From Phytopythium helicoides (taxonomy: Eukaryota; Oomycota; Peronosporomycetes; Pythiales; Pythiaceae): a stretch of DNA of 64,000 nt. This document shows, in pieces, positions 1-64,000 of this stretch (position 1 is its first letter; every line of letters starts with the position of its first letter). Position numbers and translations under genes: made by a program. The stretch is from positions 1,488,001-1,552,000 of the forward strand of contig JANFNE010000005.1 of NCBI GenBank assembly GCA_024867545.1, read 5' to 3'. The notes under the pieces are model-generated. The model was not told the origin of the DNA and did not search any database. It saw only the letters and a program-made list of their open reading frames with translations.

Positions 1-141
1 GTCCCGCTACGGGTCAGCCACGGGCCCGGCCCGACCCGGCATGGGGACCAGCACTCACCACTTATTCCAAATGATTTCAATTACGTGTTAAAAATGTGTT
101 ATGAATGGGTTAAAAATACAAATAAAATAATGGTCTTTTGC

Positions 142-190
142 CAAAACACGGTGTCCGATTCGTGGTTTTTCAAAACACGGTGTCCGATTC
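142..190. repeat. 20-bp direct repeat, two copies
   Basis: The 20-base word CAAAACACGGTGTCCGATTC occurs at 142-161 and again at 171-190, nine bases apart. It lies in an AT-rich stretch that follows a GC-rich start (GGGCCCGGCCC-like words at 20-40). No gene was recognised in 1-418; the 92-residue open frame there resembles nothing known. The repeat could be the edge of a transposable element, but no second end is visible. Confidence 0.6.
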
Positions 191-418
191 CCGACAATTG
201 TCAATAGATCGTCGCTATCAATTCATTGAATTGTCTGTGACGTGTGATGCTTTTGGCTTGACGGTGGTGCTGATGGTCTTCTTCTTCAGTGCCGCGGCTG
301 GAGCGCTAATGGGCCGATCGGGTGATACGGGAGAGCTTACCGATGTGATGGAAAGGCGGCTGTGGACGGCAAGAGAAAACCTGTTGGTCATCCGTTGTCG
401 ATCAAGTATGAAATAGCA

Positions 419-3365
419 TCACGAGTACCTGATAGGCGGTGCTTTTACCAATGAAGCGCCTCGGCGAGCTGCACTTGGTGGGTCGATTCGTTCGGAAGCG
501 CTCCCTTCAGCCAATGTGGAAGACACATCGCTCGTGTTTCGGTCAATGGCCCCGCCGCTCGGCTCGGCGTTGAATGGTACGTTGGAGCGATAAATTTTAG
601 CAGAGGATGGTCCGGGGTTTACCTTCTTGAGTTGATTGCTGCTTTCTTCGCCTTCAGCCTCTGCGTCTTGTTGCTGTAACTCAATGACCTCTTTATGGCA
701 TGACAAGCACCGAACAAGGCAGTCTTCACCCTCAAAGTTGTGCCCAAGCATCCTTGCTTCGAGTCTGTACAACACACAACAACGTGGATTAGTTTTGAAA
801 AGTGGTACGTGGTAGGAGATTGTGTACATACTCTTTCAGAAGCTTCAAGTCTGCTTTGCGCCGCAAGGCCCGACGTAGGCCGTCAATTGCAGACCCAAAG
901 TCAGGTAGCGCAAGTAGTCTCTGCTCGAACTCGTTGGCCTGGGTCGAAAGTAGCTGGGGAATCGATTCGTCAATCGCCCGAAGGTGGTCACCATGCCCTT
1001 GCAATACATTAGTATGCTCCGTGTAGTGTGAGCTGACGATCTCTCGAAGAGCGTTCATCTCGTCAGCGATGCCTGCGCGCAGGTAATCAAACTGTTTTCC
1101 CAGCTCGACCACTTTCTCCGGAGTGAGTTGCGCAGCCATCTTACCAAGTCGCGCATCAATTACTTGAAGCGTACGTTGTATATCAGCGACCTGGCGACGA
1201 AGTGCATCATGTGTCGATTGGTCGCTCTTTAACTTCAGTTCATTACCAATCTGCTTGATTGACGCAAAGATTTCCCGTGATTTTTCTTCAAGCAGTTCAA
1301 TCCGCGAGGACACCGTAAACACGTTCTTCTTACGCTTCAACAAGATGTTTGCGACTTCTTTCTTCTGTTTTTCTTTGATGTGCCCCTTGAGTTTAAACCA
1401 CTTTTCGTGTGCACGCTGTTTGATTTCTTCCTCCTCCTCAGGTGTCAGCATATGCGCCTTCTTTAGCTTCTTCAGCGCTGTCATTGTTTTCGTTATAGCG
1501 GATCCGGCAGCGATGGATGCTCGCTTAGATCCTGATGGATGGCTAGATGCCGCATTACTATTCGTGCCGTCTCGAAAAACATCTTCATTGTCATCTTTGT
1601 CGTCGCTATCATCAGACGATGACTGAATGGAGCCACTAACATCACTGCCGCTGTCGCTATCGCTGCTAAAAGAATCAGCTTCCTCTTCTGGATCAGTCCT
1701 CAATGATTCCTGCAAGTGTTGTTCTTCAGATAAATTCTTCGCCTGGAAAGAGTTGACATTGACTTCCTCGTTTCGTAGGGGCTTTATGGTTTCACTGGCT
1801 ATAGTCGGTGGCGCTAATTCTTTGCTTGGCATGCTATTTGCTGGAGGTGCAGATTCAGTTACTTCACTATTAGTAAGCGTGATGCTTCCTGACTTTGGTT
1901 TCTTCGATTTTGACGATGAGGAGCGTTGAGTTTGTTTCAATTTCTGTTTGTTTTTCTCCTCTGCATGCATTGCGAGGACTCTACCAATTAGGGATGACCG
2001 CCTCGACTTACTAGACGACGGACTCCCCTGTATTTGGCTATTATCGCCACCAGTATGTGAGCTAGTGGGTGACGTGGGGCTCCCGGTGGAGCATGAGCTA
2101 CCTAGCTCTGGGGAGTTTTCTTGAGATACCGAAAGTTCAACGGGGTCGCTTGTAGTGGTACACAATGGAACGTCATGTGCTTTCTCGATCGCGTCCATAG
2201 TCGGTAGACTATCGCTTCTAGATGATTGATGAGGGGAAATTGTTTCAGCTGAATGGGGCACCGATGTCAACGAATTGTTTGCGATCTCTTCACGATATGC
2301 CACGACCTTGGGCTGTTCAAGTGAACTGGTTTCAGTAGGTACCACATGTGGATGCGATATCCCTTCGGGTGTTTGCGGTAATTTATGACTGATATCGGTC
2401 GTGGACTCTTCAATACTGGCTACGAGGTTTTCTCGTGAAGGTTCTTCGTCACGAGGAGTCGGCTGGCTTGATGACTGGGCACTCACGGATGTCACGTCTG
2501 TATCACTGTCTTCAATTACTCGTTCTTGCTCTTGAGGAAGATCAATTGCATGCTCAGCTATTTCATCCTGAGAGACGTCATGGGTGGAGATATACTCTTG
2601 TGGGAGTACTTGCGGAGAATCTGGCTCTGAATGTTTTGAGCTACTTTCAACGTCAGTGCAATTGATCGAGTAGACGTTTGCAGGTTCCTCTGAAAGTAGA
2701 TCTTTAGCATTCATATTGGGCTCTGGAGCTGAGCTGAGCGCTTGCCCCGCTTCTGTATTGGTGCTCGCCATAGTTTCTGCTTTGTGATCTAGGGTCTCAA
2801 TGATTTCACTCTTGGCAGGAAGCTGCTGCGAATCCCCAATGTCGTGAACCTTCTTCTTCTTCGGCGATTTTTTTGGCGTTTCAATAGGAGGAGATGCTGG
2901 CGGCGGCTTTTTCTTTTTGGAAGTCTTTTCTGATGTGCTTTTTGGCTCTGCCGCAAGTTTGTCAATGATTGCTGCGGCCATACCAGTTACTCGAACCTGT
3001 TTTTTGTTGGGGCCAACTTTTTTACTCAGCACTGGGACTGCTCGAGCGCTGACAATATCATCATCCGGTGGCGGTACCGCCCACGGCTGCTTGCCTACCA
3101 CGTCGTCGTCGACTGCACTTGTGCCGTCTATGTTGTGCGCTATGTTGCGTAGCTTTAAGTCCAACTCCGACATCCCAAAGCTAATGGTCGTCATCCACGA
3201 CTCCATGCGGTCGACCTTACCGCATACGACACGTAAGATAGCTTCTAATGCCATGGCCTGTTTCCCGAGATCCTTGAACAGGCTTTGCATGATCTCGCGC
3301 GACGCATCTTGAGCGTGTGCCTCTTGACTACTCGCACTGCCCGCAGAGTCGCTAACAGGAACCAT
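419..3365 (-). CDS. Coiled-coil protein with QRICH2/DUF4795-like C-terminus
   Basis: Two exons: 3365-832 and 764-419, joined across a 67-base intron (GTATGT..TACAG, 765-831), give about 959 residues. The N-terminal third has a short helical segment followed by a long Ser/Glu/Asp/Lys-rich disordered region with a KKKKPPPASPP-type basic patch. The last ~300 residues are predicted coiled coil. They end in a segment (GLRRALRRKADLKLLKE spliced to LEARMLG...LVRCLSCHKEV) that recalls the RKADxxxL...CLSC pattern of the DUF4795/QRICH2 family. That assignment is from memory and moderate. The frame stays open to an ATG at 3542, but that ATG overlaps the start of the divergent gene. I chose the ATG at 3365 because it leaves a 175-base spacer. 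Function unknown; QRICH2 relatives are linked to flagella in animals. Confidence 0.7.
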
Positions 3366-3540
3366 GAGGTCCGAGGCAATCCATTGATCTCTACTTGCTG
3401 CACCCTTTCCCCCCCACGAGCACGGTTTCTGATGACCCCTCGTCGGATCGTTACATGTCGATTTATTTATTCGCTGTTTCGCTATTGCTATAGATTGCGA
3501 CGGTTGAGATGACCATTTCCGAAGCTTCTCTATAGCAATC
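3366..3540. promoter_or_regulatory. Presumed divergent promoter region
   Basis: This short spacer lies between two head-to-head genes, using the ATG at 3365 on the minus strand and 3541 on the plus strand. No core element was identified by eye. The role is inferred only from gene orientation. Confidence 0.35.
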
Positions 3541-6500
3541 ATGACACGGCAACCATACATTCGCGGCTTGTCCACGCTTCTGGTGGCATTCATTGTATTA
3601 GTTATGGTGCATGCTGCTGCACCCGGCAGAGTCCAATTCACGCAGCCAGCTTACTATACGACCGAAGATTTCGGTGTCGCGTATGTTTCAGGTAATTATC
3701 TTTGCTGATATGATGTTGTTACTGCATGAACTCGTTTTCACAAGAAACTTGGATGTCAAGTGCAACGCCACCTCGGGTCAGACGGTCGAGCTGCTGTATA
3801 CGTCTCAACTGCTATAGGATCGGGATCTGCCGTTGTTGGGAGAGACTTTCAGCCAATTTTCAACTACAGCTTAGTGTGGCACGACGGCGACGACCTTGAT
3901 AAAGAGTTCTACGTCAAGGTCCTTAACGACGGGCTGCCGCAAGATACCCCTAAGGCCTTTACTTTGTTCCTTCACGACGCTGTTGGCGCCACACTCAATG
4001 GCGATCGAGCCCAAACCACCATTACATTGGTTCCCCCAACTAATTGTTAGTTTCAATGGCGATCTATTTCCAACGATACTCGCGCAATCTCTAACGGTGA
4101 CAAATTCTTCTTGCAGTGTTTCCTGGAGTGTTTTCCTTCCTGAACGCCTCTGCTACCGTTTTCGAGAGCTCAGATCAAGTGGCGCGGATTCCTGTGCTCT
4201 GGCAAAACGGAACCACATCAACTGCTCGGGTTCGGTTTGAGGTTCTATGTGGAACTGCCTGCTCTCCTAGTGACTTTGCTGTCCAAAACCCGAAGGACGT
4301 TGATGTCGTGACATGGACTCGAGGGAGTTCCTCGAGCTCCGAGCTGACTCAGTACATTTCACTCTCAATCTTCGATGACGGCGTGTATGAACAGGCAGAG
4401 ACGTTTACCCTTCGGCTGCAGCTTGCTGAACAAACTGCCGAGGATGTTGTAGGGGTCGGCAGTATTGGTAGCATCAAGGAAATGCAACTCACGATTGCTG
4501 GACCAAACAACGGTACGATAATGGCAGAATGGGTTACTGGTAAATGAGTTTCCTGACCCTTTTATAATATTTTAGTCGTTGCTGGTGTGCTTCAATTCGA
4601 AGCGGATTGCTTTCCTGCGTGTCCGAGCTTGAAATATAACATCGAAAGTGGAGGAATTGCTCGAGTGATTGTTCAGCGCCGAGGTGGAAGCGATGGAAAA
4701 GCGTCTGTAACTGTTCGAACTATTGACGACTCTGCATTCGCTGGTGTGGATTACTTGCCAATCAATACAGTACTCACATGGCAAGAAGGTGAACAGAGCG
4801 ACAAAGAAGTAGTTGTCACGTCAATTGGTGGAGCTATGAGGAACACGGCCACAAGATTCTTTCTCAAGCTCAGTGATAATATGGGTGGATCTTTAGCCGG
4901 TGACCATGCTAGTATTACGTACGTGTCACTAGCTGCCTCGCAGGATATTTTTCGCGGGCTTGTCGATTTCATCGCTTCGGCAGAACTTGAGGCTGTGCTT
5001 ATTGATCCAGACGAGTCGTTTGTACCTCTTCTCACAAGGACAACGTCGCGCCTTGAGTTATGTCCGCGCCTCGTGGTCAAGAGACCTGGACTAATCACTA
5101 TTTTATTACGCCGCCACTCAGGAATCCTCACAGAGACAGCATCTGTTGCAGTGCAACTAGTTGATGGTACAGCGCAAACGGGTGTGGATGTCGACTCCCT
5201 TCCAGGAGATGGTACAGCAACAATCAAATGGGCGGCAGGAGATACTACCGATAAGTCGATTCAACTAAATATCTTGGAATCTGATGAGATGTATGTGGAG
5301 TCACGATCATTTTGGGTCGAGATAGTTTCGGTCAATAATGTTGGCCTTGGCGACTGCAACAACCTTGAGGTGAGCTTAGGATGCAAATAGCCAGCAAGTT
5401 TATGAATTCTAAGTTGGTGTGTGCTGAAAACCTCAGGTGGTATTGAATGGCGTAGCTGCCGGTAAGCACGAGTTCCTTCTCTTCATCGTCTGTCGCAATC
5501 AAACATATGTTGACGCATTTGCCATTTTGATCGTCTAGTTCCTAGAGCGGTGGGATTCGACCTCGATATGAACGCAGGCACGATTTTCCTATCGTTCTCA
5601 GCTCCCGTAATTGCAGGATCGTTCGATCCTACAAAGCTCCATCTTCAATCAATTAGAGGGGCAATGGCTTCAGTATTTACGTTCAGTGCGCTCACAACAA
5701 CGTCCAGTCCTGACGGAACAACAATTCAGATTGACTTCAGCCAAAGCGATTTCAACGCGCTCCGAATGGTACCAGGTTTAGCTAAAACTGCAGGGAGCAC
5801 TTTCCTAAGTATGGATCTTGGTGTCTTTTCCTATGTTATCGAAGGTTGCACTGTGGGGGTTGGACATGATTCATGCCCGCCACCAGCAAATTTACCACCC
5901 ATTCAAAGCACTGACGCCATCCAAGTGCGAACATATCAAGCGGATACAACTCGTCCCGTGTTGCTGGGTTTCAGTTTGGATTTACCCCGTCGTCTCGTCA
6001 AATTGCGCTTTTCCAAGCCTGTCAATGCTGTATCAGCCAATGTAGCAGGGCTGGCGTTCTCTGACACCGCCAGTGGAGCAAATCGATACACATTGACCAC
6101 AGCTTCATCCAGGCTGTTCACACCTAATCCCGATCCGCTTAGTGGCGCACTGCTCTTTGATACCAACCGTCTAGCACCAGACGGAACCTATGTTACTCTG
6201 CTTATTGGTGATATTGATGCCACATCCGTATCTCTTGTCGGTAATGGGCAAGTTGGTATCTCTGCTAGCTCGACATTTATCGCGGCCGCTACAAATTTTA
6301 TTCGTGACTACGCAGATCCACCTAACTCACTTGTTGCAGTTGGCCAAGCCATCCCTGCAGCATTTCTTCGGGTATCAGCTGCGGACTGCACACCATGTCC
6401 AGCTGGCACGTATCTTGTGAGTTCGTGCTCAGATCTTCAAGATCGAGTTTGTGCAGCGTGTTCCGTCTGTCCCACCAATTCGTACGCATCAACGGCGTGC

Positions 6501-7015
6501 ACCGCGACCAGCGACACGATTTGTTACCGTACGTATTGTATCGTGCGTGAGAGTTGCGTCGTTCATCTCGCTGACTAATTGCTGTCACTGTAGCCTGCAC
6601 CGAGTGCCGTGGAGGTCAGTTTGCTTCAGCGCAGTGTACACCAACTTCCGACCGCGTGTGCACCACATGTACGAAATGCACGTCCGACGAATATGAGGCT
6701 TTCCCGTGCTATAACGGTGTTGACCGTGTGTGCCGCACATGCAACTCATGCACACTGACAAAGAGTCAAGAGCAACAGTGCTGGGGAAGTCTGAAGTGGA
6801 AGCGGATACAGATGAGATCTCCATACAGCTGCCCGACGTCCGACCAACAATACAAAACACTTGAAGCACGGCTGCAAGACGAAAAATCCAACAAGTGCGG
6901 TGCTGGACGGTGCTCTTGTGTTGGAAGTGGTATTGGGAATGCCAACGCCAACGGAGACAGCTTTCCAGACGATCGCCGCTGCACTGGACCTGAGGCATAC
7001 AACATCCTCTTGTAG
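3541..7015 (+). CDS. Secreted Calx-beta and TNFR-type cysteine-repeat protein
   Basis: Seven exons: 3541-3691, 3761-4045, 4117-4512, 4576-5369, 5437-5461, 5539-6528, 6594-7015. The phases agree throughout and give about 1020 residues. An N-terminal hydrophobic stretch (LSTLLVAFIVLVMVHAAA) looks like a signal peptide. Then come three or four Calx-beta type modules, with hallmarks such as VQRHLGSDGRAAV, DFQPI and VQRRGGSDGKASV..GVDYLP. Two SwmB-like beta segments follow (LSFSAPV, LRFSKPV). The C-terminus carries at least three cysteine-rich TNFR/NGFR-like repeats (CPAGTY, CVCP-type, CTECRGGQFASAQC). No clear C-terminal membrane anchor is seen, so the product is probably extracellular. Calx-beta modules are known calcium-binding adhesion folds; an adhesion or wall role is inferred. 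In exon 3, donor 4513 was preferred to 4540 because it gives a 63-base rather than a 36-base intron. Confidence 0.85.
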
Positions 7016-7187
7016 AATCAGACCTAAACTACAATGGAGAGACACCGTGCTGTCGCTATAGCCGCTGAGGCCTGGAAAGCGGGCGAACTTTCCTTACGTC
7101 GATGTTCATCGGCAGACTGTACTATCGCCAGACTAAACAAAAGGAAACATCTCTAGGTTAGACTCTTGGATTACGGTAGTAAATGCG

Positions 7188-8719
7188 CTACTTGCGAAGC
7201 CGGATCTCGTAAAACTCGTACGAAAGCTCACGTGCGTCTGCCACTGTTTCGAGCAGCTTTACACCATCGGGGAGGTTGTGTACTGGAGTAATGGAGGATA
7301 TCAGCTCGGCGCTGTCCGCAAGTAGAGCGTGCAGGTGGGTGACACCAAAGCGGCTGTGACTGTCTGCATTCATGAGGTACGCAACGCCAGTGTCGCTGAG
7401 GCGATTTTTGATGACTCGTAGAAACCCTTCTGCGGTGCTAGGCTCGCAGATGATGTCGCAGCCAATAACAATATCCATCTTTTCTCCGTCTCCCACCCCT
7501 TGCACGCTCTCGATATCATCCCAGTCCAGATGGTGGACGGTGGTGTCAGGCTTGCAGGGCTCAAACTCATGAGTGAACGGCCGGTTCAACTGGACATTGT
7601 ACTCAAGAGCCGAGCAGGTGTCACCTTGATAGTCGGTCAGAGTTGTCTTCTGGGCGTAGCGAGCAGCAGTGATTCCTCCAAGGCCAAGGCCACTTCCAAC
7701 CTCGAGAACATTCTTGGCGACAAATAGCTCGCGATGCAGGTGGATCCACCGAGCAAGCACGAACGCAGCTCCCCATAGGAGGTACCCCGTCTTAGGCTGC
7801 CCAGTCATTCGGATTGGTACTTGGCGAATTAGGACAGATGCTTCACGAGCCGTGTCTGTCGATTTGCCATCACCATCGCGTGGGTCAAGCGGAAGCTTGA
7901 TTTGCAGCGGCCACAAGCGCTTAGGCGGTTCCAGAGGGCGAGCCCTATTTGCGCAGAAGGTGAGTTTTCGTTAGCCATCAAACAAATTATACAGCCTGGT
8001 ACACACTGATGGATTATCACCTGAACGGAAATGTGATTCCTGCAGCGCTACTTGTGCAATTGCCGACCACTTGAGCTGCCGCCTAAGAAGAGGATACCCG
8101 TTAGCACACACGCTTTATACCCCCAACTAATTCTCCCATTCTGAATTATACCTCTTGAATGGCTTCGCTTTCGTGCTCCATGAGACGCATCAGCAGCATG
8201 TGCGCTCCAAGTCGAGCTGGTAGAATGCGCAAACCGTGGTAAGTGCTCGCTCAATGCCAGGCGTTCTACTATCGAACAGCACCTGCGAATGTGGAGTTGT
8301 CTTCGTCGAGCAATACCTCGGCAAGCACCAGCAGTAGCTGCATCCACAGTCGAGTTGTGATCACTAGGACCATATGCGAGGGGAGCAAATAGACCGCCAC
8401 AGTTCACTAACCTCGATCATGTCGGCCTCTTCATCAGGCGTGCATGTTGCTCCTCGCTTGAAAAACGCAGCCATATCGTCGTTTGCGAGCTCCACGAACC
8501 CAGCTGCAGGGCCAGAAACTTAGCCCTCCCCCAAAACTTCCGCCAAAAGCATAGAAGCAGCTTACCAAGGCCAAGCACGCATCGCCCGTGCGTGGTCTGC
8601 GCCAGCGCCTGCACGTGAGCCAGAGCAGCCGCTCGTTCTTCCGTGCGCAGCTCTGCGACCACTTGAGCCGTGGCCTCCACCGCGGCGTCGAACGACAGCG
8701 ATCCTCGGCTCAGCACCAT
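7188..8719 (-). CDS. Armadillo-repeat / family-16 protein methyltransferase fusion
   Basis: The N-terminal half (exons 8719-8566, 8503-8412 and about 8337-8152) reads as armadillo-like helices, such as AAVEATAQVVAELRTEERAA and LMRLMEHESEAIQEAAAQVV. Exon 8082-8021 splices across a 76-base intron to exon 7944-7188. That last exon encodes a Methyltransf_16 (METTL21/FAM86-type) domain with SAM-binding motif LEVGSGLGLGGI, an LTDYQ motif II and a DIVIGCDI motif. Such enzymes usually methylate lysines of translation factors or chaperones; the substrate here is unknown. Between ~8285 and ~8225 the frame must change twice to keep the armadillo sequence (A to B after STFAG, B to C after LDLER). No plausible intron fits, so these look like one-base indels. 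The start ATG at 8719 follows an upstream open frame without similarity. Confidence 0.75.
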
Positions 8720-8943
8720 GACCGTGGCAGTCAAAGCAGGGGTGTCGACTGGAGCGCTTCGAGCGGAATCTGAGGAGGCCGCCGTTACTCGATGATTGGC
8801 AGGAGGCGAGTGTCCACTCTCTGTCACTCCGACGAAGGGACACTCGTGCGTGGCAGATTCGTAATCCGTCCCATGTCTCAAGGCTGAACATTGGCAGCGC
8901 ACTTCAACTTGTCAAATGCCAACCGTCATGCACGTCTGTCTAT

Positions 8944-11900
8944 TCAGGATTCCTCTGAGGCGACGTAGAGCGGGAGTCCATAGCACACAGCCGCGTGGCC
9001 GTTGAGGAATGGGAGCTTGCAGACTCGTCGCGACGCCTGGACGACGCTCGCCAGCGACTTGGACTCTCCTTGATCGCTGCTTGCCAACAGCCACTCGTTT
9101 AGAACTTTGATGCTCAGCTGGTCAATGTCCTTGTCGGTCACATCCCACAGCATCGCCAACACTCCGGGACTACCGGCCTGAAGATACGAAAGCACAGCGC
9201 CGTCTGGGCCAAACACGCCCTCAGTCTCGAGCCGTCCGCTACTACAGCCAAACAGGAGCGCTGCGCTGCAGCCTGGACTAATGCTCTTGATCCTGTCGCG
9301 GTGTAAGTACTTCTCGCCCGAGCCGTGACCGCAATAAATAACTAGGTCAGATTCTACCAGGAAGCGTCTGCACCCACACTATCGACATTAGAGACAATGC
9401 ACGATCACAACACGCTACGAGGTGGGGATACTACGTACCGGAAATCCGGAGGGTCTGGAGCAGACCCAACAATGCCTTCCCACCCCAACACATCTACCTG
9501 GCGCTCCAGCACCGGACCGAGTTGTTTCTCCGTAGCTTTCAGGTCTCCAGATGGATTTAAAATGTAGCGAACTTGACGACGACGGATTTTTGTTGGTAGC
9601 GCTGTTGTTTTGATCCCCTGTGACTGCAACCTGAGCCGCTGTACATTCTTGACGACCAAATCGAGTGACGGCATCCGAGTTACACCGCTGCAGCTCGATA
9701 GAACATCTAAACCTTCCCACGGGAACTCTTGTAGAGCTCGATCAAGAATCAGGATTGTTGATCCAAGTAGGTTGTTTGGGATCGAGGTTGGCTCTCCCGA
9801 GGGTGTTTGTGAACCCTTGAACTCGTCCTGAACCGCCAGCAATCGCTCGATCAAATCCTTCTTGAGTCCACTGGTACTCATTTTCATAGCAGCTAGCAGC
9901 TCTTTTAGCTCTGCAACCTTCATTTTGTGAATTGAATCACTGGAGATCGACGACAGAAGTTGGTATGCGTTCCCATAAACGGCAGACGATCCAACAGCAG
10001 CTTCTGTAGCGTTACTTGGTGAGCCTCTTCGCAGAAGACCCTGTATAGTCGCGATATCCGACGACGATGCAGTACTCCCTAGGCATTCCGCGAGATGGTG
10101 TAGTCCTTGGGCCACCTCGGCCTCAGAAAGCCAAGCTACAGCGTCTGCAATTGCACAAAGCAAAGTTCGCGGACCAATAGTGTTATGAAACAAATGCGAG
10201 CCTTCTGGTGAGAGAATCGACCAGCATTGCTGAATGTGATCAGACGCAAATGTGGTTGGTCCTTTAACAAGCAGGCATCGCCAGAATCCCAAGCTCGTCT
10301 AGAAGCGAACCATAAAGATCGTTACTGAAATATTCACACCCGCAAATGGTGCAATACTCAAACACCTACCTGAAGGTTAGCTATGCTCTCACCCATCTGA
10401 GCATCCAATTGTATTCGAGTGTCCCACCATTTTCGTTTCTGCTCTGCAGTCCACGCCGCGGCTTCAACTGCAGAATGTCCTGACAGTGTCACCCTGGTGA
10501 AAAGACTTGTTCAGTTGCGACGCAAGCGAATTTGTAGGGTAATGCTAGGGTAGATCTCACCTTGATTGATCTACAATATCTCGCAAATCCGCGACTGCTT
10601 GTTGCCAGTCGACATCAGGAAGTTGAAATGTTATCGGATGGCATTCATCCGCCTACAGAGCAGAGTGAATCAGATAAAGTTAGGAGTCCTCCGGTTGGGA
10701 ATCGATGCTTACCATGATACGCGAAATTATCAGCTCTGACGATGGTCCAACATTGACAGAGACTACAACCCATGAAGATGGAAGATGCTTCACTTGATCT
10801 GCGATGTCTTTCACGTACCCGTGCAATTGCTCCCGAGGGGAGTCCTTCGTAGATTTTGGCGACGTTTTTGTGAGATCTTGAACGCGCGACGAAAAGTACG
10901 CTTCAGGCGAGCAACAATCATCAGAAAAATCTGGCTCCTCGGACAATGTCTCGATGCTGGCGCAGTTAGCCAGTAGAAACCCACTGGCTTGAGCAAGAAA
11001 TGTCGCCAACTGATCATCATTTCCCACCTCGAGTGTTCCCAAACGATCCAAATAGATATTATAAGCTGAACCAAGTGTGGTGCGAAGGCGGTGGCTGAGA
11101 TGCTTGATCCCGAACCTTTCTCCGTGAAGAAATGCAACCTCCAGAATACCAAGAGCGTCAGCGAAGGAGTCCAGCTTTGCATCACCGTAGTTAAATACAC
11201 GTGACTGGCCCAGCTCAAGCATGCACTTGACCCGTTCCAAAGGATTACTACAGTCAGCCATCGCTAGCTTCAATTCTTTCAAAGAGTTGTCAAGTTCTAC
11301 AAGATATTGCGGCCCTCTTTGTGACGTAATTGCCGCTTGAACTCGAACCATTTTCCTCCAGCATCGTGCCTTTAGCAAGCAAGTTCCCGCCGGAGATAAA
11401 TCCGTGCCGGATAGTGCCGATAAGATATCCATCGCTTGCAAATAAACGTCTTTTGCGCCGTCATTATCGCCTTCCACTTGCTTGAGGTCACCATGCTGAA
11501 GTAGTTCTACAACCTGCTGTCGCTGAATGAACATTCTAGTGTTCCGGTCAGTGAGCTCCCAAGAATCTTTTACTGCAAATACGAAAGACATTCCATCAGC
11601 TATCAAACGCAAGGCAGCCTGGGCTTTCTGCGCACGACCGGCTTTCAGCTGGAGATGTGCATATCTACAAAAAGGGTCTCGACCGAATAACCCAAGCTTT
11701 AGTCCACCTACAAGTCGCATTGCATCTGTGAAGTAACTGGCAGCCCTGTGCACAGCAACAAATGTTAGCATAAAATACCACCCCGAAGATTAGAGTGGAT
11801 ACTTGTAATTGATTACCTTCGAGATTGCCCGGCTTGAGCATACAGAGATGCCAGTCTACAAAGTGCAAACTTCGTGCCGCTCAAAATGTCCCACGATGAA

Positions 11901-14900
11901 AACTCTAACGCCCTGAAGTATAAGAGCGCGCTGCCATCCTCGCGTCCATCACTCCCTCTATCAACAATCTCAGCTGGCAGAGTGAAATGAAACCCTTTTT
12001 CGTCAGATGCGTGCGACGCAAACTTCTTGGACAACTTCCAGCAAATAGCCAACGCGGCTCTGCTCTCTGCTATTGCGCTCTTGATCTTCCCTTTCGTAAA
12101 GAACAGCTCTGCAAGTATCAAGTGAAGAGTCATTTGGCGTGTACTCGCTGCTTTCGCAATTTCGATCGATGATTTGGCGGCCGTGGATTTGATGGAGCTG
12201 AGGATGCTCGCCGATTGTTCAATCCACTTCGAAATCACCTTAATATCGTGTTTGCTGCGTAAAGCATTGACGATACATTCGTCCAGAGCTCGAAAAAAAG
12301 GATAAGAGGTTTTGTCTGGATTGGACGAGTCCTTGACGAATTCAACATCTACATCCGTGACATATTGATTTCGTTCGAATGTTTCAGCCAACTCGACCGA
12401 ATGTGGAGGACCAACAACAGCCAGACTGTGCTCAGCGTTCAATTTGGTTAAGAATCTGGTAAGTAGGCTTCTTGCTGCTGACTCAACCTCAGGAGAGGGT
12501 ATTAAATACAAGACATCGCAAATCGCGCTCAAGGTGCGTGTACTTCGATCCAAGTCAAACAATCCTTGTGCCGATGTATCAGTCTCGGAAATGCACATTA
12601 CACACTTCTCAAAATCAGAGAGTGAAGAACCAACAGCATTTTCCTCTTCACCCATGCTATCCGCAACTGGGATGCTACAGTAACTTCGCAAGAGAGAAAT
12701 CTCCATGCGAATTACGCCTCGCCATCCATACGCAATTCCGAGAGCAGCGTCACGTCTTAGGCACTCAAGGGTGTCGATGCTTTCAGCCAAGAGTCCACAC
12801 ACATCGACTAAACCTTGGACCAAGTCGTCGGCGTTCTGTTTTGAGTAATAAACACAGTAGCAGATTTTTCGCTTTGTAACAGCAACTGCGACAGTCAACG
12901 ACGCATCTAAGCTATTTCGCTCTTCATTGTCGCTTAGAAGCTTGAGAACTGCTCGGTCCAGCATATTTTGACATTCACAGCTTAGTCGAACAGACTCAAC
13001 AAGATGCACTCTGTTAGCTTGGTCTTCGGGTGTGGAACTCGAGCGAAGTTTGAGCATTATACGATCGGAAGCTTGTTCAAAACTTTGTCGAAAACACTGT
13101 AACGTCGAAACAATCTGGGCCTCGCTGAGCTGGCGAGATCGGAATGCCGATGTGATACTATCCACAAAGTGTTGAATCTCATCTAGAAGGCCTGCACTTC
13201 GCTCAGGTGCGGGATTGATCTCGAACTCTTTTAAAGTGGCAGTCACGTATTTGTCTATGGTGGACTGGGATACTCCATTGATATCGGTGCAGTACAAAAT
13301 GGAGTGTCCAGTAAAAATTCGAGCGCGCCGGAAATCTGATATCTCGTTGAAGCAATAAGCCAGGAGCGTCACAACTGCATCGACTTTGAGCTGTTCGTGG
13401 GCACTCACGATCTCTTCTATGGTCAAGTCGGAGCACATGACATACTCCAAGTAACTCTCTCCAAGCTCGAATGCGCCAATGAGCGATGATATCGTACCCT
13501 GGAAATTGTTGGCTTGGTAGAATCGCGCAGCACAAGCATAGCTCTCGCGAGCAATTGCGTTCAGATCTGCAAGAACCCCTTGCATGACTGCTGGTGATGC
13601 ATTTTGAACAATTGCAGCGTCAAGTATCTTCCGAAAGCTTTCGACTTGTTTGGAAATCCTTGTGTTGCAATCAGAGTCATTCTTTCCAGTTATACTTCGA
13701 AGGCTGATTGCAACGCTCAATCGCTGAAGTCTAGACTCTGTTAGAATCACTGATTCTATCAGTTTAGAATCAGGAGATTTTCCGAGTGATATTGCACGAA
13801 GAAGTGAGCCGAGGTGATTAAAGCTGCAACAAACCATAGAATTAGCTCTGTGACTATTCCACCCTCATCGAACGATCAGCAGCTAGTTCATACCTGGAGA
13901 CTATCTGTGAACGCAGTTGTGAGCAGCCGGCAGTACTATCAGCTGTGGCAAGGTTATACAGCTTGGAGCTTCCTCGTTTCAAGCATCGGGTAATGAAAGA
14001 GATCAGCGACTGAGCTTGCGGGTTCTCGACAAGCAAAGTAACCTCGCAAGAGACGGCAGTCTTCTTCAAGAACAATTGAGCACCCTTCTCCCACTGCCGT
14101 GACGCTTTAGCTTTGTCTGAGGCCAAAACCATCAGTTCTGTGAACAACTTCGAAGCTAGTGTTTTCAGACGCTCATCGCACGATGCGTAATCAAAAGCAG
14201 CAGAGCTTGCCGCAATCTTGGAAGCCAATCCTAGTAATGTACCAGCAATCGTACAGCATAGGCAACGTGCAATGAGCTGCCCGATGTCGCCCATTTTCCA
14301 CAAATAATGTACTGCGCTTTCCAGAAGCACTGCGCTTTCAACAGGAGCGTCGGCGTTCTCGCATACTGATGCAAAATGCTCGAGCCAATTCAGATAATCC
14401 CACTCGAGTGTCTTGGGCTACAATCGAGTCGTCAGCACAAACACCCCGTCAAAAACAGTGATCCGCTTTCCTAACGCACCGCGTGAATATGTCGAGACTC
14501 TGGGTGCTTGTTGGATAGGATTATTGCAGACTGGATGTAGAACTCCCGAAGCGATCTGTAATCTTGGATTGAGCGCTTCGATATTCTCTCCATCTGAACA
14601 CCAGAGCGATGGATCTTTTTCGTCCGATCAAGCAGCCCATTAGTTGTTTTAGGCTGAAATTTGACATGTACATTTAACGCTCTCACCTGTTGAATAATTT
14701 GAGGGGGTTGATAGCTTGGGCATTTGCTCATGTACAAAAGCCCCAATATTCGATATCGCATCGACTCTGAAATCTCTTCTTTGGAGTTCGCCTCGACAGC
14801 TGATGCACATTTCCACAACACTCGAAACACGCGGTCGCCTAATGTTGCTGCGAGTTTGACGTCGGGGGACGATGTCTTGTGGAGATGTCCTATCCATTTC

Positions 14901-15907
14901 TGAAAGCTCCCGTCTGCGGCAACATACACATTCTGCAGGATTAATTAATCAGTGAACGTCGAATCAACTAGCAACGACTAAACATACCTTGTACTGTTTG
15001 GTCTGGAAAAGCACAGTAATGCAGGTGTTGGCGACTCCAAGGAGTAGCTTTGTGTATTGTGCTGAGTGTGTGTTTTGGGGGGTTGGGAATTTTGCAATAC
15101 CCTCCATTCGCATTGACGACTCTTCTACGCCAGCATGTGCACTGCTCGCATCGATCGTAAACTGGGACTTCTCTCCGTGATCACCGTCTAGACCCACAAG
15201 CTTTGCGTGGAAACTCCACAAACGAATGTGCGCGCAACCCAAAACGCGCGCAGCGGACTGTTGCGCACCCGGCTGCATCACATCCAGCGATGTTCCAAAA
15301 TGAGAACATCACACAATGGGCAGTGAACATGTATCTAACGGTCAAACCTGCTGTATATCTGCGTATCTCTTAGCCGCTTGGTACAGCAAGTTGTCCAGCA
15401 CGAGGTCTGCGAGTCGCGCGTCCCGTTCAAACGCCACAGCCACGCACAAAGCGCAGCACGCGAGATCAATCGCCATCAACTCCACCTCGGCTTTAAAGCA
15501 CAGTTCTTCTGTCAGACCTTCCTCAATATGACACCTCCAACGAGTCACTCCTCACCGCTCGCCTTGTCCGCTCCGTTCACCGCCGCCTTGAGCGCCGCCT
15601 GCGCCACTTTGGCCGAGAAGACCGCGACTCGCCTACGGTCAGCAGCACTCCCTGACGCGCTTTCATCCTTTCTAGCCACCAGCTCTAGCGCTTTGAGCCG
15701 AGGCGCGGTTGCGGCCGCCAGCATCCGCAGCGCGGTCTCCTGCCCCGCGTCCTCCGCCGCCTCGCGCCCGTCCAGCGCAGCCACTGCGAACGCCGAGAAC
15801 GCGCGTGCTGCATCTGCGACCTGTCGCTTGTCGCCCGCCATCGCCAGCAACTGCTGCTGCGCCGCCGCGTCCATCGCGGAGAGCGCGGCGCCGACACCGA
15901 CGCCCAT
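8944..15907 (-). CDS. ESP1: Separase (cohesin-cleaving cysteine protease) with SAP insert
   Basis: A large multi-exon gene. Separase is the C50-family protease that cuts the cohesin kleisin at anaphase. The catalytic part is unmistakable: the WW..R..LD..M linker near 10400-10450, the ILDRALQEFPWEGL segment near 9740, the His loop YCGHGSGEKYL at about 9340-9310 and the Cys loop ALLFGCSSGRL at about 9265-9230. Both catalytic dyad residues are present. Exons cover 15907-~15585, ~15530-15350, ~15270-14990, 14940-14470, 14330-13860, 13837-11830, 11770-10690, ~10650-10560, ~10490-10380, 10300-~9430 and ~9370-8944. The long upstream part is helical, as in the superhelical arm of separases. A SAP-like motif (KMKVAELKELLAAMKM..LKKDLIERLL) sits at about 9926-9830, inside the catalytic half. 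The stop at 8944 follows LPLYVASEES. Exact exon ends in the N-terminal half were not all checked. Confidence 0.93.
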
Positions 15908-16020
15908 GGTACGCGCCGAGGTTGGTCACTCTTCCCGCGCTCTGCACTTTCTCGTTTGTACTGGGCTTTGTATGCCACTACAAATCGGCTGTTTGAACCA
16001 GCGACCCGATCCTGACCCGC

Positions 16021-16921
16021 ATGGAGGCGACGATGGCGGAGGAGCGACGCCCGCGCGTATTGCTGGCCGCGAGCGGCAGCGTGGCGACCGTCAAGGTGCC
16101 GGAGCTGGCGGTGAGGCTGAGCGAGCGAGCGGAGGTGCGGGTTGAGCTGCTGTTGCCTCGCGTGATGGATGCGGGGATGACCTGTAGCCGCAGGTCCGCG
16201 TGCTGGTGACCAAGCCAGCCGAGTTCTTCCTCGCGCGGGCCAAAGACTACCACCCGGACCACTGGGCGAGTTTTTGCGAGGCGCAGGAACGCGGCCGCGT
16301 GCAAGTCATTCGCGATGAGGATGAGTGGGCCGCGTGGAACGTCGTCGGGGATGACGTGCTGCACATCGATGTGGGTGGCGTCGCCGCCTTGCTCTTCATG
16401 GCAAAGAGGATTGACGTCTGCATTCGGTGCTGCTAGCTCAAGGACTGGGCAGACATTATGGTAGTCGCTCCCATGTCGGCCAACACGCTAGGCAAGCTTG
16501 CAAACGGCCTTGCCGACAACCTCTTGGTATGGTCTTGGACTCAGTGTGGTGCTGTTCATCATCTAAAGCTCTCCTCACGATTCCCAGACATGTACTGCGC
16601 GCGCGTGGATCATGTCCAAGCCATTCCTGTACGCCCCGGCGATGAACACAGATATGTGGAACCACCCACTGACAGCGAGGCATCTAACCGTGCTGGAAGA
16701 ACTTGGTTACACGATGATCCCTCCAGTCGAGAAGAAACTCGCGTGTGGTGTCGTGGGTAAGCAGAGAGCATCGCAATGCTTTGTGTGTATTTACATGTGG
16801 AGTCTAAACGTCTGTGCTGTCGTAATGAACAGGCAACGGTGGTCTCGCCAGTGTCGACAACATTGTTGGTACCGTCGAGGCTCGGCTCCAACTTGTAGAA
16901 GCCCCTTTGAGGTCTCACTGA
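16021..16921 (+). CDS. PPCDC: Phosphopantothenoylcysteine decarboxylase (CoA synthesis)
   Basis: This flavoprotein of the HAL3/PPCDC family decarboxylates 4'-phosphopantothenoylcysteine to 4'-phosphopantetheine in CoA synthesis. Visible marks are the flavin loop LLAASGSVATVKVPEL, the HID-LKDWADIMVVAPMSANTLGK segment with the family's catalytic His, the PAMNTDMW substrate loop and the LACGVVGNGG segment with the reactive Cys. About five exons with small introns: the first exon ends near 16135 (donor ambiguous), exon 2 is ~16196-16370, exon 3 is 16438-16526, exon 4 ~16589-16755 and exon 5 ~16833-16921. The last exon ends in a TGA at 16919-16921. The next base begins the stop codon of the opposing LIPT2 gene, so the 3' ends of the two transcripts must overlap. 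Confidence 0.9.
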
Positions 16922-17752
16922 CTAGTTGTCTGCCGGGAACGGCGTGTCCGCTGTGACATCAACAATGTCGAGGTGGAAAATCTCAGAGAGCGCCTTGACG
17001 GCCGCGTCTTCGACCTCTTTGATCGTCGTGGTAGGGCGGTATCGCTCAATGCTCGTGACTGCGCGGTCGTCGATACCACACGGCACAATCCGGTCGAACG
17101 CGGTGAGGTCCGTGGTCACGTTAACTGCAAAACCGTGCATGGTGATCCACTTGCTGGCGTGGGTACCCACGGCCGTGATCTTGCGCATGTCGCGCTCGTA
17201 GTCGCCCGTCACTGCCGTCTGGGCAGGCTCCTCGACCCAGACGCCCGTGAGCCCGTCGACGCGCTCACCCTTGATGTCGAACGCTGCCAGCGTGCGGATG
17301 ACGACCTCCTCGACCTGCCGCAAGTACCAGTGCAGGTCCTTCTTGTGGTGCGCCAGATTCAGGATGGGGTACACGACGAGCTGTCCGGGGCCGTGGTAGG
17401 TCACCTCTCCGCCGCGGTCGACGCGGATGAGCTTGAGGTGCTGCTCCTCCGGGTCGAACTTGACGTTCTCCAGCGTGGCGCCGCGCCCCAGCGTGTACAC
17501 GGTCGGGTGCTGGAGCAGCAGCACGACGTCGTGGTCGACCTCTCCGCCCTCGCGCGCCGCCGCGATTCGTCGCCGAATGAGCTCCTTCTGCCAGCCCCAC
17601 GCCGTCTCGTAGTCCACCGTGCCCAGCCGGACCGCCACGCACTTGCGCCCTGCTGCAGACGCGACCGACGCGCCGGCGCTGGCGCTGGAGCTGAGCGCGC
17701 GGCGTGGCGCGGACGCCGCCGAGCGAGCGAGTCGCCGCCACCCGCCGAGCAT
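16922..17752 (-). CDS. LIPT2: Mitochondrial octanoyl-[ACP]:protein transferase (LipB type)
   Basis: A single-exon gene of 276 residues. It carries the LipB signature RGGEVTYHGPGQLVVYPIL, the conserved Lys in RKITAVGTHASKW and the Cys motif DRIVPCGIDD. The enzyme moves octanoyl from acyl carrier protein to the lipoyl domains of 2-oxoacid dehydrogenases and glycine cleavage H protein. Residues 1-35 are Arg/Ala/Ser-rich with no acids (MLGGWRRLARSAASAPRRAL), a typical mitochondrial targeting sequence, which fits the pathway. The length is close to eukaryotic LIPT2 plus a transit peptide. The gene is tail-to-tail with PPCDC with no intervening base. Confidence 0.95.
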   Translation of the reverse strand: MLGGWRRLARSAASAPRRALSSSASAGASVASAAGRKCVAVRLGTVDYETAWGWQKELIRRRIAAAREGGEVDHDVVLLLQHPTVYTLGRGATLENVKFDPEEQHLKLIRVDRGGEVTYHGPGQLVVYPILNLAHHKKDLHWYLRQVEEVVIRTLAAFDIKGERVDGLTGVWVEEPAQTAVTGDYERDMRKITAVGTHASKWITMHGFAVNVTTDLTAFDRIVPCGIDDRAVTSIERYRPTTTIKEVEDAAVKALSEIFHLDIVDVTADTPFPADN

Positions 17753-17815
17753 GTTGCGGCGATGTTTATTTTTGAAAAATCGACAATCGGCGAGTGGCTG
17801 CGACGTGTGGCGACG

Positions 17816-18046
17816 TCAGCGCATGCCCAAGCAGCTCAGGCGCTCTCGCCAAGCGAAGCAGCTGGCTTGGCGCCTCGCTGCGTCCTCGTTCGGTGGCTGC
17901 GACGCCATGAGGCTCCCAACGCGCAGCCAGTCCACGCGCGCCTTGGCCTCCAGCGCGACACGACGCCTTGCATTGCGAGCAGCTCCATACGCCCAGGACC
18001 CATCCATCCGCTTGGCAATCACCTCTGGCGGCTCAGCATGCGGCAT
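17816..18046 (-). CDS. Possible small protein, unrecognised
   Basis: A 76-residue open frame lies in the 577-base gap between LIPT2 and AASS. It starts MPHAEPPEVIAKRMDGSWAY and is Arg/Ala-rich with helical character and two cysteines. The frame extends further upstream without an ATG (about LCPRRRDARQRWHPQCGAKEK). It resembles the size and composition of small mitochondrial assembly factors, but no family was recognised and GC-rich DNA keeps frames open by chance. The remainder of the gap shows nothing else. Confidence 0.3.
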   Translation of the reverse strand: MPHAEPPEVIAKRMDGSWAYGAARNARRRVALEAKARVDWLRVGSLMASQPPNEDAARRQASCFAWRERLSCLGMR

Positions 18047-18329
18047 CGCCTTCTCCTTCGCGCCGCATTGCGGATGCCAGCGTTGCCGCGCGTCACGGCG
18101 ACGCGGGCAGAGGTGTTGAGATGCAGCGAGTGTTGCATCCGTCTACAGCCGCCTTCTCTCGCGCCCAGTATGCGCATCACCCCTATCCCCCTCCTCGGAA
18201 GGGAAGCCACCAGCCCAGCAACTTCAACGCGCCGCCCGCCGCCAAAGATCGCCGGTCACTCGCCAACTCGCTCGCCGGCGCGCACCCGGCCACGACCCCA
18301 GCCCCTCCGTCCACAAGCAGCGGCTGAGC

Positions 18330-21300
18330 ATGAGCAAGTGCGTGGTCGGCATCGTGCGTGAGGTCTACAACAAGTGGGAGCGGCGCGCGCCGCTGACGCC
18401 CGCGCACGTCGAGCAGCTCGTGCGCCGCGGCGTCCAGGTGGTCGTGCAGCCCTCGCGGTCGCGCGTCTTCTCGGACGAGCAGTACGCGCGCGCGGGCGCC
18501 ACACTCAGCGACGACCTCACGCCCGCCAGCGTCATCCTCGGCATCAAGCAGGTGCCCGTGCCCAGCCTGCTGCCCGACAAGACCTACCTCTTCTTCTCGC
18601 ACACGGTCAAGGCGCAGGCCGAGAACATGGCGCTGCTGGACGCCGTGCTCGAGCGCCGCGTGCGCCTCATCGACTACGAGTGCATCACGCAGGACGGCGA
18701 GCGAGGCGGCAGGAGACTCGTCGCCTTTGGACGCAACGCAGGACGCGCTGGCATGCTCGCGGGGATGCGTGGGCTCGGTGAACGGCTGCTTAACCTCGGC
18801 ATCTCGACGCCATTCGTCAACATTGCCTCCGCGTACATGTACTCGGACTTGGAGCATGCGAGGGACGCCGTGGAGCGCGCGGGCAAGCGGCTCCAGCGCA
18901 CTGCGGGAATCCCCAAGGAGCTCGGACCGCTCACGTTCGTCTTCACGGGGAACGGAAACGTGTCCAAAGGCGCGCAGGAGATCTTCAAGCTGCTACCACA
19001 CCAAATGGTGCACCCGTCGGAGCTCCCAACGCTCCAGTCGCGGCTCAAGGGCGACGATGCCACTCGTATGGTGTATGGCACGGTCGTCGACGACCTGAAC
19101 TACTTCGTGCGGCCGATTGACGGTAGCGCTGGAGACTCCATCTCGAGAAGCGAATACTACCGCTACCCCGAGCGCTACGAGTCGGTGTTCCACGAGAAAG
19201 TGATCCCGTACACGTCACTTCTCGTCAACTGCATGTACTGGGATGACCGGTTTCCACGACTTCTGACGCGAGAGCAGCTGCAGTCGCTTCGCGTCGATCA
19301 AGACAACACGAAGCTGCTCGGCATTGCCGACATCTCGTGTGATATTGGCGGTGGTGTCGAGTTCCTCGATTTTGCGACGGAAATCGAGCGGCCGTTTGCG
19401 CGCTACGACCTGCCGACGCAGCGCATGGTCCAGGACGACGACGGCCTCGCTGGCAGCGCTCGCGACTCCCTCATGATGATGTCGGTCGACATCTTGCCCA
19501 GTGAGCTGGCAATCGAATCGAGCGAGCTTTTTGGCAACAAGCTGATTGATTACGTTGACACGTTGGCGCGGAACACAGACGCTCGCTCCCCTCTTGGAGA
19601 GTCGAAGTTGCCCAAGGAGCTGCTGGGGGCGTGCATTGCCAGCAACGGCCGTCTCACGACGCCGTTCGAGTACATCCACCGTATGCGCGCGGAGCGTGAG
19701 CGCAGCCGCCAGCGCGCGTATTTGAGCGAGAAGGAGCGCGTCGCGGGCTCCACCTTGCATCCGACTCGAAGGGCATCTGTTTGACTCGGGACTCATCAAC
19801 CAGGTCCTGAACCTGATTGAGGCACACGATGATGGCGATGGTGGGTTCTACCTTGTCGACTGTCAAGTTCGACCGAACTACGCCGATGAAGAGGACGACA
19901 GCAAGACGATGTCGAGTGCAATTGTGCAAATCAGTATGCGGGATCGCGAACAACTTGACGCGGTGCTCGTGAAGATCCGTGCTCTCGCCGAGCTCACGTC
20001 GGGCGCCAACGCGACTGTCACGGAGCTGCCCGACTTTTGCGGAACCAATTACTCCAAAACTCAGGGTGTTTCTCGCAAGGATGCTGCAGGACGCTCAGCA
20101 CCGCTGTCAACGACCGAAACCACAGTGAAAGATACGAAAACTGTTGTATGCTTTGGCGCAGGGTTGGTTGCCACTCCCTTGGTCGAGTATCTCTCGCGTG
20201 AACCATCTACCCATGTTCGCGTTGTGTCTGCTGTCGATGGAGAAGCAGGCTCGCATTGCACGGGCTCTGTCGCCACGCAGCAATATCACTCCGCTGACGA
20301 TCAATGTTATGGGAGAGGCGGATGCTGCAAAGATCGCTCAGCTTTGTGCTGAAGCAGACTGTGTTGTGTCGCTGCTGCCAGCGCCGATGCACCCAGCGAT
20401 TGCTGAAAAATGTATCGAAGGAAAGACGCCTCTCGTGACGGCAAGTTATGTATCCCCGGAGATGCGTGCCTTCGACAAACGTGCCAAGGAAGCTGGCATC
20501 CCTATTCTGTGCGAACTTGGCCTTGATCCTGGCATGGACCATATGAGCGCCATGAAGGTTATTGACGAAGTCAAGTCGCACAACGGATCTGTCGTGAGTT
20601 TTTCGTCCGTCTGCGGTGGGTTACCAGCCCCGGAAGCGGCAGACAACCCGATCGGATACAAGTTTAGCTGGAGCCCTCGTGGTGTACTGACTGCCGCACT
20701 GAATGCTGCCCAGTTCAAGAAGGACGGTCGTATCATCAATGTGAAGGGGGAGGACTTGCTTGCAAGTAGCGAGCGCGTCAACTTTCTCCCGGCATTTGCG
20801 CTAGAGCAAATTCCCAACCGCGACTCGTTGCCGTACGCCGATATCTACGGCATCCCGAACGCACACTCCATCTACCGTGGAACACTTCGCTACGCAGGCT
20901 GCTGCCAGATCCTATACCAGCTTCGTCAGCTTGGGCTGCTTGACCTGGACCGCTCCATCGCGAGTGTCTTAAACGCTGGATCAGAAATCATGGCCGACGC
21001 TGTTGGAGGAGCTATCGCGTCATCGCAATACTGACATCACGCCAGAAGCGCGAGGCTTTCTCGAGTTCCTTGGCGCCTTTAACCGCGACACACCACTTGC
21101 GACTGGTGCACCAACACTGCTCGACTCTTTCTGCTCTCTTCTCCAGGACAAGCTCGCGTACGCCCCTGACGAGAGGGATATGGCTATCATGCACCACGAG
21201 TTTGGCGTAGAATACCCTGATGGCAAAAAGGAGAAGCGCACGTCCACGTTTGTTGGCTACGGCAATGGTGGAAACGATACCATTATGGCCAAGACAGTTG

Positions 21301-21458
21301 GCGTCACTGCTGCCATCGGCGTGCGCATGATCCTTCAAGATGCAGTCCAGGGCCGCGGTGTGCTCACCCCGACAACGCCCGACATTTATGCGCCAGCGCT
21401 TGCTCGTCTCGAGGTTGAGGGGGTCAAATTCGTCGAGAAGACATTTCCGGTGGCCTAG
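18330..21458 (+). CDS. AASS: Lysine-ketoglutarate reductase / saccharopine dehydrogenase, with frame breaks
   Basis: This is the bifunctional first enzyme of the saccharopine route of lysine breakdown. The N-terminal LKR half (18330-19760) runs from VGIVREVYNKWERRAPLTP through the FTGNGNVSKGAQEIFKLLP nucleotide-binding loop. The linker HLFDSGLINQVLNLIEAH and the SDH half follow, with Rossmann motif VVCFGAGLVATPLVEYL, LGLDPGMDHMSAMK and the terminal VGYGNGGNDTIMAKTVGVTAAIG. Order and length match the animal/plant fused enzyme. The coding frame changes by +1 three times with no room for an intron: near 19770, near 20235 and near 21015. Each piece is otherwise well conserved. The gene is therefore either damaged by three insertions or mis-assembled; it is called CDS with that caveat. 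Its stop lies 7 bases from the stop of a minus-strand frame at 21465. Confidence 0.9.
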
Positions 21459-21774
21459 TTAATTTCAACGCAATACAGCAACGTCGTCGCAATATTTTTT
21501 GTTGGCTACATCGTTGTTGCTGGTCGCTTGCCTGGCAGAGGGAGCAGTTCCTGAGCTTTCATCGGATGCCACAGCCTGGTATCGCTGTGAGATGCCGTCA
21601 GAGGACAGAAACAGCTTGGAGAGAGCTTTGGGACGTGCACCTGAATGACTCGTTTTCACTTGTCGCCCACCAACTCGCGCGGACGGGTAGATGTTCATCT
21701 CAACCAAACCGGGTCCTCTTGCGAGTTCCTCTGACTCTGGACGTGGAAGTGGTGCTATTGACGATAAAAGCACC

Positions 21775-24700
21775 TCACCTATCCGGGAGCCATGCTGTCG
21801 ACTCCTGGTTTAGATTTCGAGGCGAAGGCAATTTGCTCAGCTCTGGACATGCGATCATGACGGAAGCCTTGCCCAGGTACCGTTGAGGCATGCGGTCAGC
21901 ACCGTTACGCTGCCGTAAGATGAGACCTTGTGGTTTCCATCGGTCTGTTTGCATCTCTGACTCGGTCGTTTCCGGAATTGCCGATATTCCAACGCTGCAG
22001 TTGGTACGACGACGGTATTCTGCTAGATCGTCGATCTCCTTGAGCTGCATGGGGGATGTTACAACGAACAGGTTAACCACCAGCACTTCTTTGTTTGGCA
22101 ACAAGAAACTTACGCGAGCAAGCAAGTCATCGCGTTCGGCAGTAAGATCGTCAACTTTCGCCTGTAGCCGTCCGAGTTGTTCCATTCTCTGTTGAGGTCG
22201 TCATTTTGCAGATGAGCCTCTAAGGGACAATAATGTCATCACGTAGCGTTCATACGAACCTTGTTGCTCGTTGTAACTTCCTTCTCCCAGGCCTTCGTTT
22301 TCTCAAACAGCATCATGGTGAGTCGCTTTTCGTCTTCCCGAAGTTTTTCGCAGTTTGCAGCAAGCGTTGCGAGCTCCAACGATTGGGCAGAGCATTTTGC
22401 TTGGGCGTCCTGGAGGTCAGAAGTTGCAATGCGGAGTGCTTTCTCGGTTTTCGCTACATTTGCTTTGCCCATTTCAACAGTTAGACGGAGCTTAGCTAAC
22501 TCTGCGTCCAGCGTGCGGATTTGCAGCATTCCTGAGTCGATTTTGTTCTCTGCTTGGTCAAGATCCTCCCTTAACCGCTCTGAGCTCTCTTGGAATCGTT
22601 GCAACTCAATCCCAATTAGGCCGGCGCGATTGTAGCACTGTTGGGAGAGCTTCTGCAGCCCTTTCTCCATGAGCACTTTACGTCGGAGCTCGCGTTTCTT
22701 GCGCTGTAATTCTGCCATCTGCAACCCATCGTCAACAAAAGTGCCCCGCTCCTCTTCGACTACCTGGTACAAGCTCGGAGTCGATCTCGTCAAGGAGGAC
22801 GCTATTATCGCACAGTGCGTGGATCTTTTGCGATACCGATCGCACAAACTCCATGAGAATGACCACTTTATCGACTTCAAACTGCCGATCACGCTTGCCA
22901 TTTTCGATTTGATGCATCATGGCCTCCAATTGCTCTGCTGCTCCAGCGCTATCTTGGTTAAGGCGCATCTTCAGCGCATTGACACTACACATTGCTCCAC
23001 GATCAATGCTTGTCTAGAACTACCCAACACCCTCTAGTTTACTGTACCTCCCGGTGAGTGCCTCAATTGTAAGTTTGGCTTCTTCAAGTCTATCGGTAAG
23101 TCCGTGATTCTTCCTCTCCATATCCTACGATGGTATAGATACAATCAGATGGGCAATTTATTGACAATGTGCCTCTGCGTGGTAGACTCACTCACCGTAA
23201 TTACTTTTTGTTGCTTTGAGATTTTATCTTTTCCATCCTCAATCTCTGTCAGCATTCGATGCACTTCCTGGTGGTACGCTTCAAAGTTCTTCTCGTTGAT
23301 TTCGAGCGAACCAAGCGAATCTTCCTCCGCCATATCTTCACTAACTGGCAAGGTTCTTGATCCATTTATTCCCTCACCGACAGTATTTCGCTTTCCACCT
23401 TCTCCAGTAGATCCTGTCGTGTTCCCAGTAGTTCTAGTTGCTCCTCCTTGCATTTTGTTGTCCCCGCCTCCATCCACTGGAACAAACCGCGTGATAACCG
23501 TAGTACTTGGCATTCGACTCAACTGTCGGCGCATCGGTGCGGGCTTGGTTGTTGCAGCCGTCAAAGCACGAGAGAGTGCTCCATATAGATCATTTTCTCG
23601 CATTTGTGATCGCTCAAGCTGCAGCAGTAAGCTTTCGATTCTGTTTCTACCCGCCCCACGCACCGGCGGTATACCTGTGTGACTATTAACTTCTCCTTCA
23701 AAGCGGCCGTCACTAGCTCCTTTCCCCCGGACAGCTCTCTCTTGAGATGACCCTCGTTGGTCGGAACCACCATTACCAAGTCCTTGGTTCTTTTCGATGT
23801 CTTTAGTTAGTTTTTTGTTCATTTTGCGGAACTCGAGGTTTTGCTCCTGGAGCTCTTCCCTCGCGCGTTCTTCCTCAATGAGCTGGTCTTCCAGGTGGCG
23901 TTTGGTCTGCTCGAAGCGCTGAATTGTGGTTGCGAGCTCTTCTTTAAGGAGCGATAACGATCGCTGAAGCTCGTCGCTGAGTAAAATCTTATCTTTGAGC
24001 TGTGTCTGCGTCGTTGCAAGGTCTTCACTGAGCTGGGAGCTCTTCTTCAGCTCCTCTTGAAGACGGTAATCTGTTGACGCATGAGTTTCAGGGTTAGAAC
24101 ACTAAACAATAGGCCGAACGCCACACCTGATAAACATAAAAAAGCACGAGATACACATACAGCTTGTTCCAAAATCCGATTCGAGTTGAGCTTTCTCCAC
24201 TTTGACCGAATGGAGTGCTTTGGTAACCTCTGCAAGTTCTTCCTTGAGATGGTTATTAGACGCAGAGAAGATGTCACGATCGTGATTTGACCTGATAAGC
24301 TGCTGCTTGATATCCTTGAACTCGATCGCAAGGCGGTCGATTTCGTCCTGTGTCGCCTGCGCGAGCTGGAGCTTCGAGCGCAAGTTAGCGATTGTCGTTT
24401 TCTGCTCACGCTCGTTTTTTCGTGCTGACTGTAGCTGCTCGAGTGTGTACGCGTTCTCCTTCAGCAATGCTTTCACACGCTGCTGAAGTGCTTCGTTCAC
24501 TTCTTCCATCTCTTTTGCTTCGGTTCGCATTCGGTGAACGACGATGCGCATTTGCTGTTCGCCTTTGGATGCTCGCACCATTTCTTGCCGCGCTGCTTGC
24601 AACTCTTTGCTCTAACACAAAATACAGTGAGACTGAGCAACAGCAAGCAAGACGCTGATAGAGACTAACCTCGCCGTGCACAAGCTCCAAATGACCACCG

Positions 24701-25197
24701 CATGTATCACACGGGTGAACACGAAGTACCGTTTCACTTGGAGCAAACAACGGTAGGACGTCGCGAAGGTCGACCGACGGAATACTTGACAGTCTGTCGT
24801 CTACAGAAGCGCTGATTGACGGCTGCTTCGACCCAGTGCGCAGCTCCTCCTTGACCACGACGACATCGTGGTAGTATGCACGGCGGATAACCTCGATAAT
24901 CTGGTTGCGTCGAGCTAGCTTGCCTCGAAGCATTTCGAGCTGAAGCTCGACTGCTAGTTTTTTTGCTGCCTCGACATCTTCGTCGTCATCAATTGGGCCC
25001 CCGATGGGAACCGCCGGACTGGCTTCGTTGTCGTTTTGAGATACCGTCGAGTCCGGCGCTAACGTTTCCTCGCTACTCCTGGAGGTTGTTGCTGGCTGGT
25101 CACTTCCATCAAAGCGAAGCCGATCGTCCAAGCTGTCGAGTGTATCTGACCGCGCGAATTGTACTCGCTTGACGGTGGCGAGCTTGGGCTCGGCCAT
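21775..25197 (-). CDS. Long coiled-coil protein, function unknown
   Basis: A multi-exon gene on the minus strand. Exon 1 (25197-24670) encodes an acidic N-terminus with a CDTCGG pair of cysteines, ending LELVHGE. Exon 2 starts at 24611 (SKELQAARQEMV) and is heptad-rich to about 24160. Further exons cover ~24075-23190, ~23130-23010, ~22990-22260 and ~22190-21775. Nearly all of it is Glu/Lys/Gln/Leu-rich coiled coil, broken by a disordered Gly/Ser/Thr stretch (GGGDNKMQGGATRTTG region). No enzymatic motif was seen. The frame that gives WLPDR ends at 21775. A second open frame continuing to 21465 could be a further exon or part of the 3' UTR. Length is roughly 950-1050 residues. Cytoskeletal or ciliary scaffolds look like this, but that is only analogy. 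Confidence 0.7.
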
Positions 25198-25433
25198 GAC
25201 CCTTTGAAATGTGCATTTGTTGCCGAAGGACAGCTCTATTTTTGCGAAACCAATCGCTGTCTCAATGGATTGAGCCTCAAAAGATAGTGTTTCGTTGAGT
25301 GGGGAAAAAAAAAATGTGATTGATGCTTACAACCTGGCACAGACAAACACATCTCTGACAATGTCAGACTGACATCCCTAACATTCAATAGCAGTACTCG
25401 AGTGCGTGCAACCACCACCCGGGTCACAGCCCA

Positions 25434-27641
25434 TTAGGTCCAGCGTGCATTCATAGCCGAAAACGCATTCTCTTCTTCATCCTCGTGGAAACTTGGCTCT
25501 CGTTCTTCTCGGTTTGCTGGAGAGGTCGCTTCTGGAGCAGACTGTTCCACAGCTGCACTGTCAGAGGTATCATTGAGCTCAATAACGTCTGCAGTCTCTT
25601 CTGCACTTGGTACCTCCTGAGGTACTTTCGCGGGCTGACTAGTTTCCTCAGCGACAGAATCGACACGTATGGCCTCGGTAGCTGGAGCAACTGTGTCCTT
25701 CACCTGCGCCGACTGTGGTTCAACCACAGAATCAACTTCAATAACCTCCTCCTCTTCGTGGCTAGCAGCGTCCAGTTCAGTTGAAGTCGGTTTCTCAGTT
25801 GCCCCAACATCTTGAGACGGTGCTGCATCGGGATCATCATGCTCGCTTCCATAATCTTTTTCATCACGAAGCTCATAGGCAGGATCTTTCTCGTCGTCAC
25901 CGCTGTGCTCTTCCTTTGTCTCTTCATCTTCATCAACCTCAATCATCTGCACATCCGAGTCCTGAGAAATAGCTCTCGTGCTTCGACGAGTCGCACGGGC
26001 TGAAGTGGTCGGGCTTGTTCCGTTCTCATCGTGAGGACCTGACCCACGGCTTCGAAGGCTGCGGCCCGAGGTCCGCGTCGGAGTTGTTGTGGGACGGGGT
26101 GGTGACACCGATTCCCGCTTGGGCTTCGGAGCCGCCTTGGCCTTGCGAACCGGGCGGCGGCTAGTGTAGTGAGTATCAAAATCGGGAAATTCATCTGTAA
26201 TGTCGTCGCTCATTTTGACACCGATGTCATTGAGGATACCCCAGAACGCCTTGCGAGTCGCGTTGAGACGCCCCAGCTCCTCCTCGCCTTCTTCGATATC
26301 GTTCTCGAGCTGAGTAATCTCGTTCTCGAGTAGCGTTGCCTCAATGAATTTTTCGCGGTCGTTCTGTTCGCCACGCCTTGTGCTCACTAGGTGCTTGCGC
26401 TTTGCCTGGAGTTCTGAGCGGTTCCGTTGCAGGTCTTGCTTACAGTGATCAATCTTGTGCATGGTCTCACGCAACATGATGCGGTTCTTGAACTCGCACT
26501 GCGGGTTTTCGCACCGGTCTGTATGCACTTCGACATCATGCCAGATGCGGCATGTTTTGTTCTTGCACGGCTTGTCACCGTTGCACATTACTGCGCGCAG
26601 CTTCTTGCAGTCGCGAGAGCAAAACATTCCCGGCGGCGGCTTGCATAGCTGAGCATCGACGAACAAGATCGACCGGCGAAGACGGTCCTTGAAGAACCTG
26701 GTCTGCGGCAGCTCACGATTCTCGGGGTAGCATAGCTCGCCGATAGCATCCTTGAAATCTAGGAGACGCTCTTCTCCCTGTTCGAGGTGCGGCTGGCTCG
26801 AGCGTCCCTTACGGCCCTTGCGGCCCTTCTTCGGTTTGTCGTCCACCTTCTGCTCCTCGTCTTCCGCGTCCTCGTCATCTTCCTGTTCACTCTCTTCCTT
26901 GTTGTTGTCACTTGCAGGCTCCTCCGCTTCATCCTCCTCTTCTGAGCTGTCGGACTCGAGCACAATGCGAGCTGCCGCTCGTCGCGGCCGCTTCGGAGGA
27001 GGCGACGGCTCGCGAGAGCCACTGCGTGTGCGTGTGGCCGGCCCCCTCTTCTCGTTTGAGCGACTGGACGCCCTAGATGCTTCAGACGAAGAGCGCACAG
27101 ACCTGGTGGCGGCGCTAGTCCTGTCCGTCGAGCGGGTCGCGGGCGGCGCTGTCGGCGGCGGCGGAGGCGGCGGTTGACTGTTGCGCAGCGTGAACGGCGC
27201 CTTGGCAGCCGTGCGCTCGTCCTTGAGCGGCTCTGAGCGCGCAGCGCCGCCCTCCTGTCGGCGGTGGAACCACAGGTCCTTGGTGACGACCGAGCGCAGC
27301 ACGTGCTCGGAGGCGTTGCTGTGGCAGGCGAGGATGATGCGCTCCATCTGCTGCGCGAAGTCGGCCGACGTCTCCATGTTGGCCTCGATGTAGCGCACCA
27401 GGCGCACGCAGCAGCCGTGGTACATGTCGTAGTCGCTCTGCGGGTCCAGCGCCGGCGCGGCCGCCGCCTGCGCCTGCGCGCGCGCTGCCAGCGCCTCCAG
27501 CTCACCCTCGAAGCGCGCGACCGCCTCGTCCACGGCGCGCTCGGCTCCCTCGCTCAGCGCGCGCGCCAGCTGCTGGCGCAGCGCCGAGAGCGGCGCCGAG
27601 AGCTCGCGGGCCGCGCCGCGCGCGCCTTTCTTGCCGGCCAT
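25434..27641 (-). CDS. Acidic, probably nuclear protein with Cys-rich core and SIM-like motifs
   Basis: A single open frame of 735 residues. Residues ~1-125 are helical. Next is a Pro/Ser/Arg-rich segment with a basic PPPKRPRRAAAR patch that could be a nuclear localisation signal. An acidic block (SDSSEEEDEAEEP...) follows. The middle (about 310-400) carries a cysteine-rich region, MFCSRDCKKLRAVMCNGDKPCKNKTCRIW then CENPQCEF, which looks metal-binding but fits no RING, PHD or C2H2 spacing I know. A coiled coil follows. The C-terminal 200 residues are acidic and contain MIEVDEDEE, VIEVDS and VIELNDTSD, each the form of a SUMO-interaction motif. It shares a 228-base divergent spacer with the hAT-derived gene at 27870. 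Confidence 0.8.
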   Translation of the reverse strand: MAGKKGARGAARELSAPLSALRQQLARALSEGAERAVDEAVARFEGELEALAARAQAQAAAAPALDPQSDYDMYHGCCVRLVRYIEANMETSADFAQQMERIILACHSNASEHVLRSVVTKDLWFHRRQEGGAARSEPLKDERTAAKAPFTLRNSQPPPPPPPTAPPATRSTDRTSAATRSVRSSSEASRASSRSNEKRGPATRTRSGSREPSPPPKRPRRAAARIVLESDSSEEEDEAEEPASDNNKEESEQEDDEDAEDEEQKVDDKPKKGRKGRKGRSSQPHLEQGEERLLDFKDAIGELCYPENRELPQTRFFKDRLRRSILFVDAQLCKPPPGMFCSRDCKKLRAVMCNGDKPCKNKTCRIWHDVEVHTDRCENPQCEFKNRIMLRETMHKIDHCKQDLQRNRSELQAKRKHLVSTRRGEQNDREKFIEATLLENEITQLENDIEEGEEELGRLNATRKAFWGILNDIGVKMSDDITDEFPDFDTHYTSRRPVRKAKAAPKPKRESVSPPRPTTTPTRTSGRSLRSRGSGPHDENGTSPTTSARATRRSTRAISQDSDVQMIEVDEDEETKEEHSGDDEKDPAYELRDEKDYGSEHDDPDAAPSQDVGATEKPTSTELDAASHEEEEVIEVDSVVEPQSAQVKDTVAPATEAIRVDSVAEETSQPAKVPQEVPSAEETADVIELNDTSDSAAVEQSAPEATSPANREEREPSFHEDEEENAFSAMNARWT

Positions 27642-27869
27642 TTCGGCTCTTGAGGGGGAGAATGGGGATCAAACGGAGGGGAGCGGGACTTGTAGGAAAA
27701 GATATTTTGCAAAAAGTAATTGTTTCTGTACATGGACTAACCGATTGAGAGGATGGTCCGAAACACTCGTGAAAACGAATAGCTGCTGGGCTCGGAAGTT
27801 TGAAACCGGGCGTCTTGAGGTTTGTATGCCGCGGAGGCCTTCCACGCCAGCCCAAAGCGAGTGTTTGCC

Positions 27870-29867
27870 ATGGCCGAGCAGGTGGCGGACACGGCGGCCG
27901 CTGTCGACGCCGAGGGGCCCAAGAAGCGCAAGGGCGGGCGCAAGCGCGACTCCGTGTGGGATGAGACGACCGTGTACGAGGACAAGACGGTGCAGTGCAA
28001 CCGCTGCCACGGCGTGATCCACCGCTACGGCACCTCCAAGGTCGAGCGCGTGCGCGCGCATTTCCTCAACAAGTGCATCTACGCCAAGAAGCCGCGCGTC
28101 TCGGGCGCGCCTAACAACGACCCCATCGTGCTAGAAGTCGCAGATATGACCCCGGTCGTGGCGGCTGCCGCAGCCGCGGGGCGCGTCGCGGCGGTGGCGA
28201 GGATCGCGGGAACCCCCAAGACCACCACGGTCCTGGCGCTCGAGCCGAAGGCACGCAAGGCTGACTACGTCACCAAGAACGGCATGTTCAAGCGCCGCTT
28301 CGCCCACTGGGTCTACGCCTCCGGGCTGCAGTTCGCCAGCGTCGAGAGCGAGCTGCTCGTCACGGCGCTGCGGTCGCTGCGCAGCGATGTCAGCCCACCC
28401 ACGCGCGTCGAGCTCGAGAATGAGCTGCTCGAGCTCGAGTACAACTCGTCGGTCTCCAAGGTTCAAAGGGCAATGGCCTCCAAACGCTGCTGCCTCACCA
28501 TCGAAAACTGGGTCACCGCGACTGGTGCTCCGATCACCAGCTTTGGTGTCGTCTCGGAAGGCGCGGCGTACTATCTCGAGTCGGTACACGCAAAGCAGGC
28601 GACTGGGTCTGTTAGCGTGTATGGTGGTATCCCTACCTTTGAGGGAGAGATCCCGCTCGAGATTATTGACTCTATCATGTCTAAACACAAGAAGAGCTTC
28701 TTCAACTGTGTTGTAGCCCCCACGGTAGCGTCACTGTCCAAGTCGACACAAGACACAATCCAAAAGAAGCACGCACAGTGCCACTTCTTTTACGGCTGCG
28801 TATGCCAAGCACTCCGATTACTCATGAGCGATATGGCCAGCGTGCTGCCCTGGTTAGGAAGGGTAACGGCATCGGTGCTTGAGATCGTCGGTGTTTTCCA
28901 CGGGAACTACAAGCTACAGAATCAGCTGCGAGCTCCTCAATCTTCGCCTGAGCAAGGGAACGATTCTCCGTTACTTTTACCTATTTCGTCGTCGCTGTGT
29001 GATTCGCTCGAGTCTGTGCTGGGTCTTGAGCAGGTCCTCTACTCTATCGTTGCTCGGCGAGACTTCGTCGAGTCGACAGTCCCCCCGGAAGAGCAGCTCA
29101 AGCTGAAGCGTATTCAAGACTTCGTGCTTAGCGAGTCATTTGTACAGGATCTCGTCAACTCCTTGGCCATTCTGAGACCTCTGCAAGGAGAACTGAAACT
29201 TTTTGAAGGTGCTCGCGTGCCGCTATCGCTTGTGCTTGCGAGCTTCCATAATCTGCTTGACGTCTATGGGAAAATGGACTGGGTCAGCAAGAAGGAAAAG
29301 GCACTTATTTCCTCGTGCGTGAACGACCGCCTGGACGCGATATATAGTGACGTACATGGTGTCGCGCACATACTGGACCCTCGTCATCTAGGAGCGAGCA
29401 TGGACCCTTCAAAGAAGCGCGACGCGGAGGCATTCATCGTTCAATACTGTCAGCAGCATGTCCAGACACTCCCACAGCAAAACGGCGAATTCGATGTGTT
29501 AGAGCAGCTGTCAAAGTACAGGGATATGGTCTCGGAGCTAAAGTCGTCGAACCCATCGTACTGGGATCTACTGGTATCCGGTTCTGTGCACCCGATCGAC
29601 TTTTGGGTAGAGCGCCATCAGTTCCCTCAACTCCAGCAACTCGCGTGGGCTGTTTTCGATCTCCCGGTTGCAAGTACGTCATCAAATATCGGTTTTGGTC
29701 AGCACGGACACTTTATCCATTCGCGATTCCACTCGACGCTGTCAACAGAGAAGCTTTGGCAGCTCACCCACATATATTGCAACTCAAGAGGTGTTGCGCC
29801 AGGCTCGTTAGCCACCGTTGCTGGTACCCCTGTTGGCGAGGGAGAGCTACTAGTTCACGATTTTTGA
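27870..29867 (+). CDS. BED zinc-finger, hAT-transposase-derived protein
   Basis: A single-exon gene of about 665 residues from the ATG at 27870 (MAEQVADTAAAV). An in-frame upstream ATG exists at 27822. A BED-type zinc finger lies near the N-terminus, after a basic KKRKGGRKRD run: VQCNRCHGVIHRYGTSKVERVRAHFLNKC. The middle matches the layout of hAT transposases with the DUF659-like GAPITSFGVVSEGAAYYLESV region. The C-terminus has the hAT dimerisation pattern (PSYWDLLVSGSVHPIDFWVERHQFPQLQQLAWAVFDLPVAS). No terminal inverted repeats or target-site duplications were seen around it, and the frame is intact. It may therefore be a domesticated transposase used as a DNA-binding protein, though an element with unrecognised ends is possible. 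Confidence 0.8.
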   Translation: MAEQVADTAAAVDAEGPKKRKGGRKRDSVWDETTVYEDKTVQCNRCHGVIHRYGTSKVERVRAHFLNKCIYAKKPRVSGAPNNDPIVLEVADMTPVVAAAAAAGRVAAVARIAGTPKTTTVLALEPKARKADYVTKNGMFKRRFAHWVYASGLQFASVESELLVTALRSLRSDVSPPTRVELENELLELEYNSSVSKVQRAMASKRCCLTIENWVTATGAPITSFGVVSEGAAYYLESVHAKQATGSVSVYGGIPTFEGEIPLEIIDSIMSKHKKSFFNCVVAPTVASLSKSTQDTIQKKHAQCHFFYGCVCQALRLLMSDMASVLPWLGRVTASVLEIVGVFHGNYKLQNQLRAPQSSPEQGNDSPLLLPISSSLCDSLESVLGLEQVLYSIVARRDFVESTVPPEEQLKLKRIQDFVLSESFVQDLVNSLAILRPLQGELKLFEGARVPLSLVLASFHNLLDVYGKMDWVSKKEKALISSCVNDRLDAIYSDVHGVAHILDPRHLGASMDPSKKRDAEAFIVQYCQQHVQTLPQQNGEFDVLEQLSKYRDMVSELKSSNPSYWDLLVSGSVHPIDFWVERHQFPQLQQLAWAVFDLPVASTSSNIGFGQHGHFIHSRFHSTLSTEKLWQLTHIYCNSRGVAPGSLATVAGTPVGEGELLVHDF

Positions 29868-29980
29868 GTGTTTTGATAGTTTTAGTGGCGTTCATTCTGG
29901 ATTGAGTGTTAGTGAGAGTACGGGGATTTATGGGGACGCTGCACGAGCTGCCTCCAACGTGGATATGCTGCTTTACCTAG

Positions 29981-30742
29981 TTACGCAGCTAACGGTAGCT
30001 CGAGCGTATCGGTAGCGGCATTAGTAGCTCGTGGAGCAGCGCGTGTCTGCCGCTGGCACACTGTTACACCAAGATCAGCGTGTGGCTCACCTCTTCGCGC
30101 GGACTGGTCCTTCAAGCGCATGTTTATCTGCGAGAGCAAGTCGACTGTGTCTTTCAACTGCTCAGCTCGGCCGCGCTGCTCCTCGTACGCAGCCCGGATT
30201 GCCTCTTGCAGCTCTGCAACGCTTCCTTGAAGCCTGCTGACCACGTCCCCAACGCCTCTACGATCCTCCAGCGGAGCTTCCAGACGCAGCTGCTCAAGCC
30301 TCCTCTGCGCCTCCGCCCTCTCTCTAGCCTCCCGCTGCGCGAGCTTCTTGGCGCGCAGCTTGTCCTCCAGCGCCTCGCAGCGCTGGTCCACCGCGCGCTT
30401 GTCCCTCGCGAGCCTCATCGCTCGCTCGCTGAGCTCGTCCAGCCGCTCGCGCGCCTCCCGCAGCCTCCTCTCGGCCTCTCCGCTCGCTCGCTCTGCCCTC
30501 GCGCGCTCCGCCGCCGCCGCCGCGCTCTGGAGCTCCACGAGCCCCGCGAGCCGCTCCACCTCGGCCTGCAGCTGCAGCTTGTCGCGCGCCGCGCTCGCGA
30601 CTGACGCCGCCCGCCCGCCGCGTCTGCCGCGCGCGCGGCTCTCGCGCTTCAGCTCCGCCACCAGCGCCTCGAACGCGCGCTGGTACTGCGCCAGCTGCGC
30701 CTGGAAGCTGCGCGCGCGCCGCCGGACGCTCTCGCGCTCCAT
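29981..30742 (-). CDS. Small coiled-coil protein
   Basis: A single-exon frame of 253 residues starting MERESVRRRARSFQAQL. Residues ~10-215 are nearly continuous Arg/Glu/Ala/Leu-rich coiled coil; the last 35 residues are unstructured. Very high GC makes every frame open here, but the regular heptads and absence of Pro and Gly support this one. It is head-to-head with the CEP120-like gene, 288 bases apart, and a shared promoter is possible. Family not recognised. Confidence 0.6.
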   Translation of the reverse strand: MERESVRRRARSFQAQLAQYQRAFEALVAELKRESRARGRRGGRAASVASAARDKLQLQAEVERLAGLVELQSAAAAAERARAERASGEAERRLREARERLDELSERAMRLARDKRAVDQRCEALEDKLRAKKLAQREARERAEAQRRLEQLRLEAPLEDRRGVGDVVSRLQGSVAELQEAIRAAYEEQRGRAEQLKDTVDLLSQINMRLKDQSARRGEPHADLGVTVCQRQTRAAPRATNAATDTLELPLAA

Positions 30743-31030
30743 CGCCGCACTTTCTCGACTGCGCGCGGACGAGGTTGAAGTGCGGCTAGGAGGCGAAATA
30801 TTTTGACAGAGTGGTGGTCGTTGAAGTGGGCTTCAACGACGGCCACAGGCTGCGTGCGACCTGACCGCCAGCCCACTCATTGGGAATGCTGCGCGGGTGT
30901 GGCGGCGGCGTTGAGATCAAGCGGTGAGGCCGACACAACACGGCCTCGGTGCTTTTCTGACGCGACGCGACGCTTCGCTTCGCTGACAGAGAGTCGCCCG
31001 AGGAACGCAGCGATCGACAGGCTCGGGCTT

Positions 31031-34000
31031 ATGGCAGGATCGGCCGCAGGATCGGACGACTATGGTGAAGAAGACTACGAAGCAGAGTCTCCGATTGCGT
31101 CTATCGAACCTCTACAGTTCACGGACGCGCTTCCGTTGCATTCGGCGTCTCTAACCGCTGGTGGTGACGACGAGAAGGATGAAGAGGAACGAGCGGCGCT
31201 ACCCGTAGAAGATCGACACCCATCTATCCGCGTGATGACTCAGCTACTTACCGAGAATAATGGAGCTAATGACCCCGATAGGGATGACGATGTCGATTAC
31301 AACACGCTACCGAAAAGCTTAACAACATCGCCGTCTCGAATAAGTGGGCGGCACGTGCTTGAAAACGCGATATGGACGTATTCAATCGAGGCGACACGCG
31401 TTCGAGCACTCAGGATACCGATCGTGGACTCAACAGCTTTACAAGATTTGAGGATGTTTGCAATTATTGATAAGCAAGCGCGTCAATCACGTGGGTCGAT
31501 ATGGAAGGCGGACGCAGCATCTGGTAGTCGTCGTCAGTCATCGCTTTCGGCTCGTAGTAGCCGGTCTCTTGAGTTGAGACCAAGCTCGGCACGACGCAGG
31601 CAAGGCCCAAGCGCTTCGCCGGGTGGTCGTGGTAGATCTAGAACTAACCGGCGAAGCGGTCTATTGGAGGAAGCGAGGTGGACACCCGGGGACGGAGCGC
31701 TGCACTGGACGCTCACCATGGAGAAGCTCCGCCATCTCAAAGCGTACAGTCCACGCATCAAAGTGTTTCTGTATGGTGTCGACATTGGCACCACAAATAC
31801 CGCTCAAAAGATCACTGACACTCGGATGCAGAACACCAAAAGTCAAAGTAGCAGATCATCTGCTGATGTATTGAGTCTTGGTTGGTTCTTTCTCGATTTG
31901 AGGTGAGCACGAGCTGTGTAAACGAATTACTACATGTTCTCACGCCATACATTCCATTTACTCTCCGAACTCAGGACTCCCGACCTTCCATTACGCTGGT
32001 TAAAGCTCCAAAATGCGAAATACGGAGGCGAAATACAGATTCAAACAAGCATACGTCCTTTGACGCCTCACGATGACAGAGATATTAGTACTACAAAGGG
32101 AAGACTGGCTCGAGAACGAGTTCCAGAGAAGGTTGGCAAAGCTAGACCAAGTCAGATCACAACGACGACAATGGAAGCAGAGTACGATGCGAAACCGCGC
32201 GTACAACGGCTAAACCAGCAAGTTGTTGCCGATGATAGTGGTGATTTCCTCCAGCTTGGCAGCCGAAACGGCACCGATGTGTTTGTAGTCTCTGTTGCCA
32301 TAAACGCAGCTCGGAACCTATCGGAACTTGTTCGCCAAGCTATGGAAAATTTCGATCAAAGCACGGTAGTAACGGCGCGGGACTCTGGATTCTGGCTCAG
32401 CTATTCACTTTTTGATGTTGTGGTGCAAACTGACGTCTTCCATAATCTTGAGACAGCAGAGTTCCCATCGATTCGCGACTGCTTTCGCGTTAGAAGTTGC
32501 ATCGAAGACTTGCGAGCTTTCATAGATGCATCGCACGGAGTCCTCCCTGTATATCTGTGTACAAACAACCAACTCATTGCTGGTGCCACGATTCCACTAT
32601 GCGAATTGCTTCAAGGCGACCTATTCTCTGATATCAAAGATATGCCAAAACCAGGAACTAATGCCTCAATAGCTGATCGGTTCTCCTTTATGGATAGCGA
32701 GCACGCTTATGTGGAGGCTGAACTTTCAATCGAGCTTGCAAATAATTCACCTTTTGGCCACAGAACTGACAATACCAATGCCTCAGAAAAATTAATTGTC
32801 AGTACGGTCCCAGAAACTAGCGCGGAGGAAACTCGCGACATCCTACTTCCTCCAAAAATTTCCTCCACTGTTGTGAAAATCGCTCTGGAGTCTATTCGCC
32901 TGTCAAATACCCTGTTGTCACCCTTCGTTGGCACTGAGGGAGTGATTGTGTCTATTACAACTCCTAATATGTCCAAAATGGATTCGCTTTGCTTTTGTGG
33001 ATTTGGAAAGGATTTTGCTGTCGCGAGAGTATTACAAGCCAAAGTGGAGGCAGTCATCAAAACTGAAGGAGATAGATTGGTCAACGCGGAAATAAAAATT
33101 TTAACTTCTTCATCGAGACGCGAGCTGGCTAAAGCAACAATCGATTTATCGAAGGAGCTTGCAAAGCGCCAGGTAGACATAAGTGATAGTGCTCATTCTA
33201 CACTCACAGCTCTCATTCGAGACCAAGAAGACAGACCGGTTGGTGAATGCAGTTTCGTTTTAAGTGTGGGCTCTGAAGGAGAGCTGGATATACACACTGA
33301 TGCCGACGAGCGTGGCATGGAGGAAGAGCGCCATTTATACCGACTGTCGTTGCAAATCAAAGCAATACGAGATGCTGTCAATCCAGGAACTTTTACTATC
33401 GGATTTGATCACCCATTCCACAAAGGAATCCAAGGTACAAATGATATTGATGTGCACGCTGTCTGTACCGTATCGGCTCACTTGTCGTTTATTTACAGCT
33501 CACAGTCAGCCTGTACTGATACCTGCAAAGCAAGAGGTCAACATTCGGGATTTTGCGTATTGTGTCAGCGAGCTTTCAATGTCATCTTGCGATCTTAAGA
33601 ACCTGATGGGTGAGGTTGTGACAATCCAAATGTTGGAGATAGGGGCTGTCTTTGATAGCAAGTACGTGAAGTTTACATTGACTATGATTGATTACAGATC
33701 CTGAAGTGATGCTTTCTCAATGTACAGATCATCTAGAGACGAGGCAATATTCAGCCTCAACTATCTTTTCTATTCTCAGGAACGGTTTTGCTGCCCTAAC
33801 GTCGAATGCCGAAGTACCTTTGAGACTCGAAACGACACACTAGAGCACTATCGTGAAATTCACTGCGATGGCAATATCACGGCGATATCATCATCAAATG
33901 ACATCGAGTGTGTTAGCATCAAGAGTTGCTCGATTTACGTGCCTGTTCTTCGTAGTAGCTCGGAGAAGAAGCAGCCACAGCGAATTGCGCTTATTCGCAT

Positions 34001-35737
34001 TGATGCCACACTTGAGGACTTTGGTTCGAAGTCTGCAACAAGGACAACAAGAATAACAACAACGTGAGTGGCCCTCTCTCATTTCATTTTTGCAGATATT
34101 GAAGATTGCTAATTGAGAACGTAACTAGGTTGGTTCCAGAGCCGGCATCGATATCTAAAAAGCTAACATGTGAGTTGGAATCTCCACCAAACAGACTCAA
34201 TCCTCCCTCGCATAACAATAGTAATAACTGTATATCTGGTACGGACGACGACGAGTATGCTCGCAATACTGTCGACACAGGAATATGTGCCGCTGGGGCA
34301 TTACATCCACCACCAGCGGCGATTCCATCATCTCAGAGTGGCCAAACAAACCAATTCGAGCAAGAAGCAGCTAGACAACTCGCTGAACAAACTCGCGAGT
34401 GGAAAAAGAAGCTAGCAGCAGCTGAACGGTCCCGAATGGGTGAGCTTGAGCGAGAGTGGGCTCGTCGTGAAGAAGAACGAGCTGAACTGTTGCGTGCAGC
34501 ACAACACGAATACGAAAGCCTTGAGCTTAAACTACGCAATGCACTCGCTGATGTTGAGGCTCGAGAGCGCCGATTGGCGATCGCTGAGGCTGCGTTAGAG
34601 CGCGAACAGCGCGACCATCGCCATGAAATGGATTCATTACGGAGGAAGTTGTCAAGTGAGCAGACCCACGCTGTAGCTCTCGCGAATCAACAGCGCGATG
34701 CACTCGACCAACGAGTTCTTCTGCTTGAGGGACAGTTAGCGAAAGCAGAAGAGCAAGTGAGAGAGGTGGAGAACGACTACACCGAGTACCGCAAGCAACA
34801 GCGCAAAGTGCCAGAAGCGCGATTACGGGAGGAGATTGCGGCTTTGAAAGGTAAAATTGCGGAACTAGAGCGACAGAAGTTGGCGGAAGAGCGTGCGAAA
34901 CATGAAGCGATCGACGCTGCAAATCGCCTGCGATTGCAGCTGGAGCATGCAAATCACCAGGTACAGGAAGAACGAAAGAAACACGAGACACATGTCGTCG
35001 AGGAACTCGAGAAGCTGAGACTAAAGTACGTTGCACGAGAAGAGAAATATGTTCTTGACGGTGATCGAGAGGAACTTCGAGCCATTAAGCGCCAGCTCGA
35101 TGAGCTCCGCGGGATCCAGGAAAAGGCTGTGACAGGGCCGATGCTGGTCTCTTCGTCGTTTCATTCAGTGCGACGGAGGCACAGTCCACTCTCAGGCGTT
35201 GATGCCAAATCACCTCAAATTTGGAATCGCAATCAGTCGTCAAGGCGCTCCAGAGATGAATGGAGAAGCGCTGGCGAGGATCATATTCGCCTCCACGCTG
35301 ATCAAACCTCACCGATCAACCAAGACGGGCAAGATATTTGGCCGTTTCAGGTCAGCCTTGATTCATCAGAGGTAGAATATGGTCGACACGATTGTCTTCA
35401 GCACCAAGTTCGGCAAAGGCAAAGAAGATCAGTCAGAAGCAGGTCTAGTGGCTCCAGCGGCAGCGCCATTAACGATTTTTCTGACGCTGAGAACGCCTCA
35501 CCGCACCAAAACTCGCGCTATTTTGTCTCATCTGCGTCAGCAATGGAGGCTATGGCACCTGCTTCTATTGCATCTATTGCCGGTCCAAGCGAATCCAGAA
35601 CAGGTGAGCAAGAGCTCAAGCGACTACAAAACGAGCGCGACCTCCTGTTGGCGAGCGGAACATACGACTCCAAAAGCTACCTCGTACGAGAGTTGGATCG
35701 ATTGATCGCCAATGTTCGCAGTCGAGCGAGATTATAA
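31031..35737 (+). CDS. CEP120: CEP120-like centriole/basal-body protein
   Basis: Exons 31031-31902, 31975-33434, 33499-33661, 33728-34063 and 34129-35737 keep frame across four 65-72-base introns and give 1479 residues. CEP120 is a C2-domain and coiled-coil protein needed for centriole elongation and ciliogenesis. The middle (HLYRLSLQIKAIRDAVNPGTF...) is the CEP120-type DUF3668/C2 region. The C-terminal coiled coil has the family's order: LAEQTREWKKKLAAAE, then EHEYESLELKLRNALADVEARERRLA, VPEARLREEIAALKGKI, LRLKYVAREEKYVL, and the final ELKRLQNERDLLLASGTYD..VRELDRLI. An unusual feature is one C2H2-like finger (CPNVEC..LEHYREIHC) in exon 4. The start at 31031 is the first ATG after stops in the preferred frame. 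The 3' end is 80 bases from the convergent J-domain gene. Confidence 0.85.
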
Positions 35738-35817
35738 ACTCAACAAGTACGGCAAGCCACAACAGTATGCATATGGCGACAATTAGGAACTGCATTTGCC
35801 ACCATGCGATTTACTGT

Positions 35818-38800
35818 TTAGGAACCTGCCGCCTGTGTCTTGAATCGCTCAAATGCTTGATTAAGTACCGTAAAGAGCTCTTTCGCTTCGAGCTGTTCCG
35901 GAACTGACGCATTTCGCAGTTTATCAGGGTGAATAACGCGGATAATACTCCTGAACAGCAGTAAAGTAGATGAGGTAAGCACCAAATCTGACGCAGCACA
36001 TCATGCAATCACAGTACCTGTACGCCTTCCGCACAGTTTCGTTATCGGGGGACTGCACAACCATAAGCTGACAGTTCTTCAGCGCGTCACTGGTTGAAAT
36101 CTGGTCGAGCGTGAGGATCATGTGCAGCAACTCCTTTCCGAACGCCCACATCTCGACCTTGCGATGAATTTGTCCTCGAACTTGATCTGCTTCCTCCGCT
36201 TCCTGTTTGCGTTTCATCTCCATTTCATGACGCTCGCGGAGACGCGCTTGCTGTCGGAGATACAGCTCCGTATCCGCTTCCGTCGGCTCAGGCGGCAATG
36301 GTGGCGATTCGGTGGGTTGGAGCACGGTAGGCGCAGGCTTGGTTTCTTCTTCATTGCCCCCATCCCCTTCATCTTCGCTTCCCGATGTTTTACTCTCGTT
36401 TTGACGCTGTGAGTGTCGTCTAGAGCGCCCCTCCTCCATAGTGTCGCCCCGCGGTCGTTGCTCGAAGTGGACCGGCGTATCTTTCTGCATCTGCTGTTTG
36501 GTCATTTGCTGCCGCATTTGGGATACGCGCACCGTCTTCATACTGGCTGGCCGTCGACGTCCGGTACGACGTGCCTGTTGCTGTTTGCGTTTGCGCTCGC
36601 GCTCTTCTTGCGCCATTTTCTCCCATTCTTTTTCGTACTCCTCCTTCTTCTTGTGCTCGGCGTGCTCCTTCTCTTCTTTTTTCTTTAGCTTGTCATTGCG
36701 CTTTTTGGTCCGTGCCTCCATATACTCATTCATTCGGTTCTTTACAACAGACTTGTGTCGTCCGTCAGCGTGGGAATGGTGGTGGGTCGACGCATCGGGG
36801 GACCGGGGAAGCGACATCGAACGCTTATCACGTTTTTTGCTAGTCGTGTCTTTTTCTTCCGTCCGCCCTCTGCTACGGTGTTTTGCCGACAGCCGCCTAG
36901 CTTCGTCGTCTGAAGCCGAAGAAGATGACGAGGACGATGACTCTGATCGATCACTCTTGGATCGTGACGGCTGCCGGTGAGCTGGTTGTGCAGGTGATGA
37001 AAAAGGCGAAGGCTTCTCGACAGAAGCAGCATTGTCTTCGTCAGAGCTTGAGTCATCGGATAAATCTGATGAAGAGGATTTACTGGAGACCTGCGCTGCT
37101 GTCTTGGCTGTTGGTATTGGCGGAGATCGAGTTGCGACTCCTGCGACGTTAGCAATAGGGATAGGCGCAGGGGGATCCAGAGGTGCCCGCCGCGCTATTT
37201 CAATAGCTGACTCGTCCGATGAAGATGAATCATCTGAATCATCCGAGTCGCTTGAATCAGCATCTGCGCCGCCGTCCACTGCCGAAAACAACGGTGGAGG
37301 CGACGGAGCGACCGCGGGTTTGTCAGCTGAACGAGAAAGCGGGATATCTTGTGCGAGTGGTGGCGGGGGCGGAGGAGGGGCTTCATCCTCGCTGTCAAAT
37401 GAACTCGATGAGTCGCTTTCACTTCCAAAAATGCTGTCACTCGATTCGTCTTCATGGTGGGACGGGGACCTTGCAACATACATACGCGGCCGTTCCTTCA
37501 GCACTTTGCCACGACCTGACACCGCAGCACGAGGCAGTGGCGATACAACACTAGACGCAGAAGCAGCTGGCGCTGGGGCTGCAGCACTAGCGTTAACAGT
37601 CGGTTGCGAGACCACTGGGGTAGTGTCTTGAGAGTTTCCTGAGGTAGCAGAGCTTCGAGGGGACGATGAACGTTTAAACTTGATGGAGAATTTTTCAAAA
37701 AAGTTCACGGATGATGATGCAGTCTTCAATCCGCCGGGTGCTGGGCTAGTTGTAGCCTTATCCTCAGCAATCTCCTGCGTGAACGTCTCAAGTGGAGTTT
37801 GGAGTGCATTCACGGAGCTTCCACGCTTCTTGCGTGTTGGCTCTTGGTCAGGAGCAGGATTTTCTTTTGAATCACCAGCATTATCAGATGACTTGCCGAT
37901 ACCAAACGGCGAGGATGAGAACAATCCGGAAGAGCTGCTTCTTGAACGGTTCTGAGAACGCGAGCGCTCTCTAGCATGTGCAGGGCTTGGCGGAGTGGAT
38001 CCATTTTGCGTGGCTACAGTCGTCGTTGGAGCAGTAAAGTCAAAGCTAGACAGATCTGCGGCACTTGCGGCACTGCTTGCCGGGCTCGGGATGTTTGCCG
38101 ACCCTGCTGCAGCTGCATTCGCGTCGAAGAAACCCGCAATGTTTGCTCCGGACGTCTGGAGCGCGCCGAGTTGTTGCTTGAGGTATTTTTTCTCCTCGCG
38201 CTCTTTGTCCAGCTGGTACCTCAGTCCTCGGCTAATAGCCTCAGCGTTTTCAAATTGCTTCACAAGAGCTTGGTACTCCTCGGTTTGCTTTATGCGTGAG
38301 GGCAATAGATTTTCTGCAGCCGCAGCCGCCGCAGCTTCAGCGCCGGCCTTTGCAGCACTCGCTTCTGCGATTGCAGCCTCAAGTTCACCTTCAAGCTCCT
38401 GGATCTTGCGGCGCAGCGCAATGTTCTCTGCAAGCTTGGCCTGCACGCTCTGCTCTGCAATCTCTGCCGCGCGATCTGCTCTGCCTTGCACATGCCGTTC
38501 GTGCTGCTTCCACTTGGCGTCAAAGTCGCTCTGCAGTTTCACGAACCGTTGCTCTGCCTCTGACCGAGCCTTGTCCAGATTTTCTGCCGAGTCCACACGG
38601 AGCTGGCTGTTCTCAGCAGTCAACGCTGCCACCTTCGCTTGGAGTTCGGCCACTTGGATTTCTGACTGCTCCGTGAACCGTGCCATACGCTCGCTCGCTT
38701 TCATGAGCTGCTTGTTGCGCTTTTCAATGATCCGCTGACACTCCTTCATGCGGATCTCGCACTCTTCTTTTTCCTTGGACTCCCGCACGACCTGGGACTC

Positions 38801-39507
38801 CAGCTGGTCGATGCGTTGCTGAGCCGCCTCGAACTGGCCGCGCATGGCGTCCATCTCTGATTTCTTCTTGGTCTGTCGCAGCTTTGCTCGCTCCTGGAAG
38901 GACTCGATAGATTCCGCATCGTCATCCGCTTCAAACAGCCCGCGTCGCTCGGGCAGGACCGCCGATCCGCCAAGATTCTCGTTGGGTTCCGCCGTTGAGG
39001 TCGAAGCTGCAGTCGCAGAAGTAGAGCCCAGCGTGAACGAGGCAGAGGCCGGGAACATGGTGCGTCTGCGCACGTCCGGGAACTGTTTCTTGGAGTTGGC
39101 GTTGGCCGAGCGGCTGCGCGGGTTGGCGCCCATCATGGACGCCGAGCGCGTCGGGAACAGCGGGGCCTTGCTGTCGCCGCCGCGGTCGTCGCCATCCGGC
39201 GCGTCTTCGGCCTCGACCGAGGACGAGGAGGAGGCCGATGGGGAGAAGAGGTTGTCCCTCACGCGGCGCTTGTCCTTGGCCTCGCTCGCCTTGGCATCTG
39301 CGGTCGCGGAAAGCAGGCACGGCATGGGCGTCAGTCGGCCTTCCTCGGGGCTCCCGGCGGCTCCAGAGCTCGGAAACGCGCCGTTCCGCCGCCAAAATGC
39401 GGCGCAGCGGCGCGGGAGCGAGTGGAGCGCGACGCGGGACGCGCGGCGGCACGCACGGCGGCCGTAGACGCACCTTTGGCCGGCGAGCCCAGGAACATTC
39501 GGCGCAT
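35818..39507 (-). CDS. Coiled-coil protein with C-terminal auxilin-type J domain
   Basis: Three exons, 39507-39474, 39297-36018 and 35950-35818, give 1148 residues starting MRRMFLGSPAK. The introns are 176 and 67 bases and phases agree. Residues ~100-400 are coiled coil with cysteine-poor heptads. Residues ~420-950 are Ser/Pro/Asp-rich and disordered with many acidic serine clusters (SSDSDDSDDSSSSDES). A basic KKR-rich helix follows. The last ~100 residues form a J domain of the auxilin/GAK class: FGKELLHMILTLDQIS..SPDNETVRKAYR joined to SIIRVIHPDKL..ELFTVLNQAFERF, with HPD intact. Such J domains recruit Hsp70 for clathrin uncoating or related tasks; the client here is unknown. The frame is open far upstream of 39507, but the short first exon gives a cleaner N-terminus. 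Confidence 0.82.
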
Positions 39508-39991
39508 GATGGCAAATCCTCGCGACTTGCCCCCGATGACGGCAGCGGCATGAGGCTCTGAGAAATAATAGGCGCCTCGTATAAACTAATACCTTGGTTA
39601 AAATAATAAATAATAGGCGCCTCGTATAAACTAATACCTTGGCGCGACAGTGCAACCCACATCAAGGACCATGGTGGAGGCGCCGCGGGGCTCGACTCGA
39701 GCGCCGCCCAGCGAGAGCGCGGGGCCAGTTGACGGCGCGTGAGGGGCGAGAGAGCAAGCGGAGCGCGGTCGCTCGCCAGCGGCACGTTGGAGCGGCTTGA
39801 AGGAGCAAATTGGAAGCGAATGGAGCGACTTGAAGGAGCCAACCTGAAGCGCGCTCGCCGTCAACTCGCGGGGAAAGCTGCTCGATGGCGAGGCTTGGTG
39901 CGTGGAGACTCGTTCCAAGCTTCACTTTCCGACTTCTCCAGCAGCCCACAGCAGCTCCGAGCCCAATCAAGCCCACCAGCTACTCAAGACC
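39508..39991. promoter_or_regulatory. Divergent intergenic region
   Basis: A 484-base stretch between the J-domain gene and the small secreted protein gene. It holds the 34-bp direct repeat described separately, flanked by AT-rich sequence in an otherwise GC-rich surrounding, and a purine-rich segment (39770-39860). The open frames here lack similarity to anything. Both promoters are expected in it. Confidence 0.4.
39564..39642. repeat. 34-bp direct repeat, two copies 45 bp apart
   Basis: The same 34 bases (beginning AATAATAGGCGCCTCGTATA, ending ACCTTGG) occur at 39564-39597 and 39609-39642 with an AT-rich 11-base spacer. The copies are identical as read. GGCGCC within each copy is palindromic. 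Position between divergent start codons suggests either regulatory sites or a local tandem duplication. Confidence 0.9.
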
Positions 39992-40471
39992 ATGAAGTCC
40001 GTCTCGATCTATGCGCTCGCTGTGGCCGCTGCCTGCTCGGTGGCTGCCGGAGTTCATGTCGCCGATCCGGTGCTGAGCGTCAACGTCGGCACGCAGCCAC
40101 AACTCAACGATTTCGCCGGGCTTGTCAACAAGAACACTGTCTTGAAGAACAACAACGTTGCGATCGCTTCGAGCAGCGTCGCAGCGGTCCAGGACGACAC
40201 GCTCTCGGTCCAGGAGGCTGACGGCGATCTCCCGATTGGAGTATGGCTGACGGGCCAGCAAGAGCCGATCACTGAGGCCCACGAGACGGAAGATGGCGAT
40301 CTTGAGTTCTTCCGCCGTGGCTTCCGCCGTCAGGCATTCTGCTACCGTCGTGGGTTCTCGACGATCTGCGGCTGGCGCTACCCGTCCGACTTTTGGTTCC
40401 GTCGTGGCCGCTTCATCTACGGAGGATCTTGCGGCTTTGATCGATCGTTCGGCAGCTACTACTACTGCTAA
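39992..40471 (+). CDS. Small secreted cysteine-containing protein
   Basis: A single exon of 159 residues. A clear signal peptide (MKSVSIYALAVAAACSVAAG) has a likely cut after VAAG or GVHA. The middle is Val/Asn/Asp-rich. The last 55 residues are Arg/Phe/Tyr/Gly-rich with four cysteines (AFCYRRGFSTICGW, GGSCGFD, terminal YYYC), enough for two disulphides. No RxLR, LxLFLAK or elicitin pattern is present. In oomycetes, genes of this type encode wall or apoplastic proteins, including candidate effectors. That role is inference from size and secretion only. Confidence 0.75.
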   Translation: MKSVSIYALAVAAACSVAAGVHVADPVLSVNVGTQPQLNDFAGLVNKNTVLKNNNVAIASSSVAAVQDDTLSVQEADGDLPIGVWLTGQQEPITEAHETEDGDLEFFRRGFRRQAFCYRRGFSTICGWRYPSDFWFRRGRFIYGGSCGFDRSFGSYYYC

Positions 40472-40767
40472 TTCTGTGGCCCGAGGCACTTGAGTGGAGA
40501 AGTTATGCTTGTTAGCATTGCTAGCTCATAGATGTTATGAGTGGTAGCACTGGTGTAGTGCCAGGTATGAGCTCAGGCTCGGGTTATAACACTGATGGAA
40601 TGCATGCAAATTGCACACTCCAAGTATCTAATGGTGACGCGTTCTTTTCTTCCAGAGCAATTTGAAGATTGTTTCGTCTTGAACCGACGCGCGGCTCCTC
40701 ACACCCTCACTCGACATCCTGCCCAGCCAGACGCGGGGCAAGCAGTGGTCTTCCGACCAAAATCATC

Positions 40768-42997
40768 ATGAGCGAGTTGCAGCTGATCGTCGAACAGCTC
40801 AATAAGGAGCCGTTCCGGCTGGGCCTTACGCTCGTGGCCTTCGATGAGAAGAGCAATTTTGAGCTTCTGCAGGTGCTCAACGATGTCTTTGCCGAAATGG
40901 ACTCGACGAAGCATTCAGTGGATTTACGTCGAGAAGCGGACGAGGCGCGAGCCATGAGGTACCTCGAGTTCCTTCAGCTGCTCAAGTTTCCCCTCCCGAG
41001 AGACATTGAAGGATTTCGAGATGCCTTGATGCTTGGCGACCGCCAGGTGATCTATGCAGTCCTACACTGGGCACTTAAGAGCTTGCCAACTCACAAGAAA
41101 CGCGCATATCTTGGACGCTTCTTAGCGCCAGTGAACGTCCCACAAGAGTACTTTGGAAACGAAAGTGCGTGCTAGCTGCTGTGTTTGTCATGAATGTCGG
41201 TGACTGCATCTAACAGTATTATAAGCAGGTCTGCTGGCGATGTTTGAGCATCACAAGCAGCTTCAGGAGCAGTTCAAGGTAATTCACAAAGAGGTGGATG
41301 CACTACGGTCAACAAAGTCGCGCCCCGGCGAGCTTCGCAAGGAGATCACTCAAATGGAAGAAGAAGCCGCTCAGCTGGTGGAGAAGATTGCAGCGCTGAA
41401 AAAGAAAACCGCCGGCGAGAGTGGATTCAAAGACGTCCTTGAGGCTACTAGCGCATTGCGAAAAGAGCAAGAAGAGCAAGCTAAGCTGGCCGAGCGTAAG
41501 CGGGACCAAATGTTGGCACTTTCGCTGGTAGAAAAGCGTGCACGCGAGAGTGAGGCAAGGCTGATGGAGTTACGAGGCGCACTTCGGTCAGACACGTCTC
41601 CTGATCAACTATTCGATCACCTCCAGACCCAGGTGAGTCGCAATCAAGATCTGTTGATTCATAAATTCCCCCAGGAATTTCGTACACAGCAAGAGAACCT
41701 ACAGCGAGTCGAAAAAGCACTCGCCGAGCCACCAAAGACGGAACACGACATCGCTGACATGGAAGATGAAATCGCGCAATTACGCTCAATGATACAGCAG
41801 TACCAGGCTCAAGTTGCCGAGGCTCAGCGAGCTAACGGTGCAAACGGAGGTGACGACAAGCTCGCGATATTTCGTCAGCATGCAAGTGTGCAAGCGAAAA
41901 AGCTTGCTGACAAGGAAGAGGAAGCTCAGCGTGCACAACAGGACAAAGCGTCGATAATGAAACAGATCGAAAGTACCGAGGCGAAATTGGCGGAGATCGC
42001 AAGAACGGCAGGGGGCGCGGGGGCCATGACGCGTGAAGAGTTCAAGCAGTATTCCAACATGCTGCGCAACAAGACGGCGCAATACAAGAAAGTTAAGGCC
42101 GAGCTCGCTGAGCTCGCTGCCGAGAGTGTGGTGCTCCATCGCACAGAACAACTTCTCAAGAGCAGAAGCGCAGATCTCGAGGGCTTCTTGAAGGACTTGG
42201 AAGCAAAGAGAGGTGTGGCAGGGTTCCTCGAGACACACGAGAAATTGGATGCAGTGTCTGCAATGAATGCGCAAATCAACCAGCTAAAGGGAGAAACACT
42301 GGAAGAGATTTCTCGCATTGTCACGGATCTGAACCAAACTCTCAAGGAGCGCAAAAACCAGCTTGCACCTCAAATCAAGGAGCTACGTGCAGTACGCCAA
42401 AAGTACCAAGAGACAGAGCAGGTATACCTCGACAAGAAGGCGCAGTACGATGCCACTGCAGTTGGTCTCGAGGCAGAGCGCTTAAAACTTGAACAGGAGT
42501 GTTCAGCCTTCCAAGACGACTGTCTGCGTGAGGAGTCTCAATTTCATCTACTGCACTGCCAGCTAGAGATTGAACGTGCACGTGCTGATAAGGTGGCACA
42601 GGAGGTTGAGTTTGAGAGCGGGGCTGGAGGAAAAAGGCTTCTTCGGGACATTCGCTCATTTCAGGAGCTTTACAAGCATAAGGTTGCTCAGCAGGAGTCC
42701 CTCACAAAGGAACTGCGCAAGCAACAAAAAACCCTGAAAACGAGTGCCGGTGATCGCGCCAAACAGAAAGAGATGTTTGAGCATCTAGCAAAGCTGTTAA
42801 GCTGCAAGGTGCGGCTTGCGAGTGGTGCAAGCGGTGGGAGTGGAGGCAGTAGTGGAATTGGAATTGGCGGTATGGGTGGCGGTGCGATGGGAGTCGGTGG
42901 TATGGGCGGCGGGATGGGCCGTGATATCTTTGACGGCCACGCGGACATTGCCCACTTTGATGTTGGTGGGGCCAATGTCATGACCCTCGACGGATAA
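40768..42997 (+). CDS. IFT81: Intraflagellar transport protein 81
   Basis: Two exons, 40768-41164 and 41229-42997 (intron of 64 bases), give 721 residues. IFT81 is a core IFT-B subunit that, with IFT74, carries tubulin into the growing flagellum. The N-terminal ~125 residues match the IFT81 calponin-homology head: LNKEPFRLGLTLVAFDEKSNFELLQVLNDVFAEMD..., VIYAVLHWALKSLPTHKKRAYLGRFL. The rest is coiled coil (FEHHKQLQEQFKVIHKEVDALRS, then EMEEE-like heptads). The C-terminus has a Gly/Met-rich tail (GGSGGSSGIGIGGMGGG) that I do not recall from other IFT81 proteins. The ATG at 40768 aligns with the usual N-terminus MSxxxxxxxxLNKEPF. Confidence 0.95.
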
Positions 42998-43574
42998 ACA
43001 TTTGGGCCATGTGCGCGCCATCTCACTTACATGCATTGCTTTCTTCCGCATTGAAAATCAAATGTTTCCAACGATAAACACGTTCTCATGACGAGCGGCG
43101 TGCCCACCATCTAGATTTCTATGAGTGCTCAACCATGACTCATGTGCTAGCAGCGCCTGTCGTATTCCCAACTCATGGCGTGCATTGTGTGTCACTGCGC
43201 CAATTACTTTTTAGCATCATGTCGCTGTAGACCCCTCCGGTCGACGGCGTAACAAGTACGCATGCTCGCACGCTCGCCCACTCACTCAACTGAGGACGTC
43301 GAAACCCAAAGAGATAGATGTCTATGAAAGGTGCATGCGTGTTTGTTACTTGATTCATGTACTTGACGTGTTCTTACGCTACTACGCGAGTATGAACATG
43401 AACATACGGAGAGGTCCACATGCAGTAAGGTGCGCATGATGCGACTCACATGCACACAACAACAACATACAACAACATACACTACGGTCGAGCTGACTGA
43501 CTTGGTAGGCGGGTCGTTGACAACGAGGCTCGAGTCACTCGATCTCGATCAGCTCGCTCGACCAGATCGGCTAT
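42998..43574. other. Intergenic DNA and degenerate left edge of the array
   Basis: No gene was recognised between IFT81 and the first array gene. From about 43230 the sequence becomes similar to the spacer of the tandem units (for example AAAGAGAT..TATGAAAGG and GCATGCGTGTTTGTTACTTGA) but with many differences. The left boundary of the array is therefore near 43230. Confidence 0.6.
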
Positions 43575-43615
43575 ATCAGCTCGATCAGCTCGATCAGCTC
43601 GATCAGCTCGATCAG
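43575..43615. repeat. 9-bp minisatellite, array unit 1
   Basis: ATCAGCTCG repeated four and a half times, overlapping the stop codon of the unit 1 gene. Read on the gene strand, each repeat brings another in-frame TGA. Confidence 0.9.
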
Positions 43616-44586
43616 CGCCAGCGAGGGCGAACAGCGGACGTCGTCGTGGCGACTTTGGATGCGCACTTGGTGGGGGCGGAGGTAGCTGTGGTGGTCGCTT
43701 TAGCAGCAGCAGCAAGAGCACCCTTGGAGGCTAGGTCCTCACGCCTGCGGCCGAGCGAAACAAATCGCATATCACGTGTGTAGGTGACTGTTGTAGCAGC
43801 CTTCGAGGCTTGGTCCTCACGCCGGCGACCGAGCGAAACAAATCGCATATCACGTCGCTGGGACGTAACAGCAGGGACGACCGCAATAGCATCAGCGGCT
43901 GGCGTGACCGGCAGCAGCTGCTCGGATCGCCGGCGGCCTTGTGACACAAAGTGGCGGAGTTGAAACTCACGCTTCAGGATTCGCTCTTGCTCGGCGGAGG
44001 CTGTGCGGAAACTGGTGGAGAGCTCCGTGTTGATGGCGAGGACTTCGCTCTCGCTTTCGCCCTCACTCTCGCAGCCGTTCTCGCACTTGCAGTCGCAGCC
44101 ATTCTCGCTGTCGAAGTCATTGTCGTTGTCGCTTACGCGCTCCGAGACGATGTTGCTCTCGTTGTCGCAGTCGCGGTCGCTGTCGTCCTCGTCCGTGGTC
44201 GAGTCGGCTTCCGTGCTGTCTTCAGCGTCGACTAGGTCCTTGGCTTCACTTTGGGCGTGGACCGAAGTGGTTGGTTGCTTCTCCACATCCTTCGAGGCGT
44301 TCACGCTAGTGCGCGCGTCGGCAGCGAGGCTCTCGACCTCCGTGTCGTCGTGCGAGGCCGTCAAGGCCGTCGAGGAGGGAGTTGTCGCGATGGGAGCCGC
44401 GTGGGAGGCCGCCGAGAGCAGCAACGACGCCGCGAAGACCACAGAGACGACGACGGAGGCGACGGAGACGACGGAGACGGTGACGGCGCGGAACAGCGGC
44501 GAGCAGGCGGCGAACGCCAGCAGGGAGGTGAGTGCCAGCAGGGAGGCGACGGCGGTGGCGGTGGCGACGACAGTGGTGGCGCTCAT
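43612..44586 (-). CDS. FVSxGRRR-repeat protein, array unit 1
   Basis: Encodes 324 residues from the ATG at 44586. The frame is open 89 codons further upstream, but MSATTVVATATAVASLLALT begins the hydrophobic part. Residues 9-29 and 33-60 are hydrophobic (signal peptide plus membrane helix, or a hairpin). Residues 75-185 are very acidic with a CDCKCENGC cluster at 164-172. The C-terminal 120 residues are basic and repetitive: HFVSQGRRR at 212-220 and RFVSLGRRR at 248-256 and 274-282, each followed by an acidic SE or ED. KR or RR precedes the first two. No family was recognised. This copy is the most diverged of the six in its flank. Confidence 0.72.
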   Translation of the reverse strand: MSATTVVATATAVASLLALTSLLAFAACSPLFRAVTVSVVSVASVVVSVVFAASLLLSAASHAAPIATTPSSTALTASHDDTEVESLAADARTSVNASKDVEKQPTTSVHAQSEAKDLVDAEDSTEADSTTDEDDSDRDCDNESNIVSERVSDNDNDFDSENGCDCKCENGCESEGESESEVLAINTELSTSFRTASAEQERILKREFQLRHFVSQGRRRSEQLLPVTPAADAIAVVPAVTSQRRDMRFVSLGRRREDQASKAATTVTYTRDMRFVSLGRRREDLASKGALAAAAKATTTATSAPTKCASKVATTTSAVRPRWR

Positions 44587-45710
44587 GACGTCTGGAGGCT
44601 GGTGGCCGTGGGAGAGCGCGGGAGCTTCGCTTGGCTTGGCTTGTTCTCTTGGCGGCGAGAAGGAAAGTGAGGGCTCGGCCGGAAAAGGCAACCCGAGTTG
44701 ACTTGGTGTTTGTATGTGTGGATTTTCGGAGAAAACCCTCGGAAAGGCTCGTGGTGGCCTGGGAGTCACGATCCTGAGGCACCAGCCAGCGCCTCTGGAG
44801 ATCGCTGTGTGCGTCTGTGAGACTCGTGTGCTGCCTGCCGCGTTGCCGCGCATGCGTCATGAGCTGCTCCGTGCTCCGATCCGATGGACCCTCCGTGGTT
44901 GAAGTGGATCTGTACCCATTTCCGCCGGACCAGCCGGAACCGTCACATGGCTACGTGACGCGACATCACAGCCACGTCACATGCGTGCACGAGGTAGATC
45001 CGAGCAGCTTCCAGTCGATGAGCACGTAGGTTGGGTATGAGTGGGAGTTGGAGTTGGAGGGAGGCTGTCGTCGCGGACTGATTGGTTCGTCTTGGGACCG
45101 CGAGAGCTGCGCTCATGACGAGTTACTGGATGTTTGTGGAGAGTGGAGATTCGAGTGAACTTCGAGTCACTTCCTCGAGTGGCGTGCTCTGGACGTGGAT
45201 GTGGATGCTGATTGTGTAAGAGCTCGTGATGGTATTCGTGCTTGTCGAGGTGATCCTTTCCCGGCGATCTATTTGCCTCCATGCCTACCCGCAGGCTTCT
45301 CGGTGACACTGTGAGCCAGCATCAACCATGAAAACGGCTGGCATCTCCATGAGCCTTCTTTTCGAGCTTGACGCGTCACAGTAGGCTGCCACACGGAGGC
45401 CAAACGAGTCGTTCGAGAGTGATAAGCGAATGGGAAGAATGAAAGGACAAGGCGCAACCAACGAGTCATGACCAACAAACCGCAAACGCATCCGATCGAC
45501 AGCGTAACATGCACGCACGCTCGCTCGACTGGGGACGTCGAAACTCAAAGAGATGTTTATGAAAGGCGCATGCGTGTTTGTTACTTGAGGTCATCTCACG
45601 CTATGCACATGCACACTACAACAACAAAATAAATTACGGTCGAGCCGACTGACTCACTGGCAGGCCGTTGAGCAAGAGGCTGGAGCAGCTAGCTCGATTG
45701 AATCGGTTCG
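44587..45710. other. Array spacer (repeated in all units)
   Basis: About 1.1 kb between consecutive array genes. It must hold the promoter of the unit 1 gene at its left end and the 3' part of the next unit at its right end. Small open frames of 62-110 residues recur in every unit but have no similarity or codon pattern of real genes, and the 110-residue one is His/Pro/Thr-rich. Equivalent spacers lie at 46732-47867, 48979-50114, 51226-52361, 53473-54608 and, truncated, 55720-56115. Confidence 0.6.
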
Positions 45711-45760
45711 ATCAGCTCGATCAGCTCGATCAGCTCGATCAGCTCGATCAGCTCGATCAG
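45711..45760. repeat. 9-bp minisatellite, array unit 2
   Basis: ATCAGCTCG repeated five and a half times across the stop codon of the unit 2 gene, one repeat longer than in unit 1. Confidence 0.9.
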
Positions 45761-46731
45761 CGCCAGCGAGGGCGAACAGCGGACGTCGTCGTGGCGACTT
45801 TGGATGCGCACTTGGTGGGGGCGGAGGTAGCTGTGGTGGTCGCTTCAGCAGCAGCAGCAAGAGCACCCTTGGAGGCTTGGTCCTCACGCCGGCGACCGAG
45901 CGAAACAAATCGCGTATCACGTGTGGGGGTGACTGTTGTAGCAACCTTGGCTGCTTGGTCCTCGCGCCGTCGACCGAGAGAAACAAATCGCATATCACGT
46001 CGCTGGGACGTAACAGCAGGGACGACCGCAATAGCATCAGCGGCTGGCGTGACCGGCAGCAGCTGCTCGGATCGCCGGCGGCCTTGTGACACAAAGTGGC
46101 GGAGTTGAAACTCACGCTTCAGGATTCGCTCTTGCTCGGCGGAGGCTGTGCGGAAACTGGTGGAGAGCTCCGTGTTGATGGCGAGGACTTCGCTCTCGCT
46201 TTCGCCCTCACTCTCGCAGCCGTTCTCGCACTTGCAGTCGCAGCCATTCTCGCTGTCGAAGTCATTGTCGTTGTCGCTTACGCGCTCCGAGACGATGTTG
46301 CTCTCGTTGTCGCAGTCGCGGTCGCTGTCGTCCTCGTCCGTGGTCGAGTCGGCTTCCGTGCTGTCTTCAGCGTCGACCAGGTCCTTGGCTTCACTTTGGG
46401 CGTGGACCGAAGTGGTTGGTTGCTTCTCCACATCCTTCGAGGCGTTCACGCTAGTGCGCGCGTCGGCAGCGAGGCTCTCGACCTCCGTGTCGTCGTGCGA
46501 GGCCGTCAAGGCCGTCGAGGAGGCAGTTGTCGCGATGGGAGCCGCGAGGGAGGCCGACGAGAGCAGCAGCGGCGCCGCGAAGACGACAGAGACGACGACG
46601 GAGGCGACGGAGACGACGGAGACGGTGACGGCGCGGAACAGCGGCGAGCAGGCGGCGAACGCCAGCAGGGAGGTGAGTGCCAGCAGGGAGGCGACGGCGG
46701 TGGCGGTGGCGACGACAGTGGTGGCGCTCAT
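45757..46731 (-). CDS. FVSxGRRR-repeat protein, array unit 2
   Basis: Encodes 324 residues from the ATG at 46731, the same layout as unit 1, with two RFVSLGRRR and one HFVSQGRRR motif. It differs from all other copies around residues 52-72 (AAPLLLSSASLAAPIATTAS) and in the linker between the repeats (AAKVATTVTPTRDTRFVSLG). Cysteine cluster and acidic block are unchanged, so the variable positions lie in the hydrophobic segment and the repeats. Confidence 0.72.
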   Translation of the reverse strand: MSATTVVATATAVASLLALTSLLAFAACSPLFRAVTVSVVSVASVVVSVVFAAPLLLSSASLAAPIATTASSTALTASHDDTEVESLAADARTSVNASKDVEKQPTTSVHAQSEAKDLVDAEDSTEADSTTDEDDSDRDCDNESNIVSERVSDNDNDFDSENGCDCKCENGCESEGESESEVLAINTELSTSFRTASAEQERILKREFQLRHFVSQGRRRSEQLLPVTPAADAIAVVPAVTSQRRDMRFVSLGRRREDQAAKVATTVTPTRDTRFVSLGRRREDQASKGALAAAAEATTTATSAPTKCASKVATTTSAVRPRWR

Positions 46732-47867
46732 GACGTCTGGAGGCTGGTGGCCGTGGGAGAGCGCGGGAGCTTCGCTTGGCTTGGCTTGTTCTCTTGGCGG
46801 CGAGAAGGAAAGTGAGGGCTCGGCCGGAAAAGGCAACCCGAGTTGACTTGGTGTTTGTATGTGTGGATTTTCGGAGAAAACCCTCGGAAAGGCTCGTGGC
46901 GGCCTGGGAGTCACGATCCTGAGGCACCAGCCAGCGCCTCTGGAGATCGCTGTGTGCGTCTGTGAGACTCGTGTGCTGCCTGCCGCGTTGCCGCGCATGC
47001 GTCATGAGCTGCTCCGTGCTCCGATCCGATGGACCCTCCGTGGTTGAAGTGGATCTGTACCCATTTCCGCCGGACCAGCCGGAACCGTCACATGGCTACG
47101 TGACGCGACATCACAGCCACGTCACATGCGTGCACGAGGTAGATCCGAGCAGCTTCCAGTCGATGAGCACGTAGGTTGGGTATGAGTGGGAGTTGGAGTT
47201 GGAGGGAGGCTGTCGTCGCGGACTGATTGGTTCGTCTTGGGACCGCGAGAGCTGCGCTCATGACGAGTTACTGGATGTTTGTGGAGAGTGGAGATTCGAG
47301 TGAACTTCGAGTCACTTCCTCGAGTGGCGTGCTCTGGACGTGGATGTGGATGCTGATTGTGTAAGAGCTCGTGATGGTATTCGTGCTTGTCGAGGTGATC
47401 CTTTCCCGGCGATCTATTTGCCTCCATGCCTACCCGCAGGCTTCTCGGTGACACTGTGAGCCAGCATCAACCATGAAAACGGCTGGCATCTCCATGAGCC
47501 TTCTTTTCGAGCTTGACGCGTCACAGTAGGCTGCCACACGGAGGCCAAACGAGTCGTTCGAGAGTGATAAGCGAATGGGAAGAATGAAAGGACAAGGCGC
47601 AACCAACGAGTCATGACCAACAAACCGCAAACGCATCCGATCGACAGCGTAACATGCACGCACGCTCGCTCGACTGGGGACGTCGAAACTCAAAGAGATG
47701 TTTATGAAAGGCACATGCGTGTTTGTTACTTGAGGTCATCTCACGCTATGCACATGCACGCACACTACAACAACAAAATAAATAGATAACGCTCGCTCGA
47801 GCCGACTGACTCACTCACAGGATGTTGAGGAAGAGGCTTGAGCAGCTAGCTCGATTGAATCGGTTCG

Positions 47868-47917
47868 ATCAGCTCGATCAGCTCGATCAGCTCGATCAGC
47901 TCGATCAGCTCGATCAG
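47868..47917. repeat. 9-bp minisatellite, array unit 3
   Basis: ATCAGCTCG, five and a half copies, overlapping the stop codon of the unit 3 gene. Confidence 0.9.
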
Positions 47918-48978
47918 CGCCAGCGAGGGCGAACAGCGGACGTCGTCGTGGCGACTTTGGATGCGCACTTGGTGGGGGCGGAGGTAGCTGTGGTGGTCGC
48001 TTCAGCAGCAGCAGCAAGAGCACCCTTGGAGGCTAGGTCCTCACGCCTGCGGCCGAGCGAAACAAATCGCGCATCACGTGTGCAGGTGACTGTTGTAGCA
48101 ACCTTGGCCGCTTGGTCCTCACGTCGGCGACCGAGGGAAACAAAGCGCGTATCACGTCGCTGTGAAAGGATGGCAGTAGTGAGTGCGGCATCCTTCGAGG
48201 CTTGGTCCTCGCGCCGGCGACCGAGCGAAACAAATCGCATATCACGTCGCTGGGACGTAACAGCAGGGACGACCGCAATAGCATCAGCGGCTGGCGTGAC
48301 CGGCAGCAGCTGCTCGGATCGCCGGCGGCCTTGTGACACAAAGTGGCGGAGTTGAAACTCACGCTTCAGGATTCGCTCTTGCTCGGCGGAGGCTGTGCGG
48401 AAACTGGTGGAGAGCTCCGTGTTGATGGCGAGGACTTCGCTCTCGCTTTCGCCCTCACTCTCGCAGCCGTTCTCGCACTTGCAGTCGCAGCCATTCTCGC
48501 TGTCGAAGTCATTGTCGTTGTCGCTTACGCGCTCCGAGACGATGTTGCTCTCGTTGTCGCAGTCGCGGTCGCTGTCGTCCTCGTCCGTGGTCGAGTCGGC
48601 TTCCGTGCTGTCTTCAGCGTCGACTAGGTCCTTGGCTTCACTTTGGGCGTGGACCGAAGTGGTTGGTTGCTTCTCCACATCCTTCGAGGCGTTCACGCTA
48701 GTGCGCGCGTCGGCAGCGAGGCTCTCGACCTCCGTGTCGTCGTGCGAGGCCGTCAAGGCCGTCGAGGAGGGAGTTGTCGCGATGGGAGCCGCGTGGGAGG
48801 CCGCCGAGAGCAGCAGCGACGCCGCGAAGACCACAGAGACGACGACGGAGGCGACGGAGACGACGGAGACGGTGACGGCGCGGAACAGCGGCGAGCAGGC
48901 GGCGAACGCCAGCAGGGAGGTGAGTGCCAGCAGGGAGGCGACGGCGGTGGCGGTGGCGACGACAGTGGTGGCGCTCAT
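47914..48978 (-). CDS. FVSxGRRR-repeat protein, array unit 3
   Basis: Encodes 354 residues from the ATG at 48978. It equals unit 1 in the N-terminal 260 residues but has one additional 30-residue repeat at the C-terminus, giving three RFVSLGRRRED motifs after the HFVSQGRRR motif. Linkers between motifs are Ala/Thr-rich (ASKDAALTTAILSQRRD, AAKVATTVTCTRD). The preceding residues D, M/T/A and R vary while F-V-S-L-G-R-R-R-E-D is fixed. Confidence 0.72.
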   Translation of the reverse strand: MSATTVVATATAVASLLALTSLLAFAACSPLFRAVTVSVVSVASVVVSVVFAASLLLSAASHAAPIATTPSSTALTASHDDTEVESLAADARTSVNASKDVEKQPTTSVHAQSEAKDLVDAEDSTEADSTTDEDDSDRDCDNESNIVSERVSDNDNDFDSENGCDCKCENGCESEGESESEVLAINTELSTSFRTASAEQERILKREFQLRHFVSQGRRRSEQLLPVTPAADAIAVVPAVTSQRRDMRFVSLGRRREDQASKDAALTTAILSQRRDTRFVSLGRRREDQAAKVATTVTCTRDARFVSLGRRREDLASKGALAAAAEATTTATSAPTKCASKVATTTSAVRPRWR

Positions 48979-50114
48979 GACGTCTGGAGGCTGGTGGCCG
49001 TGGGAGAGCGCGGGAGCTTCGCTTGGCTTGGCTTGTTCTCTTGGCGGCGAGAAGGAAAGTGAGGGCTCGGCCGGAAAAGGCAACCCGAGTTGACTTGGTG
49101 TTTGTATGTGTGGATTTTCGGAGAAAACCCTCGGAAAGGCTCGTGGCGGCCTGGGAGTCACGATCCTGAGGCACCAGCCAGCGCCTCTGGAGATCGCTGT
49201 GTGCGTCTGTGAGACTCGTGTGCTGCCTGCCGCGTTGCCGCGCATGCGTCATGAGCTGCTCCGTGCTCCGATCCGATGGACCCTCCGTGGTTGAAGTGGA
49301 TCTGTACCCATTTCCGCCGGACCAGCCGGAACCGTCACATGGCTACGTGACGCGACATCACAGCCACGTCACATGCGTGCACGAGGTAGATCCGAGCAGC
49401 TTCCAGTCGATGAGCACGTAGGTTGGGTATGAGTGGGAGTTGGAGTTGGAGGGAGGCTGTCGTCGCGGACTGATTGGTTCGTCTTGGGACCGCGAGAGCT
49501 GCGCTCATGACGAGTTACTGGATGTTTGTGGAGAGTGGAGATTCGAGTGAACTTCGAGTCACTTCCTCGAGTGGCGTGCTCTGGACGTGGATGTGGATGC
49601 TGATTGTGTAAGAGCTCGTGATGGTATTCGTGCTTGTCGAGGTGATCCTTTCCCGGCGATCTATTTGCCTCCATGCCTACCCGCAGGCTTCTCGGTGACA
49701 CTGTGAGCCAGCATCAACCATGAAAACGGCTGGCATCTCCATGAGCCTTCTTTTCGAGCTTGACGCGTCACAGTAGGCTGCCACACGGAGGCCAAACGAG
49801 TCGTTCGAGAGTGATAAGCGAATGGGAAGAATGAAAGGACAAGGCGCAACCAACGAGTCATGACCAACAAACCGCAAACGCATCCGATCGACAGCGTAAC
49901 ATGCACGCACGCTCGCTCGACTGGGGACGTCGAAACTCAAAGAGATGTTTATGAAAGGCACATGCGTGTTTGTTACTTGAGGTCATCTCACGCTATGCAC
50001 ATGCACGCACACTACAACAACAAAATAAATAGATAACGCTCGCTCGAGCCGACTGACTCACTCACAGGATGTTGAGGAAGAGGCTTGAGCAGCTAGCTCG
50101 ATTGAATCGGTTCG

Positions 50115-50164
50115 ATCAGCTCGATCAGCTCGATCAGCTCGATCAGCTCGATCAGCTCGATCAG
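50115..50164. repeat. 9-bp minisatellite, array unit 4
   Basis: ATCAGCTCG, five and a half copies, identical in position and length to that in unit 3. Confidence 0.9.
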
Positions 50165-51225
50165 CGCCAGCGAGGGCGAACAGCGGACGTCGTCGTGGCG
50201 ACTTTGGATGCGCACTTGGTGGGGGCGGAGGTAGCTGTGGTGGTCGCTTCAGCAGCAGCAGCAAGAGCACCCTTGGAGGCTAGGTCCTCACGCCTGCGGC
50301 CGAGCGAAACAAATCGCGCATCACGTGTGCAGGTGACTGTTGTAGCAACCTTGGCCGCTTGGTCCTCACGTCGGCGACCGAGGGAAACAAAGCGCGTATC
50401 ACGTCGCTGTGAAAGGATGGCAGTAGTGAGTGCGGCATCCTTCGAGGCTTGGTCCTCGCGCCGGCGACCGAGCGAAACAAATCGCATATCACGTCGCTGG
50501 GACGTAACAGCAGGGACGACCGCAATAGCATCAGCGGCTGGCGTGACCGGCAGCAGCTGCTCGGATCGCCGGCGGCCTTGTGACACAAAGTGGCGGAGTT
50601 GAAACTCACGCTTCAGGATTCGCTCTTGCTCGGCGGAGGCTGTGCGGAAACTGGTGGAGAGCTCCGTGTTGATGGCGAGGACTTCGCTCTCGCTTTCGCC
50701 CTCACTCTCGCAGCCGTTCTCGCACTTGCAGTCGCAGCCATTCTCGCTGTCGAAGTCATTGTCGTTGTCGCTTACGCGCTCCGAGACGATGTTGCTCTCG
50801 TTGTCGCAGTCGCGGTCGCTGTCGTCCTCGTCCGTGGTCGAGTCGGCTTCCGTGCTGTCTTCAGCGTCGACTAGGTCCTTGGCTTCACTTTGGGCGTGGA
50901 CCGAAGTGGTTGGTTGCTTCTCCACATCCTTCGAGGCGTTCACGCTAGTGCGCGCGTCGGCAGCGAGGCTCTCGACCTCCGTGTCGTCGTGCGAGGCCGT
51001 CAAGGCCGTCGAGGAGGGAGTTGTCGCGATGGGAGCCGCGTGGGAGGCCGCCGAGAGCAGCAGCGACGCCGCGAAGACCACAGAGACGACGACGGAGGCG
51101 ACGGAGACGACGGAGACGGTGACGGCGCGGAACAGCGGCGAGCAGGCGGCGAACGCCAGCAGGGAGGTGAGTGCCAGCAGGGAGGCGACGGCGGTGGCGG
51201 TGGCGACGACAGTGGTGGCGCTCAT
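50161..51225 (-). CDS. FVSxGRRR-repeat protein, array unit 4
   Basis: 354 residues; the protein from the ATG at 51225 is identical to that of unit 3 as read. One difference, P to L, lies in the open frame upstream of that ATG (RAFLRVF instead of RAFPRVF). This fits the upstream stretch being untranslated. Confidence 0.72.
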   Translation of the reverse strand: MSATTVVATATAVASLLALTSLLAFAACSPLFRAVTVSVVSVASVVVSVVFAASLLLSAASHAAPIATTPSSTALTASHDDTEVESLAADARTSVNASKDVEKQPTTSVHAQSEAKDLVDAEDSTEADSTTDEDDSDRDCDNESNIVSERVSDNDNDFDSENGCDCKCENGCESEGESESEVLAINTELSTSFRTASAEQERILKREFQLRHFVSQGRRRSEQLLPVTPAADAIAVVPAVTSQRRDMRFVSLGRRREDQASKDAALTTAILSQRRDTRFVSLGRRREDQAAKVATTVTCTRDARFVSLGRRREDLASKGALAAAAEATTTATSAPTKCASKVATTTSAVRPRWR

Positions 51226-52361
51226 GACGTCTGGAGGCTGGTGGCCGTGGGAGAGCGCGGGAGCTTCGCTTGGCTTGGCTTGTTCTCTTGGCGGCGAGAA
51301 GGAAAGTGAGGGCTCGGCCGGAAAAGGCAACCCGAGTTGACTTGGTGTTTGTATGTGTGGATTTTCGGAGAAAACCCTCAGAAAGGCTCGTGGTGGCCTG
51401 GGAGTCACGATCCTGAGGCACCAGCCAGCGCCTCTGGAGATCGCTGTGTGCGTCTGTGAGACTCGTGTGCTGCCTGCCGCGTTGCCGCGCATGCGTCATG
51501 AGCTGCTCCGTGCTCCGATCCGATGGACCCTCCGTGGTTGAAGTGGATCTGTACCCATTTCCGCCGGACCAGCCGGAACCGTCACATGGCTACGTGACGC
51601 GACATCACAGCCACGTCACATGCGTGCACGAGGTAGATCCGAGCAGCTTCCAGTCGATGAGCACGTAGGTTGGGTATGAGTGGGAGTTGGAGTTGGAGGG
51701 AGGCTGTCGTCGCGGACTGATTGGTTCGTCTTGGGACCGCGAGAGCTGCGCTCATGACGAGTTACTGGATGTTTGTGGAGAGTGGAGATTCGAGTGAACT
51801 TCGAGTCACTTCCTCGAGTGGCGTGCTCTGGACGTGGATGTGGATGCTGATTGTGTAAGAGCTCGTGATGGTATTCGTGCTTGTCGAGGTGATCCTTTCC
51901 CGGCGATCTATTTGCCTCCATGCCTACCCGCAGGCTTCTCGGTGACACTGTGAGCCAGCATCAACCATGAAAACGGCTGGCATCTCCATGAGCCTTCTTT
52001 TCGAGCTTGACGCGTCACAGTAGGCTGCCACACGGAGGCCAAACGAGTCGTTCGAGAGTGATAAGCGAATGGGAAGAATGAAAGGACAAGGCGCAACCAA
52101 CGAGTCATGACCAACAAACCGCAAACGCATCCGATCGACAGCGTAACATGCACGCACGCTCGCTCGACTGGGGACGTCGAAACTCAAAGAGATGTTTATG
52201 AAAGGCACATGCGTGTTTGTTACTTGAGGTCATCTCACGCTATGCACATGCACGCACACTACAACAACAAAATAAATAGATAACGCTCGCTCGAGCCGAC
52301 TGACTCACTCACAGGATGTTGAGGAAGAGGCTTGAGCAGCTAGCTCGATTGAATCGGTTCG

Positions 52362-52411
52362 ATCAGCTCGATCAGCTCGATCAGCTCGATCAGCTCGATC
52401 AGCTCGATCAG
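52362..52411. repeat. 9-bp minisatellite, array unit 5
   Basis: ATCAGCTCG, five and a half copies, as in units 3 and 4. Confidence 0.9.
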
Positions 52412-53472
52412 CGCCAGCGAGGGCGAACAGCGGACGTCGTCGTGGCGACTTTGGATGCGCACTTGGTGGGGGCGGAGGTAGCTGTGGTGGTCGCTTCAGC
52501 AGCAGCAGCAAGAGCACCCTTGGAGGCTAGGTCCTCACGCCTGCGGCCGAGCGAAACAAATCGCGCATCACGTGTGCAGGTGACTGTTGTAGCAACCTTG
52601 GCCGCTTGGTCCTCACGTCGGCGACCGAGGGAAACAAAGCGCGTATCACGTCGCTGTGAAAGGATGGCAGTAGTGAGTGCGGCATCCTTCGAGGCTTGGT
52701 CCTCGCGCCGGCGACCGAGCGAAACAAATCGCATATCACGTCGCTGGGACGTAACAGCAGGGACGACCGCAATAGCATCAGCGGCTGGCGTGACCGGCAG
52801 CAGCTGCTCGGATCGCCGGCGGCCTTGTGACACAAAGTGGCGGAGTTGAAACTCACGCTTCAGGATTCGCTCTTGCTCGGCGGAGGCTGTGCGGAAACTG
52901 GTGGAGAGCTCCGTGTTGATGGCGAGGACTTCGCTCTCGCTTTCGCCCTCACTCTCGCAGCCGTTCTCGCACTTGCAGTCGCAGCCATTCTCGCTGTCGA
53001 AGTCATTGTCGTTGTCGCTTACGCGCTCCGAGACGATGTTGCTCTCGTTGTCGCAGTCGCGGTCGCTGTCGTCCTCGTCCGTGGTCGAGTCGGCTTCCGT
53101 GCTGTCTTCAGCGTCGACTAGGTCCTTGGCTTCACTTTGGGCGTGGACCGAAGTGGTTGGTTGCTTCTCCACATCCTTCGAGGCGTTCACGCTAGTGCGC
53201 GCGTCGGCAGCGAGGCTCTCGACCTCCGTGTCGTCGTGCGAGGCCGTCAAGGCCGTCGAGGAGGGAGTTGTCGCGATGGGAGCCGCGTGGGAGGCCGCCG
53301 AGAGCAGCAGCGACGCCGCGAAGACCACAGAGACGACGACGGAGGCGACGGAGACGACGGAGACGGTGACGGCGCGGAACAGCGGCGAGCAGGCGGCGAA
53401 CGCCAGCAGGGAGGTGAGTGCCAGCAGGGAGGCGACGGCGGTGGCGGTGGCGACGACAGTGGTGGCGCTCAT
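52408..53472 (-). CDS. FVSxGRRR-repeat protein, array unit 5
   Basis: 354 residues, identical from the ATG at 53472 to units 3, 4 and 6 as read. Same three RFVSLGRRRED repeats and the HFVSQGRRR motif. Confidence 0.72.
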   Translation of the reverse strand: MSATTVVATATAVASLLALTSLLAFAACSPLFRAVTVSVVSVASVVVSVVFAASLLLSAASHAAPIATTPSSTALTASHDDTEVESLAADARTSVNASKDVEKQPTTSVHAQSEAKDLVDAEDSTEADSTTDEDDSDRDCDNESNIVSERVSDNDNDFDSENGCDCKCENGCESEGESESEVLAINTELSTSFRTASAEQERILKREFQLRHFVSQGRRRSEQLLPVTPAADAIAVVPAVTSQRRDMRFVSLGRRREDQASKDAALTTAILSQRRDTRFVSLGRRREDQAAKVATTVTCTRDARFVSLGRRREDLASKGALAAAAEATTTATSAPTKCASKVATTTSAVRPRWR

Positions 53473-54608
53473 GACGTCTGGAGGCTGGTGGCCGTGGGAG
53501 AGCGCGGGAGCTTCGCTTGGCTTGGCTTGTTCTCTTGGCGGCGAGAAGGAAAGTGAGGGCTCGGCCGGAAAAGGCAACCCGAGTTGACTTGGTGTTTGTA
53601 TGTGTGGATTTTCGGAGAAAACCCTCGGAAAGGCTCGTGGTGGCCTGGGAGTCACGATCCTGAGGCACCAGCCAGCGCCTCTGGAGATCGCTGTGTGCGT
53701 CTGTGAGACTCGTGTGCTGCCTGCCGCGTTGCCGCGCATGCGTCATGAGCTGCTCCGTGCTCCGATCCGATGGACCCTCCGTGGTTGAAGTGGATCTGTA
53801 CCCATTTCCGCCGGACCAGCCGGAACCGTCACATGGCTACGTGACGCGACATCACAGCCACGTCACATGCGTGCACGAGGTAGATCCGAGCAGCTTCCAG
53901 TCGATGAGCACGTAGGTTGGGTATGAGTGGGAGTTGGAGTTGGAGGGAGGCTGTCGTCGCGGACTGATTGGTTCGTCTTGGGACCGCGAGAGCTGCGCTC
54001 ATGACGAGTTACTGGATGTTTGTGGAGAGTGGAGATTCGAGTGAACTTCGAGTCACTTCCTCGAGTGGCGTGCTCTGGACGTGGATGTGGATGCTGATTG
54101 TGTAAGAGCTCGTGATGGTATTCGTGCTTGTCGAGGTGATCCTTTCCCGGCGATCTATTTGCCTCCATGCCTACCCGCAGGCTTCTCGGTGACACTGTGA
54201 GCCAGCATCAACCATGAAAACGGCTGGCATCTCCATGAGCCTTCTTTTCGAGCTTGACGCGTCACAGTAGGCTGCCACACGGAGGCCAAACGAGTCGTTC
54301 GAGAGTGATAAGCGAATGGGAAGAATGAAAGGACAAGGCGCAACCAACGAGTCATGACCAACAAACCGCAAACGCATCCGATCGACAGCGTAACATGCAC
54401 GCACGCTCGCTCGACTGGGGACGTCGAAACTCAAAGAGATGTTTATGAAAGGCACATGCGTGTTTGTTACTTGAGGTCATCTCACGCTATGCACATGCAC
54501 GCACACTACAACAACAAAATAAATAGATAACGCTCGCTCGAGCCGACTGACTCACTCACAGGATGTTGAGGAAGAGGCTTGAGCAGCTAGCTCGATTGAA
54601 TCGGTTCG

Positions 54609-54658
54609 ATCAGCTCGATCAGCTCGATCAGCTCGATCAGCTCGATCAGCTCGATCAG
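54609..54658. repeat. 9-bp minisatellite, array unit 6
   Basis: ATCAGCTCG, five and a half copies, as in units 3-5. Confidence 0.9.
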
Positions 54659-55719
54659 CGCCAGCGAGGGCGAACAGCGGACGTCGTCGTGGCGACTTTG
54701 GATGCGCACTTGGTGGGGGCGGAGGTAGCTGTGGTGGTCGCTTCAGCAGCAGCAGCAAGAGCACCCTTGGAGGCTAGGTCCTCACGCCTGCGGCCGAGCG
54801 AAACAAATCGCGCATCACGTGTGCAGGTGACTGTTGTAGCAACCTTGGCCGCTTGGTCCTCACGTCGGCGACCGAGGGAAACAAAGCGCGTATCACGTCG
54901 CTGTGAAAGGATGGCAGTAGTGAGTGCGGCATCCTTCGAGGCTTGGTCCTCGCGCCGGCGACCGAGCGAAACAAATCGCATATCACGTCGCTGGGACGTA
55001 ACAGCAGGGACGACCGCAATAGCATCAGCGGCTGGCGTGACCGGCAGCAGCTGCTCGGATCGCCGGCGGCCTTGTGACACAAAGTGGCGGAGTTGAAACT
55101 CACGCTTCAGGATTCGCTCTTGCTCGGCGGAGGCTGTGCGGAAACTGGTGGAGAGCTCCGTGTTGATGGCGAGGACTTCGCTCTCGCTTTCGCCCTCACT
55201 CTCGCAGCCGTTCTCGCACTTGCAGTCGCAGCCATTCTCGCTGTCGAAGTCATTGTCGTTGTCGCTTACGCGCTCCGAGACGATGTTGCTCTCGTTGTCG
55301 CAGTCGCGGTCGCTGTCGTCCTCGTCCGTGGTCGAGTCGGCTTCCGTGCTGTCTTCAGCGTCGACTAGGTCCTTGGCTTCACTTTGGGCGTGGACCGAAG
55401 TGGTTGGTTGCTTCTCCACATCCTTCGAGGCGTTCACGCTAGTGCGCGCGTCGGCAGCGAGGCTCTCGACCTCCGTGTCGTCGTGCGAGGCCGTCAAGGC
55501 CGTCGAGGAGGGAGTTGTCGCGATGGGAGCCGCGTGGGAGGCCGCCGAGAGCAGCAGCGACGCCGCGAAGACCACAGAGACGACGACGGAGGCGACGGAG
55601 ACGACGGAGACGGTGACGGCGCGGAACAGCGGCGAGCAGGCGGCGAACGCCAGCAGGGAGGTGAGTGCCAGCAGGGAGGCGACGGCGGTGGCGGTGGCGA
55701 CGACAGTGGTGGCGCTCAT
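54655..55719 (-). CDS. FVSxGRRR-repeat protein, array unit 6
   Basis: 354 residues, identical to units 3-5. This is the last copy. Its upstream region matches the other units for only about 390 bases before the array ends at ~56115, so its promoter may be shorter or different from those of the other copies. Confidence 0.72.
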   Translation of the reverse strand: MSATTVVATATAVASLLALTSLLAFAACSPLFRAVTVSVVSVASVVVSVVFAASLLLSAASHAAPIATTPSSTALTASHDDTEVESLAADARTSVNASKDVEKQPTTSVHAQSEAKDLVDAEDSTEADSTTDEDDSDRDCDNESNIVSERVSDNDNDFDSENGCDCKCENGCESEGESESEVLAINTELSTSFRTASAEQERILKREFQLRHFVSQGRRRSEQLLPVTPAADAIAVVPAVTSQRRDMRFVSLGRRREDQASKDAALTTAILSQRRDTRFVSLGRRREDQAAKVATTVTCTRDARFVSLGRRREDLASKGALAAAAEATTTATSAPTKCASKVATTTSAVRPRWR

Positions 55720-56195
55720 GACGTCTGGAGGCTGGTGGCCGTGGGAGAGCGCGGGAGCTTCGCTTGGCTTGGCTTGTTCTCTTGGCGGCGAGAAGGAAAG
55801 TGAGGGCTCGGCCGGAAAAGGCAACCCGAGTTGACTTGGTGTTTGTATGTGTGGATTTTCGGAGAAAACCCTCGGAAAGGCTCGTGGCGGCCTGGGAGTC
55901 ACGATCCTGAGGCACCAGCCAGCGCCTCTGGAGATCGCTGTGTGCGTCTGTGAGACTCGTGTGCTGCCTGCCGCGTTGCCGCGCATGCGTCATGAGCTGC
56001 TCCGTGCTCCGATCCGATGGACCCTCCGTGGTTGAAGTGGATCTGTACCCATTTCCGCCGGACCAGCCGGAACCGTCACATGGCTACGTGACGCGACATC
56101 ACAGCCACGTCACATGCATTGGATGTGGCACAACGTTGGCGCATCACTGCTCTCACAAGCAGACTTTACAACAAAAGGGATAACACCGAGTACTA

Positions 56196-58804
56196 TTACG
56201 CATTATTTCTGCTGTTTGCCTCGCCTTCCTCGGCGGAGTTATCAAAACTTTTCACTCCTCGCCTTGCGGCTGCTTCGTCCTCCTCAATAAAACGGACGTC
56301 GAAGCAGTTGCGCTCAGTTGGAACCTTGTACTCGAGTCCAAGCGCGATGAACACATCGACTTCTGACTCGCATACAACGCTCTCACCCTGATCCACCTTC
56401 AGCCCGCCTTTTGTTCTCATGACACGCTTGAGTTCACGATCTGACAGCGTCCAGCCCTTCTTGCGTGCGTACAAACGCATACTTCTATTGAAGTGGTCAC
56501 TTCCAGTGAAGTAGAGCAGCGCGAAGCCAAATTTCCGCCGAGGGTATACCTTAATATCAAGCCGGCGGAAACGATGTGAAGGTGACAGACGGCAAACACC
56601 CATGTAGGTGTCGCAACGACCTTCACCGCGATGCTGTTCGTAATTTTGGGTCAAGTCATCTGCAGTAGAGTAGTATGTCATTCGTTTGTTAGTTCGGGGA
56701 TCATCAGCTCAATCAAGTTTGAATTACAATATGCCTGTCAAAAATCCAGAAGCGTGAAGGCGTTTGAGCAACTCTGTGGATCGGACACGCAGTTAGAATG
56801 CAGCGCTTTCAAGCATGTAGATCCATTCGTACCTGGAAGAATGTAACATTCATCTTCATCAGGATCGGTGATGAGCACATCACAGTCTCCCGACGCTGTT
56901 TTGCCACGACGATACGATCCACAAGCGAGCGCCTTCGCATTCGGGATCATTTTGTGGACCTCGTCGACCACGGTTTTCTCGATCTCTGCTACCTCCGCTC
57001 TGTTGAATGCTCATGTCAGCATTGAAAAAGCAGCTCCCGCATATTTCCATTTGTCGATGTAGTGTACCTGGGGATCTTCGCAAGAAAATCGTCATAGTGC
57101 TTCAGTCCGATCTGCTGTTGAGGTGATAGAACAGCTTCATTATCTCGGCGAAGGTCGTCGAGTGATTTGTAACCCATGCTGCGGGAAACCAACACACTAG
57201 GTCAGACCTTTGAGCTCATGACTTCAACGACAAGATGATAGCGCACTTGTACAGCTTTGCAGCAGTTGCAGGTCCTACTCCCCAGATCCGAGCCAGGTCA
57301 ACCAATGCCTGTAGTCGTGGGTTCTTCTTCTTCGCCTCGAGCTTTTCCAAACGACCAGTTTCAAGCACCTGAACGACTTTGTCACGCAGTCTTCCCTTAG
57401 CCCACTTCATTCCCTTCAAATCGCTCACGCTGCAAACTCTCGTGCGCATTGCCTTGAGGCTAGATATGACTTTCTGCCCATCACAAAGACTACATCAGCA
57501 CAAAGATCCATTTGCCACGAACTCAAAATCAGCGGGTCAAACCTTGTACATGTACTCGCGCCAAATATCCCGCTCGACGTGGAGAAACTCCATTAACTCA
57601 TCAAACGGATCAGTTATATGGGCGTTCAAATTGGCTTGCGTCACTGAGTGAATTCGTTGAAAAGAATGTTAGCATCGTATCTCGGATACATGTCAACGAA
57701 GAAGTACCGCTTACAAGAAGATTGTTGGCACACGAATGCGCCGGGTTGCAGCTGCTTGAGTTTTTGGGTTCCATTGTATCCATCGCGCTCGGACAGCACG
57801 ACAAAGCCTGGGTTGTTTTTGAAAAACGCCGCCGTTCGTTCCGCCACGAGCTTGTCTTTCTCAAGCTGTAGTTTTGTGTTCTCTTCTCGGATCCGCTGGC
57901 TGTCAAAGTGAATAGGTTTGGCACGCTGTATCTCACCTGTTCCTTGATTATGGGGATTGGAGCCGTCGTCATCGCTCTCTGAATCCTCGTGCTGTTTTGC
58001 TGCTGCAGGTTTTTCTTCTTCGATGTCGGCTTCATCGATGACTGTTTTTGGTGGGTCCGGGCTCCAAGCGAGACTCGCATCACTCGGAGGCATTTTTCGC
58101 TCGCGCAGCAAGTAGACGAGCCACTCGTGCGTATACACCTCAACACTCTCTGGCGGAAACCCTTCTCCAAGGTGCTCCTTTGCCTTTTGTATCTCTAGCT
58201 GCGCACTGGCAATCGCAATATGCACGCTGCTCCAGTCGATAGCATTGGCTGCTTGCTGTCTTCCCCTTATTGCCGTGTCGACAACCTCTCCTCCAAGCTT
58301 AACCACCATGTCGCGCCAGATCTCCAGCCGTCTCCGACTCACGTCCGGCCCAACCGGCACCAGTAACACTCGCTTGCCAGCTAGGAGCTGTCCGCCAGGG
58401 TCAGCAGTCGCTGCTTGTTTCCCGCGCTTTAACTTGGCCTTGGCGTCCGCGGCAGCGCTGCTGCTCTTCCGCTTCTTCTTGCCCGCAGCCATCGCGCGCA
58501 CGTTGCTCAAGTCGCGCGCCATTGCAATTGCCCCGCTCGCCCCAAGCTTTTCCTGCTCTGGGTCTTGCTCAGCCGTGTCGGCCTCTTGGTCTACTTTCTC
58601 TGCACTTTCCCCAAGCTCTCGCCTCGCAGTGCCAATGCTCTTCTGCGCTACCGAGTCGTCTGCAATCACCGCCGCGCCGCTTGCTCCGCATCCGCCCAAA
58701 GCGCGAGTGGCGCGCGCCGACTGCGAGCGCGGCGCGGCCAGCAGCGCGTCCAGGCGCCGGAAGAAGCGCCGCTTGTGTCCTGCGCTCAGCAGCTCCATCA
58801 TCAC
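56196..58804 (-). CDS. Family X DNA polymerase with N-terminal BRCT domain
   Basis: A multi-exon gene, related to DNA polymerases lambda, mu and beta that fill short gaps in base-excision and end-joining repair. Exon 1 starts at one of three consecutive ATGs (58804, 58801, 58798). It encodes a basic KKKRKSS nuclear-signal-like patch and a BRCT-like domain (LLAGKRVLLVPVGPDVSRRRLEIWRDMVVKLGGEVVD ... VEVYTHEWLVYLLRERK). The helix-hairpin-helix is LARIWGVGPATAAKLY (near 57270). The palm has GSYRRGK..GDCDVLITDPD with two metal-binding Asp (near 56880-56920) and RRLDIKVYPR with the third (near 56560), then YFTGSDHFNRSMRLYA. The end has the family's LGLEYKVPTERN motif followed by an extra acidic tail. 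Between BRCT and polymerase core is a charged linker with a CQQSSCKRYFFVD segment not known to me from lambda. Confidence 0.88.
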
Positions 58805-58864
58805 TCACCACCGCAGCGTCAACTGACGTTCCCAATATAAAAGCAGAGTAGAAAGGCGGCGGCG

Positions 58865-59582
58865 ATGGAGCAGCCCCCCGGACGCGACGGCGCTGGTGCC
58901 GTTCTCGTTCCGCAACGCGTTCCACGACGCGCTGCGTGACGCCACGCGCTGGTTCCCGATCGCCGACGCGCGTGTGCGGATCGACCAGGCGTGGCGAGGC
59001 GACGGGCGCGGCGGCACAGCGCTGGGCTTCGGCGCGTCCGTGTACGACGCGGCCGTGGCGCTCTCGCTGTTCCTAGACAGCCACAGGGACGTGGTGCGCG
59101 GCAAGCGGGTGATCGAGCTCGGCGCGGGCCCCGGACTCGTCGGGATCGTCGCGGCGCACCTCGACGCAGCGCGGGTGGTGGTCACGGACGGAGACGAGGG
59201 CTCGGTCGCGCTTACCAGTCACAACATTGGGCTGAACAAGGGTAGCATGAGCTCCGAGTGCGAGGCCGACTTGTATCTGTGGGGCGACGAGAACCACGAG
59301 CTGTCGAGTACAACGTTCGACCTCGTGCTTGGCGCTGATATCGTCGCGTGTCCGTACGCGTCGGCGTTCCAGGCGCTGCTCAAGTCGCTTCGAGCCCTCG
59401 CAGGACCAGACACAGTTGTGCTTCTGGCATACAAGCGCCGCAACGATTCGGAGATCGGCTTCTTTGCCGCCTTGGAGCTTGAATTTGACGTCAGTCGTGT
59501 TCATGATAGCGAACTGCACGCGGATTTCCAGGGTCAAGACATTGTCATCTTCATGGCAAAGAAGAAGAGCCCAAGTGGTTAG
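58865..59582 (+). CDS. METTL21-type protein lysine methyltransferase, frame break at N-terminus
   Basis: About 235 residues with SAM-binding motif VIELGAGPGLVGIVAAHL, acidic TDGDEGSV after strand 2 and the FDLVLGADIV motif of Methyltransf_16 enzymes, which methylate lysines on chaperones or translation factors. The only well-placed ATG, at 58865, begins MEQPP and then runs into a six-C homopolymer. The conserved frame (LVPFSFRNAFHDAL..) is reached only if one C is removed, otherwise the frame has no ATG upstream. This is most simply a homopolymer error in the sequence. It is head-to-head with the polymerase gene, about 60 bases apart. Confidence 0.8.
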
Positions 59583-59748
59583 GATCCAAGACTGTACCAA
59601 GACGCTGTCCAAATGCACTGTTCATAGACCTAATAGCTTAGCTTGTTATCACGTGCATCTGCTTCTAGCTGTCATTCTACCGTTCTACCGCGATGCCATC
59701 CCTTCCTTTGAGAAAATAGGCTGCCGGGTTTGTGAAGCTTGATCTGCG

Positions 59749-61318
59749 CTACAATGTCACAGTTGTATCTACAGCGTCAGGCTTCGAACTCAAGCAGTCG
59801 ACAAGCACGCGGTTGAATCCGTTCGGGTTATCGAGGAACACCTGGTGGCCGGCGTCTGGAACGAGGAAAAGCTCGGCACTCTTCCCTTGCGCTCAAACTT
59901 CTCGACGACCTTGAGTCCGTGTCGGTAATCCATCCAGTCCGAACCTCCTCCGTAGATGAACGTCAGCGGCATCTTGATCGCCTCGGGCGACAGCGTGTCA
60001 ATTAATGGCCGGACGGCATGAGCTCCAGGGGCCAGATGGGTCGTCATGGTGCGCTCTCCGCTTGGCTTGAGTGCCCAGTTGTGGTACAAATACTCGCTCA
60101 GGTCGTTCAAATCGAGGCTGCCGTCGCGCATGGCACTGTTGGCGGGCATAAACGAGATACGCTTGTGCAGGATGTTGCTGACAAGTTGAGGGCCGTACGG
60201 GCCAACGAAACGAGCGATCGACATGGGCGTCACGCCGTTTTCCCACATGGAGAAGGCGAATCGTCGCAGCCAAGAGCGATTCCGAGCCCGGGCTTCTTCC
60301 GAGTCAGGCTTGGGCGGCGGTGGAGGGTGAGGAACGCCAGCAGGGGATACCAAGACGAGGTGCTGCAAAGCAGAAGAGTCAGCCATTCTCGCTCGCTCGA
60401 ATATGCCCTGGTGACTGGAGATTGGCGTCAACTGCTACTTACATTCACAGCATCGGGGTGCTCGATGGCATAGGATGACGCAAAGATCGCCTGGGGAAGG
60501 ATCAAGGCGATGCTGTTAGATTCGCGCGAAGCGTCTTATAGACCACGTAGATAACATACCCCCATGGAGTGAGCACAAAGGTCGAACTGCTCCAGGTTCA
60601 TCTGCTTCCGCCAGTTCTCGAACGCCGACACGACAAACTCGTTCGCAGAGTCAAACTGCAAACACCAGCGGAGCCTCTGGTTAGCACGATGCACGCAACA
60701 CATCGACATGTTTCATGCACCACACGCACGTCATTGTGCTCAAAGTCAGGTCGGTCCGAGCGGCCGACGCCGATCCACTCGACCGCGTACTGTCCTCAGA
60801 GCAAGCTGGTGTGTGAGTCTCATCCCATTCGATCCGGCAGTGAAGAGCAGCACACGCACCACGTTGAAGTGCTTGGAGAGTTCCGCGAGGTTCTGCCGCC
60901 CGCATCAATCCGCCACCATTAGCAAGCAGCTCCATCACCCAGCTGCCACAAGTGCAGGCCACGCACCATGGCCCAGACGGCGTTGCCGCCCGCGAAGCCG
61001 TGGATCATGACGAGGTTTGGCGCTCGGTCAGGCGCGCGCCTGGTCCGAGCAGGGCACGACGACCGTGCCGAGCTGCGCGACCTTGGTCATCTCGAAGGGC
61101 ACGGGCAGCGCGCGAGAGAGGATGCGGCGCTCGGCGAGCTCCAGGCGCTCCAAGCTCGCGGGCACCCAGTCCCACAGCCGGCCCTTGGTGGCAGGCGCCT
61201 ACAGCCACGAGCGCCACTGAGTCTGCGCGTTGAGCGGCCACGCAGCGACAGGAGGCGACGCAGGCGACGACGGACACGCACCGGTGGTGGCGGCGACGGG
61301 GCGAAGCAGGCGGAGCAT
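59749..61318 (-). CDS. ABHD5-like alpha/beta hydrolase, copy 1, with frame breaks
   Basis: A multi-exon minus-strand gene. Order: WDWVPASLERLELAERRILSRAL (near 61170), oxyanion region NLVMIHGFAGGNAVWAM (near 60985), QNLAELSKHFNV, YAVEWIGVGRSDRPDF (near 60765), nucleophile elbow CAHSMGG (near 60565), then HLVLVSPAGVPHPPPP and the cap and core to YGGGSDWMDYRHG (near 59945). This matches the CGI-58/ABHD5 subfamily, lipid hydrolases or acyltransferases. Two frame shifts are apparent. One is in a GC dinucleotide run at about 61030. The other is near 59885, which moves the DAGHQVFLDN segment with the catalytic His out of frame; in the shifted frame the gene would end at 59749. The start is uncertain; an ATG at 61318 gives a targeting-like MLRLLRPVAATT. 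Confidence 0.75.
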
Positions 61319-61399
61319 GACGGGCGCGTGGCGGCAGGCGGGCGGCTCGAGGAATGCCAGCGAGCAGCGCGGCGAGGACGTCAGGACTGATAGACATGC

Positions 61400-62000
61400 A
61401 TTCCTGTCAAGTTCCTGCGTAATCTGGCATGTCACGTCAAATCGGTGACGCGCGTGCGTAAAGCGCGTCACGCATCGGAATATGGAGGGGTGACGCGGCG
61501 TCAACTGGTGCGGGGTTCTGCGCGACTACCGGTATTATTGACCTTCTCGAGGGTGGTTCTTGGACTTGGCCTCCAAGCATCGAAAACCTCCTCATAACCG
61601 ATTTGTCGGTCTGACACCTCGTTTTCCAGCTGTCAAGTTTTCGACCTGACACAATCATGTAGTCGAGCGCTGCGGTCGCGATGGTCGTCCTTGCTGCCAC
61701 ATCGTCTGCTGTCATGGCGAACGACCCAGCTGCTCTCAAGCCTAAGAAGACGCTCCTTTAGATGTGAATTTACCGAAGGCAGAGGGCCAGCTGCGCGGTG
61801 CTGGTCATGAAGACAGCAAGGAGTTTTTCACGTACGAACACGGGTGAGGCTACCCTGGCTGGGGTTGGGGAGGTCGATGAGGGGGTGGTGAGAAGGAAAA
61901 TTGGTTAACGTAGTCGAATTTGCTTACTGTCAGTCAAATCTGCTGCATTGACTGTGAAAAGTAAGCTTCCCCTTGCGTTTTACTCTGCCTCTGACCTTTG
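61400..62000. other. Intergenic region without recognised gene
   Basis: A 600-base stretch between the two hydrolase genes. A 100-residue open frame on the minus strand (61437-61739) has a composition that could be a transposon fragment, but no family was recognised. The AT-rich part from 61850 shows nothing. Confidence 0.4.
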
Positions 62001-63649
62001 CTACATGAACACAAACTCGTCCTCGACAATTGTAGGATCTTCGTCGTCAGAGTCCACTTCATTTCCGACCAGAGCGGTCACAAGCATCCGGTTGAAAGCT
62101 CGAGCATTATCCATGAAGACTTGATGGCCTGCTAGCGGTACACTGAGCACATCAACTTGCTGATGCCCTTCAAACGTCGCAGCAAGCTCATCTCCATGCT
62201 TGCGATCCATCCAATCCGGGCCACCGCCGTACCTTTGGAAGTGGCAGGTTAGTGATCGCACGATTCAGATTTGGGAAACCATTTGCATGCGTACATGAAA
62301 GTGATGGGGATTTGGATTGACTTCGGGGTGAGGATCTCGCACAGAGGTTTGCGAGCGAACACCCCCTGTTGAAGGTCGGGATATCAGCCTATGATATGAG
62401 CAAACATGTACTAGCTGCTATGTTGGCGTACCGGAAGAAGATGAGAGTGCATAGCGATCTCGCCGGACTTCTTCAGAGCCCAGTTATGATACCAGTAGTC
62501 ACCGACAAGCTTCACAGGAAGTCGCCCCTGACGGATTGCACTTGTGGGTGGCATGACGCTAGAGCGCAGTGACGCAAGCAGTCGCACAAACGCTGGACCA
62601 AAAGGACCAGCGTACCGAGCGACGCTCTGATGATATCACAAGAAACCAAAGTTTAGTAGTGCGCAATCACCAGAGCACAAGTTGGACCGCACCATCGGGG
62701 TCAAACGAAAGTTCCAGATGAACCGGAATACCCTGATTCCAAAGGAGAGAGGGCCCGGTGGCGGCGGCTGACCGACTCCAGCTGGGGACACTAGAACCAA
62801 GTGCTCCACGCGACTGGGATACTTCACAGCGTATGAGCTGCAGAACATTGCCTGTATTTGACAAATTGCCTCAGTATGGCGTGAACCTGATAGAAAGTTT
62901 TGCGTTTACCCGTACACCCATGGAGTGCCCGCACAAGTAGAACTTGTCGATCTGCACGATACAAAGAGCATTGAGAGAGATGATAACTTGCGCTCAGTTG
63001 GAAATTCCGCACCTTGAGCTCCTTGCGCCATTCCTCAATTGCGTCCACCATGACAGTGTCAACTTGATCGCGCTGGCAAATGGAGCTCGATCAATGAGTG
63101 GAATTGTCCACCAGCTCCGCAAACTGCAGTGCCAAACTTACATCATATGATGGAAACTCAGGTCGAAGTGAGCGTCCAGTGCCCAGCCATTCGATCGCGT
63201 ACTGCACGAAGGAACATTCGTTAGTTCCTCAGATGATATCGAAGATGCTGAATGCAGTAATACCTACCACATCAAAGGTTCTAGCGAGGTAGGCCAGGTT
63301 CTGTCGGAGATTTCACGTTAGATCAAACTCCTGGTCAATCCCAAGAGCCGTTGAACGTACGCATGCCCAGAGTGCGTTGCCAGCGGCAAAACCATGAACC
63401 AGTACAACAGTCTTGGGTTTTTCGGAATTACTTTTGACTTTCTTCCGATCCGTACATGGCACATGCACAGGTGCCAAGCCCAGCGATTTTCATCTGGTGA
63501 AACGGACGCTTCATATTCTTTTTGATGAGGTCGTGCTCGAGCTGTTCTAGCTTGGATACACGAGCAGGAATCCAGAGCTTGGCGTGCGAGATTGCCACAA
63601 TAGCTGGCAGCAACAAGTACACGATAGCAAATGCGTCTACATCCGCCAT
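62001..63649 (-). CDS. ABHD5-like alpha/beta hydrolase, copy 2, with one frame break
   Basis: A tandem paralogue of the gene at 59749-61318, with the same exon order. An N-terminal hydrophobic segment (FAIVYLLLPAIVAISHAKLWIPARV) could anchor it in a membrane. Then come KLEQLEHDLIKKNMKRPFHQMKIAGLG, VVLVHGFAAGNALWA, ASYAVKYPSRVEHLVLVSPAGVGQPPPPG and YGGGPDWMDRKHGDEL. The catalytic His segment LAGHQVFMDNARAFNRMLV is in frame here, followed by an acidic tail (SDDEDPTIVEDEFVFM). Near 63460 one extra base breaks the frame between GLGT and the segment matching VPCTD of copy 1. Otherwise the gene looks intact. Introns are 50-70 bases. Confidence 0.78.
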
Positions 63650-63654
63650 TGAGA

Positions 63655-64000
63655 TTAGCTGTTAGGTGCGGAGAGAAACAAGTCGAAGTCGCACGTACAC
63701 AGAACGGGGCGGCTGACTAGTTTCCAATGAGGCAGACTGGCAACGTAGCCCTTCATCATTAAGACAAAGAACGCTGGTGCGACGACATCAATCAACCGCG
63801 AGACAGCGTTTGGACTGTTAGGGGGCAGGTCGACACAAAACATGACGAGTCGGTGCAGCTTCCACTGCGCAAGGAGCAGTGCGAGCAGCATGGCAGACAC
63901 CACGATTGCCACGTCCCGCGCTGGTACGGCATCTTCAGCCGCTTCCAGACTGTCAATTCGTACTAAAACTTGCACGAATGCTGCAATCGCAAGAGCAGCG
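63655..64000 (-). CDS. Partial membrane protein at right edge
   Basis: The C-terminal part of a frame that enters from beyond the window; no ATG is present. Two hydrophobic helices are visible: DVAIVVSAMLLALLLAQW and VVAPAFFVLMMKGYVA. Stop at 63655, six bases from the start of hydrolase copy 2. A donor-like GTACGT near 63695 means that the last 14 residues may be intron rather than coding. Family not recognised; it could also be an upstream exon of copy 2. Confidence 0.45.
   Translation of the reverse strand, partial: AALAIAAFVQVLVRIDSLEAAEDAVPARDVAIVVSAMLLALLLAQWKLHRLVMFCVDLPPNSPNAVSRLIDVVAPAFFVLMMKGYVASLPHWKLVSRPVLCTCDFDLFLSAPNS

Follow-up and report, generated by a model that had tools for sequence, protein, structure and literature searches.

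A tandem array in Phytopythium helicoides is one locus of a large oomycete gene family with a conserved FVSxGRRR motif

We found that a tandem array of six genes in Phytopythium helicoides represents a single locus within a large family of oomycete protein-coding genes. The family has expanded by copying whole units, each comprising promoter, single-frame gene, and 3' end, both in tandem and as palindromes. The array lies in a stretch of 64,000 nucleotides of contig JANFNE010000005.1, hereafter the window (Table 1). Six units of ~2.2 kb had been predicted at 43230..56115; the array is real, with six intact genes in register at spacings of 2145 or 2247, but its predicted start does not hold, as repeat identity begins only at ~43574 (and runs to 56117).

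Table 1. Coordinates of the array, its gene copies, and the features of copy 6 (positions in the window)
Feature	Coordinates	Strand	Remarks
Whole tandem array, six head-to-tail units	43574..56117	(-)	period 2145, then 2247 x4
Copy 1	43612..44586	(-)	324-aa protein, three GRRR motifs
Copy 2	45757..46731	(-)	324-aa protein, three GRRR motifs
Copy 3	47914..48978	(-)	354-aa protein, four GRRR motifs
Copy 4	50161..51225	(-)	354-aa protein
Copy 5	52408..53472	(-)	354-aa protein
Copy 6	54655..55719	(-)	354-aa protein
Copy 6 promoter block, CAAGTC ... CTCACTTTCC	55795..55838	(-)	common to family; INR YCAYTYY at 55797-55803
Copy 6 hydrophobic N-terminus, residues 1-62	55534..55719	(-)	predicted helices 3-26, 30-62; sole charge R33
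Copy 6 acidic DSTTDEDD, residues 128-135	55315..55338	(-)	
Copy 6 CDCKCENGC	55204..55230	(-)	subfamily-specific
Copy 6 motif 1, residues 206-220	55060..55104	(-)	REFQLRHFVSQGRRR
Copy 6 motif 2 core A, residues 249-256	54952..54975	(-)	FVSLGRRR
Copy 6 motif 2 core B, residues 279-286	54862..54885	(-)	FVSLGRRR
Copy 6 motif 2 core C, residues 305-312	54784..54807	(-)	FVSLGRRR
Copy 6 C-terminal VRPRWR, residues 349-354	54658..54675	(-)	

The four long units are 99.9–100% identical to each other over 2117 bp. The two shorter units show 97–98% identity over 1280 bp and 86–96% in the remaining pieces, the lower values falling where the alignment must step over the repeat that these units lack. Copy 1, at the lowest coordinates, is also without ~0.8 kb that follows the gene in the other units. 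The minus-strand frame is open in all six units: from a common MSATT start, four copies encode an identical 354-residue protein (100% over 1–354), and two encode 324 residues with one repeat fewer. The units also hold open frames of 413/443 residues that begin upstream of the MSATT ATG. Because an INR element lies 84 nt upstream of this ATG, these longer frames most likely start in the 5' leader. The array is adjoined by an IFT81 gene, whose product is 66–69% identical to full-length named Phytophthora and Pythium proteins (68–100% coverage) and 64% identical to one downy mildew protein.

Across the genome, members are found on eight contigs, and a ninth holds a decayed copy. The VRPRWR-stop pattern gave 82 matches, two of which were dropped, and none in reversed controls, leaving ~80 such C-termini plus five variants. 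Copies are arranged as tandem arrays and as mirror-image (head-to-head palindromic) pairs. Stop-riddled copies or a non-coding satellite had been named as findings that would speak against a gene family; in this genome a few copies are broken, 66 of the 68 frames parsed from genes gathered by motif or C-terminus pattern end in the family C-terminus, and no Rfam family matches the array unit. The window copies are near-identical, and monophyly holds for 12 of 17 local clusters, so the family appears to expand by duplicating locally and homogenising its copies, not by diversifying. Either dosage or diversity had been proposed as the target of selection; the near-identity of recent copies would favour dosage and homogenisation over diversity, and the proposed likeness to effector, surface-protein, or mating-peptide families is conjectural.

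The original prediction that a whole unit was amplified with its promoter is borne out by the unit alignments and by the promoter common to family loci. Sampled loci of all subfamilies have in common a promoter that is almost confined to the family and contains an oomycete INR site: 63 of 70 genomic matches to the block CAAGTC...CACTTTCC sit at family loci, and all 18 representatives carry the INR (YCAYTYY, as defined in an excerpt of PMC3599244) at −55 to −89. At part of the loci, an FPR element adjoins the INR. The same excerpt links the INR with adjoining FPR in P. infestans to developmental regulation, high mRNA levels, and infection functions (PMC3599244).

Paralogues share a common plan, from a hydrophobic N-terminus without early charges through an acidic DSTTDED stretch to motif 1 (REFQxxHFVSxGRRR; pattern R-[EQ]-F-Q-x-x-H-[FY]-V-S-x-G-R-R-R), then zero to three RDxRFVSLGRRREE repeats (motif 2; pattern R-D-x-R-F-V-S-[LM]-G-R-R-R-E-[ED]) and the VRPRWR end. 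Each protein thus carries one to four [RH]FVSxGRRR elements, and the motif is much commoner than expected by chance, with 158 genomic DNA sites versus one for the reversed pattern. In representatives, the middle is acidic and the C-terminal part cationic. A very long hydrophobic stretch opens 10 of 10 representatives, and the first K, R, D or E, at residue 29–65, is basic in every case. A single-sequence structure model of copy 6 shows the two N-terminal helices listed in Table 1, with a mean pLDDT of 54. We noted that the N-terminus of the window subfamily could also be read as a cleavable signal peptide. The predicted acidic middle with a CDCKCENGC cluster survives in part: the acidic stretch is present and the window subfamily has the cluster, but 10 of 12 aligned members, all ten outside that subfamily, lack it. 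On account of this absence, we rejected the cluster as a metal site.

Purifying selection maintains motif 1, motif 2, and the C-terminal six residues. When the 55 distinct parsed proteins were all aligned, pN was 0.118 and pS 0.598 over the 15 columns of motif 1, and 0.032 and 0.513 over the last six columns. By contrast, the 224 other columns occupied in 40 or more of the 55 rows gave a pN of 0.401 and a pS of 0.433; outside the motifs, alignable columns are hardly constrained, and most of the protein drifts. A pattern requiring V, S/P, G/D, and RRR gave a pN of 0.088 and a pS of 0.687 for the motif core (40 DNA forms), an invariance that is partly built in. The 55-protein figures were scored without that demand, and the constraint, although somewhat weaker, is still clear. 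Such scoring exposes variants (one I for V, one A for S), while motif 1 retains G in 54 and RRR in 55 of the 55 proteins, and GRRR is present in each of the 8 distinct motif 2 14-mers obtained by loose scoring. Moreover, 31 of 35 gaps between intact paralogues (seven pairs) have lengths divisible by three, compared with 13 of 48 in upstream DNA. Ka/Ks was 0.38–0.69 in the 12 pairs with Ks <0.35, and about 0.5–1.1 in deeper, partly saturated pairs.

The family had been called unrecognised, and our searches agree. Sequence and profile searches of a protein database returned no relative among the ~7,990 scored candidates sharing most words, a partly saturated set from which true relatives could have been displaced, the query being of low complexity; the database does contain oomycetes, as shown by the IFT81 control matches. 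None of 54 candidate stretches in viral contigs or 17 in prokaryote genomes was confirmed as a relative, and the PDB yielded neither a relative nor a solved structure. The first member had no match in Pfam or NCBIfam. No Pfam family was matched by more than two of 12 members (best E 0.0034), and NCBIfam gave scattered matches in one or two of 12 (best AuxB, 1.2e-6, two members); we read these as hydrophobic or low-complexity similarity. No structural RNA or tRNA was found within the unit. The strings FVSLGRR, RFVSLG, VRPRWR, and REFQLRHF had no occurrence in the literature searched, and searches for work on multigene families of oomycetes, tandem or disordered, brought up no description of this one. 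RPRWR does occur, in 5 papers, three of which concern antimicrobial peptides.

Our leading reading of what these proteins do, which we rate at somewhat under an even chance, is that they are disordered and membrane-anchored, present repeated basic docking motifs on a tail in the cytosol, and are amplified for dosage. The N-terminus would serve as a membrane anchor, probably a two-helix hairpin or reverse signal-anchor, leaving a long disordered tail, acidic first and then basic, in the cytosol. By the positive-inside rule a basic flank lies on the cytosolic side, and since the first charge is always basic, the tail is expected to be cytosolic. The absence of a Pfam domain common to members also counts for this reading. 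The [RH]FVSxGRRR elements may then act as linear docking sites for one partner, either a protein or an acidic lipid as with the MARCKS effector domain, and the conserved C-terminus as a second recognition element. Docking could perhaps be switched by phosphorylation of the conserved serine; however, motif 1 has H rather than R three residues before that serine in 55 of 55 proteins, so a basophilic-kinase site would not be uniform. Having many copies would increase the output of a protein that one stage produces in bulk. Counting against this reading are the scant constraint outside the motifs, the signal peptide that could be read in the window subfamily, and a structure model built from one sequence with a mean pLDDT of 54.

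In the way it might work, the family resembles MARCKS, GAP-43, and BASP1, which combine N-terminal membrane attachment and an acidic low-complexity body with a short basic motif containing an aromatic residue and serine, and no globular domain. Judged from sequence, a hydrophobic N-terminus and a basic motif appear in the family too. In place of myristate it would use a hydrophobic anchor, and it differs further in repeating the motif within one protein, in its conserved C-terminus, and in its large number of genes; we know of no sequence relation between them.

An unlikely alternative is a secreted pre-pro-protein, with a signal peptide, an acidic pro-region, and basic peptides (e.g. DxRFVSLG) cut out after basic residues to serve as signals or cationic antimicrobial peptides. 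The charge layout fits, and copies of a conserved peptide are set in a variable spacer; of 27 distinct motif 2 contexts (tallied under the motif-demanding pattern), 26 have R before D, and all 8 distinct, loosely scored 14-mers have RRR after the peptide. Yeast alpha-factor and metazoan amidated neuropeptide precursors similarly have arginine-bounded peptide repeats with a partly acidic spacer. In the present family, however, a second basic residue precedes that R in just 14 of the 27 contexts, so that motif 2 peptides are not consistently flanked by dibasic sites on both sides, and the residues after RRR (E, then D/E) are also kept (8/8). The N-terminus carries no positive charge, and its hydrophobic stretch is very long. 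A six-frame search found no kexin P-domain (PF01483), which the control recovered in one of 14 genomes; the related S8 domain PF00082 gave 22 matches. Introns can hide a short domain from such a search. The N-side variability and the undetected P-domain lower kexin processing. Gly followed by basic residues, as for amidation, is found after motif 1 and motif 2 peptides alike. Nevertheless, PAM (PF01082/PF03712) was unmatched in six frames, as it was in control genomes, which leaves that search without a positive control, and an excerpt of a review describes PAM as completely lacking in oomycetes (PMC6529398), making amidation unlikely.

Also rather improbable is that the family consists of host-directed effectors or surface proteins, its amplification serving contacts with host or prey. 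The family is large, amplified, and without detected relatives, and at part of its loci the INR adjoins FPR, the pairing tied to infection functions in P. infestans (excerpt of PMC3599244). Like the RXLR-dEER and YxSL[RK] families, it is a multigene oomycete family whose variable proteins bear a short motif that includes arginine (PMC2926784, in part). According to the same excerpt, RXLR lies within ~30–150 residues of the signal peptide and is followed by dEER, and YxSL[RK] falls at residues 61 to 80 of the secreted protein (PMC2926784). Inspection by eye of 12 aligned members revealed neither an RXLR close to the N-terminus nor a YxSL[RK] at residues 61–80 nor an LFLAK/LYLAR domain (CRN). 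The strings closest to YxSL[RK], FVSQGR and FVSLGR, lie at residues 213–312 of the window protein; for the 12 members, motif and position rule out the RXLR and YxSL[RK] families. FVSxGRRR is instead often repeated and sits in the C-terminal half, not at ~61–80 or just past a signal peptide, the N-terminus is uncharged, and the C-terminus is conserved. Constraint is strongest in the C-terminal half, unlike the N-terminal delivery region of RXLR, CRN, and YxSL[RK] proteins (PMC2926784, in part), and the copies in the window show homogenisation instead of diversification.

It is very unlikely that the family is selfish or drive-like and persists through duplication and gene conversion instead of through a benefit that it brings to the host genome: high copy number, locally monophyletic clusters, and palindromic pairs would suit such a family, but such duplication dynamics are usual for ordinary dosage families, and by eye no other frame of the window unit resembles a transposition gene. 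Lastly, a functionless satellite or duplicated DNA with chance long frames on both strands of GC-rich sequence could draw on the antisense frames of 177–239 residues in the units, a few broken copies, and the similar coding and flanking divergence of recent copies (two copies on one contig differ at 50/1051 CDS, 13/398 upstream, and 30/773 downstream sites), but is strongly contradicted by the in-frame indels, the motif-restricted constraint, the common promoter, and the lack of an Rfam match.

Large amplified families house stage-specific and host-related functions of oomycetes. The best-known of them are secreted effectors (PMC2926784, in part); the FVSxGRRR family is comparable to these in size and matches no effector class tested, and strong selection preserves its motif even between paralogues so distant that synonymous sites approach saturation. 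Our membrane-tethered reading extends, more doubtfully, to a new oomycete system in which ~80 co-regulated genes would present FVSxGRRR docking elements and a VRPRWR tail on disordered proteins toward a partner, with dose set through arrays and palindromes. If the family is expressed, the invariant motif (e.g. the RDTRFVSLGRRREE peptide) could provide a short bait for that partner, and the common promoter a handle on a family regulator. The family is also a clean example of gene family growth by both tandem arrays and head-to-head palindromes.

Arginine-based ER retrieval signals follow the consensus hydrophobic-R-x-R and need not lie at the very end of a protein. We noted that the C-terminal VRPR, in a presumed cytosolic tail, would fit this consensus.

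We surveyed the home assembly (49.06 Mb, 100 contigs) for genes of the [RH]FVSxGRRR family and recovered 80 matching stretches, some genes yielding two. A pattern of the C-terminal VRPRWR followed by a stop had 82 genomic sites (reversed control, 0), and five more parsed genes ended in a variant of this sequence. Two VRPRWR sites were judged to be non-members: one on contig C81, which ends in TGG, and C16:666117, where no open frame of at least 80 aa includes the C-terminus. The motif pattern, which overlooks copies with AGT or AGG codons, occurred at 158 sites (control, 1); among the matches listed, all fall in family clusters. Forty retrieved regions plus the window gave 68 frames with a recognised start, encoding 55 distinct proteins; 66 frames reached the family C-terminus and two were truncated. 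Frames cut at the end of a retrieved stretch, and five without a recognised start, were excluded from all counts. Two of these five, both in one region (L044), have open stretches of 401 and 395 aa that terminate in VRPRWR. A lone copy on C10 (~740.1–740.7 kb; L018/L046) is decayed, with a TGA inside the frame and a motif that has diverged to HFVTQGRRR, and truncated array copies no longer ending in VRPRWR lie next to intact copies on C41 (L024 and L027).

Relatives were absent among ~5.8 billion proteins, of which only candidates sharing most words were scored, and from solved structures, viral contigs and prokaryote genomes. We regard this absence as provisional because the word-sharing choice of candidates favours low-complexity proteins. 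IFT81, sought in the same protein database, matched Phytophthora, Pythium, Aphanomyces, Saprolegnia, Achlya and Albugo. Pfam had no match for the first member, and scattered families matched only one or two of 12 members; NCBIfam likewise returned only scattered matches among the 12 (best 1.2e-6).

Next to the variable remainder of the protein, short motifs stood out. Across 12 divergent members, 27 positions were invariant. When the 55 distinct proteins were aligned, motif 1 (REFQxxHFVSxGRRR) opened with R, [EQ], F and Q in all 55, followed by two variable positions, H (55), F (53; Y in 2), V (54), S (53), a variable position, G (54) and RRR (55). An acidic S-T-x-D was present in 55 of 55, and each VRPRWR position was retained in 51–54 rows. 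By a loose score, motif 2 (RDxRFVSLGRRREE) is found zero times in 19 proteins, once in 20, twice in five and three times in 11, in eight distinct forms that all read [RQ]-D-x-R-[FL]-V-S-[LM]-G-R-R-R-E-[ED]. Long members in L015, L016, L017, L023 and L028 carry an extra block, L[SP]VQRKLNFDDI.LD, ahead of an acidic run, which we take to resemble an RxL-type cyclin-docking motif.

Nonsynonymous and synonymous differences (pN and pS) in the 55-protein alignment were 0.118 and 0.598 for motif 1 and 0.032 and 0.513 for the C-terminus, versus 0.401 and 0.433 for 224 other well-filled columns. Ka/Ks was 0.38–0.69 in 12 pairs with Ks < 0.35, which counts against a strong coding claim for the whole protein. 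So does the comparison of a window unit with a same-contig copy, in which the coding sequence (50 of 1051 sites differing) is no better conserved than its flanks (13 of 398 and 30 of 773). We therefore conclude that the body of the protein is almost free to change and the motifs are not.

The open frames of the array (413–443 aa) begin upstream of the likely start codon, from which the window copies measure 354 aa (n = 4, identical) or 324 aa (n = 2). When seven pairs were aligned over their coding sequence, 31 of 35 gaps were multiples of three, and the other four represent two in-frame gaps that the aligner had broken up (8+214 and 5+241); in upstream DNA the figure was 13 of 48. Frames of 177–239 aa antisense to the gene, inside the array units (44003–55834, plus strand), probably arise as a side effect of codon use in GC-rich sequence.

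All 10 representatives have a long hydrophobic N-terminus, with the first K/R/D/E residue at 29–65 and always K or R. A single-sequence AlphaFold2 model (mean pLDDT 54) has helices at 3–26 and 30–62 and another over motif 1, and is mostly of low confidence outside them. From these observations, we infer a putative membrane anchor followed by a cytosolic, disordered tail bearing several motifs. A cleaved precursor is possible, but cleavage sites on the left-hand side are inconsistent and the conserved block runs beyond the right-hand one. Elsewhere in the assembly, eight subtilase (S8) domain matches within ~21 kb (C35:1421637–1442705) apparently form a separate tandem cluster.

The window array (~43574–56117, by self-comparison at unit offsets) comprises six head-to-tail units on the minus strand, with spacings of 2145, 2247, 2247, 2247 and 2247 bases; in the copy at the lowest coordinate, the sequence downstream of the gene is missing. 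The four long units are 99.9–100% identical over 2117 bases. The two shorter ones match them at 97–98% over 1280 bases and at 86–96% in other pieces, where one repeat is absent. In a tree of the 68 coding sequences, local clusters were monophyletic in 12 of 17 cases, so arrays appear to expand or become homogenised locally. Head-to-head palindromic pairs were found on C23, C41, C46 (1.656 Mb) and C68, with arms of up to 2.9 kb (94.7–99.3% identity; some are cut by the ends of the retrieved stretch) and spacers of ~0.27–0.39 kb; in the five pairs tabulated below, the arms measure ~1.5–2.9 kb and are 96–99% identical.

Palindromic gene pairs (coordinates of each retrieved region) and domain matches flanking the array (window coordinates)
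Feature	Region	Coordinates	Basis
Palindromic pair	L029	763-6821	
Palindromic pair	L031	4824-9839	
Palindromic pair	L033	6609-9883	
Palindromic pair	L036	507-5557	
Palindromic pair	L043	1202-5721	
IFT81 (IFT81_CH domain), one flank of array	window	40768-41172	domain match
Gene with DNA polymerase beta thumb, other flank	window	56199-56681	domain match

The frame next to IFT81_CH shares 94% identity with an unnamed protein and 66–69% with named Phytophthora/Pythium proteins covering the whole frame; by this gene the organism is an oomycete about equally distant from Phytophthora and Pythium. Nearby, a 159-aa plus-strand frame (39992–40468) has a signal-peptide-like N-terminus and a C-terminus rich in arginine, phenylalanine, glycine and tyrosine (FRRGFRR...); at E 0.01 it matched no Pfam family. 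Across the 64-kb window no tRNA was detected, and window positions 40–60 kb gave no Rfam match.

CATAC, CAAGTC and the initiator (INR) CACTTTCC all precede the ATG in eight representatives, which come from eight contigs. The genome holds 42 sites for CAAGTC...CCACTTTCC (reversed control, 0), 37 of them at family loci, and 28 for CAAGTC...CTCACTTTCC (reversed control, 1), 26 of them at family loci; one match so counted, C41:93391, adjoins a family gene and has no confirmed gene of its own. We infer that family genes are expressed in Phytopythium helicoides. Published work gives the adjoining FPR element as MWTTTNC and links joined INR+FPR in P. infestans to developmental regulation and elevated mRNA (PMC3599244). 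In our reading, the seven bases two positions past the INR fit the FPR exactly in the C68 subfamily and only partially in the window copies.
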